A stretch of DNA of 64,000 nt from positions 1,922,001 to 1,986,000 of the forward strand of contig NZ_CP062946.1 in assembly GCF_014898095.1 (NCBI RefSeq), in the 5' to 3' direction. The translations under genes and the position numbers were made by a program. The first letter of the stretch is position 1. Each line of letters begins with the position of its first letter. The stretch comes from Thalassotalea sp. LPB0316 (GTDB lineage: Bacteria > Pseudomonadota > Gammaproteobacteria > Enterobacterales > Alteromonadaceae). The notes beneath the pieces are model-generated. The model saw nothing but the letters and a program-made list of their open reading frames with translations. It had not been told where the DNA came from and searched no databases. Shown piece by piece: positions 1 to 64,000 of this stretch.

Positions 1-669
1 TTTAGGGACGAGGTATTTGAGGACTTTGGTATAACCCTGGCTCCTGAACAATACAGTATTATTCCAAACATAATCGACAGTAATGTTTTTCCATATGTTG
101 AAAAACAGCCGGAAAAACGCCTCAAAATCTTGTCTATAAGACCATATGCAAGTCGAAAATATGCTAACGACTTAACGGTTAAAGCTATCTTGGCATTAAA
201 AGATAAAGCATTTTTCAATGAGCTCGAGTTTACCTTGGTTGGCGATGGTGTTTTGTTTGAAGAAATTACCAAACCACTATTAGGATTGAAAAACATCAAA
301 CTCGTTCGAGGGTTTAAGTCTCAGAAGGAAATAGCAGAGCTTCATAAAGAGCATGGAATTTTTCTTACGCCCACAAGAATGGACTCTCAAGGTGTTTCTA
401 GAGACGAAGCGATGTCTTCTGGTTTGGTACCAATAACAACTAATGTTGCAGCTATACCTGAGTTTGTAGATAACTCATGTGGTTATGTTTCCCCAGCTGA
501 AGATTTTGAAGCAATGGCAAGCTCAATTGAGGAATTGTATTATTCACCTGAAAAGTTCCTATCTCTATCAAAAGCAGCATCGGCTCGTGTTAAAGCAACA
601 CTTTCTTTTGAACACACGATTAATAAAGAGTTAAGTCTTATCATGAACGGACTAGGTAATGAAGAGTAA
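1..669 (+). CDS. Glycosyltransferase family 4, C-terminal part (5' end outside window)
   Basis: The reading frame is open from the first base, so the gene starts upstream; an internal TTG at 130 is not a credible start. The visible 222 residues are the C-terminal Rossmann half of a GT-B enzyme. A segment near 'FLTPTRMDSQGVSRDEAMSSG' gives the E-x7-E type nucleotide-sugar motif, followed by a 'P.ITTNVAAIPEFV' loop as in GT4 enzymes. It probably transfers a sugar from a nucleotide donor in the cytoplasm during polysaccharide assembly. The stop overlaps the next start (659) by 11 bp, so the two genes are translationally linked. Donor and acceptor cannot be read from sequence. Confidence 0.85.
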   Translation, partial: FRDEVFEDFGITLAPEQYSIIPNIIDSNVFPYVEKQPEKRLKILSIRPYASRKYANDLTVKAILALKDKAFFNELEFTLVGDGVLFEEITKPLLGLKNIKLVRGFKSQKEIAELHKEHGIFLTPTRMDSQGVSRDEAMSSGLVPITTNVAAIPEFVDNSCGYVSPAEDFEAMASSIEELYYSPEKFLSLSKAASARVKATLSFEHTINKELSLIMNGLGNEE

Positions 670-2698
670 GGTTTTAGTTTTTGGTAGTAATGTATCTGCA
701 GATATTGTTAATCATCATTCAGGTGAAGGAAAGTTTGAATTAGTTGAGCACTATACTCGCTCTTCTCTTGCCTCAGTTACAAGTGAGCCTATTAGGAAAA
801 AACCGTCTTTAGAGGGGCTCAGCTCATCGCAAAAACGAGCACTTAAAAGAGACTTCTCTAAGGAGTTTATTCAGCAAGCGGTTTCAAAAGCTAGTTATCA
901 TTTATTACTTATCGACTTTCTTGATGAAAGGTTTCACCTTTTGGAAAACAATGATTTTATTGCAACTAGAACTGTTGAGTTTGTTTCCTCTAAGTCACGA
1001 TTAAATGGCTTTAAACTCATCGAAGCCTATAGTGAAGAGTACTTTCAAATGTGGCTTAAGGGGTGGCATAAGTTTTTAGAAACTATGAAACGTTTAAAGC
1101 TTTTAAACCGAATAAGGTTAAATAAAATCTTTAGGGTTTTGCCAGAAACGAAAGTTGATGAAGAAAAATCTGCAGTTGTTAAGCATAATCAATTTCTAGC
1201 TCGTCTTTATAAAGAGGCTGAGAAGTCTCTTAATGCCAATCAAGTTTATAATTATCCTGAGAAATTCTTTGATAGAAAAAGCTACGCAAGTGAAAGTCAA
1301 CTTGGGGATTATTCGGAAGAGTTTTACTTAAAAGGAAATAGGCAGTTAGTTCACGATAAAGGTTTAGCGGATTTGTTGGATAATATTATTACGTCAACAC
1401 CTAAATTGAAAATGTCGTTTAAAGAAAAAGTCTTAAAGTACATATCACAGGATCTTCCATTTACTCTGTTAAAAAAAAATGCGATAAAAAAACTAAAAAC
1501 AAGTCACAAAAAAGAGATTGCTACTTTTGTAAAGAGCGAAATATTTAACCCTGGAGTTAATTCACTGTCGTTTGGAACCGGTCAAGTAATAGAGTTTTTG
1601 TACAATAATCCCAACAAACTTAATACAAAAGATAGAAAACTACTGGTTTGTTTTAATGCTGCAGTTGGTCAAAGAGATGTTAAGTGTGGACCTTTTTTTT
1701 CAGGTATAGGTTTATCTGATGAATTAGGATTGCCTATCTTGAGTATTGCTGACCCTTTAGTATCTCAAAATGAGAATATTGGTCTAGCATGGTATGCCGG
1801 AGGAGAGAACTCAAATGGTCTACAATTACAACTGACCGAGTTACTTGAGCAGGTTTATAAGCAACACGGCTTAGAGCTTATTATTTTTGGTGGCTCTGGT
1901 GGTGGTTTTGCGTCATTAGTTCAAGCTACTAGATTAACTATTCCAGCCACTATTGTAGTTTGGAATCCACAGACGTCAATTCTTAATTATTTAAAAGAGC
2001 CTGTTAGCGATTATGTAAATACAGCATTTAGAGAATTTAGGGCAAAAGCTGATTTTTCCTACAAGCAAACTCTCGATTGGTTTGGTATTCAGCATGAAGT
2101 ATTTGCTGATCAAGTAAAAGAACAAATAAAATTGGTCTATTTACAAAATCAGAGTGATAACCATAGGAATATACACGCTATTCCGTTTATGAAAGCTGAA
2201 TGTTGGACTCGAATTGGAAGTGCATCTTTTGAAAGCTCGAATCAAAAGCTTTTGATGTGTTTTGGGAATTGGGGAAGAGGACATGTAGCTCCGAGTAAAC
2301 CATTACTTACTGCTCTGTTTAATGGTATTGTTTTTGACAAACATCAAAGCCATGTTATCCATAGCTTAGCTGATATAGGTCCATTAATTGATGATCGTTT
2401 AGTGCCATATATAAATGTATCTGAATTTTCTCCTAACGTTAAAATAAAATTAAATACATGTAGGAGCGGTGAAACGATTAAATGTTGGGCCGATATAGCA
2501 GGAAATGAACTAGATATAAAGTTGCTCAAATACTCTTTCAGATTGCATGTAAATGGTAAACCTATATTGGGATGTGAATATCAAAGTGACTCTAATTATA
2601 GTTTTGAATATGACAAAGATTTGAAGAACCTTAGAGTTGAACTTCGAATACAAGATAAGCTTGGTACTATTTTAAGGCTTTATGCTGACGTTAAATAG
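659..2698 (+). CDS. DUF6270 domain fused to an alpha/beta-hydrolase domain
   Basis: This 679-residue protein has two parts. Residues about 1-230 resemble DUF6270: an N-terminal 'LVFGSNVSAD' strand-loop, 'YTRSSLAS' and 'DERFHLLENNDFIATR', all matched in the separate gene at 2753. Residues about 330-600 look like an alpha/beta hydrolase with a 'GGSGGG' nucleophile elbow (Ser413) and a later 'NDNHRN'-like segment that could carry the acid or histidine. An all-beta tail follows. No signal peptide is visible, so it probably acts in the cytoplasm, perhaps as an esterase or acyltransferase on the glycan or its precursor; that is inference from fold and context. The start ATG overlaps the upstream stop. 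The order of domains equals the order of the next two genes, which suggests fusion or fission of one functional unit. Confidence 0.7.
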   Translation: MKSKVLVFGSNVSADIVNHHSGEGKFELVEHYTRSSLASVTSEPIRKKPSLEGLSSSQKRALKRDFSKEFIQQAVSKASYHLLLIDFLDERFHLLENNDFIATRTVEFVSSKSRLNGFKLIEAYSEEYFQMWLKGWHKFLETMKRLKLLNRIRLNKIFRVLPETKVDEEKSAVVKHNQFLARLYKEAEKSLNANQVYNYPEKFFDRKSYASESQLGDYSEEFYLKGNRQLVHDKGLADLLDNIITSTPKLKMSFKEKVLKYISQDLPFTLLKKNAIKKLKTSHKKEIATFVKSEIFNPGVNSLSFGTGQVIEFLYNNPNKLNTKDRKLLVCFNAAVGQRDVKCGPFFSGIGLSDELGLPILSIADPLVSQNENIGLAWYAGGENSNGLQLQLTELLEQVYKQHGLELIIFGGSGGGFASLVQATRLTIPATIVVWNPQTSILNYLKEPVSDYVNTAFREFRAKADFSYKQTLDWFGIQHEVFADQVKEQIKLVYLQNQSDNHRNIHAIPFMKAECWTRIGSASFESSNQKLLMCFGNWGRGHVAPSKPLLTALFNGIVFDKHQSHVIHSLADIGPLIDDRLVPYINVSEFSPNVKIKLNTCRSGETIKCWADIAGNELDIKLLKYSFRLHVNGKPILGCEYQSDSNYSFEYDKDLKNLRVELRIQDKLGTILRLYADVK

Positions 2699-2752
2699 AT
2701 ATAGTACTCTAGTATATATTAACAAAAAAATTGAGAAAAGAAGTATATTAAT

Positions 2753-3490
2753 ATGGTTAAATCATTAGCAATATTAGGTAGTTGTGTTTCTAGAGATGCA
2801 TATGAGCTAGTAAAAGGGTTAGCTCGACTAGATTTTTATGCTGCTAGATCATCGCTTGCAAGTATTTACGGTGGAAGTTCACTAAATATAAGCGAGGTAG
2901 ATCTCGAGATTCCTGGTAAGGGAAAATTTGAAATTAGAATGCTTAGTTATGATATCAATAAATATTCAAAGAGATTGATCTTGGAGTCTGATACTCAGTA
3001 TATCATGTATGACGGTATCGATGAGCGATTTGATTTATTAGAGGTTGGTAATACATTAATTACGAGATCAAATTATCTTGTAAACACTGATTTTGGTAAG
3101 TCACTGGAAAGTTCCAAAATAATAAAGAGGAATAGCCCAGATATTTTGTCTATTTGGAAGAGCGCGGCTGATAAATTTTGCCATGATGTAGCTGATAAAA
3201 AAGTTATTATTCATAAAGCATTGTGGTCCACTTCGTACAAAAATCATGATTCTAATGAAGTAATAGAGTTTGATGATGAAGAAAGACGTATGGCTGAACA
3301 GCAAAATTTAATATTGAACGATTACTATGATTATTTAGAAAGTAAGCTTGATAATGCTTTTGTTATTGATGTTCCTAAGGAACTCGTTTATTCAGATTAT
3401 GCCCATAAATGGGGCCGTGATTTTTTCCATTATGGACAAGAATACTATGATTATGTTGCGAAAGAGTTAAAAAAAATATTGGGAGATTAG
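2753..3490 (+). CDS. DUF6270 domain protein
   Basis: A 245-residue stand-alone DUF6270 protein. Family hallmarks seen are 'LAILGSCVSRDAYE' near the N-terminus, 'YAARSSLASIYG' around residue 33, 'YDGIDERFDLLEV' around 90, and a C-terminal 'DFFHYGQEYYDYV'. The N-terminal Gly-Ser-Cys loop and the late histidine recall SGNH-type hydrolases, but that is only a suggestion; the family is uncharacterised. It shares clear motif-by-motif similarity with the first third of the upstream fusion protein. It sits 54 bp downstream of that gene and 56 bp upstream of a hydrolase gene, in the same direction, inside the glycan locus. Confidence 0.75.
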   Translation: MVKSLAILGSCVSRDAYELVKGLARLDFYAARSSLASIYGGSSLNISEVDLEIPGKGKFEIRMLSYDINKYSKRLILESDTQYIMYDGIDERFDLLEVGNTLITRSNYLVNTDFGKSLESSKIIKRNSPDILSIWKSAADKFCHDVADKKVIIHKALWSTSYKNHDSNEVIEFDDEERRMAEQQNLILNDYYDYLESKLDNAFVIDVPKELVYSDYAHKWGRDFFHYGQEYYDYVAKELKKILGD

Positions 3491-3546
3491 ACTTTTTTAG
3501 GTTAGCTCTAAAATATAGTTGAATTTAAAAAGGTAATTAAATAAGT

Positions 3547-4302
3547 ATGAGCTTTAATGATGTAAACCCACAAGAAGATAGGTTATTTAAATCTAAGAAC
3601 CGATATTTAATTTATTCTATTAAAAAAAGAACAGCGTCTAACAAACTAGTTTTCGTTTTTTCTGGAGTAGACGCTACACCAGGGTTCTGTCGAATGTCAT
3701 ATTATTCTCTACACGAAGAATTAAATGAAAATACTGTACATGTAATGGATAATTACGGAACTCATGGCTGTTATCTGCTGAATGTTTCTGGTGATGCTCA
3801 AATTAGAAATGTGACTATAAGTTTAATAAAAGAACTACAACAAGAACTCAATATATCATTAGAGAATACGTATTTTGTAGGGACGTCTAAAGGCGGTACT
3901 ACTGCGCTACTGTACTCGCTAATGTTAGGTGGTGGTAATGTGTTAGCTGGTGAACCACAAATCAAACTCGGAGAATTTATTTATGGTGATAGGTGGGAAG
4001 ATCTAGAACAGTTTAGAGCGTTAGCTTATGCGATTTTAGGTAGAGTGGACGTTGATGACAAAGAAAAATTAAATCAACTAGTTTTCGAAATTATTGAAAG
4101 ATATGGCCCTCGATATAAAGGTAAAATAGAGATTATTTACGGAAGTAATACCGGATATGGCCCAACTCATATTTTTCCTTTCTATGAGTTGTCTCAAAAA
4201 GTAGAAATTGATGGTCGTATTAAGCTTTTTGAGCAAGAGTTTTCTGATCATGGAGAAGTCGTTCAGCCATTCTTAGATAGACTAACAAAGATTTTTGACT
4301 AG
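3547..4302 (+). CDS. Alpha/beta-hydrolase-fold protein, polysaccharide-locus type
   Basis: A 251-residue protein with an alpha/beta-hydrolase layout. An N-terminal 'LVFVFSGVDA' strand is followed by a loop that could form the oxyanion hole, then 'YFVGTSKGGTTALLY' with a G-x-S-x-G elbow (Ser114), and a late 'YGPTHIFPFYEL' and 'FSDHGEVVQPF' where the catalytic histidine would lie. It lacks a signal peptide. Similar hydrolases occur in capsule and accessory-Sec loci, where they are proposed to move or remove acyl groups. Here it follows a DUF6270 gene, mirroring the fusion at 659. Substrate is unknown. Confidence 0.7.
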   Translation: MSFNDVNPQEDRLFKSKNRYLIYSIKKRTASNKLVFVFSGVDATPGFCRMSYYSLHEELNENTVHVMDNYGTHGCYLLNVSGDAQIRNVTISLIKELQQELNISLENTYFVGTSKGGTTALLYSLMLGGGNVLAGEPQIKLGEFIYGDRWEDLEQFRALAYAILGRVDVDDKEKLNQLVFEIIERYGPRYKGKIEIIYGSNTGYGPTHIFPFYELSQKVEIDGRIKLFEQEFSDHGEVVQPFLDRLTKIFD

Positions 4303-4636
4303 CTTTACACTTTTTTCTATTTTTGAGTATAAAGTTTTATTTGCTATTAGGTTTATTGGTATCAATATGGCGAGAAAGCCTATTTATTACGATAATTTTC
4401 AATCTGAACTATCGACAAGTAGCTTTAATATTAGGGGACCATTGAGCTTATATATGAATGACTATTTTAAGCAGCCGAATAAACTGTTACTTTTTTCGAG
4501 CATTATGGTGAAACATCGTTATCGAAAGCTGAAGAATGTAAAAGAGGTTTTGATTGCTTTTTGTCACAACTTTAGTTTGTATACCAAGCAAATATTTATG
4601 AATTTTACTACTCTTTACAGCGTGACATCAAATTGA
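4295..4636 (+). CDS. Small unknown ORF, translationally coupled
   Basis: A 113-codon frame that fills an otherwise empty 330-bp gap. It begins inside the end of the hydrolase gene; a better start may be the ATG at 4367 ('MARKPIYYDNFQ'), giving 89 residues. I do not recognise the product. It is rich in aromatic and basic residues and has no clear membrane segment. Its TGA stop overlaps the TTG start of the next gene in a 4-bp TTGA junction, which favours real translation. It could equally be a decayed remnant of a longer locus gene. Confidence 0.35.
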   Translation: MTSFTLFSIFEYKVLFAIRFIGINMARKPIYYDNFQSELSTSSFNIRGPLSLYMNDYFKQPNKLLLFSSIMVKHRYRKLKNVKEVLIAFCHNFSLYTKQIFMNFTTLYSVTSN

Positions 4637-6537
4637 ATGTAAATAACCAAACAGTGGAATGTGAAGATAACCAATCAGATCTTGAAGCTGAGCTAAGAGG
4701 TTTGCAAAACGAAAATGACTTTCTTACGCAAAGGCTCAAGGAGCTAAAACACAGTACTACTTATCAACTGAGTTACCACATTAATAAAGCGGGGACGCTT
4801 AGAGGCTTTTTACGATTTCCATTAGCTTTTTACAAAGTACTCAAGCAATACAAGCAAAAAGCGGATGCAAAGAAAGCTAAAGAACAAGCCGATAACGCAC
4901 TATTTATCGAGTTTAAAGGAGATAAGCACGCTGAGCAACTCCGTATAGAGCAAGTAAGGGCAAAGTTTAAACAGTGTTTGGCTAGTGAAAATAAATTAAA
5001 GGTAGCCTCAATTCTTGATGAATTTTCATTTGGTTGTTTTGCGCCAGAATGTGAACTTTTTCAACTTTCTGCTGTTAATATTCAAGATCAGCTAGACGAA
5101 TTTAAACCAGATTTAATTTTTATTGAGTCTGCATGGCAAGGCAAGAATGGTGAATGGTTTAAGAAGGTGCGCCATGTTTCAAAAGAGCTGATCGAAGTAT
5201 TGAGGTGGGCAAGGGCAAACCATGTACCAACGGCTTTTTGGAATAAAGAAGATCCTGTACATTTTTCAGCATTTTTACCTATTGCTCGATTAGTTGATTT
5301 TGTTTTTACTACCGATAGCCGTTGTTTAGAACGGTATAAAGAGGCGCTTCAACATGAGCGGGTGAGTGTTTTACCGTTTGCAGCTCAACCACGTATACAC
5401 AACCCGATAGAGCAATTCGAGCGTTGGGATAAGGTTTGCTTTGCCGGTTCGTATTATAAAAACTACCCACAAAGGCAGTTGGACTTTGAGTCATTATTCA
5501 ATGGTGTAACTAAACTTAAGGGTATAGACATTTATGATAGAAATTTTAATGTCGAAAATTCACAAAACGTTTTTCCTGAAAAATTTCAAAAGTACATTAA
5601 AGGCAGTTTACCATTTGATCAGATAGCTAAAGCCTACAAAGGTTATAATTTTGGCCTTAATATGAATACTATCAAAGACTCACCAACAATGTTTGCGCGA
5701 AGAGTTTATGAGTTGATGGCTTCAAACACTATAGTCGTGAGTAATTACGCTAAGGGTATAGAGGAAGTGTTTGGTGATTTGGTTATAAATAGTGATGATG
5801 CAAATGAAATAGCCGATCAGTTAAGAGCTTCTTGTAATGATGTGAGCCAATACCGAAAAATGCGCCTGCGAGCACTGAGGGAAGTTATGAGTAATCACAC
5901 TTATTTTCATCGCGTGTTATTGCTTCAATCATTGATCGCCGGCCAAGCTATAGAAAGTAAAATACCGTCGGTGATTGTTGTTTGTTTTGCTTCCAAGCAA
6001 GAAGAGTGTATGTCGGTAATAGAGCAATTTAGTCATCTTAGTTATAAAAATAAAAGACTTGTCTTTATAGCTACAAGTCATATTGAGCTCGAAGGGTATA
6101 ATGTCATTAATATTGAGCACGGATGTGAACAATTATTATCGACTATTCAAGAGCACGATTATGTCGCTTTTATGAGTAAACAAGATTGGTATGGCAAAGC
6201 ATATTTAACGGATCTTACTTTAGCTTTTCAGTATGCCGATATTTCCTGCTCAGGAAAGAACGCTCGGTATGTTAACGAAAACAACCATCTTTCTTTAGTA
6301 GAAGAGCATACACAGTATCGTCCTATTGAGCGACTACCTGCTCGATCATCAATGATTGACACAAAAAAGGTGTCATTAAATTGGCTCGACCAAAATATTC
6401 AACAAATCGAACAGGCAAGCTTCTCAACTGATCAGGCTCTTGCTATTGATGAATTTAATTATTGTCAACATGGGGCTGAAATTAGTAGCGTAAATGCACG
6501 CGATAATAATATCGTGGAGGCAATCAATGTTGAGTAA
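4633..6537 (+). CDS. CgeB-like glycosyltransferase with N-terminal coiled coil
   Basis: A 634-residue protein starting at TTG 4633 (a GTG at 4654 is an alternative). Residues about 10-90 form a charged coiled coil ending in 'STTYQLSYHI', a motif common after coiled coils in polysaccharide glycosyltransferases. Residues about 110-430 match the CgeB/GT-B type: 'FKPDLIFIESAW', 'TAFWNKEDPVHF', 'DFVFTTDSRCLERY', 'VCFAGSYYKNYPQR', and a C-terminal 'SPTMFARRVYELMASNTIVVSNYAKGI' donor site. Residues about 440-600 form a further alpha/beta region that resembles a reduced GT-A fold without an obvious DxD. It overlaps the next gene by 11 bp. It probably adds a sugar in the cytoplasm; specificity is unknown. 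Confidence 0.75.
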   Translation: MNVNNQTVECEDNQSDLEAELRGLQNENDFLTQRLKELKHSTTYQLSYHINKAGTLRGFLRFPLAFYKVLKQYKQKADAKKAKEQADNALFIEFKGDKHAEQLRIEQVRAKFKQCLASENKLKVASILDEFSFGCFAPECELFQLSAVNIQDQLDEFKPDLIFIESAWQGKNGEWFKKVRHVSKELIEVLRWARANHVPTAFWNKEDPVHFSAFLPIARLVDFVFTTDSRCLERYKEALQHERVSVLPFAAQPRIHNPIEQFERWDKVCFAGSYYKNYPQRQLDFESLFNGVTKLKGIDIYDRNFNVENSQNVFPEKFQKYIKGSLPFDQIAKAYKGYNFGLNMNTIKDSPTMFARRVYELMASNTIVVSNYAKGIEEVFGDLVINSDDANEIADQLRASCNDVSQYRKMRLRALREVMSNHTYFHRVLLLQSLIAGQAIESKIPSVIVVCFASKQEECMSVIEQFSHLSYKNKRLVFIATSHIELEGYNVINIEHGCEQLLSTIQEHDYVAFMSKQDWYGKAYLTDLTLAFQYADISCSGKNARYVNENNHLSLVEEHTQYRPIERLPARSSMIDTKKVSLNWLDQNIQQIEQASFSTDQALAIDEFNYCQHGAEISSVNARDNNIVEAINVE

Positions 6538-7711
6538 AAACGAACTAGCAAAAGAGATCAAGCGACTAGAGGCAAAAAATAAATCGCTAAAATCAGAAAT
6601 ATCAATGATTAAAATAAGCGCTAGTTACAAATTGGCTCAGCAAATTGTTGAACGCTGTAAGAGTAAAGTAGGGCTGCTTACGTTACCATTTTTTATTGTT
6701 AATCAATTTTTGGTTCGTAAACTGAAAAAATTCATTAAATTTAATGGCCATATACCTAAGCACTTTTCTGAAGAAGATTTGGGTATTGATATTACTACTC
6801 AAAGCTACAAACAAGGTGTATCGGTATTAATTCCTTGTTACAACGGAGAGGTATTTGTTAATCGTTGCCTCGATTCATTGGCCAAACAAAGCTTACCTAA
6901 AGCGCTTGTTGAAGTGATTATTATCTTAAATGGTAGGTTAGATAACTCACTTAACATAATTAATTCTTTTCAGGAAGAGCACCCAGAGTTATTAATTCGC
7001 GTAGAGTCTCTTGAAGAAGCGAATGTCAGCCGAGCGAGAAATCAGGCAATTGAGTCTGCAACCAGAGAGTTCTCAATTTTTTTAGATATCGATGATGAAA
7101 TATCCGCTAATTATCTCAAAAATTTGCTAGATATGGCGAAGTTAAATACCGTGGTTTTCGCAAATATAAAAGATGTATTAATTTATAGTGACGAAGCTAA
7201 AGGCGATTCGGGTAAACTTGAATTAAGTAACCAAAATCATAAGCTGAGCTTTGATGATGTCATGCCATTGGTTAGTAAAAACGCTTGTAAACTTATCCCA
7301 ACCCAGTTACTAAAGCAGTTAAAATATAATAAGACATTAAAAAGTGGTGAAGACGTAGTATTTATGAGTGAGCTTTTTGCGAAACTAAAGCCACAAATAA
7401 CTTTATGTAAACACTTTAATGAAACATTTTACATTCGTCATGTAACGGATAACTCAGTTAGTCGTAAAGCGAGTAGTTACGAGTTTTGTGTGAGTCAAAG
7501 GCTTGAGGTTATAGCGCAACTCGATAGCTTGTTATCACAACAAACTAATAAATTATCTAAATACTTGTTGCTAAATTTTATTAATTTTCAATTAAACTTT
7601 GTTGCTGATTATATTTTAAATAACCAGGAGTCATATAAAATATTGTTGCAAGATAAGCGACTCAATACCATTAACTTTGATATTGAAACGGCGATCAACA
7701 GGAAAATATAA
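6527..7711 (+). CDS. Glycosyltransferase family 2 with N-terminal coiled coil
   Basis: The start at 6527 is chosen because a GGAGG ribosome-binding site lies at 6516-6520; an upstream ATG (6494) in the same frame lacks one. The protein has 394 residues. A short coiled coil (about 3-30) ends in 'SASYKLAQQI', the same motif as in the preceding gene. A GT-A domain runs from 'VSVLIPCYNGEVFVNRCLDSLAKQS' (about residue 100) through 'NVSRARNQAIE' to 'FLDIDDEI', the metal-binding acidic motif. It should transfer a sugar from a nucleotide donor in the cytoplasm. It overlaps the upstream gene by 11 bp and is probably cotranscribed. Confidence 0.85.
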   Translation: MLSKNELAKEIKRLEAKNKSLKSEISMIKISASYKLAQQIVERCKSKVGLLTLPFFIVNQFLVRKLKKFIKFNGHIPKHFSEEDLGIDITTQSYKQGVSVLIPCYNGEVFVNRCLDSLAKQSLPKALVEVIIILNGRLDNSLNIINSFQEEHPELLIRVESLEEANVSRARNQAIESATREFSIFLDIDDEISANYLKNLLDMAKLNTVVFANIKDVLIYSDEAKGDSGKLELSNQNHKLSFDDVMPLVSKNACKLIPTQLLKQLKYNKTLKSGEDVVFMSELFAKLKPQITLCKHFNETFYIRHVTDNSVSRKASSYEFCVSQRLEVIAQLDSLLSQQTNKLSKYLLLNFINFQLNFVADYILNNQESYKILLQDKRLNTINFDIETAINRKI

Positions 7712-7735
7712 CGTGACGATGTTGTTTGTTTAAAT

Positions 7736-8845
7736 ATGTGTAAGTTAACCATTATTGCTCCTGTCCACAAAGCAACTGATATTAGAGTTGTTAAGAAGCA
7801 GTGCGTAACGGCGGTAAAAGCTGGCTTATCTGTCACATTATTCGCGCGAGGTGCGTTAGACCCTGCTTTAGTAGGAAAAGTTGAATACAATGAACTTAAA
7901 TACAACTCTCGCTTTCAACGCTTTTTGCTACAACCCTCGTTATTTAGACATGCATTAAAAACAAACGCTGATATTTTTCATATTCACAACCCTGATACTT
8001 TACTTATAGGTTTGTTGTTAAAGCTCAGTGGTAAGAAGGTTGTTTATGATTCTCATGAGTTTTTTAAAGAAAAAATTATGCTCAGGCAATGGGTCCCTTT
8101 AATTGTTAGGCCTCTCTTGGCCTCATTTGTCGACTCTCTCGAAAGATTAAGCTCCAAGCTGTTCGATGCAACTATAGTTACCCAATTACGACAATTAAAC
8201 CGTTTTCATAACACTGTATTAATTGGTAATGCGCCAATATATAGTGAAAAAGTTTTGCCCCCCAAGCCGCCTGTATCTTCTAAATTAGCATTAGTCTACT
8301 TGGGAGGAGTTAGTCAGGATAGGGGGGTCAATTATATGCTTGAGTTAGTAACGAACATGAACAAGCAACAACCGACTCATCTTTATATCATTGGCCCGAT
8401 TATCAATGAAAAAAATAGCAGCCAAATTTTACATAGGATTCAACAAAATCAATATTCTGAATACTTGGGAGAGTTAGAGCAAAAACGTGCTTTTGACTAT
8501 GTCCAAAAAAGTCATTTCGGCTTGGCAGTTTTAAAAGATGTGGCCGATTATAAATATTCTGACCCTAATAAGCTTTATGAATACATGATTAATGGTACGT
8601 TGTATATTGCTTCATCGTTTAAAAGCTGGAGAGAAAAATTAGAAAAAGATACCGATGGAATATTTGTCGATGTAGCGGATATTAATTCTGAACTTGTTAG
8701 TAAGTTGATTAATATTGCTGAATCAGAAGAGCAATATCGCTTAAGCGTTGAGAAAAACCAAAAGTTTATTAAAGATAAGTATAATTGGCAGCTAATTGAA
8801 GCCCCTAAATTAATAGCGTTATACGAAGAGTTAATATCACAATGA
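7736..8845 (+). CDS. Glycosyltransferase family 4
   Basis: A 369-residue GT-B enzyme. The N-terminal acceptor half carries 'IIAPVHKATDIRVVKKQ', 'DIFHIHNPDTLLIGLLLK' and 'VVYDSHEFF', all typical GT4 features. The C-terminal donor half has 'LVYLGGVSQDRGVNYMLEL' and 'DPNKLYEYMINGTLYIAS', where the glutamate normally contacts the nucleotide sugar. No signal peptide or membrane segment is seen. The stop overlaps the next start in ATGA. Acceptor and sugar cannot be assigned. Confidence 0.87.
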   Translation: MCKLTIIAPVHKATDIRVVKKQCVTAVKAGLSVTLFARGALDPALVGKVEYNELKYNSRFQRFLLQPSLFRHALKTNADIFHIHNPDTLLIGLLLKLSGKKVVYDSHEFFKEKIMLRQWVPLIVRPLLASFVDSLERLSSKLFDATIVTQLRQLNRFHNTVLIGNAPIYSEKVLPPKPPVSSKLALVYLGGVSQDRGVNYMLELVTNMNKQQPTHLYIIGPIINEKNSSQILHRIQQNQYSEYLGELEQKRAFDYVQKSHFGLAVLKDVADYKYSDPNKLYEYMINGTLYIASSFKSWREKLEKDTDGIFVDVADINSELVSKLINIAESEEQYRLSVEKNQKFIKDKYNWQLIEAPKLIALYEELISQ

Positions 8846-10026
8846 CGAAGCAAGTTTTGTACGTCGCTACATTATTTCGCAAGAAAAACTGTTCTGCATC
8901 TATTAGGAACGTCGCATTGGTAAATGCATTACTGAATAGTGGGGTTGCGGTAACGGTTGTCACAGTAAAATACCCACGAGAAGTATTGGATGACTATTTA
9001 GTTGAGCAAGTTGATAAAAGAGTGACCTTAATCGAGCTTGATGCGGGCGCTCTTTCAAATTATATCCCCACTAACAGAGCTGTAATTACTACAAATAATA
9101 GTTTTAGTGCTCGCGTTAAATCGTTGTTAAAACAAATCTATTATTTCCCAAGTATAGATAAAGGAATATTAAAGCACCTAAATCAGGTTTCACTTGCGCA
9201 AATAGACTTGGTTATAAGCTCATCTGACTCAAAAACCTCACATGTTTTCGCTGCACGATTAATAAAAAGCTCTACTGTTGTATGGGCACAAATATGGGGT
9301 GATCCATGGGAGCATGACATAGCAATCAAGTCTAATTTTAATAAGTGGAGAATTAGGCTTTTAGAAAAAAAGCTACTTACGAAAGCTAACTATATTTTTT
9401 ATGTTTCGTTGCCTACGTTAAAACAAATGCAAAAAAAGTATCGTGAGTTTGCTTCAAAAATGACTTTTCTACCACGAAGCTACTTTAAAGAAATTAACTC
9501 AGAGATTACCTATAAATGTGGCAATTTAAAACTACTTTATACGGGAGGTTTGAATGGTCGAAATATTATGCCAATTATTCAGTCGATAGTTAGACATAAC
9601 ACAAAGCATGACATAAAAATTGAGTTGACCATACTTGGTAAAGTCACTGATGAACAGCTACGCGAGTTTAAATTGCATCAATGTGTTCGTTATGGTGGTA
9701 GCGCCAGCTTGCAAACAACCCTAAAGGCTTATGAAGCAACGGATAGTTTGCTGTTTATCTCTAATTCATCAGGAGCAAATCAAATACCAGGGAAGCTATT
9801 TGACTATTTTGGTACCAATAAACCAATACTTGCACTTCTAGAAAATGATGCTGATGAGGTTGGTTGTTATATTAAATCGACTAAACGCTGTTTGGTGTTT
9901 AAAAATGATACGACTAGCATTGATTTAGTACAATTTATTGAGAGGTCTCGACTAAAACATGATATATTGACGCAATTCTCTCCAGAAACAGTTGCGCAAA
10001 AACTAATAGATATCGTTGATTTTTAA
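8842..10026 (+). CDS. Glycosyltransferase, GT4-like
   Basis: A 394-residue GT-B protein. The first half shows 'VLYVATLFRKKNCSASIRNVALVNALLNSG' and a conserved 'WAQIWGDPWEHD' acceptor-side loop. The second half carries 'LKLLYTGGLNGRNIMPIIQSI', 'LTILGKV' and 'QIPGKLFDYFGTNKPILAL', the last being the donor site with an aspartate where many GT4 enzymes have glutamate. The start overlaps the preceding stop by 4 bp and the stop abuts the next frame. It belongs with the glycan assembly genes; specificity is unknown. Confidence 0.82.
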   Translation: MTKQVLYVATLFRKKNCSASIRNVALVNALLNSGVAVTVVTVKYPREVLDDYLVEQVDKRVTLIELDAGALSNYIPTNRAVITTNNSFSARVKSLLKQIYYFPSIDKGILKHLNQVSLAQIDLVISSSDSKTSHVFAARLIKSSTVVWAQIWGDPWEHDIAIKSNFNKWRIRLLEKKLLTKANYIFYVSLPTLKQMQKKYREFASKMTFLPRSYFKEINSEITYKCGNLKLLYTGGLNGRNIMPIIQSIVRHNTKHDIKIELTILGKVTDEQLREFKLHQCVRYGGSASLQTTLKAYEATDSLLFISNSSGANQIPGKLFDYFGTNKPILALLENDADEVGCYIKSTKRCLVFKNDTTSIDLVQFIERSRLKHDILTQFSPETVAQKLIDIVDF

Positions 10027-10056
10027 TTGTCAGCGTTCAGCAGTTTACATTTTTAC

Positions 10057-11280
10057 ATGCATATCCTTTTTTTTACTGATAATTTCCCTCCAGAAAGTAA
10101 CGCTCCAGCATCCAGAACTTTTGAGCATGCAAGAGAGTGGGTGAACTCAGGACATAAAGTTACCGTTATTACCGGTGTTCCTAACTTTCCTGAGGGCAAA
10201 GTCTATGAAAATTACCAAAACAAATGGTATCAAAAGGAGTATATTGAAGGGATAGAAGTACGCAGAGTAAAAACCTATATAGCTGCTAATGCCGGCTTTT
10301 TTCGTCGTATCTTAGATTTTACTTCATTCATGGTAACAAGCTTTATTGCTGGTTTCTTTGTTAAGAAAGTCGATGTGGTCGTGGGAACTTCGCCACAATT
10401 TTTTACCACTGTTAGTGCTTGGGGTTTGTCGGCGTTAACAAAAAAGCCGTTTGTCTTTGAATTAAGAGATATTTGGCCAGCTTCAATTAAAGCAGTTGGC
10501 GCGGTGAATCGTTCATGGGTTGTTAACTGGCTCGAAAAATTAGAATTATTTTTATACCGTAAAGCCGACTTAATTATTGCGGTAACAAATAGCTTCAAGG
10601 AAAATTTAATTAACCGTGGTATCGATGGTGAAAAAATAGAGGTTGTATTAAACGGCGTTGATGACAGTAAGTTCAAGCCAGTTAGTGAAAAAAATAGTTA
10701 CTTTATTGATAAACTCAGCTTAGACGATAAGTTTGTCGTGGGGTATTTGGGCACTCACGGTATGGCTCACGGATTGCCGAGTGTAATAGATGCAGCTGAA
10801 TTGTTAAAAGGCTATAAAAACATTCACTTTTTGTTTGTTGGTAGTGGTGTGGTAAAGCAACAGTTAATTGCCTTAGCAAAGGAAAAGGAACTAGAAAATA
10901 TTACGTTTATTCCTAGGCAACGCAAAGAGATGATGCCACAGTTTTGGGGGTTATGTGATGTCTCTTTGATTAGTTTAAAAAAGGATGACTTGTTTACTAC
11001 GGTAATACCTTCGAAAGTGTTTGAGTCGATGGGGATGGGGTTGCCTATGATAACCTCTGCACCTCCTGGGGAAGTTACTACATTAGTTAAGACCTCAGGA
11101 TCGGGTATAGTTATTTCACCAGAAAATAGCGAGGAATTAGCGGCGGCTATCTCTAAACTGCACTCAAACAAATCGCTTACAACGAGCTACGCAAAAAGCA
11201 GTTATTTAGCATCTAAACTTTATTGCAGAAGAGCATTGGCGAAGGATATGCTTGAAGCTATGGTTAGGCTCATAAAATAA
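10057..11280 (+). CDS. WbuB-like glycosyltransferase family 4
   Basis: The ATG at 10057 is preferred over an in-frame TTG at 10027 because it gives the family N-terminus 'MHILFFTDNFPPESNAPASRTFEHAREW'-type sequence. The protein has 407 residues. Other landmarks are 'VITGVPNFPEGKVYENYQNKW', 'ELRDIWPASIKAVGA' and 'VVLNGVDDSKF', then 'VGYLGTHGMAHGL' and 'IPSKVFESMGMGLPMI' in the donor domain. Relatives (WbuB) are proposed to transfer N-acetyl-L-fucosamine in O-antigen synthesis; that exact donor is not demonstrated here. It is the last glycosyltransferase before the sugar-nucleotide genes, 99 bp upstream of galU. Confidence 0.85.
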   Translation: MHILFFTDNFPPESNAPASRTFEHAREWVNSGHKVTVITGVPNFPEGKVYENYQNKWYQKEYIEGIEVRRVKTYIAANAGFFRRILDFTSFMVTSFIAGFFVKKVDVVVGTSPQFFTTVSAWGLSALTKKPFVFELRDIWPASIKAVGAVNRSWVVNWLEKLELFLYRKADLIIAVTNSFKENLINRGIDGEKIEVVLNGVDDSKFKPVSEKNSYFIDKLSLDDKFVVGYLGTHGMAHGLPSVIDAAELLKGYKNIHFLFVGSGVVKQQLIALAKEKELENITFIPRQRKEMMPQFWGLCDVSLISLKKDDLFTTVIPSKVFESMGMGLPMITSAPPGEVTTLVKTSGSGIVISPENSEELAAAISKLHSNKSLTTSYAKSSYLASKLYCRRALAKDMLEAMVRLIK

Positions 11281-11379
11281 ATAAGGCGATTAATAAACTA
11301 ATTCTTTTCACCTATAAAACCCATGACATCTGAATAAACAACCAATACAATGAGGTAAAAAAGTTGTTAAAGGATGAAT

Positions 11380-12279
11380 ATGGTTAGTCAAATTAAAAAA
11401 GCAGTAATTCCCGTAGCTGGGCTAGGAACACGAATGTTACCAGCGACAAAAGCCATTCCCAAAGAAATGCTTCCGATCGTTGATAAGCCACTTATTCAAT
11501 ATATTGTCAATGAGTGTATTGATGCCGGTATTACTGAGATCGTTTTAGTAACCCACTCCTCAAAAAATGCGATTGAAAATCATTTTGATAAATCCTTTGA
11601 GTTAGAAACTACGCTTGAGAAGCGTGTTAAGCGTCAATTGTTGGAAGAGATCCAAGCGATAACCCCCAAAGATGTAACGATATTACATGTGCGTCAAGGG
11701 GAAGCTAAAGGCCTTGGCCATGCGGTATTAAAAGCCCGTCCAATTATTGGTAATGAGCCATTTGCAGTAGTTTTACCTGATGTAGTGTTAGATGATGCTT
11801 CTTCTGATCTTAAGTCTGAAAACTTGGCGGCAATGCTTGATCGTTACAGCGAAGTTGGTGGTTACAGTCAGATTATGGTTGAGCCAGTTCCGATGGAACA
11901 AGTAAGTAGCTATGGAGTTGTCGACTGTGGCGGTGAAGAGTTAGTTCCAGGTCAATCAACACCGATGACGGCTATTGTTGAAAAACCAGCTATTGAAGAT
12001 GCTCCATCAAATTTGGCCGTTGTAGGGCGTTATGTTTTAACGGAAAAAATTTGGGATTTACTTGAGTTTACGCCACCGGGCGCAGGTGGTGAAATACAGT
12101 TAACTGATGCTATTGCCAGCTTAATGAAGTTGGAAATGGTTGAAGCTTTTCATATGAGTGGTAAATCACATGACTGTGGCTCAAAACTCGGTTACATGAA
12201 GGCAAATGTAGAGTATGCATTACGTCATCCGCAATTGGGTGAGGAGTTTAGGGAGTATTTGAAAGGGATGGAACTATAA
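11380..12279 (+). CDS. galU: UTP-glucose-1-phosphate uridylyltransferase
   Basis: GalU makes UDP-glucose from UTP and glucose-1-phosphate in the cytoplasm. The 299-residue protein carries '[31 protein letters not shown]' with the nucleotide-binding GxGTR loop, 'GLGHAVL', 'VVLPDV' and 'VEKP', and has normal family length. The AAAGG at 11369-11373 is spaced six bases from ATG 11380, so that start is preferred over ATG 11374, which abuts it. It supplies donor sugar for the upstream glycosyltransferases and substrate for GalE at 25668. Confidence 0.95.
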
Positions 12280-12344
12280 AGCGCTAGAAGGCTGTAATGC
12301 GATAAGGCGGTAATGAAGTTAGGACGACTGTTTTAGGTAAGTTA

Positions 12345-12655
12345 TCGAGATTCCGGCCTAAGCCATCGCCGGAATGACGCCTCATTTATTTACCGCCGGA
12401 ATGACTTAATTTTAGCTGCTCGTTTGGAGCTTTTAATTTTTAGTGAAAAAGTGTTTTAACGCGATAATGCTTTAATGAAGTTGCTATGGCTGTTTTGGGG
12501 TGGTTAATGATGTACAGGCCTAAGCCACCGCCGGAATGACGCCTGGAGCGAGCTCAGGATCTCCCCAGGTTAGAGTGAATAGTAGATAAGAGATTCCGGC
12601 CTAAAACACCACCGGAATGACGTCCAATATATTAATTGCCGGAATGACGATTACT
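12345..12655 (+). repeat. Palindromic repeat block, ATTCCGGC-type, upstream of rfbB
   Basis: The 428-bp gap between galU and rfbB holds copies of a 26-nt palindrome with arms ATTCCGGC and GCCGGAAT around a 10-nt loop. A full copy lies at 12350-12375, one with a lost left arm near 12514-12537, and one with a loop-side change at 12593-12618. Isolated right arms ('GCCGGAATGACG') also occur near 12402 and 12640. No gene is seen here. The same elements recur after rfbB. Confidence 0.8.
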
Positions 12656-12707
12656 ATAACATTAGGTTTGTTGCAAACTTTACTCAATTTGTGTCTATTG
12701 AGGTTAC

Positions 12708-13739
12708 ATGAAAAAAGTTATCTTAGTGACAGGTGGAGCTGGTTTTATTGGTTCAAACGTAGTCCGATTTTTGATAAATGAAACCTCAAACATAGTTATT
12801 AACCTCGATAAACTTACCTATGCAGCTGATTTATCTTGGCTAGCAGAAGTAGAACAAAATGATCGATATCATTTTGTTCATGGTGATATTTGTGATCGTG
12901 AGCTTGTTAACCGTATATTTGTAAAATACCAACCTAATTATGTAATGCACCTTGCTGCTGAAAGCCACGTTGATCGATCTATTTCTAGCAGTGATGAGTT
13001 TATTAAAACCAATATTATCGGTACGCATAACCTACTTGAATGCAGTTTGGCTTATTTTTTAGCGCTTTCAACACAACAAAAATACGACTTTAGATTTCAT
13101 CACGTATCTACTGATGAGGTTTTCGGTGATTTGGACGTTAATAGTAGCGCAAATGAAATGTTTCCTTATCGTCCTAGTTCACCGTATTCTGCTTCAAAAG
13201 CTTCAGCAGATCATTTGGTCAGGTCTTGGTATAGAACTTATGGTTTACCGATAATAGTCACCAATTGTTCAAATAACTTTGGGCCGAATCAATTGCCAGA
13301 TAAGTTGGTTCCTAAAGTAATTACTCGTGCGCTAGAAGGTAGGGAAATTCCAATATATGGTAATGGATTACAAATTCGTGATTGGTTATATGTTGAAGAT
13401 CATGTTCGAGCACTTTATTTGGTGATGTCCAAGGGAAAAGTAGGGCAAACTTATAACATTGGTGGTGATTGTGAAAAGCAAAATATTGAAGTGGTTAAGT
13501 TTATTTGTCATTACCTCGATGAGGTAATAACCTCAAAGCCTGAAAAACTTAAAAGCTTTTATGAGTTGGTGTCATTCGTTGATGATCGACCAGGTCATGA
13601 CATAAGGTACGCAATTGATACGAGTAAAATTAAAAAAGAGCTTGGCTGGACCCCTGTAGAGTCATTTGAAACAGGCATGATAAAAACAATTGATGGGTAT
13701 TTGGATTCCGGTCTAAGCCACCGCCGTAATGACGCCTGA
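12708..13739 (+). CDS. rfbB: dTDP-glucose 4,6-dehydratase
   Basis: RfbB (RmlB) converts dTDP-glucose to dTDP-4-keto-6-deoxyglucose. The 343-residue protein shows the NAD-binding '[16 protein letters not shown]', '[12 protein letters not shown]', the catalytic 'STDEVFGDL' and 'YSASKAS' (Tyr/Lys), and '[14 protein letters not shown]'. The partner genes rmlA, rmlC and rmlD are not in the window. The last eleven or so codons ('[11 protein letters not shown]') come from a copy of the ATTCCGGC palindrome (13705-13730), so the native C-terminus has been replaced by repeat sequence. Core catalysis should survive since the loss is at the extreme end. Confidence 0.92.
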
Positions 13740-13960
13740 TTTATTAATCGCTTGAACGCATCACTTTTCGTCATCCTTAGGAGTAGAGCGAGCCTGGGTT
13801 CTCACTGGGATACAGTCATAGTCGATAAGAGACTCCGGCCTAAAACACCGCCGGAGTGACGTCTAGTTGATTCATCGCCGGAATGATGTCTCATATATTA
13901 ATTGCCAGAATGATGCCTGATTTATTAATCGCTGAAATGACGTGCTATTTTTAATACCCC
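13705..13960 (+). repeat. Palindromic repeat block, ATTCCGGC-type, 3' side of rfbB
   Basis: This block begins inside the 3' end of rfbB and fills most of the 360-bp gap before manC. Copies lie at 13705-13730 (arms slightly mismatched) and 13832-13857, where both arms have changed together (ACTCCGGC with GCCGGAGT). Degenerate right arms follow near 13880, 13905 and 13930. The flank 'AGATAAGAGA' before the palindrome is shared with the copy at 12593, so the blocks on both sides of rfbB are direct repeats. Beyond 13960 only an AT-rich leader to manC is seen. Confidence 0.75.
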
Positions 13961-14099
13961 CATGAAGGTTTTGCTATTAGCTAGCAGTTGTACTTAATAA
14001 TATTTAGCTACATAATGTCAGGCATTTAGTTTTATTGGTTCGTGAAAGTAATCAGACGCTCACTTAGCAATAAAATCTTCCTAATTTAAAGGTTTATGT

Positions 14100-15509
14100 A
14101 TGTTAATTCCTGTGATCATGGCTGGTGGCTCAGGCACTCGTCTTTGGCCGCTTTCTCGTTCTTTATATCCTAAACAATTTTTAGCGCTAAACAGTAAACA
14201 AACCATGCTTCAAGAAACGCTAGCACGTTTAGCTGGGCTCGATACCTGTGAGCCTATTACGATATGTAATGAAGAGCATCGTTTTATTGTTGCCGAGCAG
14301 TTACGTGAACTTGATAATATTGGCTCTATTATTCTTGAGCCTGCTGGCAGAAATACTGCGCCTGCTATCGCGCTGGCGGCTGAGGTGGCATCACTGAACG
14401 CTGGCGGTGATCCGTTGATACTTGTACTTGCCGCTGATCATGTTATTCAAGATGAAGCTGCATTTGTTGAAGCTATTAACCGCGCAACGCCCCTTGCCGA
14501 GCAAGGTAAGTTGGTAACCTTCGGTATTGTGCCACAATCTGCCCACACTGGTTATGGCTATATCAAAAGAGGCGTTGAAAGAGGGGATGGTTTTGATGTG
14601 GCGAGTTTTGTTGAAAAGCCAGATGGAGAAACTGCTGCAACGTATATTGAAAGTGGTGAATATTATTGGAACAGTGGCATGTTTTTATTTAAAGCATCTC
14701 GCTATTTAGAAGAGCTTACGAAGCATCGTCCTGATATAGCGAGTGTTTGTAGTAGTGCGCTAGAAAATAGTTCACGCGATCTCAATTTTATCCGATTAAA
14801 TGAAGAGGTATTTTTAACCTGTCCTGAAGACTCTATTGATTATGCGGTGATGGAAAAAACAACTGATGCGGTAGTTGTGCCGTTAGATGCTGGTTGGAAT
14901 GATATTGGTTCTTGGTCGGCACTTTGGGAAATAGATCAAAAGGACGAGCAAGGTAATGCATTGCGCGGTGATGTAATAGCCTTAGATAGTAAAGGTTGTT
15001 TACTCCATGGCGGTGAACGCTTGATTGCAACGATTGGCCTTGAAGATATCGTTGTTGTTGATACTAAAGATGCTGTGCTTGTTGCTCATAAAGATAAAGT
15101 ACAGGATGTTAAAAAAGTCGTAGGGCAACTTAAATCTCAAGGGCGCAGTGAACTGCAACTGCATCGTGAGGTTTATCGTCCGTGGGGTAAATATGACTCC
15201 ATCGATAGTGGTGAGCGTTATCAAGTAAAACGCATTACAGTGAAACCTGGCGCAAAACTTAGTGTTCAAATGCATCATCACAGAGCTGAACACTGGATAG
15301 TGGTTTCAGGTACCGCGAAAGTAACCAATGGCGATAAGACGTTCTTAGTAACAGAAAATGAATCGACCTACATTCCTGTGGGTATTGTTCACGCACTTGA
15401 AAATCCAGGTAAGGTGCCACTTGAGTTAATTGAAGTGCAATCGGGCTCTTATTTAGGTGAAGACGATATTGTGCGTTTTGAAGATCGTTACGGTAGAGCA
15501 GGAGAATAA
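14100..15509 (+). CDS. manC: Mannose-1-phosphate guanylyltransferase / mannose-6-phosphate isomerase
   Basis: A bifunctional type II enzyme of 469 residues that makes GDP-mannose and interconverts fructose-6-P and mannose-6-P. The N-terminal pyrophosphorylase part has '[22 protein letters not shown]', 'LAADHVI', 'FVEKP' and 'YYWNSGMF'. The C-terminal cupin (about 350-460) has '[41 protein letters not shown]', carrying the metal-ligand histidines. An AAAGG site precedes the ATG. It lies 3 bp upstream of manB and forms a two-gene GDP-mannose unit. Confidence 0.94.
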
Positions 15510-15512
15510 GCA

Positions 15513-16931
15513 ATGCTCGTCAGCAATAAGGTAATTAACGCTAGTGGTGTCGCTTTTGGTACGAGTGGTGCTCGAGGGTTAGTGACTCAGTTTACTAACG
15601 ATGTTTGTGCTGCTTTTACTCATGCTTTTATCGATGTCATGTTAACGCGCTTTTCTTTTGAGCGCGTAGCACTTGGTATTGATAATCGCCCAAGTAGCCT
15701 CGCCATGGCGAAGGCTTGTGCTACAGCGTTACAACAAAAAGGCATTGAACCCGTTTATTGTGGTGTACTACCTACGCCAGGGCTTGCCTATATGGCAATG
15801 CAACAAGCTATTCCATGTATCATGGTAACCGGCAGCCATATTCCTTTTGATCGCAATGGCTTAAAATTTTATCGCCCTGATGGTGAAATTAGTAAAGGCG
15901 ATGAACAAGCGATATTAAATGCTCAAATAACTTTCGATAGCATCGAAGAGCTTGTTGAGTTAACAACGGATAGCTGTGCAGCGAACATGTATGTTCAGCG
16001 TTATACGTCAATGTTTGAAAATAATCTCTTGCAAGGTAAACGCATTGGTATTTATGAGCATTCAAGCGCTGGCCGAGAGCTTTATGCCGATCTTTTTTCT
16101 GCGTTAGGTGCAGAGGTTGTCTCGCTCGAGCGAAGCGATGAGTTTGTGCCGATTGATACCGAAGCTGTTGCAGAGGAAGATTTTGTAAAAGCAAGAAAGT
16201 GGGCTGGCGAATATAAACTCGATGCAATATTTTCAACAGACGGCGATGGTGACAGGCCGTTAATTTCAGACGAACATGGCGAATGGCTGCGTGGTGATGT
16301 TCTCGGCTTGTTATGCGCACAAGCACTAGGTATTGAAGCACTTGCTATACCGGTTAATTGTAATACTGTGATTGAAGCAAGTGGTAAGTTTACTCATGTT
16401 ACGCGCACTCGAATTGGCTCACCATACGTTATTGCTGAATTTGATAAATTAACTGCCAAATACATTGCTGTTGCTGGCTTTGAGGCTAATGGCGGCTTTT
16501 TACTGGGTAGTGATGTTACTGTTAACGGCAAGGTGTTAAAGGCATTACCTACACGTGATGCGGTATTGCCCGCTATTATGTTACTTGCTTTAGCTGGTGA
16601 TAAGTCAATATCAGCGGTAGTTGAAACCTTGCCTAAGCGCTTTACCAGTAGTGATCGTATTAAAAACTTTGCTACTGAGAAGAGTAAAAAAATCTTGGCA
16701 AGCGGTACTAATGAACCAGAAGTATTGCTTGCAAAATTAGGGTTTAACACTGAGCTACAAAGTGTTGATGTAACAGATGGACTACGAATGACTTTTATGG
16801 ATGGGCGTATCATTCATTTGCGACCGTCGGGTAATGCGCCTGAGTTGCGTTGTTACGCTGAAGCTGATGAACTTTTGACAGCTCAACGATTGGTGAAACA
16901 ATCGTTGGATAATGTTCAAAAGCTTGGTTAA
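15513..16931 (+). CDS. manB: Phosphomannomutase (alpha-D-phosphohexomutase family)
   Basis: Converts mannose-6-P to mannose-1-P, the substrate of ManC. The 472-residue protein shows '[10 protein letters not shown]' at the start, the phosphoserine loop '[17 protein letters not shown]' (near residue 105), the metal loop '[11 protein letters not shown]' (near 248), a sugar-binding '[12 protein letters not shown]' and a C-terminal '[12 protein letters not shown]' phosphate loop. TGSHIP replaces the more usual TASHNP, seen in one subgroup of the family. It follows manC directly. A glucose-1-P activity cannot be ruled out. Confidence 0.88.
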
Positions 16932-16984
16932 GGCTTATACGCTTTAAGGCGTGTAAGCTCGATTGCTCGAAGGGTTTAGGAAAG

Positions 16985-18320
16985 AGCTGTTAGCTGGCAT
17001 ACTCATCTATACTTTCATTCCCGAGTAGTCAGGAATCTCTCTATAACCCTGTCATTCCCGAGCAGTCGGGAATCTGAAGTCTAAACACTGCTGTACATTT
17101 ATGAGATTACCGCATTCGCGGCAATGACGTTAAGTGTTGGAGATTACCGCATTCGCGGCAACGACGTTACGGGTTCGAGATTACCGTCTCGATAATTGCT
17201 CCTGCATTATTCTACTTACCTATATCCATGTAGGAATACGCGGTAATGACGAGCAGCCTAATACGGGAATCTCTCTATAACCCGGTCATTCCCGAGCAGT
17301 CGGGAATCTCAAGTCTAAACACTGGTGTGTATTCATGAGATTACCGCCTACGCGGTAATGAGGTTAAGTACTGGAGATTAGCGCTTTCGCGGCAACGACG
17401 TTAAGTGTTGGAGATTACCGCTTTCGCGGTAATGACGAGTAGCCTAATACGGGAATCTCTCTATAACCCAGTCATTCCCGAGCAGTCGGGAATCTCAAGT
17501 TTAAACACTGCTGTACATTCATGAGATTACCGCCTACGCGGCAATGACGTTAAGTGCTGGAGATTACCGCTTTCGCGGCAATGACGAGTAGCCTAATACG
17601 GGAATCTCTCTATAACCCCGTCATTCCCGAGCAGTCGGGAATCTCAAGTCTAAACACTGCTGTGTATTCATGAGATTACCGCATTCGCGGCAATGACGTT
17701 AAGTGTTGGAGATTACCGCTTTCGCAGTAATGATGAGTAGCCTAATACGGAAATCTTTCTATAACTCGGTCATTCCCGAACAGTCGGGAATCTCAAGTTT
17801 AAACACTGCTGTATATTTATGAGATTACCGCCTACGCGGCAATGACGTTAAGTGCTGGAGATTAGCGCTTTCGCGGCAACGACGAGTATCCTAATACGGG
17901 AATCTCTTTATAACCCCGTCATTCCCGAGCAGTCGGGAATCTCAAGTTTAAACACTGCTGTATATTCATGAGATTACCGCTTTCGCGGCAATGACGTTAA
18001 GTGTTGGAGATTACCGCTTTCACGGCAACGACGTTAAGGGTTGGAGATTACCGCTTTCACGGCAACGACGTTAAGGGTTGGAGATTACCGTCTCGATAAT
18101 TGCTCCTGCATTATTCTACTTACCTATATCCATGTAGGAATACGCGGTAATGACGAGCAGCCTAATACGGGAATCTCTCTATAACCCGGTCATTCCCGAG
18201 CAGTCGGGAATCTCAAGCCTAAACACTGCTGTACATTCATGAGATTACCGCTTTCGCGGCAATGACGTTAAATGTTGATGATTACCGCCTTTGCGGCAAT
18301 GATGCTAAGTATTGGATATC
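16985..18320 (+). repeat. Long array of palindromic repeats (dRS3-like ATTCCC-N8-GGGAAT and TTACCG types)
   Basis: About 1.33 kb without a gene. It is built from 20-nt palindromes of the form ATTCCCGAGCAGTCGGGAAT alternating with 'GATTACCGC-TTTCGC-GGCAATGACG' hairpins. The ATTCCC palindrome starts near 17052, 17286, 17472, 17621, 17770, 17919 and 18190 (spacings 234, 186, 149, 149, 149 and 271). The basic unit is therefore 149 bp, expanded in places by extra 37-bp TTACCG subunits and by a longer segment present twice (17177-17313 and 18081-18217, identical by eye). No open frame of note is present. Confidence 0.9.
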
Positions 18321-18332
18321 TAAAAGTGGGGG

Positions 18333-18470
18333 GGGATAAAACAGAGGTGACCTTCCTTGCTCACTAACACTCCCTGTTTTAACCACAGCTCCCTGCCATA
18401 GTACGTTTTCCGTAACGTATCCCTAAGTTCACTTCCTGCGAACTGCTGTTGTCAGCAACCATAAAACTAG
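18333..18470 (-). ncRNA. Candidate CsrA-binding small RNA (CsrB/RsmY-like), copy 1
   Basis: Read on the minus strand, this stretch carries six GGA motifs in about 110 nt, most in hairpin loops: AGTTC-GCAGGAAGT-GAACT, TACGTT-ACGGAA-AACGTA, CAG-GGAG-CTG, AACA-GGGAG-TGTT and GTGA-GCAAGGAAGG-TCAC, plus an AGGGA in a linker. A 3' arm CTCTGTTTT can pair with AAAACAGGG to close a terminator-like stem. This is the architecture of CsrB/RsmY RNAs that titrate CsrA. It shares GGCAGGGAGCT with the copy at 25.4 kb. Its promoter is unclear. Ends are approximate. Confidence 0.45.
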
Positions 18471-18699
18471 TAGACGTTTTTTAATTGTGCAAATTATTTT
18501 TTGTTTTTAATTTATTGACCGAAACAATTTTAGACAAAGTGGCGTTATAACGTAGAGATTTCTTGGTTGTGATTTGGAGTTAATGAAACAAGGTTTTCTT
18601 ATTTTAAAATGTTATAACTAGGTTTTTTCTTATATGGAATTATCTTAATGGATGTGGCAAAATCGAGCTTAATTGTTAAACCTATGATGAAAATTAAGC
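18471..18699. other. AT-rich leader between candidate sRNA and cysD
   Basis: This 229-bp stretch should hold the cysD promoter and, on the other strand, the promoter of the candidate sRNA. I see no strong hexamer pair or CysB site that I can defend, and no convincing gene. A 26-codon frame from ATG 18648 overlaps the cysD start but has no supporting feature. Confidence 0.4.
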
Positions 18700-19599
18700 A
18701 TGAATCTTACGCATTTAAAACAGCTTGAAGCTGAGTCTATTCATATTTTTCGCGAGGTAGCTGCTGAGTTTGATAATCCGGTCATGCTTTACTCTGTTGG
18801 TAAAGATTCTGCCGTGTTATTGCACTTGGCGCGCAAAGCCTTTTATCCTGGTAAAATCCCGTTCCCACTACTGCATGTTGATACGACATGGAAATTCAAG
18901 GAAATGATTGAATTTCGCGATCGTATGGCGAAAGAGTACGGTTTTGATTTACTCGTTCATATTAACCAAGAAGGTGTTGATATGGGCGTAGGACCATTTA
19001 CTCATGGCAGTGCTAAGCACACTGATATCATGAAAACCCAAGCGTTGAAGCAAGCGTTAAACAAATACGGTTTTGATGCTGCATTTGGTGGTGCTCGCCG
19101 TGATGAAGAGAAATCTCGTGCCAAAGAACGTGTGTACTCATTCCGTGATAAAAACCATCGTTGGGATCCTAAGAGCCAACGTCCTGAGTTATGGAACATA
19201 TACAACGGTAAAGTGAATAAAGGTGAAAGCATTCGTGTGTTTCCACTGTCGAACTGGACAGAATTAGATATTTGGCAATATATTTACATGGAAAATATCG
19301 AAATCGTGCCATTATACCTTTCTGAAAAGCGCCCCGTAGTTGAGCGTGATGGCACGTTAATTATGGTTGATGACGAGCGTATGCCGCTAGAAGAAGGCGA
19401 AGAAGTGATGATGAAAGATGTTCGCTTCCGCACACTTGGCTGTTACCCGCTAACCGGTGCTGTTGAGTCAACAGCAAAAACACTCCCTGAAATTATTCAA
19501 GAAATGCTATTAACCAAAACATCTGAGCGCCAAGGTCGTGTGATTGACCACGATTCAGCCGGCTCTATGGAGAAGAAGAAGATGGAAGGTTATTTCTAA
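18700..19599 (+). CDS. cysD: Sulfate adenylyltransferase subunit 2
   Basis: CysD with CysN makes adenosine-5'-phosphosulfate (APS) from ATP and sulfate. The 299-residue protein has the PP-loop '[23 protein letters not shown]' near residue 30, '[12 protein letters not shown]', '[17 protein letters not shown]' and a C-terminal '[14 protein letters not shown]', with normal length. The start gives the family N-terminus '[18 protein letters not shown]'. Its partner cysN lies 511 bp away rather than adjacent, because another gene is interposed. Confidence 0.96.
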
Positions 19600-19707
19600 A
19601 GCGGAGCTTTAAAAACAACCTAGCCTTAAGGTTCGAATGCTTTAAGGCTCTAAGGCACTGAGTTTGATGCTACACTGAAGATCTTAAGTTATTTATCAGG
19701 GATTGAT

Positions 19708-20109
19708 ATGAATTTTGAAAAATTAAACGTATGGAAAGAATCTGTCACGTTATCTTCTCAAGTGTATATTTACTTTGCTCAGTGCCGAGACTTTGGTTTT
19801 AAGGACCAGATAACGCGCTCTAGCCTTTCTGTACCAAGTAATATCTCGGAAGGAATGGTTAGAGAAAGTGATAAAGAAAAGTGCCATTACATAAATATAG
19901 CCTTAGGGTCATGTGCTGAGTTACGCACACAAATTTATGTTGGTTTAAATATAAATTACATTGATGATACTCAAGCACAAATTTGGGTTAAGCATACAAA
20001 ATATATTGCAGCGATGTTAATCGGTTTGCGCAAGTCCATAAGGGGAAATATGAATACCTTAAAGCATTCAAGCCATAAAGCCTTACAGCGCAGCATCAAA
20101 CGGAGTTAA
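19708..20109 (+). CDS. Four-helix-bundle protein (23S rRNA intervening-sequence type)
   Basis: A 133-residue helical protein of the S23/IVP family: '[16 protein letters not shown]', '[24 protein letters not shown]', '[20 protein letters not shown]'. Such genes are found inside 23S rRNA intervening sequences and scattered among operons; their role is unknown. Here it interrupts cysD-cysN. A 13-bp inverted repeat flanks it, GAATGCTTTAAGG at 19635-19647 and CCTTAAAGCATTC at 20057-20069. The second arm lies inside the coding sequence, so the last 20 or so residues ('[13 protein letters not shown]...') derive from repeat DNA. It ends 1 bp before the cysN ATG, preserving cotranscription. Confidence 0.88.
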
Positions 20110-20110
20110 T

Positions 20111-21526
20111 ATGTCTCACCAATCAGAATTAATCGATACAGATATTATTGGTTACCTAAAACAACATGAAGAGAAAGAGCTCGTTCGCTTTTTAACTTGT
20201 GGTAGTGTAGATGATGGCAAAAGTACCTTAATTGGTCGATTATTGCATGACTCTAAAATGATTTTCGAAGATCAGCTAGCGGCTATTGAAAAAGACAGCG
20301 TTAAATCAGGCACTACAGGTGAAACCGTCGATTTAGCTTTACTTGTTGATGGTTTACAGTCTGAGCGAGAGCAAGGTATTACTATTGACGTTGCTTATCG
20401 TTATTTCTCAACAGAAAAGCGCAAATTTATTATTGCCGATACCCCAGGCCATGAGCAATACACGCGTAATATGGCAACAGGTGCATCGACTTGTGATTTA
20501 GCGATTATTCTCGTTGATGCTCGTCATGGTATTCAAACACAAACGCGTCGCCACTCGTTTATCTGTTCATTATTGGGCATAAAGCACGTGCTGGTTGCGG
20601 TTAATAAAATGGACTTAGTTGATTACAGTCAAGACGTATACCAGACGATCAAAAAAGAATACCGTGAATTTGCTGATTCTTTAAATTTTACCGATGTACG
20701 CTTTGTGCCTATTTCGGCATTAAAAGGTGACAATGTTGTAGAAGAAAGCAGCAACATGAGTTGGTATCCTGGTTCTACCTTAATGAAGCTTCTCAATGCG
20801 ATTAATGTTGATGCTGAAGAAGAGTTTGCCGAATTTCGTCTGCCTGTGCAGTATGTAAATCGTCCTAATCTTAATTTCCGAGGTTTTGCCGGTACTGTTG
20901 CTTCTGGTCATGTTCGTGTTGGTGATACCATTGTTGCTCTTCCTTCCGGTAAAGAAAGTAAGGTGAAATCGATAGTTACCTTTGACGGCGAGGCAGAAAC
21001 AGCTGATAAAGGCATGGCGATTACTTTAACCTTAGAAGATGAAATTGACATTAGTCGCGGTGAAATGATCGTGCGCAAAGATATGTTGCCGCATTCATCT
21101 AAAAATATATCCGCAACCGTCGTTTGGATGCATGAAGATGCATTAGAGCTCGGCCGTGAATACTATATTAAGCAAGGTTCAAAACTTACAACTGGCTTTG
21201 TGAGCAAGTTTAATCACAAGATTAATGTTAATACCCTTGAGACTTCAGATACTCAAGAATTAGGGCTTAATGAGATCGGCCAAGCATCTTTTGCGATGGC
21301 TGAAGAGTTACACTTTGACGCTTATCAGCAAAATCGCTTCACTGGCAGCTTTATCGTTATCGATCGCTTAACTAATATTACCGTTGGTGCAGGTATGATA
21401 GATACTATTGGTGAAGGTGCGAGTGAACAGCAAATATCTCAGTTCGAGTTAGAATTTAACGCGCTTGTTCGTAAGCACTTCCCGCACTGGGGAGCCAGAG
21501 ATATTGGCAAATTGTTAGGTCAGTAG
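20111..21526 (+). CDS. cysN: Sulfate adenylyltransferase subunit 1 (GTPase)
   Basis: CysN is the GTPase subunit that drives APS formation with CysD. The 471-residue protein carries the G1 loop '[18 protein letters not shown]', switch II '[18 protein letters not shown]' and G4 'NKMDLVD', then EF-Tu-like beta-barrel domains. No CysC domain is fused, in line with the separate cysC at 23516. A strong hairpin terminator follows. Confidence 0.96.
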
Positions 21527-21540
21527 CATCTAACTGGTGT

Positions 21541-21569
21541 AAAACGCCTGCAATAGCAGGCGTTTTTAA
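21541..21569 (+). terminator. Rho-independent terminator after cysN
   Basis: The stem ACGCCTGC-AATA-GCAGGCGT is followed by TTTTAAT, 15 bp after the cysN stop. Confidence 0.85.
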
Positions 21570-21653
21570 TATTGATAGTAGATCTGAAAAGAGTATGTAT
21601 TTACGTTCAATAGTTTTACTATCAATGTTAAAAGATATGGAAAATAAAAATAA

Positions 21654-23396
21654 ATGATGTCAAGCATTGCTAGTCAAAGCCATGTATTAATGCTGCTTAT
21701 TTTTATTGGCACTTTTATCGGCTTAGTGAAGTATCAAAAAGCCCCTGAGAAGGTTTTTGCTAGCTCATGCTTAATCATGCTACTTTTTTCTTTAACAAAC
21801 ACGGAAAAGTTGTTTCAAAATGCCGTAAACCCTGGTTTAGTAACGCTGATCCTGCTTATTATATGTTCGTTTGCGCTTGAGCGAACAACCTTACTTGCTA
21901 AGCTATCTAGTCAATTATTTAACGGCTCTAAGATTAAGTCATCCGTTAAAACGTTAACATTAACGGCTTTGTCTTCTGCACTATTGAATAATACGGCTGT
22001 TGTCGCCGCATTATTAAATTCGATCAAAAACAACAAGGTGATAAACCCAGGTAAAATTTTATTACCGGTATCTTATGCCGCCATACTAGGTGGCACACTA
22101 ACTTTGGTGGGTACATCAACCAACCTTATTGTTAATTCATTAGTTATTGAGCAGGGACTACCTTCTTTAAACTTTTTTGATTTCACTTTAGTTGGGCTGT
22201 TTGTCTTATCAACGTGCTTTGTCGTTATCGCATTAACCATGATGCGTTTACCTGATATGGCTAAAGTAGAAGTATCTACCAATGAATATTTTGTTGAAGC
22301 GAAAGTGTTGGAAGACTCCAAGCTTATCGGCAGAAGCGTAGAAGATAACGGTTTGCGAAACCTAGACTCGCTGTTTTTGGTTGAAGTTATTCGAAGGGGG
22401 CGATTAATTTCGCCGGTTGCTCCAGATGAAGTATTAGAGCAAGGCGATAAATTGATCTTCACCGGTGATGTTTCGAAAGTTTTAACCCTGAAACAATTTG
22501 ATGGTTTGTCTACGTTCGCTGAAATTGATGGATTATTACAAAACAACCTAACTGAGGTGATGATAAAGCCTGGTGCTACTGTTATTGGTAAAACGCTGAA
22601 ATCAGCTGGTTTTCGGGCAAGATTTGATGCCGCTGTCGTTGCGATAAGAAGAGACGGTGAAAGGTTGTCGGGCAAGTTAGGTGAGGTGGTTATTAAAGAA
22701 GGCGACTTCTTTGTTTTAGCAGTAGGTAATGACTTTAGTTCTCGAACAAACTTGACTAAGAATTTCTATATTTTATCCGGCCACGAGGCTGATAATATGT
22801 TAGTTGGTAAGAAAAGTTGGTTAACTTTCATTGGTTTTGTTGGGGCAATTGCGATTTCTGTATTGACTGAAATTTCGTTATTAACCTGCCTCATTTTTTA
22901 TTTGGCTGCGCTGATCTTTTCTAAGTCACTGGCATTAAACGAGATAAAAAGACGCTTTCCGATTGAAATATGGATCATCGTTTTGAGTGCGTTAACGCTA
23001 GCAGACGGGCTCAATAACTCGGGGTTATCAGACATTATTGCCAGTAATGTTGAAGCATTATTAAATGGCCATGATGTTTATTTCGCTTTTATTGCGATAT
23101 TTATCATTACCTTAATTACCACAGAGTTAGTGACTAACAATGCCGCTGCTGCTTTAGTTTTTCCTATCGCCTATAACATCGCGATTGGTTTAGGCGTTAA
23201 TCCTATGCCGTTTATTATGGCAGTAGCTTTTGGTGCCAGTGGTAGCTTTATTAGCCCATATGGCTATCAAACCAATGTTATGGTGTATAACGCAGGCAAC
23301 TACAAATTAACTGATTTTGTTAAGTTTGGGTTACCTGTATCAATTGTTTATAGTGCGTCGGTGTTGTTTATGATACCGCGTGTATTCCCATTTTAA
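21654..23396 (+). CDS. SLC13/DASS-family permease with two RCK_C (TrkA-C) domains
   Basis: A 580-residue inner-membrane transporter. Several hydrophobic segments precede residue 200, including 'SSALLNNTAVVAALLNSI' and 'GGTLTLVGTSTNLIVNSL', the SNT-type substrate and sodium motif of the family. Two cytoplasmic TrkA-C domains follow (about 210-285 and 290-375), and the second membrane half repeats the motif as 'ELVTNNAAAALVFPIAY' and 'GASGSFISPYGYQTNVMVYN'. Its position between cysN and cysC suggests sulfate uptake, as for other SLC13 proteins in cys clusters; the substrate is inferred. A terminator upstream implies its own promoter. Confidence 0.88.
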   Translation: MMSSIASQSHVLMLLIFIGTFIGLVKYQKAPEKVFASSCLIMLLFSLTNTEKLFQNAVNPGLVTLILLIICSFALERTTLLAKLSSQLFNGSKIKSSVKTLTLTALSSALLNNTAVVAALLNSIKNNKVINPGKILLPVSYAAILGGTLTLVGTSTNLIVNSLVIEQGLPSLNFFDFTLVGLFVLSTCFVVIALTMMRLPDMAKVEVSTNEYFVEAKVLEDSKLIGRSVEDNGLRNLDSLFLVEVIRRGRLISPVAPDEVLEQGDKLIFTGDVSKVLTLKQFDGLSTFAEIDGLLQNNLTEVMIKPGATVIGKTLKSAGFRARFDAAVVAIRRDGERLSGKLGEVVIKEGDFFVLAVGNDFSSRTNLTKNFYILSGHEADNMLVGKKSWLTFIGFVGAIAISVLTEISLLTCLIFYLAALIFSKSLALNEIKRRFPIEIWIIVLSALTLADGLNNSGLSDIIASNVEALLNGHDVYFAFIAIFIITLITTELVTNNAAAALVFPIAYNIAIGLGVNPMPFIMAVAFGASGSFISPYGYQTNVMVYNAGNYKLTDFVKFGLPVSIVYSASVLFMIPRVFPF

Positions 23397-23424
23397 AGAT
23401 GGGTTCAGAGTAAACATTATTGGA

Positions 23425-23495
23425 GGGGTCAGAGTCAATTGACTCTGACCCCATTAAAATTTAGCGGGGGGGCAGAGTTAAATGACTCTGACTCC
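23425..23495. repeat. GGGGTCAGAGT palindromes (two copies)
   Basis: A perfect 28-nt palindrome (23425-23452) with arms GGGGTCAGAGTC and GACTCTGACCCC, then a degenerate copy at 23468-23495 (GGGGGCAGAGT / ACTCTGACTCC). A third copy lies at 28715-28742. They occupy the 107 bp between the permease and cysC. Such motifs are typical REP-type elements mobilised by Y1 (RAYT) transposases, but no such transposase is in the window. Confidence 0.85.
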
Positions 23496-23515
23496 AAAGT
23501 TTTTTGGAACGTAGA

Positions 23516-24124
23516 ATGAAAACTGAAAATACGGTTTGGCATACGCAAGTTGTTTCGAAAGAGCAACGCAGTGCACAAAAGCAGCAAAAGCCTTGTTTGC
23601 TTTGGTACACGGGGTTAAGTGGTTCAGGTAAGTCAACTATTGCTAATGCGGTTGATGCTTTGTTGTTTGAAAAGGGGTGTCACTCTTATCTGCTTGATGG
23701 TGATAATGTTCGCCATGGCTTAAATGGCGATCTCGATTTCAGTGATGAAGCACGTGTTGAAAATATTCGCCGTATTTCTGAGGTTGCCAAGCTTTTTACT
23801 GATGCTGGACTTATTGTTTCAACCGCATTTATTTCGCCATTCGCTAGCGATCGTCAAATGGCAAAAGATAAACTTGCCGAAGGCGAGTTTATTGAAGTGT
23901 TTATCGATACACCGATTGAGGTTTGCGAATCGCGTGATCCTAAGGGGTTATACAAAAAAGCGCGAGCGGGTGAAATAAAGCATTTTACCGGCATAGACTC
24001 AGCTTACGATGTTCCTCAATCACCGAACCTCCATGTGAAAACGGCTGAACAAAGTATTGCAGCGTGCGCAGAGCAAATTGTTGGATATTTAGTTGAACAC
24101 GGCTTTATTAAGGAAAGTAAATAA
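23516..24124 (+). CDS. cysC: Adenylylsulfate kinase
   Basis: CysC phosphorylates APS to PAPS in the cytoplasm. The 202-residue protein has the P-loop 'WYTGLSGSGKSTIANAVD' (about residue 35), 'LLDGDNVRHGLNGDLDFSDEARVENIRR', 'STAFISPFASDRQMAK' and 'DTPIEVCESRDPKGLYKKARAGEIKHFTGIDS', all typical. The ATG at 23516 is preferred over an in-frame TTG at 23504. The stop overlaps the next ATG by one base (TAATG), so the downstream DHH gene is coupled. Confidence 0.95.
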   Translation: MKTENTVWHTQVVSKEQRSAQKQQKPCLLWYTGLSGSGKSTIANAVDALLFEKGCHSYLLDGDNVRHGLNGDLDFSDEARVENIRRISEVAKLFTDAGLIVSTAFISPFASDRQMAKDKLAEGEFIEVFIDTPIEVCESRDPKGLYKKARAGEIKHFTGIDSAYDVPQSPNLHVKTAEQSIAACAEQIVGYLVEHGFIKESK

Positions 24125-25080
24125 TGCATTTTGATGTGTTTAACGGTGATGCTGACGGCATTTTAGCCCTTGTTCAATTGAGATTAGCTCAACCAATGCA
24201 TAGTGAATTGATCACCGGCGTGAAACGCGATATCTCTTTAGTTAAACGAGTCGATATTGATACAGCAACGAGTGTTACCGTGTTAGATGTGTCGATGGAG
24301 AAGAATATCGAAGGATTAAACGCACTATTGGCCAAAGGTATTTCAGTTGACTATATCGATCATCACCGCCCTGGTGATATTCCTCAAGCTGAAAACTTAA
24401 GTGTGACCATAGATATCGACCCAAATACCTGTACTAGCTTACTGGTTAATGAAAGACTTAACGAACAGTATGTCTACTGGGCTATTGCCGCGGCTTACGG
24501 TGATAACATGACCGCTTCAGCTGATACCTTGGTAGCAAAGCATGGCTTGTCTTCTAAGCAAGCTGAGCAGTTGAAGTCTTTTGGTATTTATATTAATTAC
24601 AACGGCTATGGCCGTGATGTTGAAGATTTACACTTTGCCCCAGATCAATTGTTCAAGTTGTTAGTTCAATTTGACAATCCATTTGATTTAATTAATCAGC
24701 CGGATTCGGTATATCATCAATTAGCGAAGGCATATCAAGAAGATATGGCTAAAGCGAAGGCATCTCCGGTGTTATTTGATTCTGATATTTTGTCGGTTGT
24801 CGAGCTTATTGATGAGCCTTGGTCACGTCGAGTTAGTGGTGTTTATGGTAATGAATTGGCAAACCAAGCACCGCATAAAGCGCATGCCGTATTCACGTTA
24901 AATGCTGATGACACTTACACGGTAAGCTTGAGGGCGCCATTAAATAACAAACAAGGTGCCGGCGATATTTGTGCTCAGTTTGAAACAGGTGGTGGGCGAG
25001 CTGCAGCGGCTGGAATTAATAATTTACCAAAAGATCAGTTAGGTAAATTTATTGACGTTGTTGCTGAGTATTACCGCTAA
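24124..25080 (+). CDS. DHH-family phosphoesterase
   Basis: A 318-residue DHH-DHHA1 protein. The N-terminal metal site is built from 'DVFNGDADGI' and 'VLDVSM', with 'DYIDHHRPGD' (the DHH motif, near residue 80). The C-terminal 'FETGGGRAAAAGINNLP' is the DHHA1 substrate loop. Family members cleave phosphodiesters or phosphomonoesters, including nanoRNA and pAp (NrnA). Because it is translationally coupled to cysC and pAp is the by-product of PAPS use, a pAp-phosphatase role is a reasonable inference. No membrane segment is seen. Confidence 0.85.
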   Translation: MHFDVFNGDADGILALVQLRLAQPMHSELITGVKRDISLVKRVDIDTATSVTVLDVSMEKNIEGLNALLAKGISVDYIDHHRPGDIPQAENLSVTIDIDPNTCTSLLVNERLNEQYVYWAIAAAYGDNMTASADTLVAKHGLSSKQAEQLKSFGIYINYNGYGRDVEDLHFAPDQLFKLLVQFDNPFDLINQPDSVYHQLAKAYQEDMAKAKASPVLFDSDILSVVELIDEPWSRRVSGVYGNELANQAPHKAHAVFTLNADDTYTVSLRAPLNNKQGAGDICAQFETGGGRAAAAGINNLPKDQLGKFIDVVAEYYR

Positions 25081-25082
25081 AA

Positions 25083-25140
25083 AGTTGTAAGGTGTTAAGG
25101 CGGAAAGGCTAGAAGGTTGGAAGGTTGGAAGGCGTTAATG
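25083..25140 (+). repeat. Purine-rich AAGG repeat tract
   Basis: A stretch of near-repeats 'AAGGTTGG', 'AAGGCGG', 'AAGGCTAG' directly after the DHH gene. Related tracts lie at 34043-34080 and 57941-57970, also just after genes, and a shorter one at 19623. No coding potential. Confidence 0.6.
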
Positions 25141-25164
25141 TATTCGTTAATAACCTAGTCAAAA

Positions 25165-25256
25165 ATATCACGCCGTCATACCGGTGAATCTCTACATGGA
25201 TGCAGGTAATTAGAACAATGCAGGAGCAATTGTCGAGGCCGGTATCTCCTGAACAA
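25165..25256 (-). repeat. Inverted, diverged copy of the 17.2/18.1-kb repeat segment
   Basis: On the minus strand this matches the segment at 17177-17260 and 18081-18164: both share 'AATTGCTCCTGCATT' and 'TCCATGTAG' in the same order and spacing, enclosed by outer arms (ATACCGG/CCGGTAT here, TTACCG/CGGTAA there). It is a dispersed element of about 80 bp. Confidence 0.7.
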
Positions 25257-25355
25257 GTTCTGCAACTACCAAATTCTCAATAAAAACATTTGGGAAAGTC
25301 GGTAAAACGCACAGCGATTAAAGTACTCGCAAGGCCAGATAAAACGATAATGATT

Positions 25356-25395
25356 AAAAAAATGAGATCAGGGTAGGGAACTACTGCTGATCTCC
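25356..25395 (-). terminator. Rho-independent terminator of the candidate sRNA
   Basis: On the minus strand, GAGATCAG pairs with CTGATCTC across a 15-nt loop and is followed by ATTTTTTT. It lies far from any minus-strand gene, which supports a separate RNA. Confidence 0.8.
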
Positions 25396-25541
25396 AATCA
25401 TTAGTTCAAGGACTATGGAAAAAGAGAAAAGCAGAGATAATCATCCATGATTTGTACTACTCCCTGTACGCTTCTTCCCTAAGTAGCATCATGCTACTGT
25501 GACTACATTAGCTTAAGCTCCCTGCCTAAAATGTTGGTCAC
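25356..25541 (-). ncRNA. Candidate CsrA-binding small RNA (CsrB/RsmY-like), copy 2
   Basis: On the minus strand a promoter (TTAGCA, 17 bp, TATTAT at 25554-25549) would start an RNA of about 185 nt near 25541. It contains three AGGGA motifs and two further GGA motifs. Two sit in hairpin loops, GTAC-AGGGAGTA-GTAC and AATCA-TGGA-TGATT. It ends in a strong terminator, GAGATCAG stem and CTGATCTC followed by seven T-equivalents (25356-25395). It shares GGCAGGGAGCT with copy 1 at 18.4 kb. No open frame explains it. Csr-type RNA is inferred from structure. Confidence 0.55.
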
Positions 25542-25618
25542 GCGAGTAATAATAGAATACAATTTTGAAAATGCTAAATATAAGATATAACTATTGCTTA
25601 TAACTTATTCTCTATAGT

Positions 25619-25639
25619 TGTAAAGTGTTCTGCTTTACA
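25619..25639. promoter_or_regulatory. Inverted repeat TGTAAAG-N7-CTTTACA
   Basis: A perfect 7-7-7 inverted repeat between galE and the candidate sRNA. It resembles the GacA/UvrY box (TGTAAG-N6-CTTACA) that activates Csr-type RNAs, about 88 bp upstream of the inferred sRNA start. It could instead regulate galE, whose ATG is 29 bp away. Confidence 0.4.
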
Positions 25640-25667
25640 GTCAAACGTGAAATAAAAAGGACTCTTC

Positions 25668-26678
25668 ATGAGCTTATTAATTACTGGTGGAACGGGCTAT
25701 ATTGGCAGCCATACTGTCGTGGAACTTCTGAATTTGGGCGAAGAAGTTGTGATTGTTGATAATCTTTCAAATTCATCAACCAAAGTACTTGATCGTATTA
25801 AAACCATCACCGGTAAAATGCCTACTTTTATCAAAGCTGATATTTGTGATGAGCAGGCGATGAATGACGTTTTCGAGCAACACGATATTAGTGCCGTTGT
25901 TCACTTCGCTGGCTTAAAGGCGGTAGGTGAGTCTAATGAAATACCACTGAGTTATTATCACAATAACGTATCAGGCTCGGTCACCTTATTTCAAGTGATG
26001 GCTAATCACGGCGTCAAGAACCTTGTCTTTAGCTCTTCAGCTACGGTTTACGGCGATAAAAATACATCGCCGCTTGACGAATCAATGCCGACATCGGCAA
26101 CTAATCCCTATGGCCAAACTAAGTTAATGATTGAGCACATTTTGTTTGATTTAGCTAAAAGTGATAGTGAATGGTCAATAGCTTGTTTGCGTTACTTTAA
26201 CCCAATTGGCGCGCATCACTCAGGTTTAATTGGTGAAAACCCTAATGGTATTCCAAATAACTTATTACCTTATGTTGCTCAAGTTGCTGTCGGCCGATTA
26301 AAGCAACTACAAGTGTTTGGTGATGATTATGATACACCAGATGGTACAGGTGTGCGCGATTACATCCACGTGGTTGATTTAGCGCTTGGCCATGTAAAGG
26401 CGTTACAAAAAATTGACGCGATAAAAGGTTGCCAGCCGATCAACTTAGGTACGGGAAATGGCACCTCAGTATTAGAGATTGTGAACACGTTTAAATCGAT
26501 TAGTGGTCAAGACATTCCATTTGCAATTGCACCGCGCCGTGCCGGTGATATCGCAACAGTTTATGCGAATGCTGACATTGCCAATAACTTGCTAGATTGG
26601 CAAGCCGAGCGTGACTTAACGGCGATGATAGAAGACACATGGCGTTGGCAGTCTCAAAACCCTAATGGGTTTGAGTAG
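25668..26678 (+). CDS. galE: UDP-glucose 4-epimerase
   Basis: Interconverts UDP-glucose and UDP-galactose. The 336-residue protein has 'LLITGGTGYIGSHTVVELL', 'DNLSNSS', 'VVHFAGLKAVGES', the catalytic 'FSSSATVYG' and 'NPYGQTKLMIE' (Tyr/Lys), and 'RYFNPIGAHHSGLIGENPNGIPNNLLPYV', all characteristic of GalE. An AAGGA site lies before the ATG. It stands alone between intergenic repeats and provides a donor sugar for the glycan locus. Confidence 0.95.
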   Translation: MSLLITGGTGYIGSHTVVELLNLGEEVVIVDNLSNSSTKVLDRIKTITGKMPTFIKADICDEQAMNDVFEQHDISAVVHFAGLKAVGESNEIPLSYYHNNVSGSVTLFQVMANHGVKNLVFSSSATVYGDKNTSPLDESMPTSATNPYGQTKLMIEHILFDLAKSDSEWSIACLRYFNPIGAHHSGLIGENPNGIPNNLLPYVAQVAVGRLKQLQVFGDDYDTPDGTGVRDYIHVVDLALGHVKALQKIDAIKGCQPINLGTGNGTSVLEIVNTFKSISGQDIPFAIAPRRAGDIATVYANADIANNLLDWQAERDLTAMIEDTWRWQSQNPNGFE

Positions 26679-26694
26679 GCTTATTTAATATTTT

Positions 26695-27036
26695 TCGTCA
26701 TTCCCGCCGAGGCGGTAATCTGTTGTTGTGAGATACCCGACGACTCGGGCATGACGACTTACTTTTCTCTTTCGGTTTTTTCGTCATTCAACCGCTCAAG
26801 AATATCCGTCACTCCCGCGGAGGCGGTAATCTGTTGTTGTGAGATACCCGACAGCTCGGGTATGGCGACTTACTTTCTCTTTCGTTTTTTTCGTAATTCA
26901 ACCGCTCAAGAACATCCGTCATTCCCGCGGAGGCGGGAATCTATTGTTGTGAGATACCCGACAGCTCGGGTATGACGACTTACTTTTCTCTTTCGGTTTT
27001 TTCGTCATTCAACCGCTCAAGAACATCTGTCATTCC
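26695..27036 (+). repeat. 111-bp tandem repeat array, left part
   Basis: Units start near 26697, 26809, 26919 and 27029. Each has a palindrome of the form ATTCCCGCGGAGGCGGGAAT, a spacer, a second palindrome around ATACCCGAC-AGCT-CGGGTAT, and a constant segment with 'TTTCTCTTTCGGTTTTTTCG'. The fourth unit is split by the insertion sequence and resumes at 28402. Apparent ORFs here are products of the repeat. Confidence 0.9.
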
Positions 27037-27051
27037 CGTATATGGACTCCC

Positions 27052-27287
27052 GGATAATTACAACCTATTTTTTGCAATGTTAAGTAGGAAAGGTGCGTCC
27101 GTATATTCGGGCTCTATTTGAGTAGCGAACTCTGGCCCCTGATGTATTCGCACCTCCATGCCTCATCGAGGTGACGGTATTTTATACCGAGGGAATGAGC
27201 AGGCTCTTGGAGGTCGGTCTTACCTATTTTTTAATCGCATTAAATAAAGATGTAATTTCCTATAACTTAATTGATGGGTTGTCTAAT
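27052..27287 (-). ncRNA. Candidate bridge RNA region of the IS1111-type element
   Basis: The noncoding stretch 3' of the transposase can fold on the minus strand into several hairpins (for example CGGTAT-AAA-ATACCG, and CACCT...AGGTG). Next to the first is TCATTCCC (27198-27191), identical to eight bases of the target left of the CG core. IS1111 elements are known to encode a bridge RNA downstream of the transposase. The limits are approximate. Confidence 0.45.
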
Positions 27288-28328
27288 TTAGTGGTGTAGC
27301 TCAGCTGGTTTTTGATATTGACTATCATGGCTTAACATCGCCCAAGCGGTTCGAACCGTTTTGTTGGCTAATGCTACCGCCGCTTTTTTAAGACTACCTT
27401 TTGCTATCAACTGTTTAATCCATATTTCTTTGTTGTTTTTAGGTTGCCGTTTATCCACGACTTTCACATAAGCCAAAGCACCTTGGATTAACGTTGAGCG
27501 TAGCCGTTTGTTACCACACTTTTTACCTATGGTACCGAGTACAATATTTCCTCCGGTACTATATTGCTTCGGTGTAAGGCCTATACAAGCCGAGGCTTCT
27601 CGCCCATTTTTAAAACTACTACCTTGATTTCCAAGGGCAATATAAAGGCCAAGCGCATTAACCGGCCCGACACCTTCTAGTGCCATTAGAGACTGGCATT
27701 GCGCTTGCTGTTTAATCAGTAAGCCTAGTTGTTTTTCAATGTGTTGCTCTTGCGCTTCGATAACTAAATACAGTTGATACATATTGCTTATTTGCTCTCG
27801 AAAAGCAAAAGGCAGCTCGTTTTCTCCATCCTCGAGTATTTCAGGAATGCGCTTTTTAAATGCCGAAATACCTTTGGGGATGGTGATGCCAAATTCAGAT
27901 ATTAACGCCCTAAGCATATTACTCATTGCTGTTAACTGGTCACTCAGATGTTGACGCATTCTTTCTATCGACTGTAAACCTTGTTGCTCAACGGTTTTGA
28001 TGGCTACAGACTTTACTCTCGGTTGTTTTGAAGCTACGCCTATTGCCAAGGCGTCGTTCTTATCGGTTTTATGGCCCTGGCGAAAGGGGGTAACGGATTT
28101 GGTCGGGATGATTTTTGCCTTGTGACCGTGTTGCTCTGCAAATCTAGCCCAGTAATGTGAAGAGCCACAGGCTTCCATGACAACGGTCGCTGGTTTCTGC
28201 TTAATTAACCAATTAGTTAATGATGCCCTAGTAAAACTTCTATCTGTGAGCACTTTGTTTTTATCTGTTATAACACAGGCATGAAAAGAAGACTTTGCTA
28301 AATCGATGGCAATAACGTTATTATTCAT
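27288..28328 (-). CDS. IS110-family transposase (DEDD/serine recombinase)
   Basis: A 346-residue recombinase. The N-terminal RuvC-like domain has the DEDD residues D9 ('VIAIDLAKSS'), E52 ('VVMEACGSS'), D89 and D92 ('HKTDKNDALA'). A coiled-coil middle follows. The C-terminal Transposase_20 domain shows 'LMALEGVGPVNALGLYIALG', 'FKNGREASACIGLTPKQYSTGGN' (probable catalytic serine) and 'GNKRLRSTLIQGA'. The ATG at 28328 is chosen; the in-frame TTG at 28343 overlaps a third copy of TATGGACTCC. Length is normal and no frameshift is seen. Confidence 0.93.
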   Translation of the reverse strand: MNNNVIAIDLAKSSFHACVITDKNKVLTDRSFTRASLTNWLIKQKPATVVMEACGSSHYWARFAEQHGHKAKIIPTKSVTPFRQGHKTDKNDALAIGVASKQPRVKSVAIKTVEQQGLQSIERMRQHLSDQLTAMSNMLRALISEFGITIPKGISAFKKRIPEILEDGENELPFAFREQISNMYQLYLVIEAQEQHIEKQLGLLIKQQAQCQSLMALEGVGPVNALGLYIALGNQGSSFKNGREASACIGLTPKQYSTGGNIVLGTIGKKCGNKRLRSTLIQGALAYVKVVDKRQPKNNKEIWIKQLIAKGSLKKAAVALANKTVRTAWAMLSHDSQYQKPAELHH

Positions 28329-28401
28329 TTGTATGGACTCCAAGGTAAAAGTTTAGGCACTTATTACGTTACTCCCCCAGAGGGAGGGAGTCCATACATC
28401 G

Positions 28402-28900
28402 CGGAGGCGGGAATCTATTGTTGTGAGATACCCGACAGCTCGGGTATGACGACTTACTTTTCTCTTTCGGTTTTTTCGTCATTCAACCGCTCAAGAACAT
28501 CTGTCATTCCCGCGGAGGCGGGAATCTATTGTTGTGAGATACCCGACTGCTCGGGTATGACGACTTTCTTTTCTCTTTAGGCTTTTTCGTCATTCAACCG
28601 CTCAAGAACATCCGTCATTCCCGCGGAGGCGGGAATCTATTGTTGACAGGCATCAGTTATGGGCACAAAGGGGATCTTTTCCGACTTCGGCGAAATAGCG
28701 GGTTAAAGAGGTTTGGGGTCAGAGTTCGCTAACTCTGACCCCGATTAGTACGATTGCTCGGGCATGACGACTTACTTTTCTCTTTCGGTTTTTTCGTGAT
28801 TCAACTGCTCAATAACATCCGTCATTCCCGCGAAGGCGGGAATCTATTGTTGTGAGATACCCGACAGCTCGGCTATGAATCGTACTGGGTAATCCTTTGC
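28402..28900 (+). repeat. 111-bp tandem repeat array, right part
   Basis: The array resumes after the insertion sequence, with ATTCCC palindromes near 28502, 28612 and 28820. The unit starting at 28612 is interrupted by about 100 bp that include a GGGGTCAGAGT palindrome (28715-28742). From 28900 to the ECF sigma gene only an AT-rich leader is seen. Confidence 0.88.
28715..28742. repeat. GGGGTCAGAGT palindrome, third copy
   Basis: Perfect arms GGGGTCAGAGTT and AACTCTGACCCC around CGCT, inserted within the 111-bp repeat array. Confidence 0.85.
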
Positions 28901-28981
28901 TTTTTCCTTCCTTTGATAAAAATTTGTCATAAAATGAAAATTATCAGAAATTTTTTCTAATGCGCTCAGGTCTATTTCAGC

Positions 28982-29497
28982 ATGACGACAAAACAACACA
29001 GATACGAAGCTTTAGTACAGGCTTGGAGTGGTGATTTATATCGCTATGCCTACTGGCTTTGCAAAGACAAACACGTTGCTGAAGATGTCGTGCAAGAAAC
29101 GTTTTTGCGCGCATGGCGTTCGCTCGACTCGTTAAAAGACGAAAAGGCGGCCAAATCTTGGTTGATTACGATTTTACGTCGAGAGAATGCGAGGCGCTTT
29201 GAGCGCAAGCAATTTGATATGGGTGAATATGAAGAATCAGCCATTGATGATACCCGTGCAACATCGAATGAGCAGCAAATAGAAAATCACTGGCTACGAG
29301 AAAAAATAGCCTCATTACCCGAAGAGTATCGCGAACCTTTAGTATTGCAAGTACTCGGTGGATTTAGTGGTGATGAAATCGCAAGTATTTTGTCATTAAA
29401 TAAAAATACGGTAATGACTCGGCTTTTTAGAGCCCGTAATCAGTTAAAAGAATTAGTAGATGAAGAGCCAAAATCAAGAGGTTTTTACAATGGATGA
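28982..29497 (+). CDS. ECF RNA polymerase sigma factor
   Basis: A 171-residue sigma-70 family factor. Region 2 is 'LYRYAYWLCKDKHVAEDVVQETFLRAWRSLDSLKDEKAAKSWLITILRREN' (about 18-70), for -10 recognition and core binding. Region 4 is 'LPEEYREPLVLQVLGGFSGDEIASILSLNKNTVMTRLFRARNQLKEL' (about 118-162), an HTH for the -35 element. The next gene overlaps by 8 bp and is its likely anti-sigma regulator. The inducing signal is unknown. Confidence 0.9.
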   Translation: MTTKQHRYEALVQAWSGDLYRYAYWLCKDKHVAEDVVQETFLRAWRSLDSLKDEKAAKSWLITILRRENARRFERKQFDMGEYEESAIDDTRATSNEQQIENHWLREKIASLPEEYREPLVLQVLGGFSGDEIASILSLNKNTVMTRLFRARNQLKELVDEEPKSRGFYNG

Positions 29498-30203
29498 TTT
29501 GCAATTTAGACGTAATGTATATGCAGATCCGTCTAACCTAGATGAAGAAACACGCCAGGCGATCAAAGAAGATGCTTCACGAGAGCAGTTTGTTAATGAA
29601 TTAACTGATCTTGATCGCGATATTAAGCAGGCGTTAGCGATTGATGTACCCAGTGACTTAACGCAAAAGCTCATTTTAAAGCAGACTTTTGTCAGTCACA
29701 GGCAGCAACAAAAGAAAAAGCGCGTGCATCTTGCCTTAGCAGCATCTGTGGCGTTTGCGCTTGGTCTTAGCCTGAATGTCTTACAGTTTTCTTCGGCGTA
29801 TAATTCATTGTCGGATCATGCGCTTGCTCACATTCATCACGAAGATGGTGAATTCGCCAATACTATGCCCGCTAATGTCACGCTAGCGTCGTTAAATAAC
29901 AAAATGGCGACCTTTAACGGCAGCTTTTCAGACCATATTGGTGAATTAATTTCAGCGGAGTATTGCCGGTTTGACGGTATGAAAAGCCTACATTTAGTCT
30001 TTAAAGGTGAAACTAGTCCAGTAACTGTGTTTGTTATTCCGCAAAATGACAAACTTACCATTGAATCACAATTTGCTGATGAAAAGTTCAGAGGCCGCGC
30101 CGTTGCTTATCAACGTTCAAATATTGTCATTATTGGTGATGAAAATGAAGAATTAACAAAGTGGCAAGAAAGTGTTGAAACGAGTGTGCGTTGGTCAACT
30201 TAG
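29490..30203 (+). CDS. DUF3379 family protein (putative anti-sigma factor)
   Basis: The ATG at 29490 follows an AAGAGG site at 29475-29480 and overlaps the sigma gene. The 237-residue product has a charged N-terminal cytoplasmic part (1-73), one membrane helix 'VHLALAASVAFALGLSLNVLQF' (about 75-97) and a periplasmic C-terminal domain, with 'PVTVFVIPQ' and 'VIIGDENEELTKW'. That topology and the coupling fit a membrane anti-sigma factor, but this is inferred. Confidence 0.82.
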   Translation: MDDLQFRRNVYADPSNLDEETRQAIKEDASREQFVNELTDLDRDIKQALAIDVPSDLTQKLILKQTFVSHRQQQKKKRVHLALAASVAFALGLSLNVLQFSSAYNSLSDHALAHIHHEDGEFANTMPANVTLASLNNKMATFNGSFSDHIGELISAEYCRFDGMKSLHLVFKGETSPVTVFVIPQNDKLTIESQFADEKFRGRAVAYQRSNIVIIGDENEELTKWQESVETSVRWST

Positions 30204-30298
30204 CTGAAAATTACCGCAAACCATCTAATAACACTAGAGAGTACAAGCTAAGTTCATTATGATAAATTAACACAAATTATTATAATTAACTTAGCGGT

Positions 30299-31762
30299 AT
30301 GACATTCGAACTTCCTACAATTATTACCTTTATCGGTTACCTTTTCGTTACCCTCGGTATTGGCTTCTTTGCCTATAAAGCGACCGATACTTTAAGTGAT
30401 TACATTCTTGGTGGCCGTCAATTAGGGCCTGCTGTTACCGCTTTGAGTGTCGGTGCGTCAGACATGAGCGGCTGGTTGTTACTTGGCTTACCCGGTGCAG
30501 TCTATTTATCTGGGGTCAGTGAGGTATGGATTGGTGTTGGCCTAGTTGTTGGTGCCTTTTTTAACTGGTTGTTAGTTGCGCCAAAATTAAGAAGCTTTAC
30601 TGAAAAAGCAAGTGACTCCTTAACTATTCCTGAGTTTTTAGAGCGTCGCTTTAACGATACATCACACACACTGCGATTTGTTTCAGCGCTGACCATTTTA
30701 GTGTTTTTCACCTTTTATGTTTCGTCTGGCTTAGTTGGCGGAGCTATTTTATTTGAAGAGGTTTTCGGGCTTGATTACTTAAATGCCTTGTTTATTGGTG
30801 CGCTAGTCATTGTGTCTTACACCTTTTTAGGCGGCTTTTTAGCCGTGAGTTGGACGGACTTTTTCCAAGGTTGTTTGATGTTACTTGCGCTGATCATTCT
30901 TCCGATTGTTGCGATCAACGATTTAGGTGGTCTCGATAACACCACTGCGATTTTAAATGAAATTAACCCCGATTATGCTTCACTGACCAAAGGTTTTACT
31001 TGGTTAGGCTTTATTTCGTTATTGGCATGGGGATTGGGGTATTTTGGTCAACCGCACATACTTTCGCGTTTTATGGCTATTCGCTCAACTAAAGATATTC
31101 CTAAATCTCGTAATATAGCGATGAGTTGGATGATTATCTCACTTATTGGTGCATTAGGTGTCGGCCTTGTTGGTTCGGCTTATTTTGCTCAAGCGCCGTT
31201 AGCTAATCCTGAAACCGTATTTATATTCCTCACACAGGCGGTATTGAACCCTTGGGTAGCAGGTGTGCTAATCGCTGCTATTTTATCTGCGATCATGAGT
31301 ACAATCGACTCACAATTATTGGTTTGCTCCAGTGTTATTGTGGAAGATTTTTACAAAAATATCGTTAAAAAACCGGCGAGTGATAATCAACTTGTTTGGT
31401 TAACGCGCTTTTCTTTATTAGCGATTGCACTAATCGCAACATGGGTGGCAACTAACCCTGACAGTTCGGTACTTGATCTTGTCAGTTATGCGTGGGCTGG
31501 TTTTGGGGCTGCGTTTGGCCCAGCCATTTTATTTAGCTTATACTGGCCGAAGTATACAAAACAGGGCGCATTAGCAACAATTGTTAACGGCGCGTTAATC
31601 GTTATTATTTGGAAACAGTTATCAGGCGGCATTTTCGATTTATATGAAATAGTTCCTGCATTTATCATGGCAAGTATTGCTGGTTATGTAGTAAGCTTGT
31701 TAACACAAGGTGATAATCCAGCGGAAGCGGTTTATCATCAATTAAACGAAAAACAAGAATAA
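30299..31762 (+). CDS. putP: Sodium/proline symporter
   Basis: A 487-residue SSS-family transporter. It begins 'MTFELPTIITFIGYLFVTLGIGFFAY', then 'DYILGGRQLGPAVTALSVGASDMSGWLLLGLPGA' (the sodium site region) and 'SDSLTIPEFLERRF', and later 'GQPHILSRFMAIRS' and 'ILSAIMSTIDSQLLVCSS'. It has the usual 13 membrane segments by hydropathy. It imports proline with sodium and matches PutP throughout. Transcription is probably independent. Confidence 0.92.
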   Translation: MTFELPTIITFIGYLFVTLGIGFFAYKATDTLSDYILGGRQLGPAVTALSVGASDMSGWLLLGLPGAVYLSGVSEVWIGVGLVVGAFFNWLLVAPKLRSFTEKASDSLTIPEFLERRFNDTSHTLRFVSALTILVFFTFYVSSGLVGGAILFEEVFGLDYLNALFIGALVIVSYTFLGGFLAVSWTDFFQGCLMLLALIILPIVAINDLGGLDNTTAILNEINPDYASLTKGFTWLGFISLLAWGLGYFGQPHILSRFMAIRSTKDIPKSRNIAMSWMIISLIGALGVGLVGSAYFAQAPLANPETVFIFLTQAVLNPWVAGVLIAAILSAIMSTIDSQLLVCSSVIVEDFYKNIVKKPASDNQLVWLTRFSLLAIALIATWVATNPDSSVLDLVSYAWAGFGAAFGPAILFSLYWPKYTKQGALATIVNGALIVIIWKQLSGGIFDLYEIVPAFIMASIAGYVVSLLTQGDNPAEAVYHQLNEKQE

Positions 31763-31865
31763 ATAGTGTATTTGCAGCAGCTCTAATTAGGCTGTTGCAA
31801 CTTAAACTTTAATGTAGTACTTGTTCAATGTAGATAAGTTTTAAGGTCAATAGGTTTAACAATTC

Positions 31866-33092
31866 ATGTATTTTTACGCTGCCAGGCAACCCATTTTAAA
31901 TAAAGAGAAAGAGCTTTATGCCTATGAGTTGCTATTTCGTGAAGGCTTAGACAATGTGTTTCCTGAGCACATCGACGGTGATGAAGCCACCACTAAAATG
32001 ATTGAAGCGAGTCGTTTTAACGCTGGCGTTGTTGAGTTTACCCATGGTAAACCTGCTTTTATCAACTTCACTTTAGATACCATTTTAAAAGGTTATGCGA
32101 CTATGCTCGCTACCGATGAAGTGGTGATAGAAATTTTAGAAACGGTTAAACCTGGTAAACGCTTGTTGGCTGAATGTCAAAAATTAAAAGAGCTCGGTTA
32201 TACCTTAGTACTCGATGACTATAAGCACCAAAAAGTTTGGGCGCATTTCTACCCTTATGTCGACATTATCAAAGTTGATATGCTCGAAACTAGCGTTGAA
32301 GAAATTCACGAGATTAAAAATGCCATCCAATCATTCCCTCAAATTACCTTATTAGCTGAAAAAGTTGAAACACCAGAGCAATATCAACAGTGCGTTGACC
32401 TTGGCTTTGAGTTGTTCCAGGGCTACTTCTTTTCAAAACCTGAAGTGGTTAAAGCAAGAAATTTATCGCCATCTCAATTGGCTATGGCAGAGTTATTGTA
32501 CGAAATGTCTAAGCCAGAGTTAGATCTCGTTGCCATTACATCGGTATTTGAACGCGACGTGACCTTATCGTATAAATTATTGCGTTACGTTAACTCGCCA
32601 TTGTTTAGACGCAGAACAGAAATTTCAACAATTAAGCAGGCTCTGGTTATTTTGGGTATTGCAGAGCTGAAGAAGTTTCTGGGCTTGTTATTCGCATCAA
32701 ATATGAACCCAGACAAACCATCTGAGTTAGTCAAATTATCAATGGCGCGAGCTAAGTTCTGTGAGAATATTGGTGCGATAATGCCTGATAAAGTGGATAC
32801 GTCTACTACCTTTTTAATTGGCTTGTTGTCATTGATTGATGCCATCCTTGACGAAGAGATAGGGGTTGTACTCGATAAATTACCACTTGCACAAGAAATC
32901 AAAGCGCCATTGATTACGGGCAAAGGTGTTATGGCTGCATTGATTTTATTATCTGAAAAAATCGAAAAAGCGGAATTTGACGCGGTGCAAACGATTATCG
33001 ATAAATTAGGGCTTAACAAAGAAGATGTGGTTAAAGCGTATCACGATGCTGTAGTTTGGGCAGATGAACAAACACAAATGGCAAATGGATAA
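31866..33092 (+). CDS. EAL-HDOD signalling protein (degenerate EAL)
   Basis: A 408-residue YuxH/CdgJ-type protein. An EAL-like domain (about 1-205) is followed by an HDOD domain (about 210-390). The EAL motif reads 'YELLFREG'; 'AFINFT', 'VIEILETV', 'LVLDDYKHQ', 'DIIKVDM' and 'LAEKVET' keep several metal-site residues, but the DDFGTG loop is replaced by 'DDYKHQKVW', so phosphodiesterase activity is doubtful. It is probably a c-di-GMP or protein-interaction regulator of motility or adhesion, as in relatives. Confidence 0.85.
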   Translation: MYFYAARQPILNKEKELYAYELLFREGLDNVFPEHIDGDEATTKMIEASRFNAGVVEFTHGKPAFINFTLDTILKGYATMLATDEVVIEILETVKPGKRLLAECQKLKELGYTLVLDDYKHQKVWAHFYPYVDIIKVDMLETSVEEIHEIKNAIQSFPQITLLAEKVETPEQYQQCVDLGFELFQGYFFSKPEVVKARNLSPSQLAMAELLYEMSKPELDLVAITSVFERDVTLSYKLLRYVNSPLFRRRTEISTIKQALVILGIAELKKFLGLLFASNMNPDKPSELVKLSMARAKFCENIGAIMPDKVDTSTTFLIGLLSLIDAILDEEIGVVLDKLPLAQEIKAPLITGKGVMAALILLSEKIEKAEFDAVQTIIDKLGLNKEDVVKAYHDAVVWADEQTQMANG

Positions 33093-33130
33093 GCTAACAC
33101 GCTTCAATAAGTTGAAATAACAAGCCTTGT

Positions 33131-34024
33131 ATGGAAAAAAATCAACAATCAGCCATCAAGTTTGGTTTGGCGGCTGTGCTACTTTGGTCAACGGTTGCTA
33201 CCGCGTTTAAGCTGGCATTAGCCCATTTAAGTCCAACCCAGTTACTATTTTATGCTTCGCTGACAACATGGCTGTTATTGTCTTTAATCTTGCTTAAACA
33301 AAACAAGTTAAACCAAATACTGCCAAGTTTTAAGTCTGCCCCATGGCGCTTTACTCAACTAGGTCTAATCAATCCAGCGCTGTACTATATGGTGTTGTTT
33401 GAAGCTTATGATTTATTACCCGCCCAACAAGCACAAACCCTTAATTATACGTGGGCAATTACCCTGAGTTTATTGGCGGTACCGTTGCTTGGTCAACGTT
33501 TAACTAAGTTTGATGGGTTAGCACTCGTGTTAGCTTATTTTGGCGCGGCCGTAATCTCAACGCAAGGCAACTTTACCGAATTGAATTTTACCAGTGGTTT
33601 AGGTGTTTGTTTGGCCCTTGCCTCAACCGTACTGTGGTCGTTTTATTGGATTATTAATACTAAAAACAATGCTGATCCCATTGTTAGCTTGTTTTTGTGT
33701 TTTAGTATTGGCTTACCGGTTATTGCGGTGATCATGACAGTACAAAACCAATGGCAAATGCCTTCGACGTATGGTTTATTGAGTGCGATATACGTTGGTT
33801 TGTTTGAGATGGGCATCACGTTTGTATTGTGGTTATTTGCCCTGAAAAAGGCGACAAATACCTCACAAATAAGTATGTTGATATTCATCTCGCCATTTCT
33901 TTCTTTGTGTTTTATTTATCTATTTCTCGGTGAAGCGATTCACCCAGCAACTATTGTCGGCTTGTGCTTCATTGTTATTGGTTTGGTTAGCCAACAAGTG
34001 ATGAATAAGAAACTACAACGCTAG
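33131..34024 (+). CDS. EamA/DMT-family transporter
   Basis: A 297-residue inner-membrane protein with ten hydrophobic segments in two five-helix EamA repeats. It starts 'AIKFGLAAVLLWSTVATAFKLALAHLSPTQLLFY', with 'LNYTWAITLSLLAVPLLGQRLT' in the first repeat and 'VLWSFYWIINT' and 'ISMLIFISPFLSLCFIYLFLGEAI' in the second. The substrate (metabolite export) is unknown. It is 38 bp after the EAL-HDOD gene. Confidence 0.88.
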   Translation: MEKNQQSAIKFGLAAVLLWSTVATAFKLALAHLSPTQLLFYASLTTWLLLSLILLKQNKLNQILPSFKSAPWRFTQLGLINPALYYMVLFEAYDLLPAQQAQTLNYTWAITLSLLAVPLLGQRLTKFDGLALVLAYFGAAVISTQGNFTELNFTSGLGVCLALASTVLWSFYWIINTKNNADPIVSLFLCFSIGLPVIAVIMTVQNQWQMPSTYGLLSAIYVGLFEMGITFVLWLFALKKATNTSQISMLIFISPFLSLCFIYLFLGEAIHPATIVGLCFIVIGLVSQQVMNKKLQR

Positions 34025-34029
34025 CAAAA

Positions 34030-34205
34030 GGTTAACAGGACTTGAATGCTAAAAGGTTGAAAGGCTAGAAGGCTCGAAAGTTTGACGCTCGAAGTTAGCT
34101 AGCATTACAGCTTTCGAGCCATACCGCGTACAGCCTGCCTGCTCTCCCGCTTTCCAACCCTACAGCATTAAGACCTTAAAACCTTTAAACCTTGTAACCC
34201 TGCAG
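34030..34205. repeat. Inverted AAGG-type repeats between convergent genes
   Basis: A purine-rich AAGG tract (34043-34080) faces its pyrimidine-rich complement (34150-34200). A perfect inverted pair GGCTCGAAAG (34071-34080) and CTTTCGAGCC (34111-34120) could form a large hairpin that ends transcription from both sides. Confidence 0.55.
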
Positions 34206-34212
34206 GGGGCAG

Positions 34213-35907
34213 CTATGGATTCAAGCTGATCTTTGACTTGGCATTAACACCTAACTTCGTTTTTTGAACCTGTTGTATTGCGCCAAACAATGCTTTGCCA
34301 TTCCATGGCTTTTGCGTTTTGCTGTAATAACTTTCTTGGAGCTCGTTAAACGCTTTAGTAAAGCGATCATCGTTAATTAATTCACACGCTTGAGCGGTAT
34401 TACTAATCGTTGCGTGTTGATACCCTTCGTGTGTTATTTTGAGGTTTAACCAAGGCACAAGTAAAGTTTGAACTTTCGCCCCGTCGCCTTGCTTACATGC
34501 TGATAAGAGTTGTAAGTAGTATTCATTAACTGTGCTAGCTTGGCTGTTTTCAACCTTGTTTTTGCGTTTACCTAGGTAAGTTGTTAAAGCCCACAGTGCC
34601 ATCGTCAGTAGCCATAAACCTAAGAATAGCCATTGCAACCACGGCGTCTTTTCTACGGTGACAATTTGCGTTTCAACAGCTGGCGCTGGCATTGGTTGGG
34701 TTAATTGCGTGTTATCAGTAATCGCTGGAGCGGCGGGCAGGCTAGCGCTAGCATTTGGATTGGGTTTTACCGTGATAGTTTGGCTAGCAATTTTTGCAAC
34801 TTCTTGACGATTAGTGACCGTATTCCACCATGGAATTTCAAACGCAGGAATTGTATATTCACCGGGTTTTGACGCTACAACTGCAAAGCTCTGAACTTTT
34901 TGTGAAACCAAGCGCGATTGCTTCAGTGACGTATGTAAATTCGCCTGATCTGGATAAAGCTTGAGATCAGCAATTTCAGCTAATTCGATTATTGGCAATT
35001 GTTCTTGGCTCAAACCTGCTGCCGTAATAGTGATAGTTCGGGTAATCGGTTCGCCAACAACAAACGCTTGCGGATCAGGTTGCCATTCGTCATGGACTGT
35101 CAATAATTCAGCGGGTAACCATGCACCGTAAACCCCCTCTGGAATCGGTTTAACCGCTAGATTGATGTCTTCACCTATCACACTAACCGATTTCGTTTCG
35201 CCAAACGAGAAAAAGCTTGAGCGGCCACCGGACGTTTGCAACTGGATTTCACCTGAAAAGAGGGGGGACTTTAACGTAAAGTTGCCACTTTCTTGCGGGC
35301 TGATGGTATAGGTGCGCTCAATTACCCGAAAACGTCGGCCGTTGATAATGGCGTCAGACTCTTGATCTTGGCCAATTTGTTTGATGATTGCATTTTCTAA
35401 CTGCGGTTCAGATAAACTGCCGCGTTTGAGGTTGGCAGCAAAGTGTAATTTAACCGTTAACGTGATATTTTGCTGAACATAAAGCTCGGTATTAGATATT
35501 TCATTGGTAATAAACAAGTCGCGATTGTTACTCGCTGAGCTATCTTGCGGCGAATGTACTTTTATCGTAATTGGCTGAGTGTACTTGTCTTCAATTTTTA
35601 ACGCAGGGATCACAAATTCGCCGGTTCGCTTGGCGATTAACACCGTACTCCATCTGGTTGAACGGGATGTTTTAAAGTTGATCATGCTAGTTTGCGAGCT
35701 TACTGACGTTCTGCCAACAATAAAGTCAGTTAATAGGGCTGAAGTGTCCAGGGCATCTGAGTCAACCTCGTCATCGGCAACGACTTCTAAAATAAAAGAT
35801 TCACCTTTAAATACAGGGTTGCGATCAACGGTTGCTGTAACATTATCGAGTGCATAGCTCGCTATGCAGGTAAACGTAAAAAGAAACGCTGTTAAAAACC
35901 TTACCAC
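34213..35907 (-). CDS. batD: BatD-like protein
   Basis: A 564-residue protein with a signal peptide ('MVRFLTAFLFTFTCIASYA'). It has a large periplasmic beta-rich BatD region containing 'VDRNPVFKGESFILEV', 'FNELQESYYS' and repeated immunoglobulin-like segments. A membrane helix 'LQWLFLGLWLLTMALWALTTYLG' (about 425-447) leads to a cytoplasmic tail. Bat proteins (Bacteroides aerotolerance) work with MoxR ATPases and VWA proteins at the membrane. It overlaps the upstream gene by 7 bp and is last in the operon. Confidence 0.85.
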   Translation of the reverse strand: MVRFLTAFLFTFTCIASYALDNVTATVDRNPVFKGESFILEVVADDEVDSDALDTSALLTDFIVGRTSVSSQTSMINFKTSRSTRWSTVLIAKRTGEFVIPALKIEDKYTQPITIKVHSPQDSSASNNRDLFITNEISNTELYVQQNITLTVKLHFAANLKRGSLSEPQLENAIIKQIGQDQESDAIINGRRFRVIERTYTISPQESGNFTLKSPLFSGEIQLQTSGGRSSFFSFGETKSVSVIGEDINLAVKPIPEGVYGAWLPAELLTVHDEWQPDPQAFVVGEPITRTITITAAGLSQEQLPIIELAEIADLKLYPDQANLHTSLKQSRLVSQKVQSFAVVASKPGEYTIPAFEIPWWNTVTNRQEVAKIASQTITVKPNPNASASLPAAPAITDNTQLTQPMPAPAVETQIVTVEKTPWLQWLFLGLWLLTMALWALTTYLGKRKNKVENSQASTVNEYYLQLLSACKQGDGAKVQTLLVPWLNLKITHEGYQHATISNTAQACELINDDRFTKAFNELQESYYSKTQKPWNGKALFGAIQQVQKTKLGVNAKSKISLNP

Positions 35908-37805
35908 TTTTTCTTCGCTCCTGAGTTTTGATGACGTCGTTTTTGATATTCCAGTTGCATTTTATTGCGCAACAATAAGTGAGGATCGTCGGTAACTTTA
36001 TTGAGTAATTGCATGTGCTTTTGCTCGAGCTCTTTTTGTTTTTGCTCGTCAAGTTGAGCTTGTGCCTGACTCATTTGTTGAGCTTTCTGCTCTTGCTCGT
36101 TTTGCTGAGCTTGAGCGTTTTGCTCTTGCTGCTCTTGTTGTTTGTCTTGCTGGCTCTGCGACTCTTGATTTTGGTTATTTTGCTGTTGATCTTGTTTGTC
36201 GTTCTCTTGCTGTTCTTGGCTTTGCTGGTCTTGTTGCTGACTGCCTTGCTGATCTTCTCTTTGGTCACTATTTTGCTCAGACTGCTCTTGATCACCTTGC
36301 TGTTGACCTTGTTGGTCTTGTTGCTGGTTATTCTGGTTGCCTTGCTGCTGAGACTGATCTTGTTGTTGATTCTGCTGCTCTTGTTGATCTTTTAATTGCT
36401 CCAACAACTTTTTGTTATTGCTGGCTTGCTCAAAATCGGGTTGTTGTTCCAATGCTTGTTCGTAAGCTGCTATGGCATCATCAAATTTACCTAACTTGGC
36501 TAAGGCATTGCCTTTGTTATACAGTGCGCTAGGGTTATTAAGCCCCTCGAGAGCATCGACAGACGCTTGATAGTTACCCGCGCGATAGTGGGCACTGGCT
36601 TGCCACATCGGATCTTCAAATTGTTGAGCTGCTTGCGCAAATTGTTGGTTGTTATATTTTTGCTGTGCTTGTTGATTTTGCGTTTGCCACAGGTTTTGCC
36701 AGCTTTGTTCTATAGCTGAAGGCTGCTGTGGTGCTGTTGCTTGTGTTGATTGTTCCGGCGCATTTTGCGCAATTGCAGGGGCATTTGGCATAATCAAAAA
36801 CGCGAGCGGCGCTAAGCTGAGAATAACGCCACGTCGAAAATAACTCAGTACTAAAGGTAAAATTAATAACACGAGATAAGGGCCAAGTTCTTGCCAGCTA
36901 TCGCCAAGCTGGGATTGCTCTTCATCTTGCTCTTTGGAATCACTTGGCAGCTGATAGCTTGTTAACGCTTCAATATCGCTATTGTTATGACTTATTGTTC
37001 GATACTGCCCGCCACTTTGGCTGGCTAGGCCGTTAAGTTTTCCTACAGGTAACTTAGGGATAACGATTTGGCCGCTATCGTCTTTTAATAATTCACCATT
37101 TGGCAGGGTGATTGGTGCTCCTTCGGTGCTGCCAATCCCTAAAATATTCAAGCGATGTGGATAATCTTTAATGAATTCTTGGATAGCTTCAAGATCAAAG
37201 CGATCAACATCGTCGGTTAGCCAATAAATATCGCCCTTTAAATGGCCGGCATTCACTAACATATCGTTTGCTGTTAATAGGGCAGGAAACGGGTCGCTGC
37301 CTACTTCGGGCATGATTTCTGGCGTTAAGCTTGGCAGTAACAGTTTGATATTATTAATATCTTGTGTGAGTGGGCTAATAATAAACGCTGCACCGGCATA
37401 GGCCACTAAGCCGATATCACCTTCGTTAATGTTATCGAGAATATCGATGGCTTTAAAACGAGCTCGGGTGAGTCGATTTGGCGCGATATCGGTTGAATAC
37501 ATTGAATAAGACATATCCATTACGATCACTGAGCCGCGCTCTACGTTAAATACTGGTTGCGGCAATTTTTGATAGGTTGGCCCTGCAAGTGCCGTGATCA
37601 CGAGTAGATAGATAACAACCGGCAAAACCGCAGAGGTTTGCTGTTTGTTGCTATTGTTTGCCATAAGCACTTGTTGTAAGTGCGCTGGAATAACTTGCTG
37701 CCAGCCAGAGTATTGATAGCTGAGCTTTTTTAGCAACCAAATGATCAGTGGCAGGGCGAGTAGGGCAATAAACCACAGCGGACGTAAAAAGTGAAAATCA
37801 GCCAT
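35901..37805 (-). CDS. VWA-TPR protein with Q-rich tail (BatB/BatC-like)
   Basis: A 634-residue membrane protein. Two helices near the N-terminus frame a VWA domain (about 85-260) with the MIDAS motif 'VMDMSYSMYSTD' and 'GLVAYAGAAF'. A further helix follows near 320. A TPR segment (about 390-465) includes 'ALYNKGNALAKLGKFDDAIAAYEQALEQQP'. Residues about 470-600 are almost only Gln, Asn, Glu, Asp and Lys. It combines BatB (VWA) and BatC (TPR) functions. The low-complexity tail makes opposite-strand frames look coding. Confidence 0.87.
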   Translation of the reverse strand: MADFHFLRPLWFIALLALPLIIWLLKKLSYQYSGWQQVIPAHLQQVLMANNSNKQQTSAVLPVVIYLLVITALAGPTYQKLPQPVFNVERGSVIVMDMSYSMYSTDIAPNRLTRARFKAIDILDNINEGDIGLVAYAGAAFIISPLTQDINNIKLLLPSLTPEIMPEVGSDPFPALLTANDMLVNAGHLKGDIYWLTDDVDRFDLEAIQEFIKDYPHRLNILGIGSTEGAPITLPNGELLKDDSGQIVIPKLPVGKLNGLASQSGGQYRTISHNNSDIEALTSYQLPSDSKEQDEEQSQLGDSWQELGPYLVLLILPLVLSYFRRGVILSLAPLAFLIMPNAPAIAQNAPEQSTQATAPQQPSAIEQSWQNLWQTQNQQAQQKYNNQQFAQAAQQFEDPMWQASAHYRAGNYQASVDALEGLNNPSALYNKGNALAKLGKFDDAIAAYEQALEQQPDFEQASNNKKLLEQLKDQQEQQNQQQDQSQQQGNQNNQQQDQQGQQQGDQEQSEQNSDQREDQQGSQQQDQQSQEQQENDKQDQQQNNQNQESQSQQDKQQEQQEQNAQAQQNEQEQKAQQMSQAQAQLDEQKQKELEQKHMQLLNKVTDDPHLLLRNKMQLEYQKRRHQNSGAKKKW

Positions 37806-38805
37806 TGCTCTGCTCCTTTGTTTGGTAGCCGAAACTTGGCAGTGCTTTTAGGATAAGTGCAAGCATAGCAATCGCTAAGGCGGCTGCTAATGAGTAGAAG
37901 AATAGTGCAGTACGCGGACGCATTTGCTGCTGCTCTTGCTCGACCGGTTCAAGGTTGTCTAATTGCTGATAAATTTCATTCATGCTTTGGCTATCGCGGG
38001 CGCGAAAATATTGGCCACCGGTTTGCTCAGCAATATTTTTCAGTGACTTTTCATCAAGCTCTGCCGATGGGTTAACTTTACGGGTACCGAAAATGGTGCG
38101 CTGGAGCATTTCATCAGCGCCAATCCCTATGGTGTAAATTGTCACATTTTGCGCAACCGCTAATTCGAGTGCTTGCTCGGGTGTTATTTTACCTGCGGTA
38201 TTTTGCCCGTCAGTGACTAATAACAAGACGCGGTTTGACTGATCCTTTTGATTGAAGCGCTTTACTGCCAGTGCCATAGCATCGCCGATTGCTGTTTTCT
38301 TACCGACTAGGCCAATCACTGCTTCGTCAAGCATTTGGGCTACCGTTGCTCGGTCAAATGTCATCGGGGTTTGCATGTAAGCGTCATCGGCAAAGAGGAT
38401 CAAACCTAACCTATCGCCCACGCGACGTTTAATAAAGTCGCCTAACACTTCTTTTAGCATGTCTAAACGATTGACGTTAGCACCGTGTAGTGACATGTCT
38501 TCAATTTGCATTGAGCCCGATAAATCAACGGCGATCATCATTTCCCGTGATTGGTTAGGAATATTAATCGGCTCTCCTAACCATTGTGGCCTTGCGGCTG
38601 AAACAACTAATAACAGCCAAATAATTATTAGCGTGAAAAGTGATACTTTTGAGCGACTTGGCGCTGTGGTTTGGGTATTCAAGCCATCGAGCTTGATCGG
38701 TACTCTTAATGCACTTTGCGTACGAGTGCCTTTACTCGGCAACCAATAAACCAATAGCGGGAGTACACTAAGCGTGAGTAACCATGGCCATTCAAAGCTA
38801 AACAT
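37798..38805 (-). CDS. batA: BatA-like von Willebrand factor A protein
   Basis: A 335-residue protein with membrane helices at both ends ('FSLFTLIIIWLLLVVSAA' and 'ALFFYSLAAALAIAMLALILKAL') and a periplasmic or cytoplasmic VWA domain between. The MIDAS motif is 'MIAVDLSGSMQIED', with 'GLILFADDAYMQTPMT' and 'LLLVTDGQNTAGKI'. Pairs with the downstream BatB-like protein. Overlaps neighbours by 8 bp on both sides. Confidence 0.9.
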   Translation of the reverse strand: MFSFEWPWLLTLSVLPLLVYWLPSKGTRTQSALRVPIKLDGLNTQTTAPSRSKVSLFTLIIIWLLLVVSAARPQWLGEPINIPNQSREMMIAVDLSGSMQIEDMSLHGANVNRLDMLKEVLGDFIKRRVGDRLGLILFADDAYMQTPMTFDRATVAQMLDEAVIGLVGKKTAIGDAMALAVKRFNQKDQSNRVLLLVTDGQNTAGKITPEQALELAVAQNVTIYTIGIGADEMLQRTIFGTRKVNPSAELDEKSLKNIAEQTGGQYFRARDSQSMNEIYQQLDNLEPVEQEQQQMRPRTALFFYSLAAALAIAMLALILKALPSFGYQTKEQSNG

Positions 38806-39256
38806 CGCTCACTCCTTTAGCTGGCAACGCATGTTTTAACCAAAATGTGGCAGCTGCTTGAAGCGAATTGTCGTCTTGGTTATTGCGTTGGTAAAGGGTT
38901 TCAAAGTTGTTTTTAGCTAAGCTTTTAAACTGGCTTTGCTTGTTCGCCGGTAATGTTTTACTGAGAAACTCAAACAAGGCATGGCCGTATAGTTTCGCGA
39001 CTTGTTGACGAGGAAAATAGGCCAGGGCTGCCCACTTTATTATTTCAATAACCTCTTGATTATTGTTAGTTTGTGCTAGCGCAAGCATGGCTTGTTTTTG
39101 CTGTTTACGACGTTTTCTTGCCAGCCAAATAACGCGGGTAATCGCCACTACAGCAACAATCGCTAGTACGATTAGAATATACCAACCGATTGCTAGCGGA
39201 AAGCTACCAATGGGCTCTGGTGTTTGAATATCGTGTAACTGTGCTAACGGGTCCAC
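38798..39256 (-). CDS. DUF4381 family protein
   Basis: A 152-residue protein with one membrane helix ('AIGWYILIVLAIVAVVAITRVIWLA', about 22-46) and a soluble helical C-terminal part. The N-terminal 'LAQLHDIQTPEPIGSFPLAIGWY' motif defines DUF4381, found almost only in MoxR/Bat operons. Function unknown. It overlaps the DUF58 gene by 13 bp. Confidence 0.85.
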   Translation of the reverse strand: MDPLAQLHDIQTPEPIGSFPLAIGWYILIVLAIVAVVAITRVIWLARKRRKQQKQAMLALAQTNNNQEVIEIIKWAALAYFPRQQVAKLYGHALFEFLSKTLPANKQSQFKSLAKNNFETLYQRNNQDDNSLQAAATFWLKHALPAKGVSDV

Positions 39257-40227
39257 GCGTTAACCTCTGCTTTTATTTGTTCTTCGAGTAATTGCGCCGC
39301 CGAAATATTAAGCACGCGCCCGCCCGATCTTTTTAATAGTGCTAATCGCTGTTGGTATAAATTACTCGCCATTGCGTGATATTGCTTGGCTGACGCTTGA
39401 TCGCCTAACACCATTTGTTGTTGGTTCTCGCCATCAGATAGGGTAACCGCTTGCTTGTTATTCGTTTGCGGCAGCTCTAACTCTAACGGATCTGAAATCA
39501 AACAGATCACTAATTCGCAGTGGCGAGAGATCATCATTAAATCGTTAATGTTATCTTGATTTAACTGATGGCCATCGGTGATCAAATAAACGAGTGCCCC
39601 AGGCTTAGCTAATTGCCGTAAACGGCGGCAGTTGTCTTGGAAATGGTTTTCTAAGTGAGGTGAAGATAGTGGTTGCTGGATTTCACACAGCGCATGTAAA
39701 TAATGTAAAACACCTTGTTGACGCGAGCGAGGTTTTAGCTCGATATGCTGTGCTTCATTAAAGACAATACCACCGATGCGATCACCACGTGATTTGGCAT
39801 GCCAAGCAAGCAATGCGGCTAAATGGCCAGCCTGGACTGATTTAAACAATAATTGACTACCAAAATGCATACTTTGGCTAAAGTCGGTGGCAATCAGTAC
39901 TGGTCGCTCAACTTCTTCGCGAAATAATTTGGTATGGGTTTCACCAGTGCGAGCGGTTACGCGCCAATCAATGGTCCGAATATCGTCACCGGTTTGATAG
40001 TGACGAACTTCATCAAACTCCATGCCACGCCCTTTACTGCGCGCGAGGTAGTTACCTGACATTTTGCCATGTAATTGTTGACGCGGCGCTAAATTTATCA
40101 GCGCAGACTTGGCTTGATAAGCGATCAGCTCGTCAATTGATAACGCAATACCATTGGTGTTGGCTGCTTTTAGTTGTTGCTCAACACTTTGTATATTACC
40201 GGCAGATGCTTTTTTGTTAAACCACAT
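39244..40227 (-). CDS. DUF58 domain protein
   Basis: The ATG at 40227 is chosen because AAGGTGAG lies just upstream; the frame is open to a GTG at 40245. The 327-residue product carries the DUF58 signature 'RSKGRGMEFDEVRHYQTGDDIRTIDWRVTARTGETHTKLFREEVERPV' and a VWA-like 'IATDFSQSM'. It is the standard partner of the MoxR ATPase, 29 bp upstream. Predicted cytoplasmic. Precise role unknown. Confidence 0.88.
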   Translation of the reverse strand: MWFNKKASAGNIQSVEQQLKAANTNGIALSIDELIAYQAKSALINLAPRQQLHGKMSGNYLARSKGRGMEFDEVRHYQTGDDIRTIDWRVTARTGETHTKLFREEVERPVLIATDFSQSMHFGSQLLFKSVQAGHLAALLAWHAKSRGDRIGGIVFNEAQHIELKPRSRQQGVLHYLHALCEIQQPLSSPHLENHFQDNCRRLRQLAKPGALVYLITDGHQLNQDNINDLMMISRHCELVICLISDPLELELPQTNNKQAVTLSDGENQQQMVLGDQASAKQYHAMASNLYQQRLALLKRSGGRVLNISAAQLLEEQIKAEVNAWTR

Positions 40228-40256
40228 CAGACTCACCTTTAGCACTCACTCGGTGT

Positions 40257-41213
40257 TTATCCAACCGCGACTAATGATAATAAGTGATCGAGAATTTGGT
40301 TGGCTGTTAGGCCTTCAGCTTCAGCTTGGTAGCTCAATAAAATGCGGTGGCGCAAAACATTGTGAAAAACAGCTTGAACGTCTTCTGGGCTGACGAAGTC
40401 ACGACCGTGTAACCAAGCTCTAGCACGGGCACAGCGATCGAGGGCAATGGTTGCACGCGGGCTAGCGCCAAAGGCGATCCATTGTTTTAGTTTGTCGTCG
40501 TATTTCTCAGGGGTTCGCGTGGCGATAATTAAATCAACAATGTATTTTTCTACTGCATCGGCCATGTGAATACTGAGCACTTGCTCACGCGCTGAAAAGA
40601 TATCGGCTTGAGTTATTTCTTTAACCGGCGCGGCGGTTTTGTTTAATGCTTCACCACGGTTAAGCTTTAAAATTTCTAATTCACTGGCTGCATCTGGGTA
40701 GTTGATATCAAGGTGCATGAGAAAACGGTCAAGTTGGGCTTCTGGTAACGGGTAAGTTCCTTCTTGCTCAATGGGGTTTTGGGTTGCCATGACAAGGAAT
40801 AAGTCGGGTAATTTATAGGTGTTTCTACCGACAGTAATTTGCCCTTCGGCCATTGCCTCTAATAACGCAGATTGTACTTTAGCTGGCGCACGGTTAATTT
40901 CATCGGCTAAGACGAGGTTGCGAAATAGTGGGCCTGCTTGAAATTTGAAACTGCCATCTTCTGGACGATAAATATCGGTACCTGTTAAGTCGGCAGGAAG
41001 TAAGTCAGGGGTGAACTGAACGCGGTGGAAGTCAGCTTCTAACCCTTTAGCTAGTTCGTTAACCGCACGGGTTTTGGCTAAGCCCGGAGGACCTTCAACG
41101 ATAAGGTGGCCATCAGCAAGTAAGGCAATAAGTAAATTTTCAACGAGAGATGATTGGCCAATGATTTGGCTTGCTAAATGCTGTTGCAAGGTATTAAAAG
41201 CTTGTAATGACAT
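40257..41213 (-). CDS. MoxR family AAA+ ATPase
   Basis: A 318-residue AAA+ protein with Walker A 'VEGPPGLAKTRAVNELAKG', Walker B 'LVLADEINRAPAKVQSALLEAM', sensor 1 'FLVMATQNPIEQEGTYPLPEAQLDRFL' and sensor 2 'GASPRATIALDRCARA'. MoxR ATPases act as chaperones for VWA-domain partners, here the DUF58, BatA and BatB proteins that follow in the operon. It is the first gene of the minus-strand unit, so the operon promoter lies in 41214-41380. Confidence 0.93.
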   Translation of the reverse strand: MSLQAFNTLQQHLASQIIGQSSLVENLLIALLADGHLIVEGPPGLAKTRAVNELAKGLEADFHRVQFTPDLLPADLTGTDIYRPEDGSFKFQAGPLFRNLVLADEINRAPAKVQSALLEAMAEGQITVGRNTYKLPDLFLVMATQNPIEQEGTYPLPEAQLDRFLMHLDINYPDAASELEILKLNRGEALNKTAAPVKEITQADIFSAREQVLSIHMADAVEKYIVDLIIATRTPEKYDDKLKQWIAFGASPRATIALDRCARARAWLHGRDFVSPEDVQAVFHNVLRHRILLSYQAEAEGLTANQILDHLLSLVAVG

Positions 41214-41369
41214 ATCTATTTTAAATCTTATTATTTGTTAATGGCTACGTTACCATTTTATATGGGGCAATTGCGTTTAAACACAAGTATTTGAGCATAT
41301 TTTTTGGTTAATTTGTAAAGAAAAATGAATCGATTACGTTTTATTTGTAAGTGAAGTGGAATATATCAG

Positions 41370-42350
41370 CTACCCGATTACTCGGTATGACGAAGTTGGT
41401 GTTACTTCCGCTTAATACATTTCGTCATTCCCGAATGTTGTTATCGGGAATCTCTTGGATGGGGGCTATTGTTTTGAGATACCCGACGACTCGGGTATGA
41501 CGGTGTTTTTTATTTGGTAATGACGGTGTCCATACAATACATTTCGTCATTCCCGAATGTTGTTATCGGGAATCTCTTAGATGGGGGCTATTGTTTTGAG
41601 ATACCCGACGACTCGGGTATGACGGTGTTTTTTATTTGGTAATGACGGTGTCCATACAATACATTTCGTCATTCCCGAATGTTGTTATCGGGAATCTCTT
41701 AGATGGGGGCTATTGTTTTGAGATACCCGACGACTCGGGTATGACGGCGTTTTTTATTTGGTAATGACGGTGTCCATAAAATACATTTCGTCATTCCCGA
41801 ATGTTGTTATCGGGAATCTCTTGAATGGGGGCCGTTGTTTTGAGATACCCGACGACTCGGGTATGACGGCGTTTTTTATTTGGGTATGAGGGTGTCCATA
41901 AAATACATTTCGTCATTCCCGAATGTTCTTATCGGGAATCTCTTGAATAGGAGGCTATTGTTTTGAGATACCCGACGACTCGGGTATGACGGTGTTTTTT
42001 ATTTGGGTATGACGGTGTCCATACAATACATTTCGTCATTCCCGAACGTTGTTATCGGGAATCTATTGGATGGGGGCTATTGTTTTGAGATACCCGACGA
42101 CTCGGGTATGACGGTGTCCATAAAATACATTTCGTCATTCCCGAATGTTGTTATCGGGAATCTCTTGAATAGGAGGCTATTGTTTTGAGATACCCGACGA
42201 CTCGGGTATGACGGTGTTTTTTATTTGGGTATGACGGTGTCCATACAATACATTTCGTCATTCCCGAATGTTGTTATCGGGAATCTCTTGGATGGGGGCT
42301 ATTGTTTTGAGATACCCGACGACTCGGGTATGACGGTGTTTTTTATTTAA
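41370..42350 (+). repeat. 122-bp tandem repeat array, eight units
   Basis: Units begin (TCATTCCC) near 41427, 41547, 41669, 41791, 41913, 42036, 42135 and 42258; spacings are 120-123 bp except one of 99 bp. Each has ATTCCCG-N11-CGGGAAT, a spacer, then ATACCCGACGACTCGGGTAT, then 'TGACGGTGTTTTTTATTTGG'. The rest of the 1.3-kb gap (41214-41370 and 42350-42460) is AT-rich with no gene seen. Units are nearly identical, suggesting recent expansion or gene conversion. Confidence 0.92.
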
Positions 42351-42468
42351 GTATGACGTTGTTTTTTATATGAAGATTGCATTGGCTATTTCAAAGGTTT
42401 TGCTTGCTTGACCAGATATTGACTATGCTTGAATGTTAGCTAGTCACTATTGTGTTGTAACAACGAGA

Positions 42469-42496
42469 TTGAAAATTTTTCTCAAGTAAGTAGAAT
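42469..42496 (+). promoter_or_regulatory. fadI promoter
   Basis: TTGAAA (42469-42474), 16 bp, TAGAAT (42491-42496), both close to the sigma-70 consensus, placing the start near 42503. Confidence 0.55.
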
Positions 42497-42510
42497 CAAG
42501 CTATCTCGAC

Positions 42511-42525
42511 AGAGGTCAGACCTCT
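42511..42525. promoter_or_regulatory. FadR-like operator upstream of fadI
   Basis: The palindrome AGAGGTC-A-GACCTCT keeps the GGTC-N-GACC core of the FadR site, just after the inferred start point of fadI, where a repressor would act. Confidence 0.55.
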
Positions 42526-42541
42526 TTATTAAGGAATGAGT

Positions 42542-43849
42542 ATGACAAAAAATACATTAACAACTCGCAATGGTGAGCGTATCGCAATTGTTGCCGGTTT
42601 GCGTACACCTTTTGCTAAACAGGCAACGGCTTATCACGGCGTACCTGCTGTAGACTTAGGTAAGATCGTCGTTAACGAATTAATTAAAAAACACGACTTA
42701 GACCCTAAAATTGTTGATCAATTAGTGTTTGGTCAGGTTGTGCAAATGCCAGAAGCACCAAACATTGCGCGTGAAATAGTCTTAGGTACGGGAATGAGTG
42801 TCCACACTGATGCCTATAGTGTTTCTCGTGCCTGTGCTACAAGCTTTCAGTCAACCGTTAACGTTGCAGAGTCTATTATGGCGGGTACGGTTGATGTGGG
42901 TATTGCTGGTGGTGCTGATTCATCATCGGTTGCGCCAATTGGTGTCTCTAAAAAGCTTGCTAAAACATTACTTGATTTATCGAAAGCGAAAACGTTTGGT
43001 CAAAAGTTTGGCCTAATCAAGCAGTTAGGCTTGAAAGATTTGTTACCTGTACCGCCGGCGGTTGCAGAGTACTCAACAGGATTATCAATGGGCCAAACAG
43101 CTGAGCAAATGGCGAAAACCCATAATATTTCTCGCGCTGATCAAGATGAATTAGCCCATCGCTCTCATACTTTAGCGACAGAAAACTGGGCTAAAGGTAA
43201 TTTAGACGGTGAAGTGATGACCGCGCACCCTGAACCTTACAAATTATTTATCGATAAAGATAACTGCATTCGCGAAAACTCAGTACTTGAAGGTTACGCT
43301 AAATTGCGCCCGGTATTTGATCGCAAGCACGGCTCTGTTACGGCGGCTAACTCAACACCATTAACCGATGGCGCGGCGGCGATTTTATTAATGCGTGAAG
43401 GCCGTGCAAAAGAGCTTGGTTATCAACCGCTTGGTTATATTAAGAGCTTTGGATTTGCCGCTATTGACGTATGGGAAGATATGCTCATGGGGCCAAGTTA
43501 TGCGACACCGTTAGCACTTAAACGCGCGGGTATGGAGCTTAAAGATTTAGATCTCATTGAAATGCACGAAGCATTTGCCGCACAAGCATTGGCGAATATG
43601 AAGATGTTTGGTTCGAAAAAGTTTGCCAATGAGAAATTAGGCCAAGATCACGCGATTGGTGATATCGATATGAGCAAGTTTAACGTGATGGGCGGCTCAC
43701 TAGCTTATGGTCACCCATTTGCCGCGACCGGCGCGCGTTTAATTACTCAAACACTTAACGAATTAAATCGCCGTGGTGGCGGTGTTGGTTTAACCACAGC
43801 ATGTGCAGCAGGTGGTTTAGGTGCAGCTATGATTGTGGAGACAGCATAA
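42542..43849 (+). CDS. fadI: Acetyl-CoA acyltransferase (thiolase), anaerobic/alternative beta-oxidation
   Basis: FadI carries out thiolytic cleavage of 3-ketoacyl-CoA. The 435-residue protein has the nucleophile '[22 protein letters not shown]', '[14 protein letters not shown]', '[17 protein letters not shown]' and the C-terminal '[16 protein letters not shown]'. The AAGGA at 42531-42535 is six bases from ATG 42542, so that start is preferred over ATG 42536. The stop overlaps the fadJ start (TAATG). Confidence 0.95.
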
Positions 43850-45978
43850 TGACAGAACAAAAACAAAGTGCATTTGAGTTAATCAAACAAGACTCCGGTA
43901 TTGCGCATCTCGTTATGGATGTGAAAGGCGATACGATGAATACGCTAAAAGCTGAATTTGGCGATGAAATTTCACAAGTATTAGCCGATATTAAAGCCGA
44001 TACTTCACTAAAAGGTATTGTCCTTGTTAGTGGCAAGCCTGATTCGTTTGTCGCTGGCGCCGATGTCAACATGCTTGCAGGTTGTCAGTCAAAAGAAGAG
44101 GTGTTAGAAATTGCCCTTCAAGGCCACGCCATTTTTGATCAGTTAGTTAATTTACCTATTCCAATTGTAGCTGCTGTCCACGGTGCATGTTTAGGCGGTG
44201 GCTTAGAGCTTGCCTTGGCCTGTCATGGTCGTGTTGCTTCTGATAGCCCGAAAACAGTGATGGGCTTGCCTGAAGTTCAACTTGGTTTATTACCAGGTGG
44301 TGGCGGTACTCAGCGTTTACCTAAGTTAGTAGGGATCCAAAAAGCGCTTGATATGATGCTTACCGGTAAACAACTACGCGCAAAACAAGCGTTAAAAGCC
44401 GGTATCGTTAACGATGTAGTGCCTCAATCAATCTTGCTTCGCACGGCTGAAGAGATGATCTTATCAGGTAAAGTTAAACCTGCTCCGCGTAAAACATCAT
44501 TGATGGATAAAGTACTTGAAGGCAATGCTTTAGGCCGTAAAGTTGTTTTTGATCAAGCTAAGAAAACGGTGTTAGCGAAAACTAAAGGTAATTACCCTGC
44601 GCCGCTTAAAATCATTGAGTGTATTCGTGCGGGCGTTGAGCAATCGCCGGCGAAAGGTTTTCAAGTGGAAGCGAATAACTTTGCTGAGCTTGTGATGACA
44701 GCTGAATCTGAGCAATTGCGCAACATTTTCTTTGCTACTACTGAAATGAAAAAAGAGCAGGGCGTTGAAGGTGTTGAACCCGCTAAAGTAAAACAAGCCG
44801 GTGTACTTGGCGGTGGCTTAATGGGCGGCGGTATTGCGTTTGTTACAGCAACTAAAGCTAAAGTACCGGTGCGTATAAAAGACATCAATCATCAAGGTAT
44901 CAGCAATGCGCTTAAATACAGCTTTGATATTTTGAATAAGAAAGTAAAGCGACGCTTTATGCGTCATAGTGAAATGCAGAGCCAAATGGCTCAAATTACA
45001 GGTACACTGGATTATTCAGGCTTAAAGAACGCTGACATTATTGTTGAAGCGGTTTTTGAAGACTTATCATTGAAGCAGAAGATGGTTGCTGACGTTGAAG
45101 AAAATTGTAAAGCGTCGACAATTTTTGCTAGTAATACCTCGAGTTTACCGATCGGCCAAATTGCTGCAAATGCTAAGCGTCCTGAAAATGTTATCGGTTT
45201 ACACTATTTTTCGCCGGTAGATAAAATGCCATTGGCTGAAATCATCGCCCATGAAGGGACGAGTGACGAGACGATTTCAACAACCGTTGCCTTCGCCAAA
45301 AAGCAAGGGAAAACACCGATTGTTGTTAAAGATAAAGCGGGCTTTTACGTTAACCGTATCTTAGCGCCTTATATGAACGAAGCGGCCATGTTACTGCTTG
45401 ATGGTGAGCCTGTTGAGAAGTTGGATAAAGCCCTAGTAAAATTTGGTTTCCCTGTAGGGCCTATGCAGTTACTAGATGAAGTGGGTATTGACGTTGGTTC
45501 TAAAATTGGCCCTATCTTACAGGCTGAATTAGGCGATCGCTTTGCGCCACCTGCTGCTTTTGACAAGTTAATTGCCGATGGCCGTTTAGGTAAAAAAGCG
45601 AAGAAAGGCTTTTACCAATATGGCAGTGGTAAAAAAGGCAAGCAAGTAGATGAGTCTATCTACAACTTATTGGGCATTCAACCACAAGCGAAAATGGGTG
45701 AACTTGAAATGGCTAAACGCTGTGTGTACATGATGCTTAACGAAGCTGCGCGTTGTTTAGACGAAGGGATTGTTCGCAATGCACGCGATGGCGATATTGG
45801 TGCGATTTTCGGTATTGGCTTCCCGCCGTTCTTAGGTGGGCCATACCGCTATATAGACACCATTGGTGCTAAAAATTTAGTTGCTCAGTTAAACCAGTGG
45901 GCGGCAGCTCATGGCGAGCGATTTACGCCTTGTGACGCGTTAGTGAAAATGGCTGACGAAGGGAAAACCTACTATTAA
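43849..45978 (+). CDS. fadJ: Fatty acid oxidation complex subunit alpha
   Basis: FadJ joins enoyl-CoA hydratase and 3-hydroxyacyl-CoA dehydrogenase activities. The 709-residue protein has the hydratase 'AAVHGACLGGGLELALACHGRVA' and 'GLPEVQLGLLPGGGGTQRLPKL', then the NAD-binding 'GVLGGGLMGGGIAFVTATKAKVPVRIKDI' and 'ASNTSSLPI', 'GLHYFSPVDKMPLAEII'. An upstream extension in the frame is not used, as the ATG at 43849 is coupled to fadI. Length is close to E. coli FadJ. Confidence 0.95.
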   Translation: MTEQKQSAFELIKQDSGIAHLVMDVKGDTMNTLKAEFGDEISQVLADIKADTSLKGIVLVSGKPDSFVAGADVNMLAGCQSKEEVLEIALQGHAIFDQLVNLPIPIVAAVHGACLGGGLELALACHGRVASDSPKTVMGLPEVQLGLLPGGGGTQRLPKLVGIQKALDMMLTGKQLRAKQALKAGIVNDVVPQSILLRTAEEMILSGKVKPAPRKTSLMDKVLEGNALGRKVVFDQAKKTVLAKTKGNYPAPLKIIECIRAGVEQSPAKGFQVEANNFAELVMTAESEQLRNIFFATTEMKKEQGVEGVEPAKVKQAGVLGGGLMGGGIAFVTATKAKVPVRIKDINHQGISNALKYSFDILNKKVKRRFMRHSEMQSQMAQITGTLDYSGLKNADIIVEAVFEDLSLKQKMVADVEENCKASTIFASNTSSLPIGQIAANAKRPENVIGLHYFSPVDKMPLAEIIAHEGTSDETISTTVAFAKKQGKTPIVVKDKAGFYVNRILAPYMNEAAMLLLDGEPVEKLDKALVKFGFPVGPMQLLDEVGIDVGSKIGPILQAELGDRFAPPAAFDKLIADGRLGKKAKKGFYQYGSGKKGKQVDESIYNLLGIQPQAKMGELEMAKRCVYMMLNEAARCLDEGIVRNARDGDIGAIFGIGFPPFLGGPYRYIDTIGAKNLVAQLNQWAAAHGERFTPCDALVKMADEGKTYY

Positions 45979-46027
45979 GTTTTTACATTAAAGCGGCAAT
46001 TTATTGCCGAGCGGTAAATCTTGTATA

Positions 46028-46058
46028 AAAAAGAGGCAATATTTGCCTCTTTTTTTAT
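46028..46058 (+). terminator. Rho-independent terminator after fadJ
   Basis: AAGAGGCAA-TAT-TTGCCTCTT followed by TTTTT, about 50 bp after the fadJ stop. Confidence 0.88.
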
Positions 46059-46160
46059 TGGGTAACTTTTAACCAGTTAAGACATTTGCTATTATACTCA
46101 CCCCTTTGGTAGAGCTGTTGCTCTAATTTTTTTGTTGTTCGAAAAGGTTAAGTAGAAGTT

Positions 46161-46361
46161 ATGTTGTTGCTTGTTGTTTTGGTTAGTCTTTTAAGTGCGA
46201 GTTATTTTTATGTTCAAGCGGTATGTAATGGCTTAGGTAAAAAGCGCTGGGCGTTCGCCGGCTTGGTTTTTGGTCCTTTATTACTACCCATGTTTAACAT
46301 GCAAAAACGAATGAAAGCATACCGTCAATACGGCATTCCTGGACTTTTATTTAACGCATAG
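46161..46361 (+). CDS. Small hydrophobic protein, unknown
   Basis: A 66-residue product with an N-terminal membrane helix ('MLLLVVLVSLLSASYFYVQAV') and a second hydrophobic stretch ('WAFAGLVFGPLLLPMF'), then a basic tail 'QKRMKAYRQYG'. It could span the inner membrane twice. I do not recognise a family. It stands alone after the fadJ terminator; an AAAAGG lies upstream. Confidence 0.6.
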   Translation: MLLLVVLVSLLSASYFYVQAVCNGLGKKRWAFAGLVFGPLLLPMFNMQKRMKAYRQYGIPGLLFNA

Positions 46362-46460
46362 AGGTGATTGAGCCTTCCGTGATATAGAGGCGCTAACGTC
46401 CATGTAGCGTTTCTAGACTTTTGATTTTGGTTGCTTAATAGAGAGCTATTAAGTCTTTTG

Positions 46461-46565
46461 TTAGCTCCACCAAGTGGTAGCTGATACTTCTTTGATTTCA
46501 ATTCGAGCTGCAATAGGATTTTCTTTAATCTCTGTTACAAATAAGCTTTTAATAAATTTAATCAT
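46461..46565 (-). CDS. 34-residue unknown ORF
   Basis: A short minus-strand frame starting 'MIKFIKSLFVTEIKENPIAA' and ending 'SATTWWS'. AAGG lies seven bases before the ATG. It follows the tandem-repeat peptide gene by 35 bp in the same direction. A hairpin CTTAATAG-CTCT-CTATTAAG is just downstream (46434-46453). No family recognised; coding status is tentative. Confidence 0.4.
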   Translation of the reverse strand: MIKFIKSLFVTEIKENPIAARIEIKEVSATTWWS

Positions 46566-46600
46566 AATACTGCCTTATGGATTAATTAAAACGACTTGAT

Positions 46601-46930
46601 TTAAACTTTGATACCGCGACCTTTGGCCACTTTGATTCCACGGCCTTTAGCTGCTTCTTGAAAGTCATTAACTTTGATGCCACGACCTTTAGCTGCTTCT
46701 TGAAAGTCATTAACTTTGATACCACGACCTTTAGCTGCTTCTTGAAAGTCATTAACTTTGATGCCTCGACCTTTAGCTGCTTCTTGAAAGTCGTTAACTT
46801 TGATACCACGACCTTTGGCTGCTTGTTGAATGGTAGAAATAGTACCTGTATTTGCGATCTCACTTTGTTCTTGAATATCTGATACTGGAGAAGTTGCTAA
46901 ACCAAGTGCTAATACTAGTGAACTGATCAT
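46601..46930 (-). CDS. Secreted-type peptide with 14-residue tandem repeats
   Basis: A 109-residue product. An N-terminal hydrophobic segment 'MISSLVLALGLATSP' could be a short signal peptide. An acidic linker follows ('DIQEQSEIANTGTISTIQ'), then five tandem units AAKGRGIKVNDFQE and a shortened last unit. The 42-bp DNA units are nearly identical, with mostly silent changes (for example ATACCACGA, ATGCCACGA). AGGA lies before the ATG. The frame continues upstream to a TTG at 47056, but that extension has no support. No family recognised; each unit carries a basic KGRGIK core. Confidence 0.55.
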   Translation of the reverse strand: MISSLVLALGLATSPVSDIQEQSEIANTGTISTIQQAAKGRGIKVNDFQEAAKGRGIKVNDFQEAAKGRGIKVNDFQEAAKGRGIKVNDFQEAAKGRGIKVAKGRGIKV

Positions 46931-47063
46931 TTTTATTATTCCTATTAATTGAAAGTCACAATCTATTAAGCAGAAATAATGCCAAAGTGTTAACGCTAGG
47001 TAAGTTAAGTGTTCTAGCGATGTTTGGATTGTTTTACATTTTTTTGACGCGGACAATTTTTAG

Positions 47064-47101
47064 TAAAAAAAAGCGCTGACAAAATATTGTCGGCGCTTTT
47101 T
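47064..47101 (-). terminator. Terminator after the sensor gene
   Basis: A strong stem (AAAAGCGC..GACAA / TTGTC..GCGCTTTT) with T-runs on both strands, just after the stop of the 1502-residue gene. Confidence 0.85.
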
Positions 47102-47124
47102 ACTGGTCTGACTGTTGAAAACAA

Positions 47125-50100
47125 TTAGCTAGTGAATTTAGTCGATTTATCAGTGATACGATACGATAGTAAATAGTTTTGGAAGTCTTTTTCTGATAAC
47201 GGTTTACTGTATAAGTAACCTTGCATTTGCTCACAGCGTAAACCTGATAGGAAACTCAGCTGTGGCTCTGTTTCAACGCCTTCAGCTACAACGTTTAAGC
47301 CAAGGTTATGGGCAATAGTCACAATAGTGGCAACCATATTTCGTCCTTGATCTGAGTGTTCTATGTCGTCGACAAAGGCTTTATCGATTTTTAAGGTATT
47401 GAGTGGGAATTTCTTCAGGTAGGCAAGCGAAGAGTAACCGGTACCAAAGTCATCGAGTGATAAGTGAATGCCCATCGAGCGAATTTGTAACATCGTATCG
47501 ATTGCTTCTTGCGGTGAATCCATAACCGTACCTTCAGTGATCTCGAGCTCTAAATATTTCGCCTCTAGTCCTGTTTCTTCTAGGATACCACTTATCATCT
47601 TCACTAAGTTAGGTTGAGTAAATTGCACCGCTGATAAATTGACGGCAATACGGCCTTTAAACAAACCAGCGTCAACCCACTTTTTAGTTGCAACACAAGA
47701 TTTTCGTAATACAACTTCACCGATGTCAATGATTTGACCCGTCTCTTCTGATACTGGAATAAATACGCCAGGGCTAATTATCCCTTTGGTTGGCGTTTCA
47801 AAGCGGACAAGCGCCTCCATACCTGATACTTTGCCTGTACTAATTTCAATCTTGGGTTGATAAAAGACAGAGAAGAAATCTTCTTTTAGACCGTGGCGAA
47901 TTAGGTTTTCAATTTGCAAGCGCTTAACCGCTTGTTTATTCATTGATTCACTGAAGAATTGGTATTTATTACCACCGAGGTCTTTGGCGTGATACATGGC
48001 TGTATCGGCATTTTTGAGCAGTTCCTGCGGCGATGCACCGTCTTCAGGGAACAAAACAATACCAATACTACTGTACAACACTAACTCTTGGTTTTTTAAT
48101 TTGAGCGGCTGTGCAATGGTTTTTAGGATATCTTTTGCAATACTCGTAATGGTGTGAATATCGTTAGTATTCTCGATTATCAAACTGAATTCATCACCAC
48201 CTAATCGGTATACCGAATCTTGTTTTCTGCCGATATTCAGAATTCTATCGGCAACTTTACAGAGTAAGACATCACCAACTTCATGTCCCATTGAGTCATT
48301 AATTTTTTTGAAGTTATCTAAGTCAAAAACGAGTAGGGCATGAGGGGTTTTGTTGTTAACTAACTTAGCTTGATGTGCCTGAAAATAAGAACGGTTTGGC
48401 AAGCCGGTCAAGGTATCTGAGTTGGCAAGCTTACGCAGTTCCGCTTCTGTTTGCTTACGCTCTGTAATATCTGAGAATACGCCAACAAAATGAGAGATGT
48501 TGTTGTTTTCGTCACGGATTACGTCAATATTTAAATCGGCTAAGTATAGCTCGTTGTTGTTGCGTAAACTTTCAACTTCACCGTGCCATGAGCCTTTGGT
48601 AATCAAATGCTTTTTAACGTTTTGGTTAAAAGCTTCAGAGTAACGAACAAACTTCATTGAGGTGCCAAGCATTGCTTGACGCGATGCCCCCGTAATCTTT
48701 TGGTACGCCTTGTTAACGTCGACGGTGATAAATTGACGATCGTAGATGATTACCGCATCTGATATGTTTTCAATACACTTGGCAAAGAGTTTCAGGCGTT
48801 CTTCTGCCGTTTTAATGTGGCTAATATCTTTTAATGTGCCCGTCATACGGGTTGGTTCATTATTTTTATCACGCTCAACTATCTTGCCTCTATCGAGGAT
48901 CCACATCCATTTGTCGTTTTTCCCTTTGACTCGATAGGTTGCCTCAAAGTGTGTTGAGTCGTCGGCAAAATGCTCGTTAAGCGCATCTCTAACTCGCGGA
49001 ATGTCTTGCGGGTGGATGTTTGTTTGGTCGGTCCCTAAGTTGCGTCGTCCATCTTGTGGAAAGTCTAATATTCCCCAAATATTCGAGCGATAAATTTTTC
49101 CTGTTGATATATTCCAGTCCCACATTTCATCGCCACTACCCCATAAAGAGATCTTTAATCGTTCTTCACTTTTTTTAATTTGTAAGTTGTATTGACGCTT
49201 GTAGCGAGCTTGCTGAATAAAGTAAGCAACAATGGCCATTGCCATAATCACATATACAAATATTGCTTTAGCTGATAACCACCATGGGGGAAGGATATTT
49301 AACTTTATGGAGTTAAATTGTCTAATTTCAGGGTGATATTTATCAAAAGCTTCAACTTTAAATGTGTATAAACCAGCACTTAAGTTTGTATAAGTTGCTC
49401 GTTTATTTGTTCGATCTGTCTCTATCCATTCTTCGTCAAGTCCTTCCAATTTGTATCTGTAAACTAACTGCTCTATCAGAGGGGCGTTTGGTGAAACAAA
49501 CTCAAAAGTAAAGGGGGAATCTTTGTGGTTTAAAGTGAAGATATCTGTTTCACTTAACTGAAACTTTAAAATAGAGTTTGGTTTATTCGATGGCTTAATG
49601 TTTTTATTCAACACCCGCAAATTACTTAGAATAGGCTGTTTTATCTCCTGTTTAATCGATAAACCTAAGTCTGTATCCACTTTGTGGATTCCATTTAGCC
49701 CACCATAGTAAAACTGTTGGTCTGACGAGATGATGGCTGACGAGTACATTGCTTCATTTGTTTGCAACTTATAATCGGTATAAAAATTAAATATCTTACC
49801 ATTAGCAGGGTGTAATATACTTACTCCTTTAGTTGTAGTTACCCAAGCATTATCTTTGTTGTCTAATACTAGGGAACTTATCATGTTATTGATCAAGCCA
49901 GTTTGAGTATTAAACTCAATACTTTGGCCATCTGTATGGATCAAAAGAACGCCAGTATCTGATGAAGTAAGCCAGATATGGCTATTACCAATAACGATTT
50001 TTTCGTAATCAGAGAGGGCGTTTGAAACCTTTGTGTTTAATGTTATCTCTTCAGGCACACTGCCTTTTACAGGTAGGGTATAGATCGCATTGTTATTTAG

Positions 50101-51633
50101 AACCCAAAGTCTATTCTCACTGTAATAAATGGACTTGCCCACAACAGGGTCTTGATAATAAATAGGCTCTTCTGTATCTAGGCTTATTGCGTTTAAGGTG
50201 TTTTCATTATCTAAATACCAAATGACTTCGTCATTCACCGCAATTTGGCTAGATGTTAAGTACGATGGTTGAACATTTATTTTTCCAAGCGATTTGTAAG
50301 AAAAGTTATTGGAATTGACTTTGAATAGTTCGCTTTGGTAGGTGACTGCTATAAAAAAATTGTCATCTACTCGTTTTAAAGTATTTATCTCAGATGCAAA
50401 CGGTACATCTATTTTAGACACTCTATCACCTATTAGCCTATTCAAGCCCTCTGATTCAGAACTCAATAAAATCGAACCATCGGGTAGCTCAAGTAATTTC
50501 TCAATAGATGCCCCCCCTTCACTAAGACCAATCGGAACGTGTTCGAATAAAGCGTACATTGGACTAAACACTGAAAGGCCTTTGTATGTGCCAACATACA
50601 TTTTACCTAAGCTACTTTTTAATACTTTCCTTGTGTTGTTGCTTGATAATGAGGAATTAACAGCAGAGGAACTTTGTAAACTCAATGACTGTGTATTGGC
50701 ATTGAAGATTAATAATCCGTCAGCACTTGCAAGCCACAATGTGTTTTCGTCATATACAGATATTGATCGGATAGGAAAACCTGAGTTCAGTCGGTTTACT
50801 TCTGAGATTGGAGTCAAAACGGTTAACGCATTATTTAATTTAAATACACCTAAGTTTGTGGCTAACCAGTAGTGTTCATCAAAATATTTTATATCGAATA
50901 AACTATCTGCATTGAGATGAATACCATATTTATTCGAGTTATCATTCAGTGAAAAAGTAAAAGATAAGCTTTCATTCGAGATGAAAATTCCATTTCCATA
51001 TGTACCAAACCAGTAATTACCTTTGTGGTCTTGGTATATGTTGATGACTTCTTTAAGTTTGTGCTCGAAACCTCTAATTCTTATTTTTCTGAAGTCATTA
51101 TTCTCTTTGTCGTACTTGTGAATACCTTCAAGTGTAGACACCCAAATCTCGCCGTTGTTATCTTGATATATATCCCAAACTTCACTATCGATAAGCGAAC
51201 TGGGTTCATCTTTTATATGATAGTAATTATCAAAGTTGTCGAATTTTCTGTTGTATCTACTTAATCCATTGCCAGTACCAACCCAAAGCGTATTAGTTTT
51301 ATCAACTAATATTGTTCTAATAAGGTTATCGGCTATCGAATTTGGGTTGTTTTTGTCTTTTTTATAGACGTGAAAATTTTCACCATCGAATCTATTCAAG
51401 CCTTCTTCTGTTGCTAACCAGATAAAACCTTGTTGATCTTCAACGATATCTATTATTGTACTTTGTGAGAGTCCATGCTCAGTTAAAAAGCGATCAAACT
51501 TCAACTCTTGGGAAAATGTAGAGGCAAAACTCAGGGGTGATAAAACGAGTAACAACGAAAGTTGCAACAAAAAAACGAAACTCAAATTGTTTCTAAAACG
51601 GGAAAACAGCACTAATACTACCTTGCTAAACAA
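47125..51633 (-). CDS. Propeller-sensor PAS-GGDEF-EAL protein (c-di-GMP)
   Basis: A 1502-residue membrane sensor. A signal peptide (1-38) leads to a periplasmic two-component-regulator propeller of about 650 residues ('GFIWLATEEGLNRFDG', 'TLWVGTGNGLSRYN' repeats) and a Y_Y_Y domain (about 730-800, 'YRYKLEGLDEEWIETD'). A membrane helix near 805-825 follows, then two PAS domains. The GGDEF domain carries 'YRLGGDEFSLII' and the EAL domain 'GMEALVRF', 'DDFGTGYSSLAYLKKFP', 'VVAEGVET' and 'GYLYSKPL'; both look catalytically intact. It likely adjusts c-di-GMP in response to an external ligand, possibly a carbohydrate, as for hybrid propeller sensors. The ligand is unknown. Confidence 0.93.
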   Translation of the reverse strand: MFSKVVLVLFSRFRNNLSFVFLLQLSLLLVLSPLSFASTFSQELKFDRFLTEHGLSQSTIIDIVEDQQGFIWLATEEGLNRFDGENFHVYKKDKNNPNSIADNLIRTILVDKTNTLWVGTGNGLSRYNRKFDNFDNYYHIKDEPSSLIDSEVWDIYQDNNGEIWVSTLEGIHKYDKENNDFRKIRIRGFEHKLKEVINIYQDHKGNYWFGTYGNGIFISNESLSFTFSLNDNSNKYGIHLNADSLFDIKYFDEHYWLATNLGVFKLNNALTVLTPISEVNRLNSGFPIRSISVYDENTLWLASADGLLIFNANTQSLSLQSSSAVNSSLSSNNTRKVLKSSLGKMYVGTYKGLSVFSPMYALFEHVPIGLSEGGASIEKLLELPDGSILLSSESEGLNRLIGDRVSKIDVPFASEINTLKRVDDNFFIAVTYQSELFKVNSNNFSYKSLGKINVQPSYLTSSQIAVNDEVIWYLDNENTLNAISLDTEEPIYYQDPVVGKSIYYSENRLWVLNNNAIYTLPVKGSVPEEITLNTKVSNALSDYEKIVIGNSHIWLTSSDTGVLLIHTDGQSIEFNTQTGLINNMISSLVLDNKDNAWVTTTKGVSILHPANGKIFNFYTDYKLQTNEAMYSSAIISSDQQFYYGGLNGIHKVDTDLGLSIKQEIKQPILSNLRVLNKNIKPSNKPNSILKFQLSETDIFTLNHKDSPFTFEFVSPNAPLIEQLVYRYKLEGLDEEWIETDRTNKRATYTNLSAGLYTFKVEAFDKYHPEIRQFNSIKLNILPPWWLSAKAIFVYVIMAMAIVAYFIQQARYKRQYNLQIKKSEERLKISLWGSGDEMWDWNISTGKIYRSNIWGILDFPQDGRRNLGTDQTNIHPQDIPRVRDALNEHFADDSTHFEATYRVKGKNDKWMWILDRGKIVERDKNNEPTRMTGTLKDISHIKTAEERLKLFAKCIENISDAVIIYDRQFITVDVNKAYQKITGASRQAMLGTSMKFVRYSEAFNQNVKKHLITKGSWHGEVESLRNNNELYLADLNIDVIRDENNNISHFVGVFSDITERKQTEAELRKLANSDTLTGLPNRSYFQAHQAKLVNNKTPHALLVFDLDNFKKINDSMGHEVGDVLLCKVADRILNIGRKQDSVYRLGGDEFSLIIENTNDIHTITSIAKDILKTIAQPLKLKNQELVLYSSIGIVLFPEDGASPQELLKNADTAMYHAKDLGGNKYQFFSESMNKQAVKRLQIENLIRHGLKEDFFSVFYQPKIEISTGKVSGMEALVRFETPTKGIISPGVFIPVSEETGQIIDIGEVVLRKSCVATKKWVDAGLFKGRIAVNLSAVQFTQPNLVKMISGILEETGLEAKYLELEITEGTVMDSPQEAIDTMLQIRSMGIHLSLDDFGTGYSSLAYLKKFPLNTLKIDKAFVDDIEHSDQGRNMVATIVTIAHNLGLNVVAEGVETEPQLSFLSGLRCEQMQGYLYSKPLSEKDFQNYLLSYRITDKSTKFTS

Positions 51634-51714
51634 CAGGAAATTGCAACATCACATCATTGTTATTTTTTTGTAAATGTATATGCCATTAAATGTGATGCGT
51701 CGACCTAAGTCAAT

Positions 51715-51742
51715 AAAAATGGCCGATATTATCTTATCGGCC
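51715..51742 (-). terminator. Terminator after the M16 peptidase gene
   Basis: GGCCGATA-AGATAA-TATCGGCC followed by ATTTTTATT on the minus strand. Confidence 0.85.
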
Positions 51743-51744
51743 AC

Positions 51745-54531
51745 CTAAAACTTTATTTTACCTGTTTTTTGGAGTTTTTTGCTAACTTCTTGTAAGTCTC
51801 TGTCAGTGTTAGATAATACTGATAAATCGAGGTCTTTTGCGGTCATCAAACAGATGTGATCTGCGGCAATGTTTTGTCCTGATTCATCGAGTAAACGTTC
51901 ACTGACAAAGGCTTTTATTTCATCAAGTTCCATATTACTGATAGCATTTATCAGTTTTGCTTTATTGTTAAACTCGGTATCGTGGCTAGTGATTGAGCCC
52001 CAAAAGCGCTGACTTTTAATCCGCAGCGTTGCATCTTTTTCGAGTAACTGACCAGCTAGCCCTGAACGCAAAGCGTACCATTCTTGTTCCGTCAATTGGC
52101 TAATTAAACTGTTACTGGTGCTAACAAATTGCTCAATCGCTTCGAGTAATTTTATCGAGTTGGTATGCGGTGATTGAATATATAGCGCCATGCCGGGGTA
52201 ATAACCCGTGGGTACGTAACCTACGCCTACGAGGTAGCCGAATTGCTTTTCAGTGCGCATTTGTTCAAAAAAGTGCGGTGACAACAACTGACTGACGATC
52301 ATCGCATAGGCCATGGTCGTCACCGATTTGTCGGCAAAATTGAAGTAAACAATCGTTGCATGATCGTGCTCGTGCAACGTCAAGAAGTGGGTTAAGGTTC
52401 CAGCTCCTTGAGTATCAATAACTGGAATTTCTTGTTGCGCGTTATCATGTGTAGAACCATTAAACGCTGTTTTAACAACTGTTGTTATCTCTTCGGCGTG
52501 TGAGCGTTGCCAGTTGCCGTGAATAAATAATTCAAGATAGATTTTTTCAAACAAGCGTAGATAGAATTGTTGAAAGTGCTCAAAGGCAACGTTTTCTAAA
52601 GCCTTAATATAGGCTTCAGCATCTAGTTTTTGTGGTTGTAACAAGCTGCTGACAGCTGAAAATAGTTGCGATATTGATTTACTATCCTGCGTGTTTTTAA
52701 TGTGTTTAATTAACTGTTGCTTGAACAAATTAAACTTGTCTTGGCAAAACACTTGATTGGTAAGCGAATGTAGTAGCTTCTCAAGTAATAATGGCTGCTT
52801 TTCACTTAAGCCGGAAATTTGCAACGTCATACCACTTTGGTGCGGATATAAGTGGTAGTGCATGCCGGCTAACTCAGCATTGTAATGAGCTTCTGTTACG
52901 TTGTCGGTAAATAAGTTGACGAATAGTCGGGTCATCGCGATGGTTTCGTCGCTACTGACACAATACGGGCTGTCTATGTTGAGATAAATATAACCCTTTG
53001 GAATGTTAAAGCTTTGGTCCTGTTTAAACCACACGGTTAAACCATTTTCTTTATTAATGATTTCCGGTTGGGTTTGCTCTTTTTCTTTAACGACGATTTC
53101 AGGCGCTTTGACAATGTAAGGGTTTTTCTCGGGCAAATGCAATGGTGCTAGCTCAGGCGGGTTTTGCCAAAGCGTCTTTTGCTGTTCGTTAAATGCGCTA
53201 ACCTTGTATGGAACCTGATACCACTGGCTGGTTTTATCAAAGTTCAATTGTTTTGATACATGCATTACCCGTAGGTTATCAGGCGATAGATAAGCTAATA
53301 TTTCAGATAAATACTGGTGATTCATGGCGGCCATTATATAGTCGCCGTATATATAATGCTCACTCGGGTAATAGTGCATATTCATTACCAGGTGACTCAC
53401 CGACTCTATAGGCTTTACTTGCTCTTGAAAATTAAATGACAATGAAGCAATCGCCTTTTTTTCGTCGAAATAAATTTCATCAATTGGCTTTGCTTTTAAC
53501 AGCTCGATATAACTAAAACAGGCAGCGATAATCTCATCGACATGCGCTTCTCCTTTCTCGGTCAAGGAGATTGAAATGTTAAAGTCTTTAAAATTTGAGC
53601 CGTGAATACCTGAGCCGGCACTTAATCTTAATGCCCAGTGTTGCTGTTTGAGGTATGACAATAAGCTACCAGGCCCTTCATGACCAAGTAAATAAGCAAT
53701 GAGTGCTTCAGGCTTGTGCTGATAGTACCCGTCTAAACATGGCATCGCGAAGCTGACGATTAATTGTCTGTCATCTTTGACAGGGCAAACGTCAATTTTG
53801 ATGCCCTGATGCTGCTTTTGATAGATTGGCTGTGCTATTTCGGCTTTTGGCGCGTTATTCGAAACAATAGGGCTAAAGTATTGCGTTGCAAGCCGCTCTA
53901 GCTCAGCTAGTGGTATTGGCCCCTCGAGCGCTAACGTCATATTTTGTGCATAGTAATGACGCTGATAAAAACTCACCAGCTCGTCGCGCACATTGCTGTT
54001 TTCTCTATCGGCTAAGGTGTCGATGTTGCCAACACTAAATTGAGAAAACGGGTGTTGTTGATTTATCGTTTCTTTGTGAACGTCGTAAAGCCTGCGAATA
54101 TCGTCTTTTAATTTCAGCTTAAACTCGGCGTCGATATTCTGACGCTCTTTTTCGATAAAAGATTGCGATAACAATGGGTTGATAAAAAAGTCACTAAAGC
54201 GCTCAAGGGCTGCTTCAAACTGTTGATAAAAAATATCTAAGAAATAACAGGTGTGTTCTGTTGCGGTCCAAGCGTTATGATGGCCACCATTTTTAGCGAT
54301 AAATTGCTGATACTCGTTGCCATCTGGAAAGTGCTTAGTACCGAGAAAAAGCATATGCTCGAGAAAATGTGCCATGCCTTGGCGGTCAATTGGATCGCTA
54401 AAGTGACCAACGTTGACGGCTAGGGCCGCAGCTGCCTTTTGGCTTTCGGTGTTTTCAATCAGCAAAACTCGTAAGCCATTAGCTAGCGTGAGCGAATGAT
54501 AATTTTTATTGTCATTGGGGCTTTTTATCAA
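51745..54531 (-). CDS. M16-family zinc peptidase (insulinase/pitrilysin-like)
   Basis: A 928-residue insulinase-type protease. The zinc site is 'GMAHFLEHMLFLG' (HxxEH), with the third ligand in a downstream 'NIDAEFKLKLKDD' helix. Four M16 repeats follow, including 'LIVSFAMPCLDGYY' and 'EQMRTEKQFGYLVGVGYVPTGYYPGMALYIQSP'. No signal peptide is seen, unlike periplasmic PtrA of E. coli, so a cytoplasmic role is more likely. It degrades oligopeptides or small proteins in relatives. Single gene divergent from sixA. Confidence 0.9.
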   Translation of the reverse strand: MIKSPNDNKNYHSLTLANGLRVLLIENTESQKAAAALAVNVGHFSDPIDRQGMAHFLEHMLFLGTKHFPDGNEYQQFIAKNGGHHNAWTATEHTCYFLDIFYQQFEAALERFSDFFINPLLSQSFIEKERQNIDAEFKLKLKDDIRRLYDVHKETINQQHPFSQFSVGNIDTLADRENSNVRDELVSFYQRHYYAQNMTLALEGPIPLAELERLATQYFSPIVSNNAPKAEIAQPIYQKQHQGIKIDVCPVKDDRQLIVSFAMPCLDGYYQHKPEALIAYLLGHEGPGSLLSYLKQQHWALRLSAGSGIHGSNFKDFNISISLTEKGEAHVDEIIAACFSYIELLKAKPIDEIYFDEKKAIASLSFNFQEQVKPIESVSHLVMNMHYYPSEHYIYGDYIMAAMNHQYLSEILAYLSPDNLRVMHVSKQLNFDKTSQWYQVPYKVSAFNEQQKTLWQNPPELAPLHLPEKNPYIVKAPEIVVKEKEQTQPEIINKENGLTVWFKQDQSFNIPKGYIYLNIDSPYCVSSDETIAMTRLFVNLFTDNVTEAHYNAELAGMHYHLYPHQSGMTLQISGLSEKQPLLLEKLLHSLTNQVFCQDKFNLFKQQLIKHIKNTQDSKSISQLFSAVSSLLQPQKLDAEAYIKALENVAFEHFQQFYLRLFEKIYLELFIHGNWQRSHAEEITTVVKTAFNGSTHDNAQQEIPVIDTQGAGTLTHFLTLHEHDHATIVYFNFADKSVTTMAYAMIVSQLLSPHFFEQMRTEKQFGYLVGVGYVPTGYYPGMALYIQSPHTNSIKLLEAIEQFVSTSNSLISQLTEQEWYALRSGLAGQLLEKDATLRIKSQRFWGSITSHDTEFNNKAKLINAISNMELDEIKAFVSERLLDESGQNIAADHICLMTAKDLDLSVLSNTDRDLQEVSKKLQKTGKIKF

Positions 54532-54777
54532 GCGTTTCTCCGAATTGAACTCTTCAATAACCGCTAACCAATTGGTATTAAATATAAAACTATACTAATT
54601 CTAGCTTAGTTCAAGCACTAATGTGTATCTAAATTGCTACTATTTGTTGAATAAAAAATTGACAAAAACTTCAAATAGACTTGAAACTACACGAAATCTG
54701 GTTACATTCAATTACACTATAGGTAATAATCGCAATTACCGAGCTAAAGCCTCTGGAAAACGCAGTTAGAGAGAAGT
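54532..54777. promoter_or_regulatory. Divergent promoter region, M16 peptidase / sixA
   Basis: A 246-bp AT-rich intergenic stretch that must hold the promoters of both divergent genes. Candidate hexamers occur (for example TTGAAA near 54681) but none is compelling. No gene seen. Confidence 0.4.
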
Positions 54778-55254
54778 ATGCATATATTCATCATGCGCCA
54801 TGGTCACGCGATTGATCAAGCAGCATCAGATTCCCAACGACCGCTAAGTGAGAGTGGTCGTATTGAAGTGGCAAAAATGGCCGCGTTTTTACAAGAGCAG
54901 CAGCAATCTTTTGATGTGATTTATCAAAGCCCGTACACAAGGGCACAGCAAACGGCTGCCATTGTTGCTGAGCAGCTTGGTCTTACTGAAAAGTTACAAA
55001 CGTTAGACATGATTACGCCAATGGGGCGGGCGAAAGATGTTCATGATTTTATCGACGGTACACTAAGTGAAGCGCCGTTCAAGAACATGCTTTTTGTTTG
55101 TCATATGCCAATCGTTAGTTACCTGGTTGAGTCGTTAAGTGCTGGTGCGAGCTCGCCGATTTTTCAAACGGCTGAAATTGCAAAAATAGCTTATGATCCC
55201 AGGGCTTGCTTAGGTGAGTTAGTCGCGACTTATTCGCCGTCGTCGAATCGTTAA
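54778..55254 (+). CDS. sixA: Phosphohistidine phosphatase SixA
   Basis: A 158-residue histidine phosphatase. The RHG motif is 'IFIMRHGHAIDQAASDSQRPLSESG'; other marks are 'YQSPYTRAQQTAAIVAEQL' and 'MLFVCHMPIVSYLVE' with the second catalytic His. It removes phosphate from histidine in phosphotransfer proteins (ArcB HPt or PTS components in E. coli). The ATG is preceded by a GAGAGAAG site. Confidence 0.92.
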   Translation: MHIFIMRHGHAIDQAASDSQRPLSESGRIEVAKMAAFLQEQQQSFDVIYQSPYTRAQQTAAIVAEQLGLTEKLQTLDMITPMGRAKDVHDFIDGTLSEAPFKNMLFVCHMPIVSYLVESLSAGASSPIFQTAEIAKIAYDPRACLGELVATYSPSSNR

Positions 55255-55294
55255 CCTAGCTCGGCCCAGTTAGCATTGGTGTTAGTGAAACTGA

Positions 55295-55834
55295 CTAACG
55301 GACAAATTTATCTTTTAATTCCACTAGCACCAAAAGCGCGCCGTCACCGCCAAATTCGAGGGGCGCTTGATGGAAAGCCATAACATCAGGGTGTTGAACA
55401 AGCCAATGTGGTACTTTATTTTTAAGTATGCGAGAGCCAATACCGTGAACAATACATACACATTGGGCATGTTCTTTTTGGCAGGCGTAAAGTAGCGCTG
55501 CAATTTCTTTTTTCGCTTGGTGTTGGTCTAGCCCGTGCAAGTCTAAAATTAAGTCTGGCGGATATACGCCGCGACGCAAATTTTTAGCTTCAAAGCTATC
55601 AACATCTTCACGAACATACTTCATTGGCCCTTGTTGATTCAAATTGGGCTCAAATTCGTCGCTAAAGTGGAACTCAGCAAGCTGTTTTCTCGACTTATTT
55701 GTGCCGATTTGTGATTTGGGCTTGATGGTTCTTTTCGCTGGGTGTATCTTGTCTTGCACCATAGGCTTTATCTTGCCTATAGCGTCTTTAAACAACTGTT
55801 TTTCTTGTTCAGACAAAAGATCTTTAAATTTCAT
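55295..55834 (-). CDS. smrB: Endonuclease SmrB (Smr domain)
   Basis: A 179-residue protein with a basic N-terminal part and a C-terminal Smr domain (about 88-175): 'ILDLHGLDQHQAKKEIAALLYACQ', 'CVCIVHGIGSRILKNKVPHWLVQHPDVMAFHQAPLEFGGDGALLVLVEL'. SmrB is known to cut mRNA between stalled, collided ribosomes. It is divergent from prmB, as in many gammaproteobacteria. Confidence 0.92.
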   Translation of the reverse strand: MKFKDLLSEQEKQLFKDAIGKIKPMVQDKIHPAKRTIKPKSQIGTNKSRKQLAEFHFSDEFEPNLNQQGPMKYVREDVDSFEAKNLRRGVYPPDLILDLHGLDQHQAKKEIAALLYACQKEHAQCVCIVHGIGSRILKNKVPHWLVQHPDVMAFHQAPLEFGGDGALLVLVELKDKFVR

Positions 55835-55917
55835 AGGCGCAGTCTAAATCATCTGGCTAAAATAACAAGAATTCAAACACAAGATATAACACAACGTATT
55901 TTCACAAGGGGTTTTCG

Positions 55918-56853
55918 GTGACAGACCAATTAAATGATCAACTACTCTCTGAGCTTTTTACGATCAATGATTTTGTAAGGTTTGGCGCAAGTGCGTTTAA
56001 TCAGGCGGGGCTCTATTTTGGTCATGGTACCGACAACGCATGGGATGAAGCCGTTTTTCTGACCATGTTTACCTTAAATTTACCTGACAATTTATTTGCT
56101 CAAGTAGGTGATTGTAAATTAACCAAGCAAGAAAAGGTTGAGCTAGTTGCTATTTTTAAACGTCGCATTGATGAAGAAATTCCAGCGGCTTATCTCACCA
56201 ATCAAGCTAACTTTGCTGGTTTGCCTTTTTATGTTGACGAGCGTGTTTTAGTGCCGCGTTCACCAATTGGCGAACTCATTCAGCAACAATTTAAGCAGCA
56301 ATTACCTAAAGGTTTAAAACCTGAGCGTATTTTAGATTTATGTACCGGCAGCGGTTGTATTGCAATAGCTTGTGCTTATCAGTTTCCCGATGCTGAAGTC
56401 GATGCAGTTGACTTAAGTATTGATGCCTTAAACGTGTGTCAAATTAACATTGAAAGCCACGGTTTGATGGAACAAGTTATTCCAATTCAATCTGATATTT
56501 TCTCTGGGGTTGAAGGGCAGGTTTATGATTTAATTGTGACTAATCCACCTTATGTTGACCAAGAAGATGTCGATGCGCTTCCCAAAGAGTTTCTTCACGA
56601 GCCTGAAATGGGCTTGGGCAGTGGCAGTGATGGCTTAGACATCACCCGAAAAATACTGGCACAAGCGTCAGCGCATTTAACTGAGCAGGGCGTGTTGATT
56701 TGTGAAGTCGGTAATTCACAAGTCCACCTACAAGTTGAATATCCAGAGGTTGACTTTACTTGGTTAACTTTTGAAAAAGGTGGCCATGGGGTGTTTATGT
56801 TAACCAAAGCACAATTAGAACAACATTTAGCAATTTTTCGAGCAAGAGCGTAA
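55918..56853 (+). CDS. prmB: 50S ribosomal protein L3 N5-glutamine methyltransferase
   Basis: A 311-residue SAM-dependent methyltransferase starting at GTG 55918. It has a helical N-terminal domain, 'PAAYLTNQANFAGLPFYVDERVLVPRSPIGELI', the SAM loop 'ILDLCTGSGCIAIACA' and the catalytic 'DLIVTNPPYVDQEDV'. PrmB methylates a glutamine of L3 during 50S assembly. aroC starts 3 bp after its stop, so the two are cotranscribed. Confidence 0.94.
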   Translation: MTDQLNDQLLSELFTINDFVRFGASAFNQAGLYFGHGTDNAWDEAVFLTMFTLNLPDNLFAQVGDCKLTKQEKVELVAIFKRRIDEEIPAAYLTNQANFAGLPFYVDERVLVPRSPIGELIQQQFKQQLPKGLKPERILDLCTGSGCIAIACAYQFPDAEVDAVDLSIDALNVCQINIESHGLMEQVIPIQSDIFSGVEGQVYDLIVTNPPYVDQEDVDALPKEFLHEPEMGLGSGSDGLDITRKILAQASAHLTEQGVLICEVGNSQVHLQVEYPEVDFTWLTFEKGGHGVFMLTKAQLEQHLAIFRARA

Positions 56854-56856
56854 TTC

Positions 56857-57942
56857 ATGTCAGGTAATACATTTGGAAAGTTATTCACCGTTACAACTTT
56901 TGGTGAGAGTCACGGCTTAGGTTTAGGCGCAATTATCGACGGTTGCCCGCCGGGGATTGAATTATCTGAAGCTGATTTACAACTTGATTTAGATCGCAGA
57001 AAACCCGGAACTTCAAGGTATACAACGGCGCGCCGTGAAGCAGACGAAGTTAAGATTATGTCTGGTGTTTTTGAAGGTAAAACCACAGGAACGCCAATTG
57101 GTTTAATCATTGAAAATACCGACCAACGCTCAAAGGATTACGGTAATATTGCCCAATCATTTCGCCCAGGGCACGCCGATTATACCTATAGCCAAAAATA
57201 TGGCTTTAGAGATTATCGCGGCGGTGGCCGCTCGTCTGCCCGTGAAACGGCGATGCGCGTTGCAGCAGGCGCGGTCGCTAAAAAATATTTGAAACAAAAA
57301 CTCGGTATTGAAATTCACGGTTGTGTCAGTCAAATTGCTGATATTAAAGCAGAGCAGTTCGATTGGCAGCAAGTTGAAGAAAATGCGTTTTTCTTCCCTG
57401 ATGCAACGAAACTTGAGCAACTAGATGAGTTATTGCGCGGTATTATTCGCCAGAAAGACTCGATTGGTGCCAAAGTGACGGTTGTTGCTAAGCACGTACC
57501 TGTTGGCCTTGGTGAGCCTATATTTGATCGTTTAGATGCCGATATTGCTCATGCATTAATGGGGATCAATGCTGTTAAGGGCGTTGAAATTGGCGATGGC
57601 TTTGAGGTTGTTAATCAAAAGGGCTCTGAGCACAGAGATGAATTAACGCCCGATGGTTTTGCGACTAATCACGCCGGTGGCGTACTCGGTGGTATTTCGT
57701 CAGGCCAAGATATCGTTGCTCATATGGCACTAAAGCCAACGTCGAGTATTGGCGTGAGTGGCAAAACGATTGATGTCGATGGTAAAGAAATGGATATTGT
57801 TACCAAAGGGAGACACGATCCGTGTGTGGGTATTCGCGCAGTGCCAATTGCCGAAGCGATGCTAGCACTAACCTTAATGGATCACTTTATGCGCAACCGA
57901 GGACAAAATGCTGACGTAAATTGTCAGACACCGAAAATTTAA
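56857..57942 (+). CDS. aroC: Chorismate synthase
   Basis: AroC converts EPSP to chorismate, the last shikimate step, with reduced FMN. The 361-residue protein carries '[25 protein letters not shown]', '[45 protein letters not shown]' and '[25 protein letters not shown]', all signature regions. Normal length. A hairpin region (57961-58001) follows, before the convergent lipA. Confidence 0.96.
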
Positions 57943-57960
57943 AGGTTAAAAGGTTGAAAG

Positions 57961-58007
57961 GTCGGAAAGAAAAAAGGTTAAAAACCTTTAAACCTTCCGA
58001 CTTTTAT
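57961..58007. terminator. Bidirectional terminator between aroC and lipA
   Basis: GTCGGAA (57961-57967) pairs with TTCCGAC (57995-58001), enclosing an AAAGG/CCTTT inner stem, followed by TTTT on the plus strand. Confidence 0.6.
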
Positions 58008-58016
58008 CATTGAAAC

Positions 58017-58985
58017 CTATTTCACTTCTTCGCCAGCAGCTTGTTTGTCGGCGTGGTAGCTCGAACGAACAAGTGGGCCACACGCTGCGTGTTCAAAGCC
58101 CATTTTTTCTGCTTCTCGTTTAAACATTTCAAATTCATCTGGGTGAACGTAACGTTCAACCGGCAAGTGATGCTTGCTCGGCTGTAAGTATTGGCCAATC
58201 GTTAACATGGTGACACCATGGGCACGCAGATCGCGCATTACTTCTAAAATTTCTTCATTGGTTTCACCTAAACCCACCATTAAACCCGACTTAGTTGGTA
58301 CGTTAGGGTTAGCCTCACCAAATTTTTTCAATAAATCGAGTGACCATTGATAATTTGCCCCAGGGCGAGCCTTAGTATACAAACGCGGCGCTGTTTCAAG
58401 GTTATGGTTAAACACATGTGGTGGATGCTGGTTTAAAATCTCTAAGGCTTTATCCATACGACCACGAAAATCTGGCACTAAAATTTCAACCTTAGTATTT
58501 GGTGCGTGCTTATCAATTTCTTTGATACATTCTGCGAATTGGCTAGCACCACCATCACGTAAATCATCACGGTCTACTGACGTGATAACCACATATTTTA
58601 ACGCCATGTCTTTTAGGGTTAATGCGAGTTTTTCTGGCTCATTGGCATCGGGTGCTAATGGGCGACCGTGACCAACATCACAAAACGGGCAACGACGAGT
58701 ACAAATGTCACCTAAAATCATAAAGGTTGCTGTACCGTGGTTGAAACACTCGGAAAGGTTAGGGCACGAGGCTTCTTCACATACTGAGTGGAGGTTGTGT
58801 TTTCTCAAAGATTGCTTGATGTGATCAATACGCTCAGAGCTGCGCGGTAGTTTTATTCGTAACCAGTCGGGTTTACGTAACATGGTTTCGCGCTCAGAAG
58901 GCACAACTTTGATTGGGATATGTGCCATTTTGTCGGCATCACGTAATTTAGTACCCGGTGTAATGCGTGAAGATTTAGTTGTCAT
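58017..58985 (-). CDS. lipA: Lipoyl synthase
   Basis: A radical-SAM enzyme that inserts two sulfurs into octanoyl groups on lipoyl domains. The 322-residue protein has both iron-sulfur motifs, the auxiliary '[12 protein letters not shown]' and the radical-SAM 'CTRRCPFC', then '[20 protein letters not shown]' and '[19 protein letters not shown]'. It overlaps lipB by 11 bp. Confidence 0.96.
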
Positions 58986-59634
58986 ATTCTGCTTTTAACC
59001 CTGATTCATAGCTAACATCTGTAGCTTTAAATAATGTAATGAGTTCTTCAGTCAGTGCTGTGCCTGCCTCTGAAACGGTTTGTGGGCCGTTTAAATTCTT
59101 TGTTTGGATCATTTCTAAGCCAGCGTAACCGCATGGATTAATGCGCAAAAAAGGCTCTAGATCCATATCAATATTAAGTGCTAGGCCGTGGAATGAGCAG
59201 CCTTTTCTAACTCGAAGCCCGAGTGATGCGATTTTCTTCTCGTCAACGTAAACACCCGGCGCATCAGGTTTAGCGTAGGCGGTAATATCGTACTTTGCTA
59301 AACACGCGATAATGGCGTTTTCAATTAACGTGACAAGCTCACGGACCCCCATTTTGCGTCGGCGCAGATTGATCATAAAGTAGATAACTTGCTGTCCTGG
59401 GCCGTGATAAGTGACTTGACCACCGCGATCGACTTGCACTACCGGAATATCGCCAGGCATTAACAGGTGTTCTTCTTTACCGGCTTGGCCTTGAGTGAAC
59501 ACTGGCGGGTGCTCTACTAACCATAATTCATCAGTGACAGTCTCGTCACGTTCGTCAGTAAACTTTTGCATAGCATGCCAAACCCGAGTGTATTCCATAT
59601 CGGCAAGCTGTCGAATAATTAACGAATTTTGCAA
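58975..59634 (-). CDS. lipB: Octanoyltransferase
   Basis: LipB moves octanoyl from ACP to lipoyl domains, feeding LipA. The 219-residue protein has '[24 protein letters not shown]', '[26 protein letters not shown]' (catalytic lysine region) and '[13 protein letters not shown]' (catalytic cysteine). Starts upstream of lipA in the same direction. Confidence 0.95.
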
Positions 59635-59716
59635 GTTTATCTCTCGTTTATTTGGTTTTTGCTGATTATAGCGAAACTTTATATCAATATCATGGTAATT
59701 GATGAAGTGTTTGCTG

Positions 59717-59980
59717 TTATAAAACGTATCTCACTTGTTCGATATCATTAAGTGTTTTATAGATCAGCTCTATGTGCTCTTTTGACGTCACTGTTACGGG
59801 TACAGAAACTGAGTGGTAATTACCTTTCGAGCTAGGCTTGATCGTTGTCGTGTAATCGCCAGGCGTGTGTTTTTGCAATTCGGCAATAATTAAGTCAGGC
59901 AACTCGTCACAAGCTACCCCCATCACTTTAAAGTTCAATACGGTAGGGAAGTCTAAAAGTTCATCAAACTTAGTTTTCAT
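59717..59980 (-). CDS. ybeD: YbeD family regulator (DUF493)
   Basis: An 87-residue ACT-like protein: '[21 protein letters not shown]', '[24 protein letters not shown]', '[15 protein letters not shown]'. The ATG at 59980 gives the family length; the upstream TTG is not used. It sits between dacA and lipB as in E. coli. The family resembles the regulatory domain of allosteric enzymes; function is not settled. Confidence 0.92.
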
Positions 59981-60111
59981 TGCAGTACTCTTAATCAATC
60001 AAGCGTTGTTTACCCTTATATGCAGGGTAAAAATTCGCGATATTTTAACATGGATTGATAGATGGGGCTATGAACAAGTTTTTTAAAGACTGGCGATTGG
60101 TTATAAGGCAA

Positions 60112-60141
60112 AAAAAATCCCAGCTAAGCTGGGATTTTTAG
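60112..60141 (-). terminator. Terminator after dacA
   Basis: AAAAATCCCAGC-TTA-GCTGGGATTTTTTTT on the minus strand, just after the dacA stop. Confidence 0.9.
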
Positions 60142-60155
60142 AAAAGTTTTGGCGA

Positions 60156-61343
60156 TTAGTTTTCAAATTGCAGCTTAATATAGTCGACAAACTGCGAGAA
60201 CATACTACCTTCGTCAACTTCTTTTAACGCTACCAGTGGGTATGAGGCGATATCTTCACCTTCTAACTGTAGGAATAATTTACCAACTACTTGGCCTTTT
60301 TGAATTGGGGCGATAAGTTGCTCATTTAACTCAAAATTTGCTTTCAAATTTTTTCGTTGGCCACGAGGAATGGTAATAGGTGTATCCGTTAAAATGCCTA
60401 AGCCGACAGTTTCGACATCACCCATCCATACGCGGTGATCAGCAAATTTGTCACCTGCTTTATAAGGTGTAAATGTTTCGAAGAATCTAAAACCGTAGTT
60501 GAGTAACTTTTTACTCTCAACTTTACGAGCTCGCTCGCTTTCCGTGCCCATAACCACACTGACTAATCGCATGTCGCCTTTGGTTGCAGAGGTCACCAAG
60601 CTATAGCCTGCTTGTGACGTGTGGCCGGTTTTAATGCCATCGACATTCATGCTTTTATCCCACAATAAGCTATTGCGGTTATATTGTTTAATATTGTTGT
60701 AGGTGAATGACTTTTGCTTGTAAAGCACATATTCACTTGGTACATCGCGAATTAGTGCGATAGCAAGCGTTGCCATGTCACGTGGTGTTGTAACATGCTC
60801 TTGGCTGTCTAAACCATGGCTGTTTTCAAAGAATGAGCTTGTCATGCCCAGCTGTGTAGCATAGCTGTTCATCATATCGGCAAAAGCACCTTCACTGCCG
60901 GCAATATGCTCAGCCATGGCGACACACGCATCGTTACCTGAGGCCACAATAATCCCTTGATTTAGCTCATCTACAGTGACTTCAGTGCCGACTTCAATAA
61001 ACATTTTTGACGACTCAGGAAAGTTTTTTGCCCAAGCCGCTTCACTGATCATGACTTTGTCTGTGGGGCTGATATTACCGAGCGCAATCTCTTTACCAAT
61101 AACGTAACTTGTCATCATTTTGGTTAAGCTCGCTGGCGCTAATTGACTATCGGCATTACCTTCGGCAATGACTTTACCCGTTGTGTAGTCAATTAATATA
61201 TGACCTTTAGCATTTACTTGCGGTGGCTCGGGAATAATTGCAGCTTGTGCAATCGACATTGCTGATAAGGTAACTGCGCTGATAAGTGAGAAAAGTGTAA
61301 AACGAGATTTTGGTGATTTTCTAGAGGCCAAAGCTTTGGTCAT
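60156..61343 (-). CDS. dacA: D-alanyl-D-alanine carboxypeptidase (PBP5 type)
   Basis: A 395-residue low-molecular-mass PBP. A signal peptide (about 1-35, cleaved near 'SIAQA') is followed by 'APASLTKMMTSYVIGK' (SxxK), 'IVASGNDACVAMAEHIAGSE' (SxN) and 'VDGIKTGHTSQAGYSLVTSA' (KTG). A C-terminal amphipathic helix 'SMFSQFVDYIKLQF' anchors it to the inner membrane. It trims the terminal D-Ala of peptidoglycan stem peptides and maintains cell shape. Confidence 0.95.
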   Translation of the reverse strand: MTKALASRKSPKSRFTLFSLISAVTLSAMSIAQAAIIPEPPQVNAKGHILIDYTTGKVIAEGNADSQLAPASLTKMMTSYVIGKEIALGNISPTDKVMISEAAWAKNFPESSKMFIEVGTEVTVDELNQGIIVASGNDACVAMAEHIAGSEGAFADMMNSYATQLGMTSSFFENSHGLDSQEHVTTPRDMATLAIALIRDVPSEYVLYKQKSFTYNNIKQYNRNSLLWDKSMNVDGIKTGHTSQAGYSLVTSATKGDMRLVSVVMGTESERARKVESKKLLNYGFRFFETFTPYKAGDKFADHRVWMGDVETVGLGILTDTPITIPRGQRKNLKANFELNEQLIAPIQKGQVVGKLFLQLEGEDIASYPLVALKEVDEGSMFSQFVDYIKLQFEN

Positions 61344-61441
61344 AGTTTACCTTTTTATGTCTAATCTTATGAGGAGTCAAAATTGCCAAGTAGTATATCA
61401 CTTTTAGACGACTTGGCTATGTGCGATCCAGCGCGAATTTT

Positions 61442-62281
61442 CTACATTGTGACTTTTTTACTAAAAGCTTCTGGGTAGCCGGAAGATTTTATCATCGCAA
61501 GCAGTTCATCGGCTTCATCTTGTGTAGCAATTGGACCAAGCTGAACCCGAAAAATTCCATTTATTTCATCTGTTTGAACTGGTTTTTGATACAGTGAGGT
61601 CAAAGCATTGACCAGTGAATCTGCCATTGTTGGATTTTTGGTGGCAAAAATTTGAATTATGTAAGCATCTGTTACGGGCTCGCTAACAGTGGCTGTAACT
61701 TCGTTCGACTGTGGGTTTAGGCTAGGCAGTTTTTCTTCACTCGCCTTAACTTGAGCCGTTTGAGAGCGCTCAATAATATCAACGCGGACGTTAGCCGTAC
61801 CATTTTTTAGCATGTCTAACTTGTAGGCAGCGCTAAAGCTTAAATCGATAACGCGACCCGGATGAAAAGGTCCACGGTCATTGACCCGAACTACAACGGT
61901 TTTGTTGTTATCAAGGTTGGTCACTTTAACATAAGACGGCAGTGGCAGGTGTTTGTGAGCCGCACTCATCGCGTACATATTATAAATTTCACCATTTGAG
62001 GTTAAATGACCGTGAAATTTTTCGCCATAATAGGACGCGATACCTACTTCCGAGAAATCTTTAGACGACTTCATTACCTTGTAGTGTTTACCCCTGACCG
62101 TGTAATCACGGTTGCCACCACGAGAGGGAGGCTCAAAGGTAGGAATAGCATCTTCAAGTTCACTGTTGGTTGGCAAGCGAGACGGTGTGGTGTCGTGTTT
62201 CTGACTATAGCGAGAGGTGCTAACACAGCCAGAGAGTAAGCTAGCGACTAGACCAAGAACTAAGACGTTTTTTACGAGCAT
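61442..62281 (-). CDS. rlpA: Septal ring lytic transglycosylase RlpA family lipoprotein
   Basis: The ATG at 62281 follows AAAGG by six bases; an in-frame GTG at 62296 is the alternative. The 279-residue precursor has a lipobox 'LVASLLSGCVS', then a double-psi beta-barrel 'VGIASYYGEKFHGHLTSNGEIYNMYAMSAAHKHLPLPSYVKVTNLDNNKTVVVRVNDRGPFHPGRVIDLS'-type region, and a C-terminal SPOR domain ('YIIQIFATKNPTMADSLVNAL'). It cleaves or binds peptidoglycan stripped of peptides at the septum. Confidence 0.93.
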   Translation of the reverse strand: MLVKNVLVLGLVASLLSGCVSTSRYSQKHDTTPSRLPTNSELEDAIPTFEPPSRGGNRDYTVRGKHYKVMKSSKDFSEVGIASYYGEKFHGHLTSNGEIYNMYAMSAAHKHLPLPSYVKVTNLDNNKTVVVRVNDRGPFHPGRVIDLSFSAAYKLDMLKNGTANVRVDIIERSQTAQVKASEEKLPSLNPQSNEVTATVSEPVTDAYIIQIFATKNPTMADSLVNALTSLYQKPVQTDEINGIFRVQLGPIATQDEADELLAMIKSSGYPEAFSKKVTM

Positions 62282-62331
62282 GGCAACCTTTATCACTGGA
62301 TTTGAAATCTCGCCGAGGTTTCACTGTTTCT

Positions 62332-63462
62332 TTAAGCAATAAAGCGTCGGCGCGTACCTATCGCCATAAGCATGCCAAATCCTGCCATCAATGTCACCAT
62401 TGATGTACCGCCATAACTAATTAATGGCAATGGCACACCAACCACCGGCAACAAGCCAGACACCATACCGATGTTGACAAATACGTAGACAAAAAAGGTG
62501 AGGGTAATACTACCGGCAAGCAGTTTAGTAAAGGCATTTTGGGCTTTGACCGCTATCCACAATCCGCGCATCACAATAGCCAAATAAACTAACAGTAAGC
62601 CGATCACTCCGATCAAACCAAACTCTTCACTAAAAACCGCGAAGATAAAGTCGGTATGGCGCTCAGGTAAAAACTCTAATTGCGATTGAGTACCTTGTAA
62701 CCAACCTTTACCCCAGATACCGCCAGAGCCAATTGCGATTTTTGACTGGATAATGTGGTAACCGGAGCCCAAGGGATCTTGCTCAGGATTTAAAAAAGTT
62801 AATACGCGTTGTTTTTGATAATCTTTCATCAAAAACATCCACATAATTGGTGTAAATGCTGAAGCAAGGCCAACACAGCTGCCAATTAGCTTCCAACTCG
62901 CTCCGGCTAAAAAAATAACAAAAAGCCCTGAACTTGCGATTAGCAAGGACGTGCCCAAATCAGGTTGTCGGGCAATGAGCAAGGTCGGGATTAGCACCAA
63001 AATAAAAGCAATTAAAATGCGACTGAGTTTAGCGGGCAAATCGTATTGGCTGATATACCATGCGATCATTATTGGCACGATAAGCTTCATAATTTCTGAT
63101 GGTTGAAATTTCATAAAACCTAAGTCTAACCAGCGTTGAGCTCCCTTGCCGACATGACCAACAAGCAGCACGGCAACTAACATCAAAGCACCAATAATAA
63201 AAAGTGGCACGGCCCACTTGCGATAAATCAGCGGATTGATTTGCGCAATGGCAAACATGACTACCAATGAGATACCTAGCCGAGTTACTTGGCGCTTAAC
63301 TAAGCCAATATCCTGTCCACCTGCGCTATAGACAATAAATAGCCCAAGTGACATCAATACCAACAGGCCAATAAGTAGCGGTAAATCAATATGGATCTGT
63401 TGCCAAAAGGTTGGTTTTTTGGCTTGGTCGTGACCAATTCTTGATGACATTCTTGACGACAC
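62332..63462 (-). CDS. rodA: Peptidoglycan glycosyltransferase RodA
   Basis: A 376-residue SEDS protein with about ten membrane segments. Landmarks are 'RQPDLGTSLLIASSGLFVIFLAGASW', 'LEFLPERHTDFIFAVFSEEFGLIG' and 'GVPLPLISYGGTSMVTLMAGFGMLMAIG'. It polymerises glycan strands for cell elongation with PBP2. The GTG start shares its G with the mrdA TAG stop (TAGTG) and has AAGGTGG upstream; an ATG at 63450 is an alternative. Confidence 0.95.
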   Translation of the reverse strand: MSSRMSSRIGHDQAKKPTFWQQIHIDLPLLIGLLVLMSLGLFIVYSAGGQDIGLVKRQVTRLGISLVVMFAIAQINPLIYRKWAVPLFIIGALMLVAVLLVGHVGKGAQRWLDLGFMKFQPSEIMKLIVPIMIAWYISQYDLPAKLSRILIAFILVLIPTLLIARQPDLGTSLLIASSGLFVIFLAGASWKLIGSCVGLASAFTPIMWMFLMKDYQKQRVLTFLNPEQDPLGSGYHIIQSKIAIGSGGIWGKGWLQGTQSQLEFLPERHTDFIFAVFSEEFGLIGVIGLLLVYLAIVMRGLWIAVKAQNAFTKLLAGSITLTFFVYVFVNIGMVSGLLPVVGVPLPLISYGGTSMVTLMAGFGMLMAIGTRRRFIA

Positions 63463-64000
63463 TAATGACCACCTTGTCTTGGGTTCATGTGATAATGCTC
63501 ACTGTGATGCGGATGAATCGCAATGTTTTGGCTTTCGATAACGCGATTGCCAAAGTATTGGTCCATAATTTGGCGGGCTACTGGCGCTGCGTTCGCTCCA
63601 CCACCGCCTTTGGCGACGTTTTCTATCGCTACAGCAACAACTATTTCAGGGTTTTCATAGGGAGCAAAAGCAATAAACATCGCATTATCGCGTTTGTTTT
63701 CTTGAATTTTTTCCGCTTCGTATTCTTCGTCTTCACCTAGGCTAGCAACCTGCGCTGAGCCCGTTTTACCTGCCGCATCATATTGAGTACCAACAAAAGC
63801 TGGGTGAGCTGTTGCGCCGACTTTTTGCACCGTATTGTGCATAGCATCTAACACTTCATTCCAGTGTTGATGATTTTTAAGTTGTACCGGTGGCTTATCT
63901 TCTATTTGATAAGGGGTTTGCTCGCTAGCTTGATGATCTGTTGCAAATCCCGCCTCAACCTCCGTTGTCGCTCTCAATAGGTGTGGGGTTTTGATTTCGC
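63462..64000 (-). CDS. mrdA: Penicillin-binding protein 2, C-terminal part (5' end outside window)
   Basis: The frame is open to the window end, so only about 179 C-terminal residues are seen. The transpeptidase KTG box is 'YDAAGKTGSAQVASL', followed by 'AMFIAFAPYENPEIVVAVAIENVAKGGGGANAAPVARQIMDQYF', typical of PBP2. It crosslinks peptidoglycan in the elongasome with RodA. The reading frame ends in TAG overlapping rodA. Confidence 0.94.
   Translation of the reverse strand, partial: EIKTPHLLRATTEVEAGFATDHQASEQTPYQIEDKPPVQLKNHQHWNEVLDAMHNTVQKVGATAHPAFVGTQYDAAGKTGSAQVASLGEDEEYEAEKIQENKRDNAMFIAFAPYENPEIVVAVAIENVAKGGGGANAAPVARQIMDQYFGNRVIESQNIAIHPHHSEHYHMNPRQGGH

Follow-up and report, generated by a model that had tools for sequence, protein, structure and literature searches.

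How does a mobile element find a single dinucleotide within a palindrome that is scattered through the genome of its host? The question is posed by a locus in a 64,000-nucleotide stretch of Thalassotalea DNA (the window, by which the whole of the analysed stretch is meant), where a preliminary description had placed an IS1111-type element at the CG core of a dRS3-like palindrome and had proposed that an RNA directs it to a repeat family of the host. The reading favoured here, with a probability of roughly 0.92, is that the locus holds an IS1111-type insertion sequence, intact and apparently active in recent times, with its own predicted guide RNA. This reading draws together the anatomy of the element, its four insertions, guide–target matching both here and in relatives, the covariation of the RNA fold and a repeat that is specific to the host. 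The identification as an IS1111-type element at a CG core is borne out by the junctions, the protein domains and the four genome copies, and RNA-guided targeting is supported by the four sites, the loop matches, the specificity seen across 61 elements and covariation.

The mechanism has already been described, and the element is a clear further example rather than a new mechanism; what is added here is a four-site comparison, a guide test across 61 elements, support for a donor arm and a test in three hosts. No publication describing this element was found in a literature search that mostly covered openly accessible papers other than preprints.

Anatomy of the element and its insertion sites

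The features of the locus are collected in Table 1. The junctions of the window copy read ...CTGTCATTCC-CG-TATATGGACTCCC... on the left and ...GGGAGTCCATACAT-CG-CGGAGGCGGGAATC on the right, and the longest sequence common to both is CG. Deletion of 27039–28399 together with one CG gives TCATTCCCGCGGAGGCGGGAATC, which is the sequence of intact neighbouring units, so the earlier claim that the empty site can be rebuilt exactly with a duplicated CG was correct. The sequence GGAATGAC was considered as a part of the mobile element and rejected, because intact units carry it too.

Table 1. Positions in the window of the element, its predicted RNA and the interrupted repeat unit
Feature	Position	Strand	Basis
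IS1111-type insertion sequence, 1361 bp without core	27039..28399	-	Four identical genome copies; ends common to relatives
Transposase gene, 346 aa, DEDD_Tnp_IS110 + Transposase_20	27288..28328	-	Profile matches, NF033542 271 bits (cutoff 140)
Core CG, transposase-distal (right) end copy	27037..27038	.	At both junctions, once in intact units
Core CG, copy at left end of element	28400..28401	.	Junction sequence
Left part of interrupted palindrome unit (GTCATTCCCG)	27029..27038	+	Junction and site comparison
Right part of interrupted palindrome unit (CGGAGGCGGGAATC)	28402..28415	+	Junction and site comparison
Left subterminal inverted repeat TATGGACTCCC	28386..28396	-	End comparison
Right subterminal inverted repeat (TATGGACTCCC read on +)	27041..27051	+	End comparison
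Third end-repeat copy GGAGTCCATA, over likely ribosome-binding site	28332..28341	-	10/10 complementary to left end
TTGTAA, possible −35 box	27058..27063	-	Predicted promoter only once ends join (TTGTAA-17-TACGAT)
Predicted bridge/seek RNA, two arms	27089..27230	-	Fold, covariation, covariance model 141 bits
Right target guide UCAUUCCC	27191..27198	-	Complements GGGAATGA at 4/4 sites
Left target guide CACCUCG	27167..27173	-	7/7 at two sites, 5/7 at two
Right donor guide AUACAUC	27141..27147	-	Complement of core G + left-end ATGTAT
Left donor guide AUAUACG	27100..27106	-	Same as right-end ATATA + core CG

The transposase matches PF01548 (N-terminal, IS110-type DEDD; 65.7 bits) and PF02371 (C-terminal, Transposase_20; 52 bits), and its translation probably begins with the ATG at 28328 rather than with the TTG of the open reading frame list. 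Among the transposases of 20 relatives D9, D89 and D92 are invariant and E52 nearly so; these four we take to be the DEDD residues of the enzyme. The nearest transposase found outside the host is 70% identical, and the nearest among the relatives compared at the DNA level, from a Thalassotalea MAG (L035), is 68% identical. A scan of genome contigs with the single transposase protein found no relative, whereas a scan with an alignment did. A GalE encoded nearby has 92% identity to that of Thalassotalea loyana.

Since the transposase gene is on the minus strand, the 249-nt non-coding end (27039–27287), the longer non-coding region of the element, lies downstream of it. A longer non-coding region downstream of the gene is a feature of IS1111 elements, as are a GL-P----S/T-G motif, present here as GLTPKQYSTG, and a transposase of 330–350 aa, a range that includes the 346 aa found here (PMC11187229). 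The perfect 11-bp subterminal inverted repeat falls within the usual 11–13 bp for this group. With ATGGACTCCC as the repeat and one core copy assigned to the left end, the terminal extensions are 6 and 3 bp, and with the 11-bp repeat they are 5 and 2 bp; the published values are 7 and 3, occasionally 6 and 3 (PMC11187229). In its DEDD transposase, subterminal inverted repeats and downstream non-coding end the element resembles ISEc11, ISPa11, ISKpn4 and ISPst6 (PMC11187229).

The host genome holds four copies of the element, 100% identical across 1361 bp. All four sit in dRS3-like palindromes, which belong to three subfamilies, at the same CG point and in the same orientation, and none lies at an unrelated sequence. 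Read in transposase orientation, the sites are GATTCCCGATTAAAACACCTCG / CGGGAATGAC for two copies, GATTCCCGCCTCCGCG / CGGGAATGAC for the window copy and GATACCCGACTTCTCG / CGGGAATGAC for the remaining one. It is highly improbable that these copies spread through recombination between repeats and not by transposition: the repeats do occur in arrays and the copies are identical, but the sequence outside the palindromes differs from site to site, and three repeat subfamilies are broken at the same point.

The dRS3 consensus is ATTCCC-N8-GGGAAT. The window target has this form preceded by GTC, and the sites carry CGTC or TGTC at that place, in which they are like CGTC-tagged REPs and dRS3 (Di Nocera et al., 2013, PMC3733652). 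However, dRS3 is a repeat of Neisseria whereas the host here is Thalassotalea, and the likeness is one of repeat sequence, with no common origin implied. In this host the dRS3-like palindrome has 47 matches at up to two mismatches, against 0 in the control. The target that best matches the element, CACCTCGGGAATGAC, belongs to a different repeat subfamily from the one interrupted in the window, and five uninterrupted perfect CACCTCGGGAATGAC sites remain in the host genome; a search of 58 other genomes, including two from the same genus, gave no exact match to this 15-mer.

Insertion into repeats has precedent, in that all examined copies of ISPa11, ISPpu9, ISPpu10 and ISRm19 lie in REPs (Tobes & Pareja, 2006, PMC1525189). 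Like those IS110-family elements, the present one has every genome copy in REP-like palindromes at one point; unlike them, it occupies another host and another repeat family, and RNA did not enter into that study. Two details of the arrays may be recorded. They mix two palindromes, GATTCCCG...CGGGAATGAC and GATACCCGA...TCGGGTATGAC (window 26800–28650 and about 17000–18300). At the copy L004 (G000:C1:1892176-1893536) the right flank of the interrupted unit is CGGGAATGAC, the neighbouring array units having CGGGTATGAC, so this right half is one base off its neighbours, and the variant fits the guide; among the genome matches listed there is no uninterrupted CTTCTCGGGAATGAC, the form of the L004 variant.

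The predicted RNA and its match to the target

A candidate bridge RNA had been placed in the 249-nt region, and folding agrees with this. The predicted RNA has two arms, and in the first of them UCAUUCCC and CACCUCG are the opposite strands of one internal loop between helices; the target matches fall in this loop, and the fold has covariation behind it. The preliminary description had also matched TCATTCCC, which is found in the non-coding end in transposase sense (27198–27191), to the eight bases left of the core. The match stands, but the bases are really the seven on the left plus the first base of the core. The left guide and the second, or donor, arm were absent from that sequence-only reading, as was the better fit of CACCTCGGGAATGAC as a target.

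When the loops are compared with the targets they match: the right guide agrees at 8 of 9 scored bases at all four sites, and the left guide at 7/7 bases at two sites and at 5/7 at the other two, the window site included. With the top strand taken as transposase sense, UCAUUCCC precedes CACCUCG, that is, the top-strand match comes first, 5′ of the bottom-strand match, which is the order of IS1111 seekRNAs (PMC11187229). In the predicted fold both internal loops carry a pair of guides, left and right, that have the core dinucleotide in common, as in IS621 and in the bridge RNAs predicted for IS1111 elements (Durrant et al., 2024, PMC11208160). Unlike in IS621, where the RNA is encoded upstream of the gene, it is here downstream, as the same paper predicts for IS1111. 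Relative to the seekRNA elements of PMC11187229 the target and host are new, and the second arm that matches the element ends is absent from the short seekRNA as that source presents it.

The match at the occupied site goes beyond chance. Among 125152 positions scored as sites in the window outside the element, 12 reach its score of 13/16 and none reaches 14; 11 of these 12 are plain palindrome units belonging to the same arrays, and the remaining one resembles a degenerate unit. The sites of two other copies, L001 and L002, score 15.

Covariation was assessed in 20 aligned RNAs, these being 20 of the 54 elements within the common position and spacing range described below. A 23-pair structure, which was partly derived from the tested alignment itself, is paired in 91.4% of cells, as against 31 to 52% for slid versions of it, and 16 of the 23 pairs show changes on both sides. 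Four of five covariation measures were reached by 0/500 shuffles; the fifth, further pair types, was reached by 74/500 and so lies within the shuffle range. The covariance model gives its 141 bits on the window copy as one of its own 20 training sequences, and it matches 34 of 39 relative loci outside model building. A search of the host genome for an orphan guide RNA, in which 150 of 289 first-look candidates were scored, matched only the four element copies, and Rfam gave no gathering-level match within the window.

The specificity of the guides was examined across relatives. From 120 loci, 61 distinct elements were retained, their ends placed by end motifs and blind to the guides; 7 further records of the host's copies, 5 duplicates, 37 loci without an end motif or enough flank (from which L035 was put back) and 11 that failed the end-motif test were dropped. 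For every non-coding end, scores were computed with its own flanks and with the flanks of each of the 60 other elements, using guide lengths and a spacing range of 18–49 that were chosen from this element and fixed for all. Own flanks score a mean of 13.56/16, versus 10.81 for the flanks of others, and none of 10000 permutations reaches the own-site mean, the highest being 11.39. No rival flanks score as high in 23 of the 61 elements, and two or fewer do so in 44, while in five (L039, L050, L043, L064 and L018) at least 30 other flanks score as high. Applied to the flanks of other elements, the window RNA equals the 13 of the window site in 2 of 60 cases and the 15 of L001 and L002 in none. 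The best guide pair lies 145–170 nt from the end with a spacing of 24–31 in 54 of 61 elements, a range set after the results were seen; L039, L050, L043, L011, L108, L013 and L018 fall outside it.

These data bear on the notion that recognition of the palindrome, or of a hairpin that it forms, is the work of the transposase protein alone, the non-coding matches being coincidental. All four sites are palindromes, as this would have it, and sites palindromic beyond shuffles (≤5/100) amount to 6 of 10 in this element's clade, from which count L039 with its broken right end was left out, and to 3 of 51 elsewhere. However, guides follow targets across the 61 elements, many of which have non-palindromic sites, and insertion occurs at one asymmetric point in one orientation, so that we give recognition by protein alone very little credence. 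The same figures led to rejection of the idea that all relatives target palindromes.

Two observations on individual relatives may be added. The left targets of L018, L019, L074, L079, L084, L085, L090 and L091 end in TAACAAG, a sequence that resembles integron attC sites. IS1111 elements that occupy attC sites form a group known from the literature. In L050 a second, partial tandem copy of transposase, RNA and right end (2505–3651) follows the element; the second RNA match there was rejected as a separate RNA and belongs to this partial copy.

Possible guide retuning among three hosts

The targets of three related elements were counted in their three host genomes at up to two mismatches, with the reversed pattern as control. 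The target of this element occurs 46 times in its own host (control 0), 5 times in the genome G211 (control 2) and 19 times in G475 (control 9), and exact copies (5) are confined to its own host. That of the G211 relative occurs 91 times in G211 (control 0), 65 of them exact, 0 times in the present host and twice in G475 (control 1). That of the G475 relative occurs 35 times in G475 (control 0), none exact, twice in the present host (control 0) and once in G211 (control 1). Each of the three guides reads a sequence that is repeated in its own host and scarce or missing in the two others. In G211, which belongs to another family of the same order, the 91 occurrences are of CACTTTCGTGAGGATGAC and lie partly in regularly spaced tandem arrays.

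The right target in this element's clade usually contains ATGAC, and the bases from ATGAC to the core vary. As ATGAC is usually kept while the bases towards the core differ, this suggests retuning of the guide within one broad kind of repeat, and how such elements may settle in intergenic repeats, tracking them from host to host. We put at about even odds a wider proposal, in which the guide of a marine IS1111 lineage is adjusted again and again to the abundant palindromic repeat of its current host (the UCAU start of the right guide being largely kept and the rest changed), the element's ends are read by a second RNA arm, and a third copy of the end repeat acts as a translational brake by masking the ribosome site. 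The system makes a compact natural test case, with its four identical copies, its five intact perfect targets in the same genome and relatives that have other guides; these relatives also supply natural guide–target pairs with several cores.

The second arm, the predicted end junction and possible control of expression

The second arm of this RNA bears on whether the RNAs of IS1111 elements recognise the element ends in addition to the target, a point that one paper leaves open and another predicts. The variable right-end base (T or C) fits the left donor guide in all 61 elements; for the core, the first base agrees in 60, the second in 50 and both in 49. The transposase tree has two changes in the right-end base and a single one in the core (A or not), so this covariation, though consistent, is weak. 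The right donor guide is a better fit to the left-end class of its own element in 34/35 and 16/24 cases and a poorer fit in 0 and 2; this count leaves aside two elements with a third class of end.

The principal alternative is that the RNA selects the target only, as a seekRNA, while the protein recognises the ends by their subterminal repeats, arm 2 having a structural role. IS1111 seekRNAs have been demonstrated by experiment, and an 82-nt, target-matching seekRNA is enough for ISEc11 transposition, which speaks against a need for arm 2; that paper leaves end binding, and the domain responsible, open (Siddiquee et al., 2024, PMC11187229). The donor covariation, moreover, comes down to those two changes and one change. 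Against this, arm 2 has matches to both ends and to the core, the agreement of the right-end base and the first core base is complete or nearly so, and the right donor guide mostly fits its own left-end class better. On balance a target-only RNA seems to us unlikely.

The mechanism proposed under the favoured reading is as follows. The ends would join into a circle with the predicted junction CCATATA-CG-ATGTATGG, assembling a promoter across it, from which both the transposase mRNA and the downstream RNA would be transcribed. Arm 1 would read both strands of the dRS3-like palindrome, with UCAUUCCC as right and CACCUCG as left guide, and arm 2 would read the joined ends around the CG core via AUACAUC and AUAUACG. 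Strand exchange at CG by the DEDD transposase would then insert the element in a single orientation, flanked on both sides by CG. Joining of the ends would place TTGTAA-17-TACGAT across the core, and TTG is found at that place in 53 of the 61 elements. The linear element shows no excess of promoter-like sites (3 versus 2.6 in shuffles). A junction promoter has been reported for ISEc11 (PMC11187229).

The third copy of the end repeat keeps at least 8 of its 10 letters in 39 of 61 elements, against 1.5 expected from shuffles. In the window, 28326–28399 forms a perfect inverted repeat of the left end with the sequence over the likely ribosome site of the transposase. The leader has a predicted folding energy of −24.7 kcal/mol with the left arm, and of −14.7 kcal/mol if it starts 5 nt later, and a translational brake acting through a masked ribosome site is possible on this modelling. 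A 5′-UTR structure has been named in the control of ISPpu9 (PMC8450116). Terminator-like sites number 5 in 27030–28410, where 1.5 are expected, and two of them lie inside the RNA on the opposite strand (window 27097–27173).
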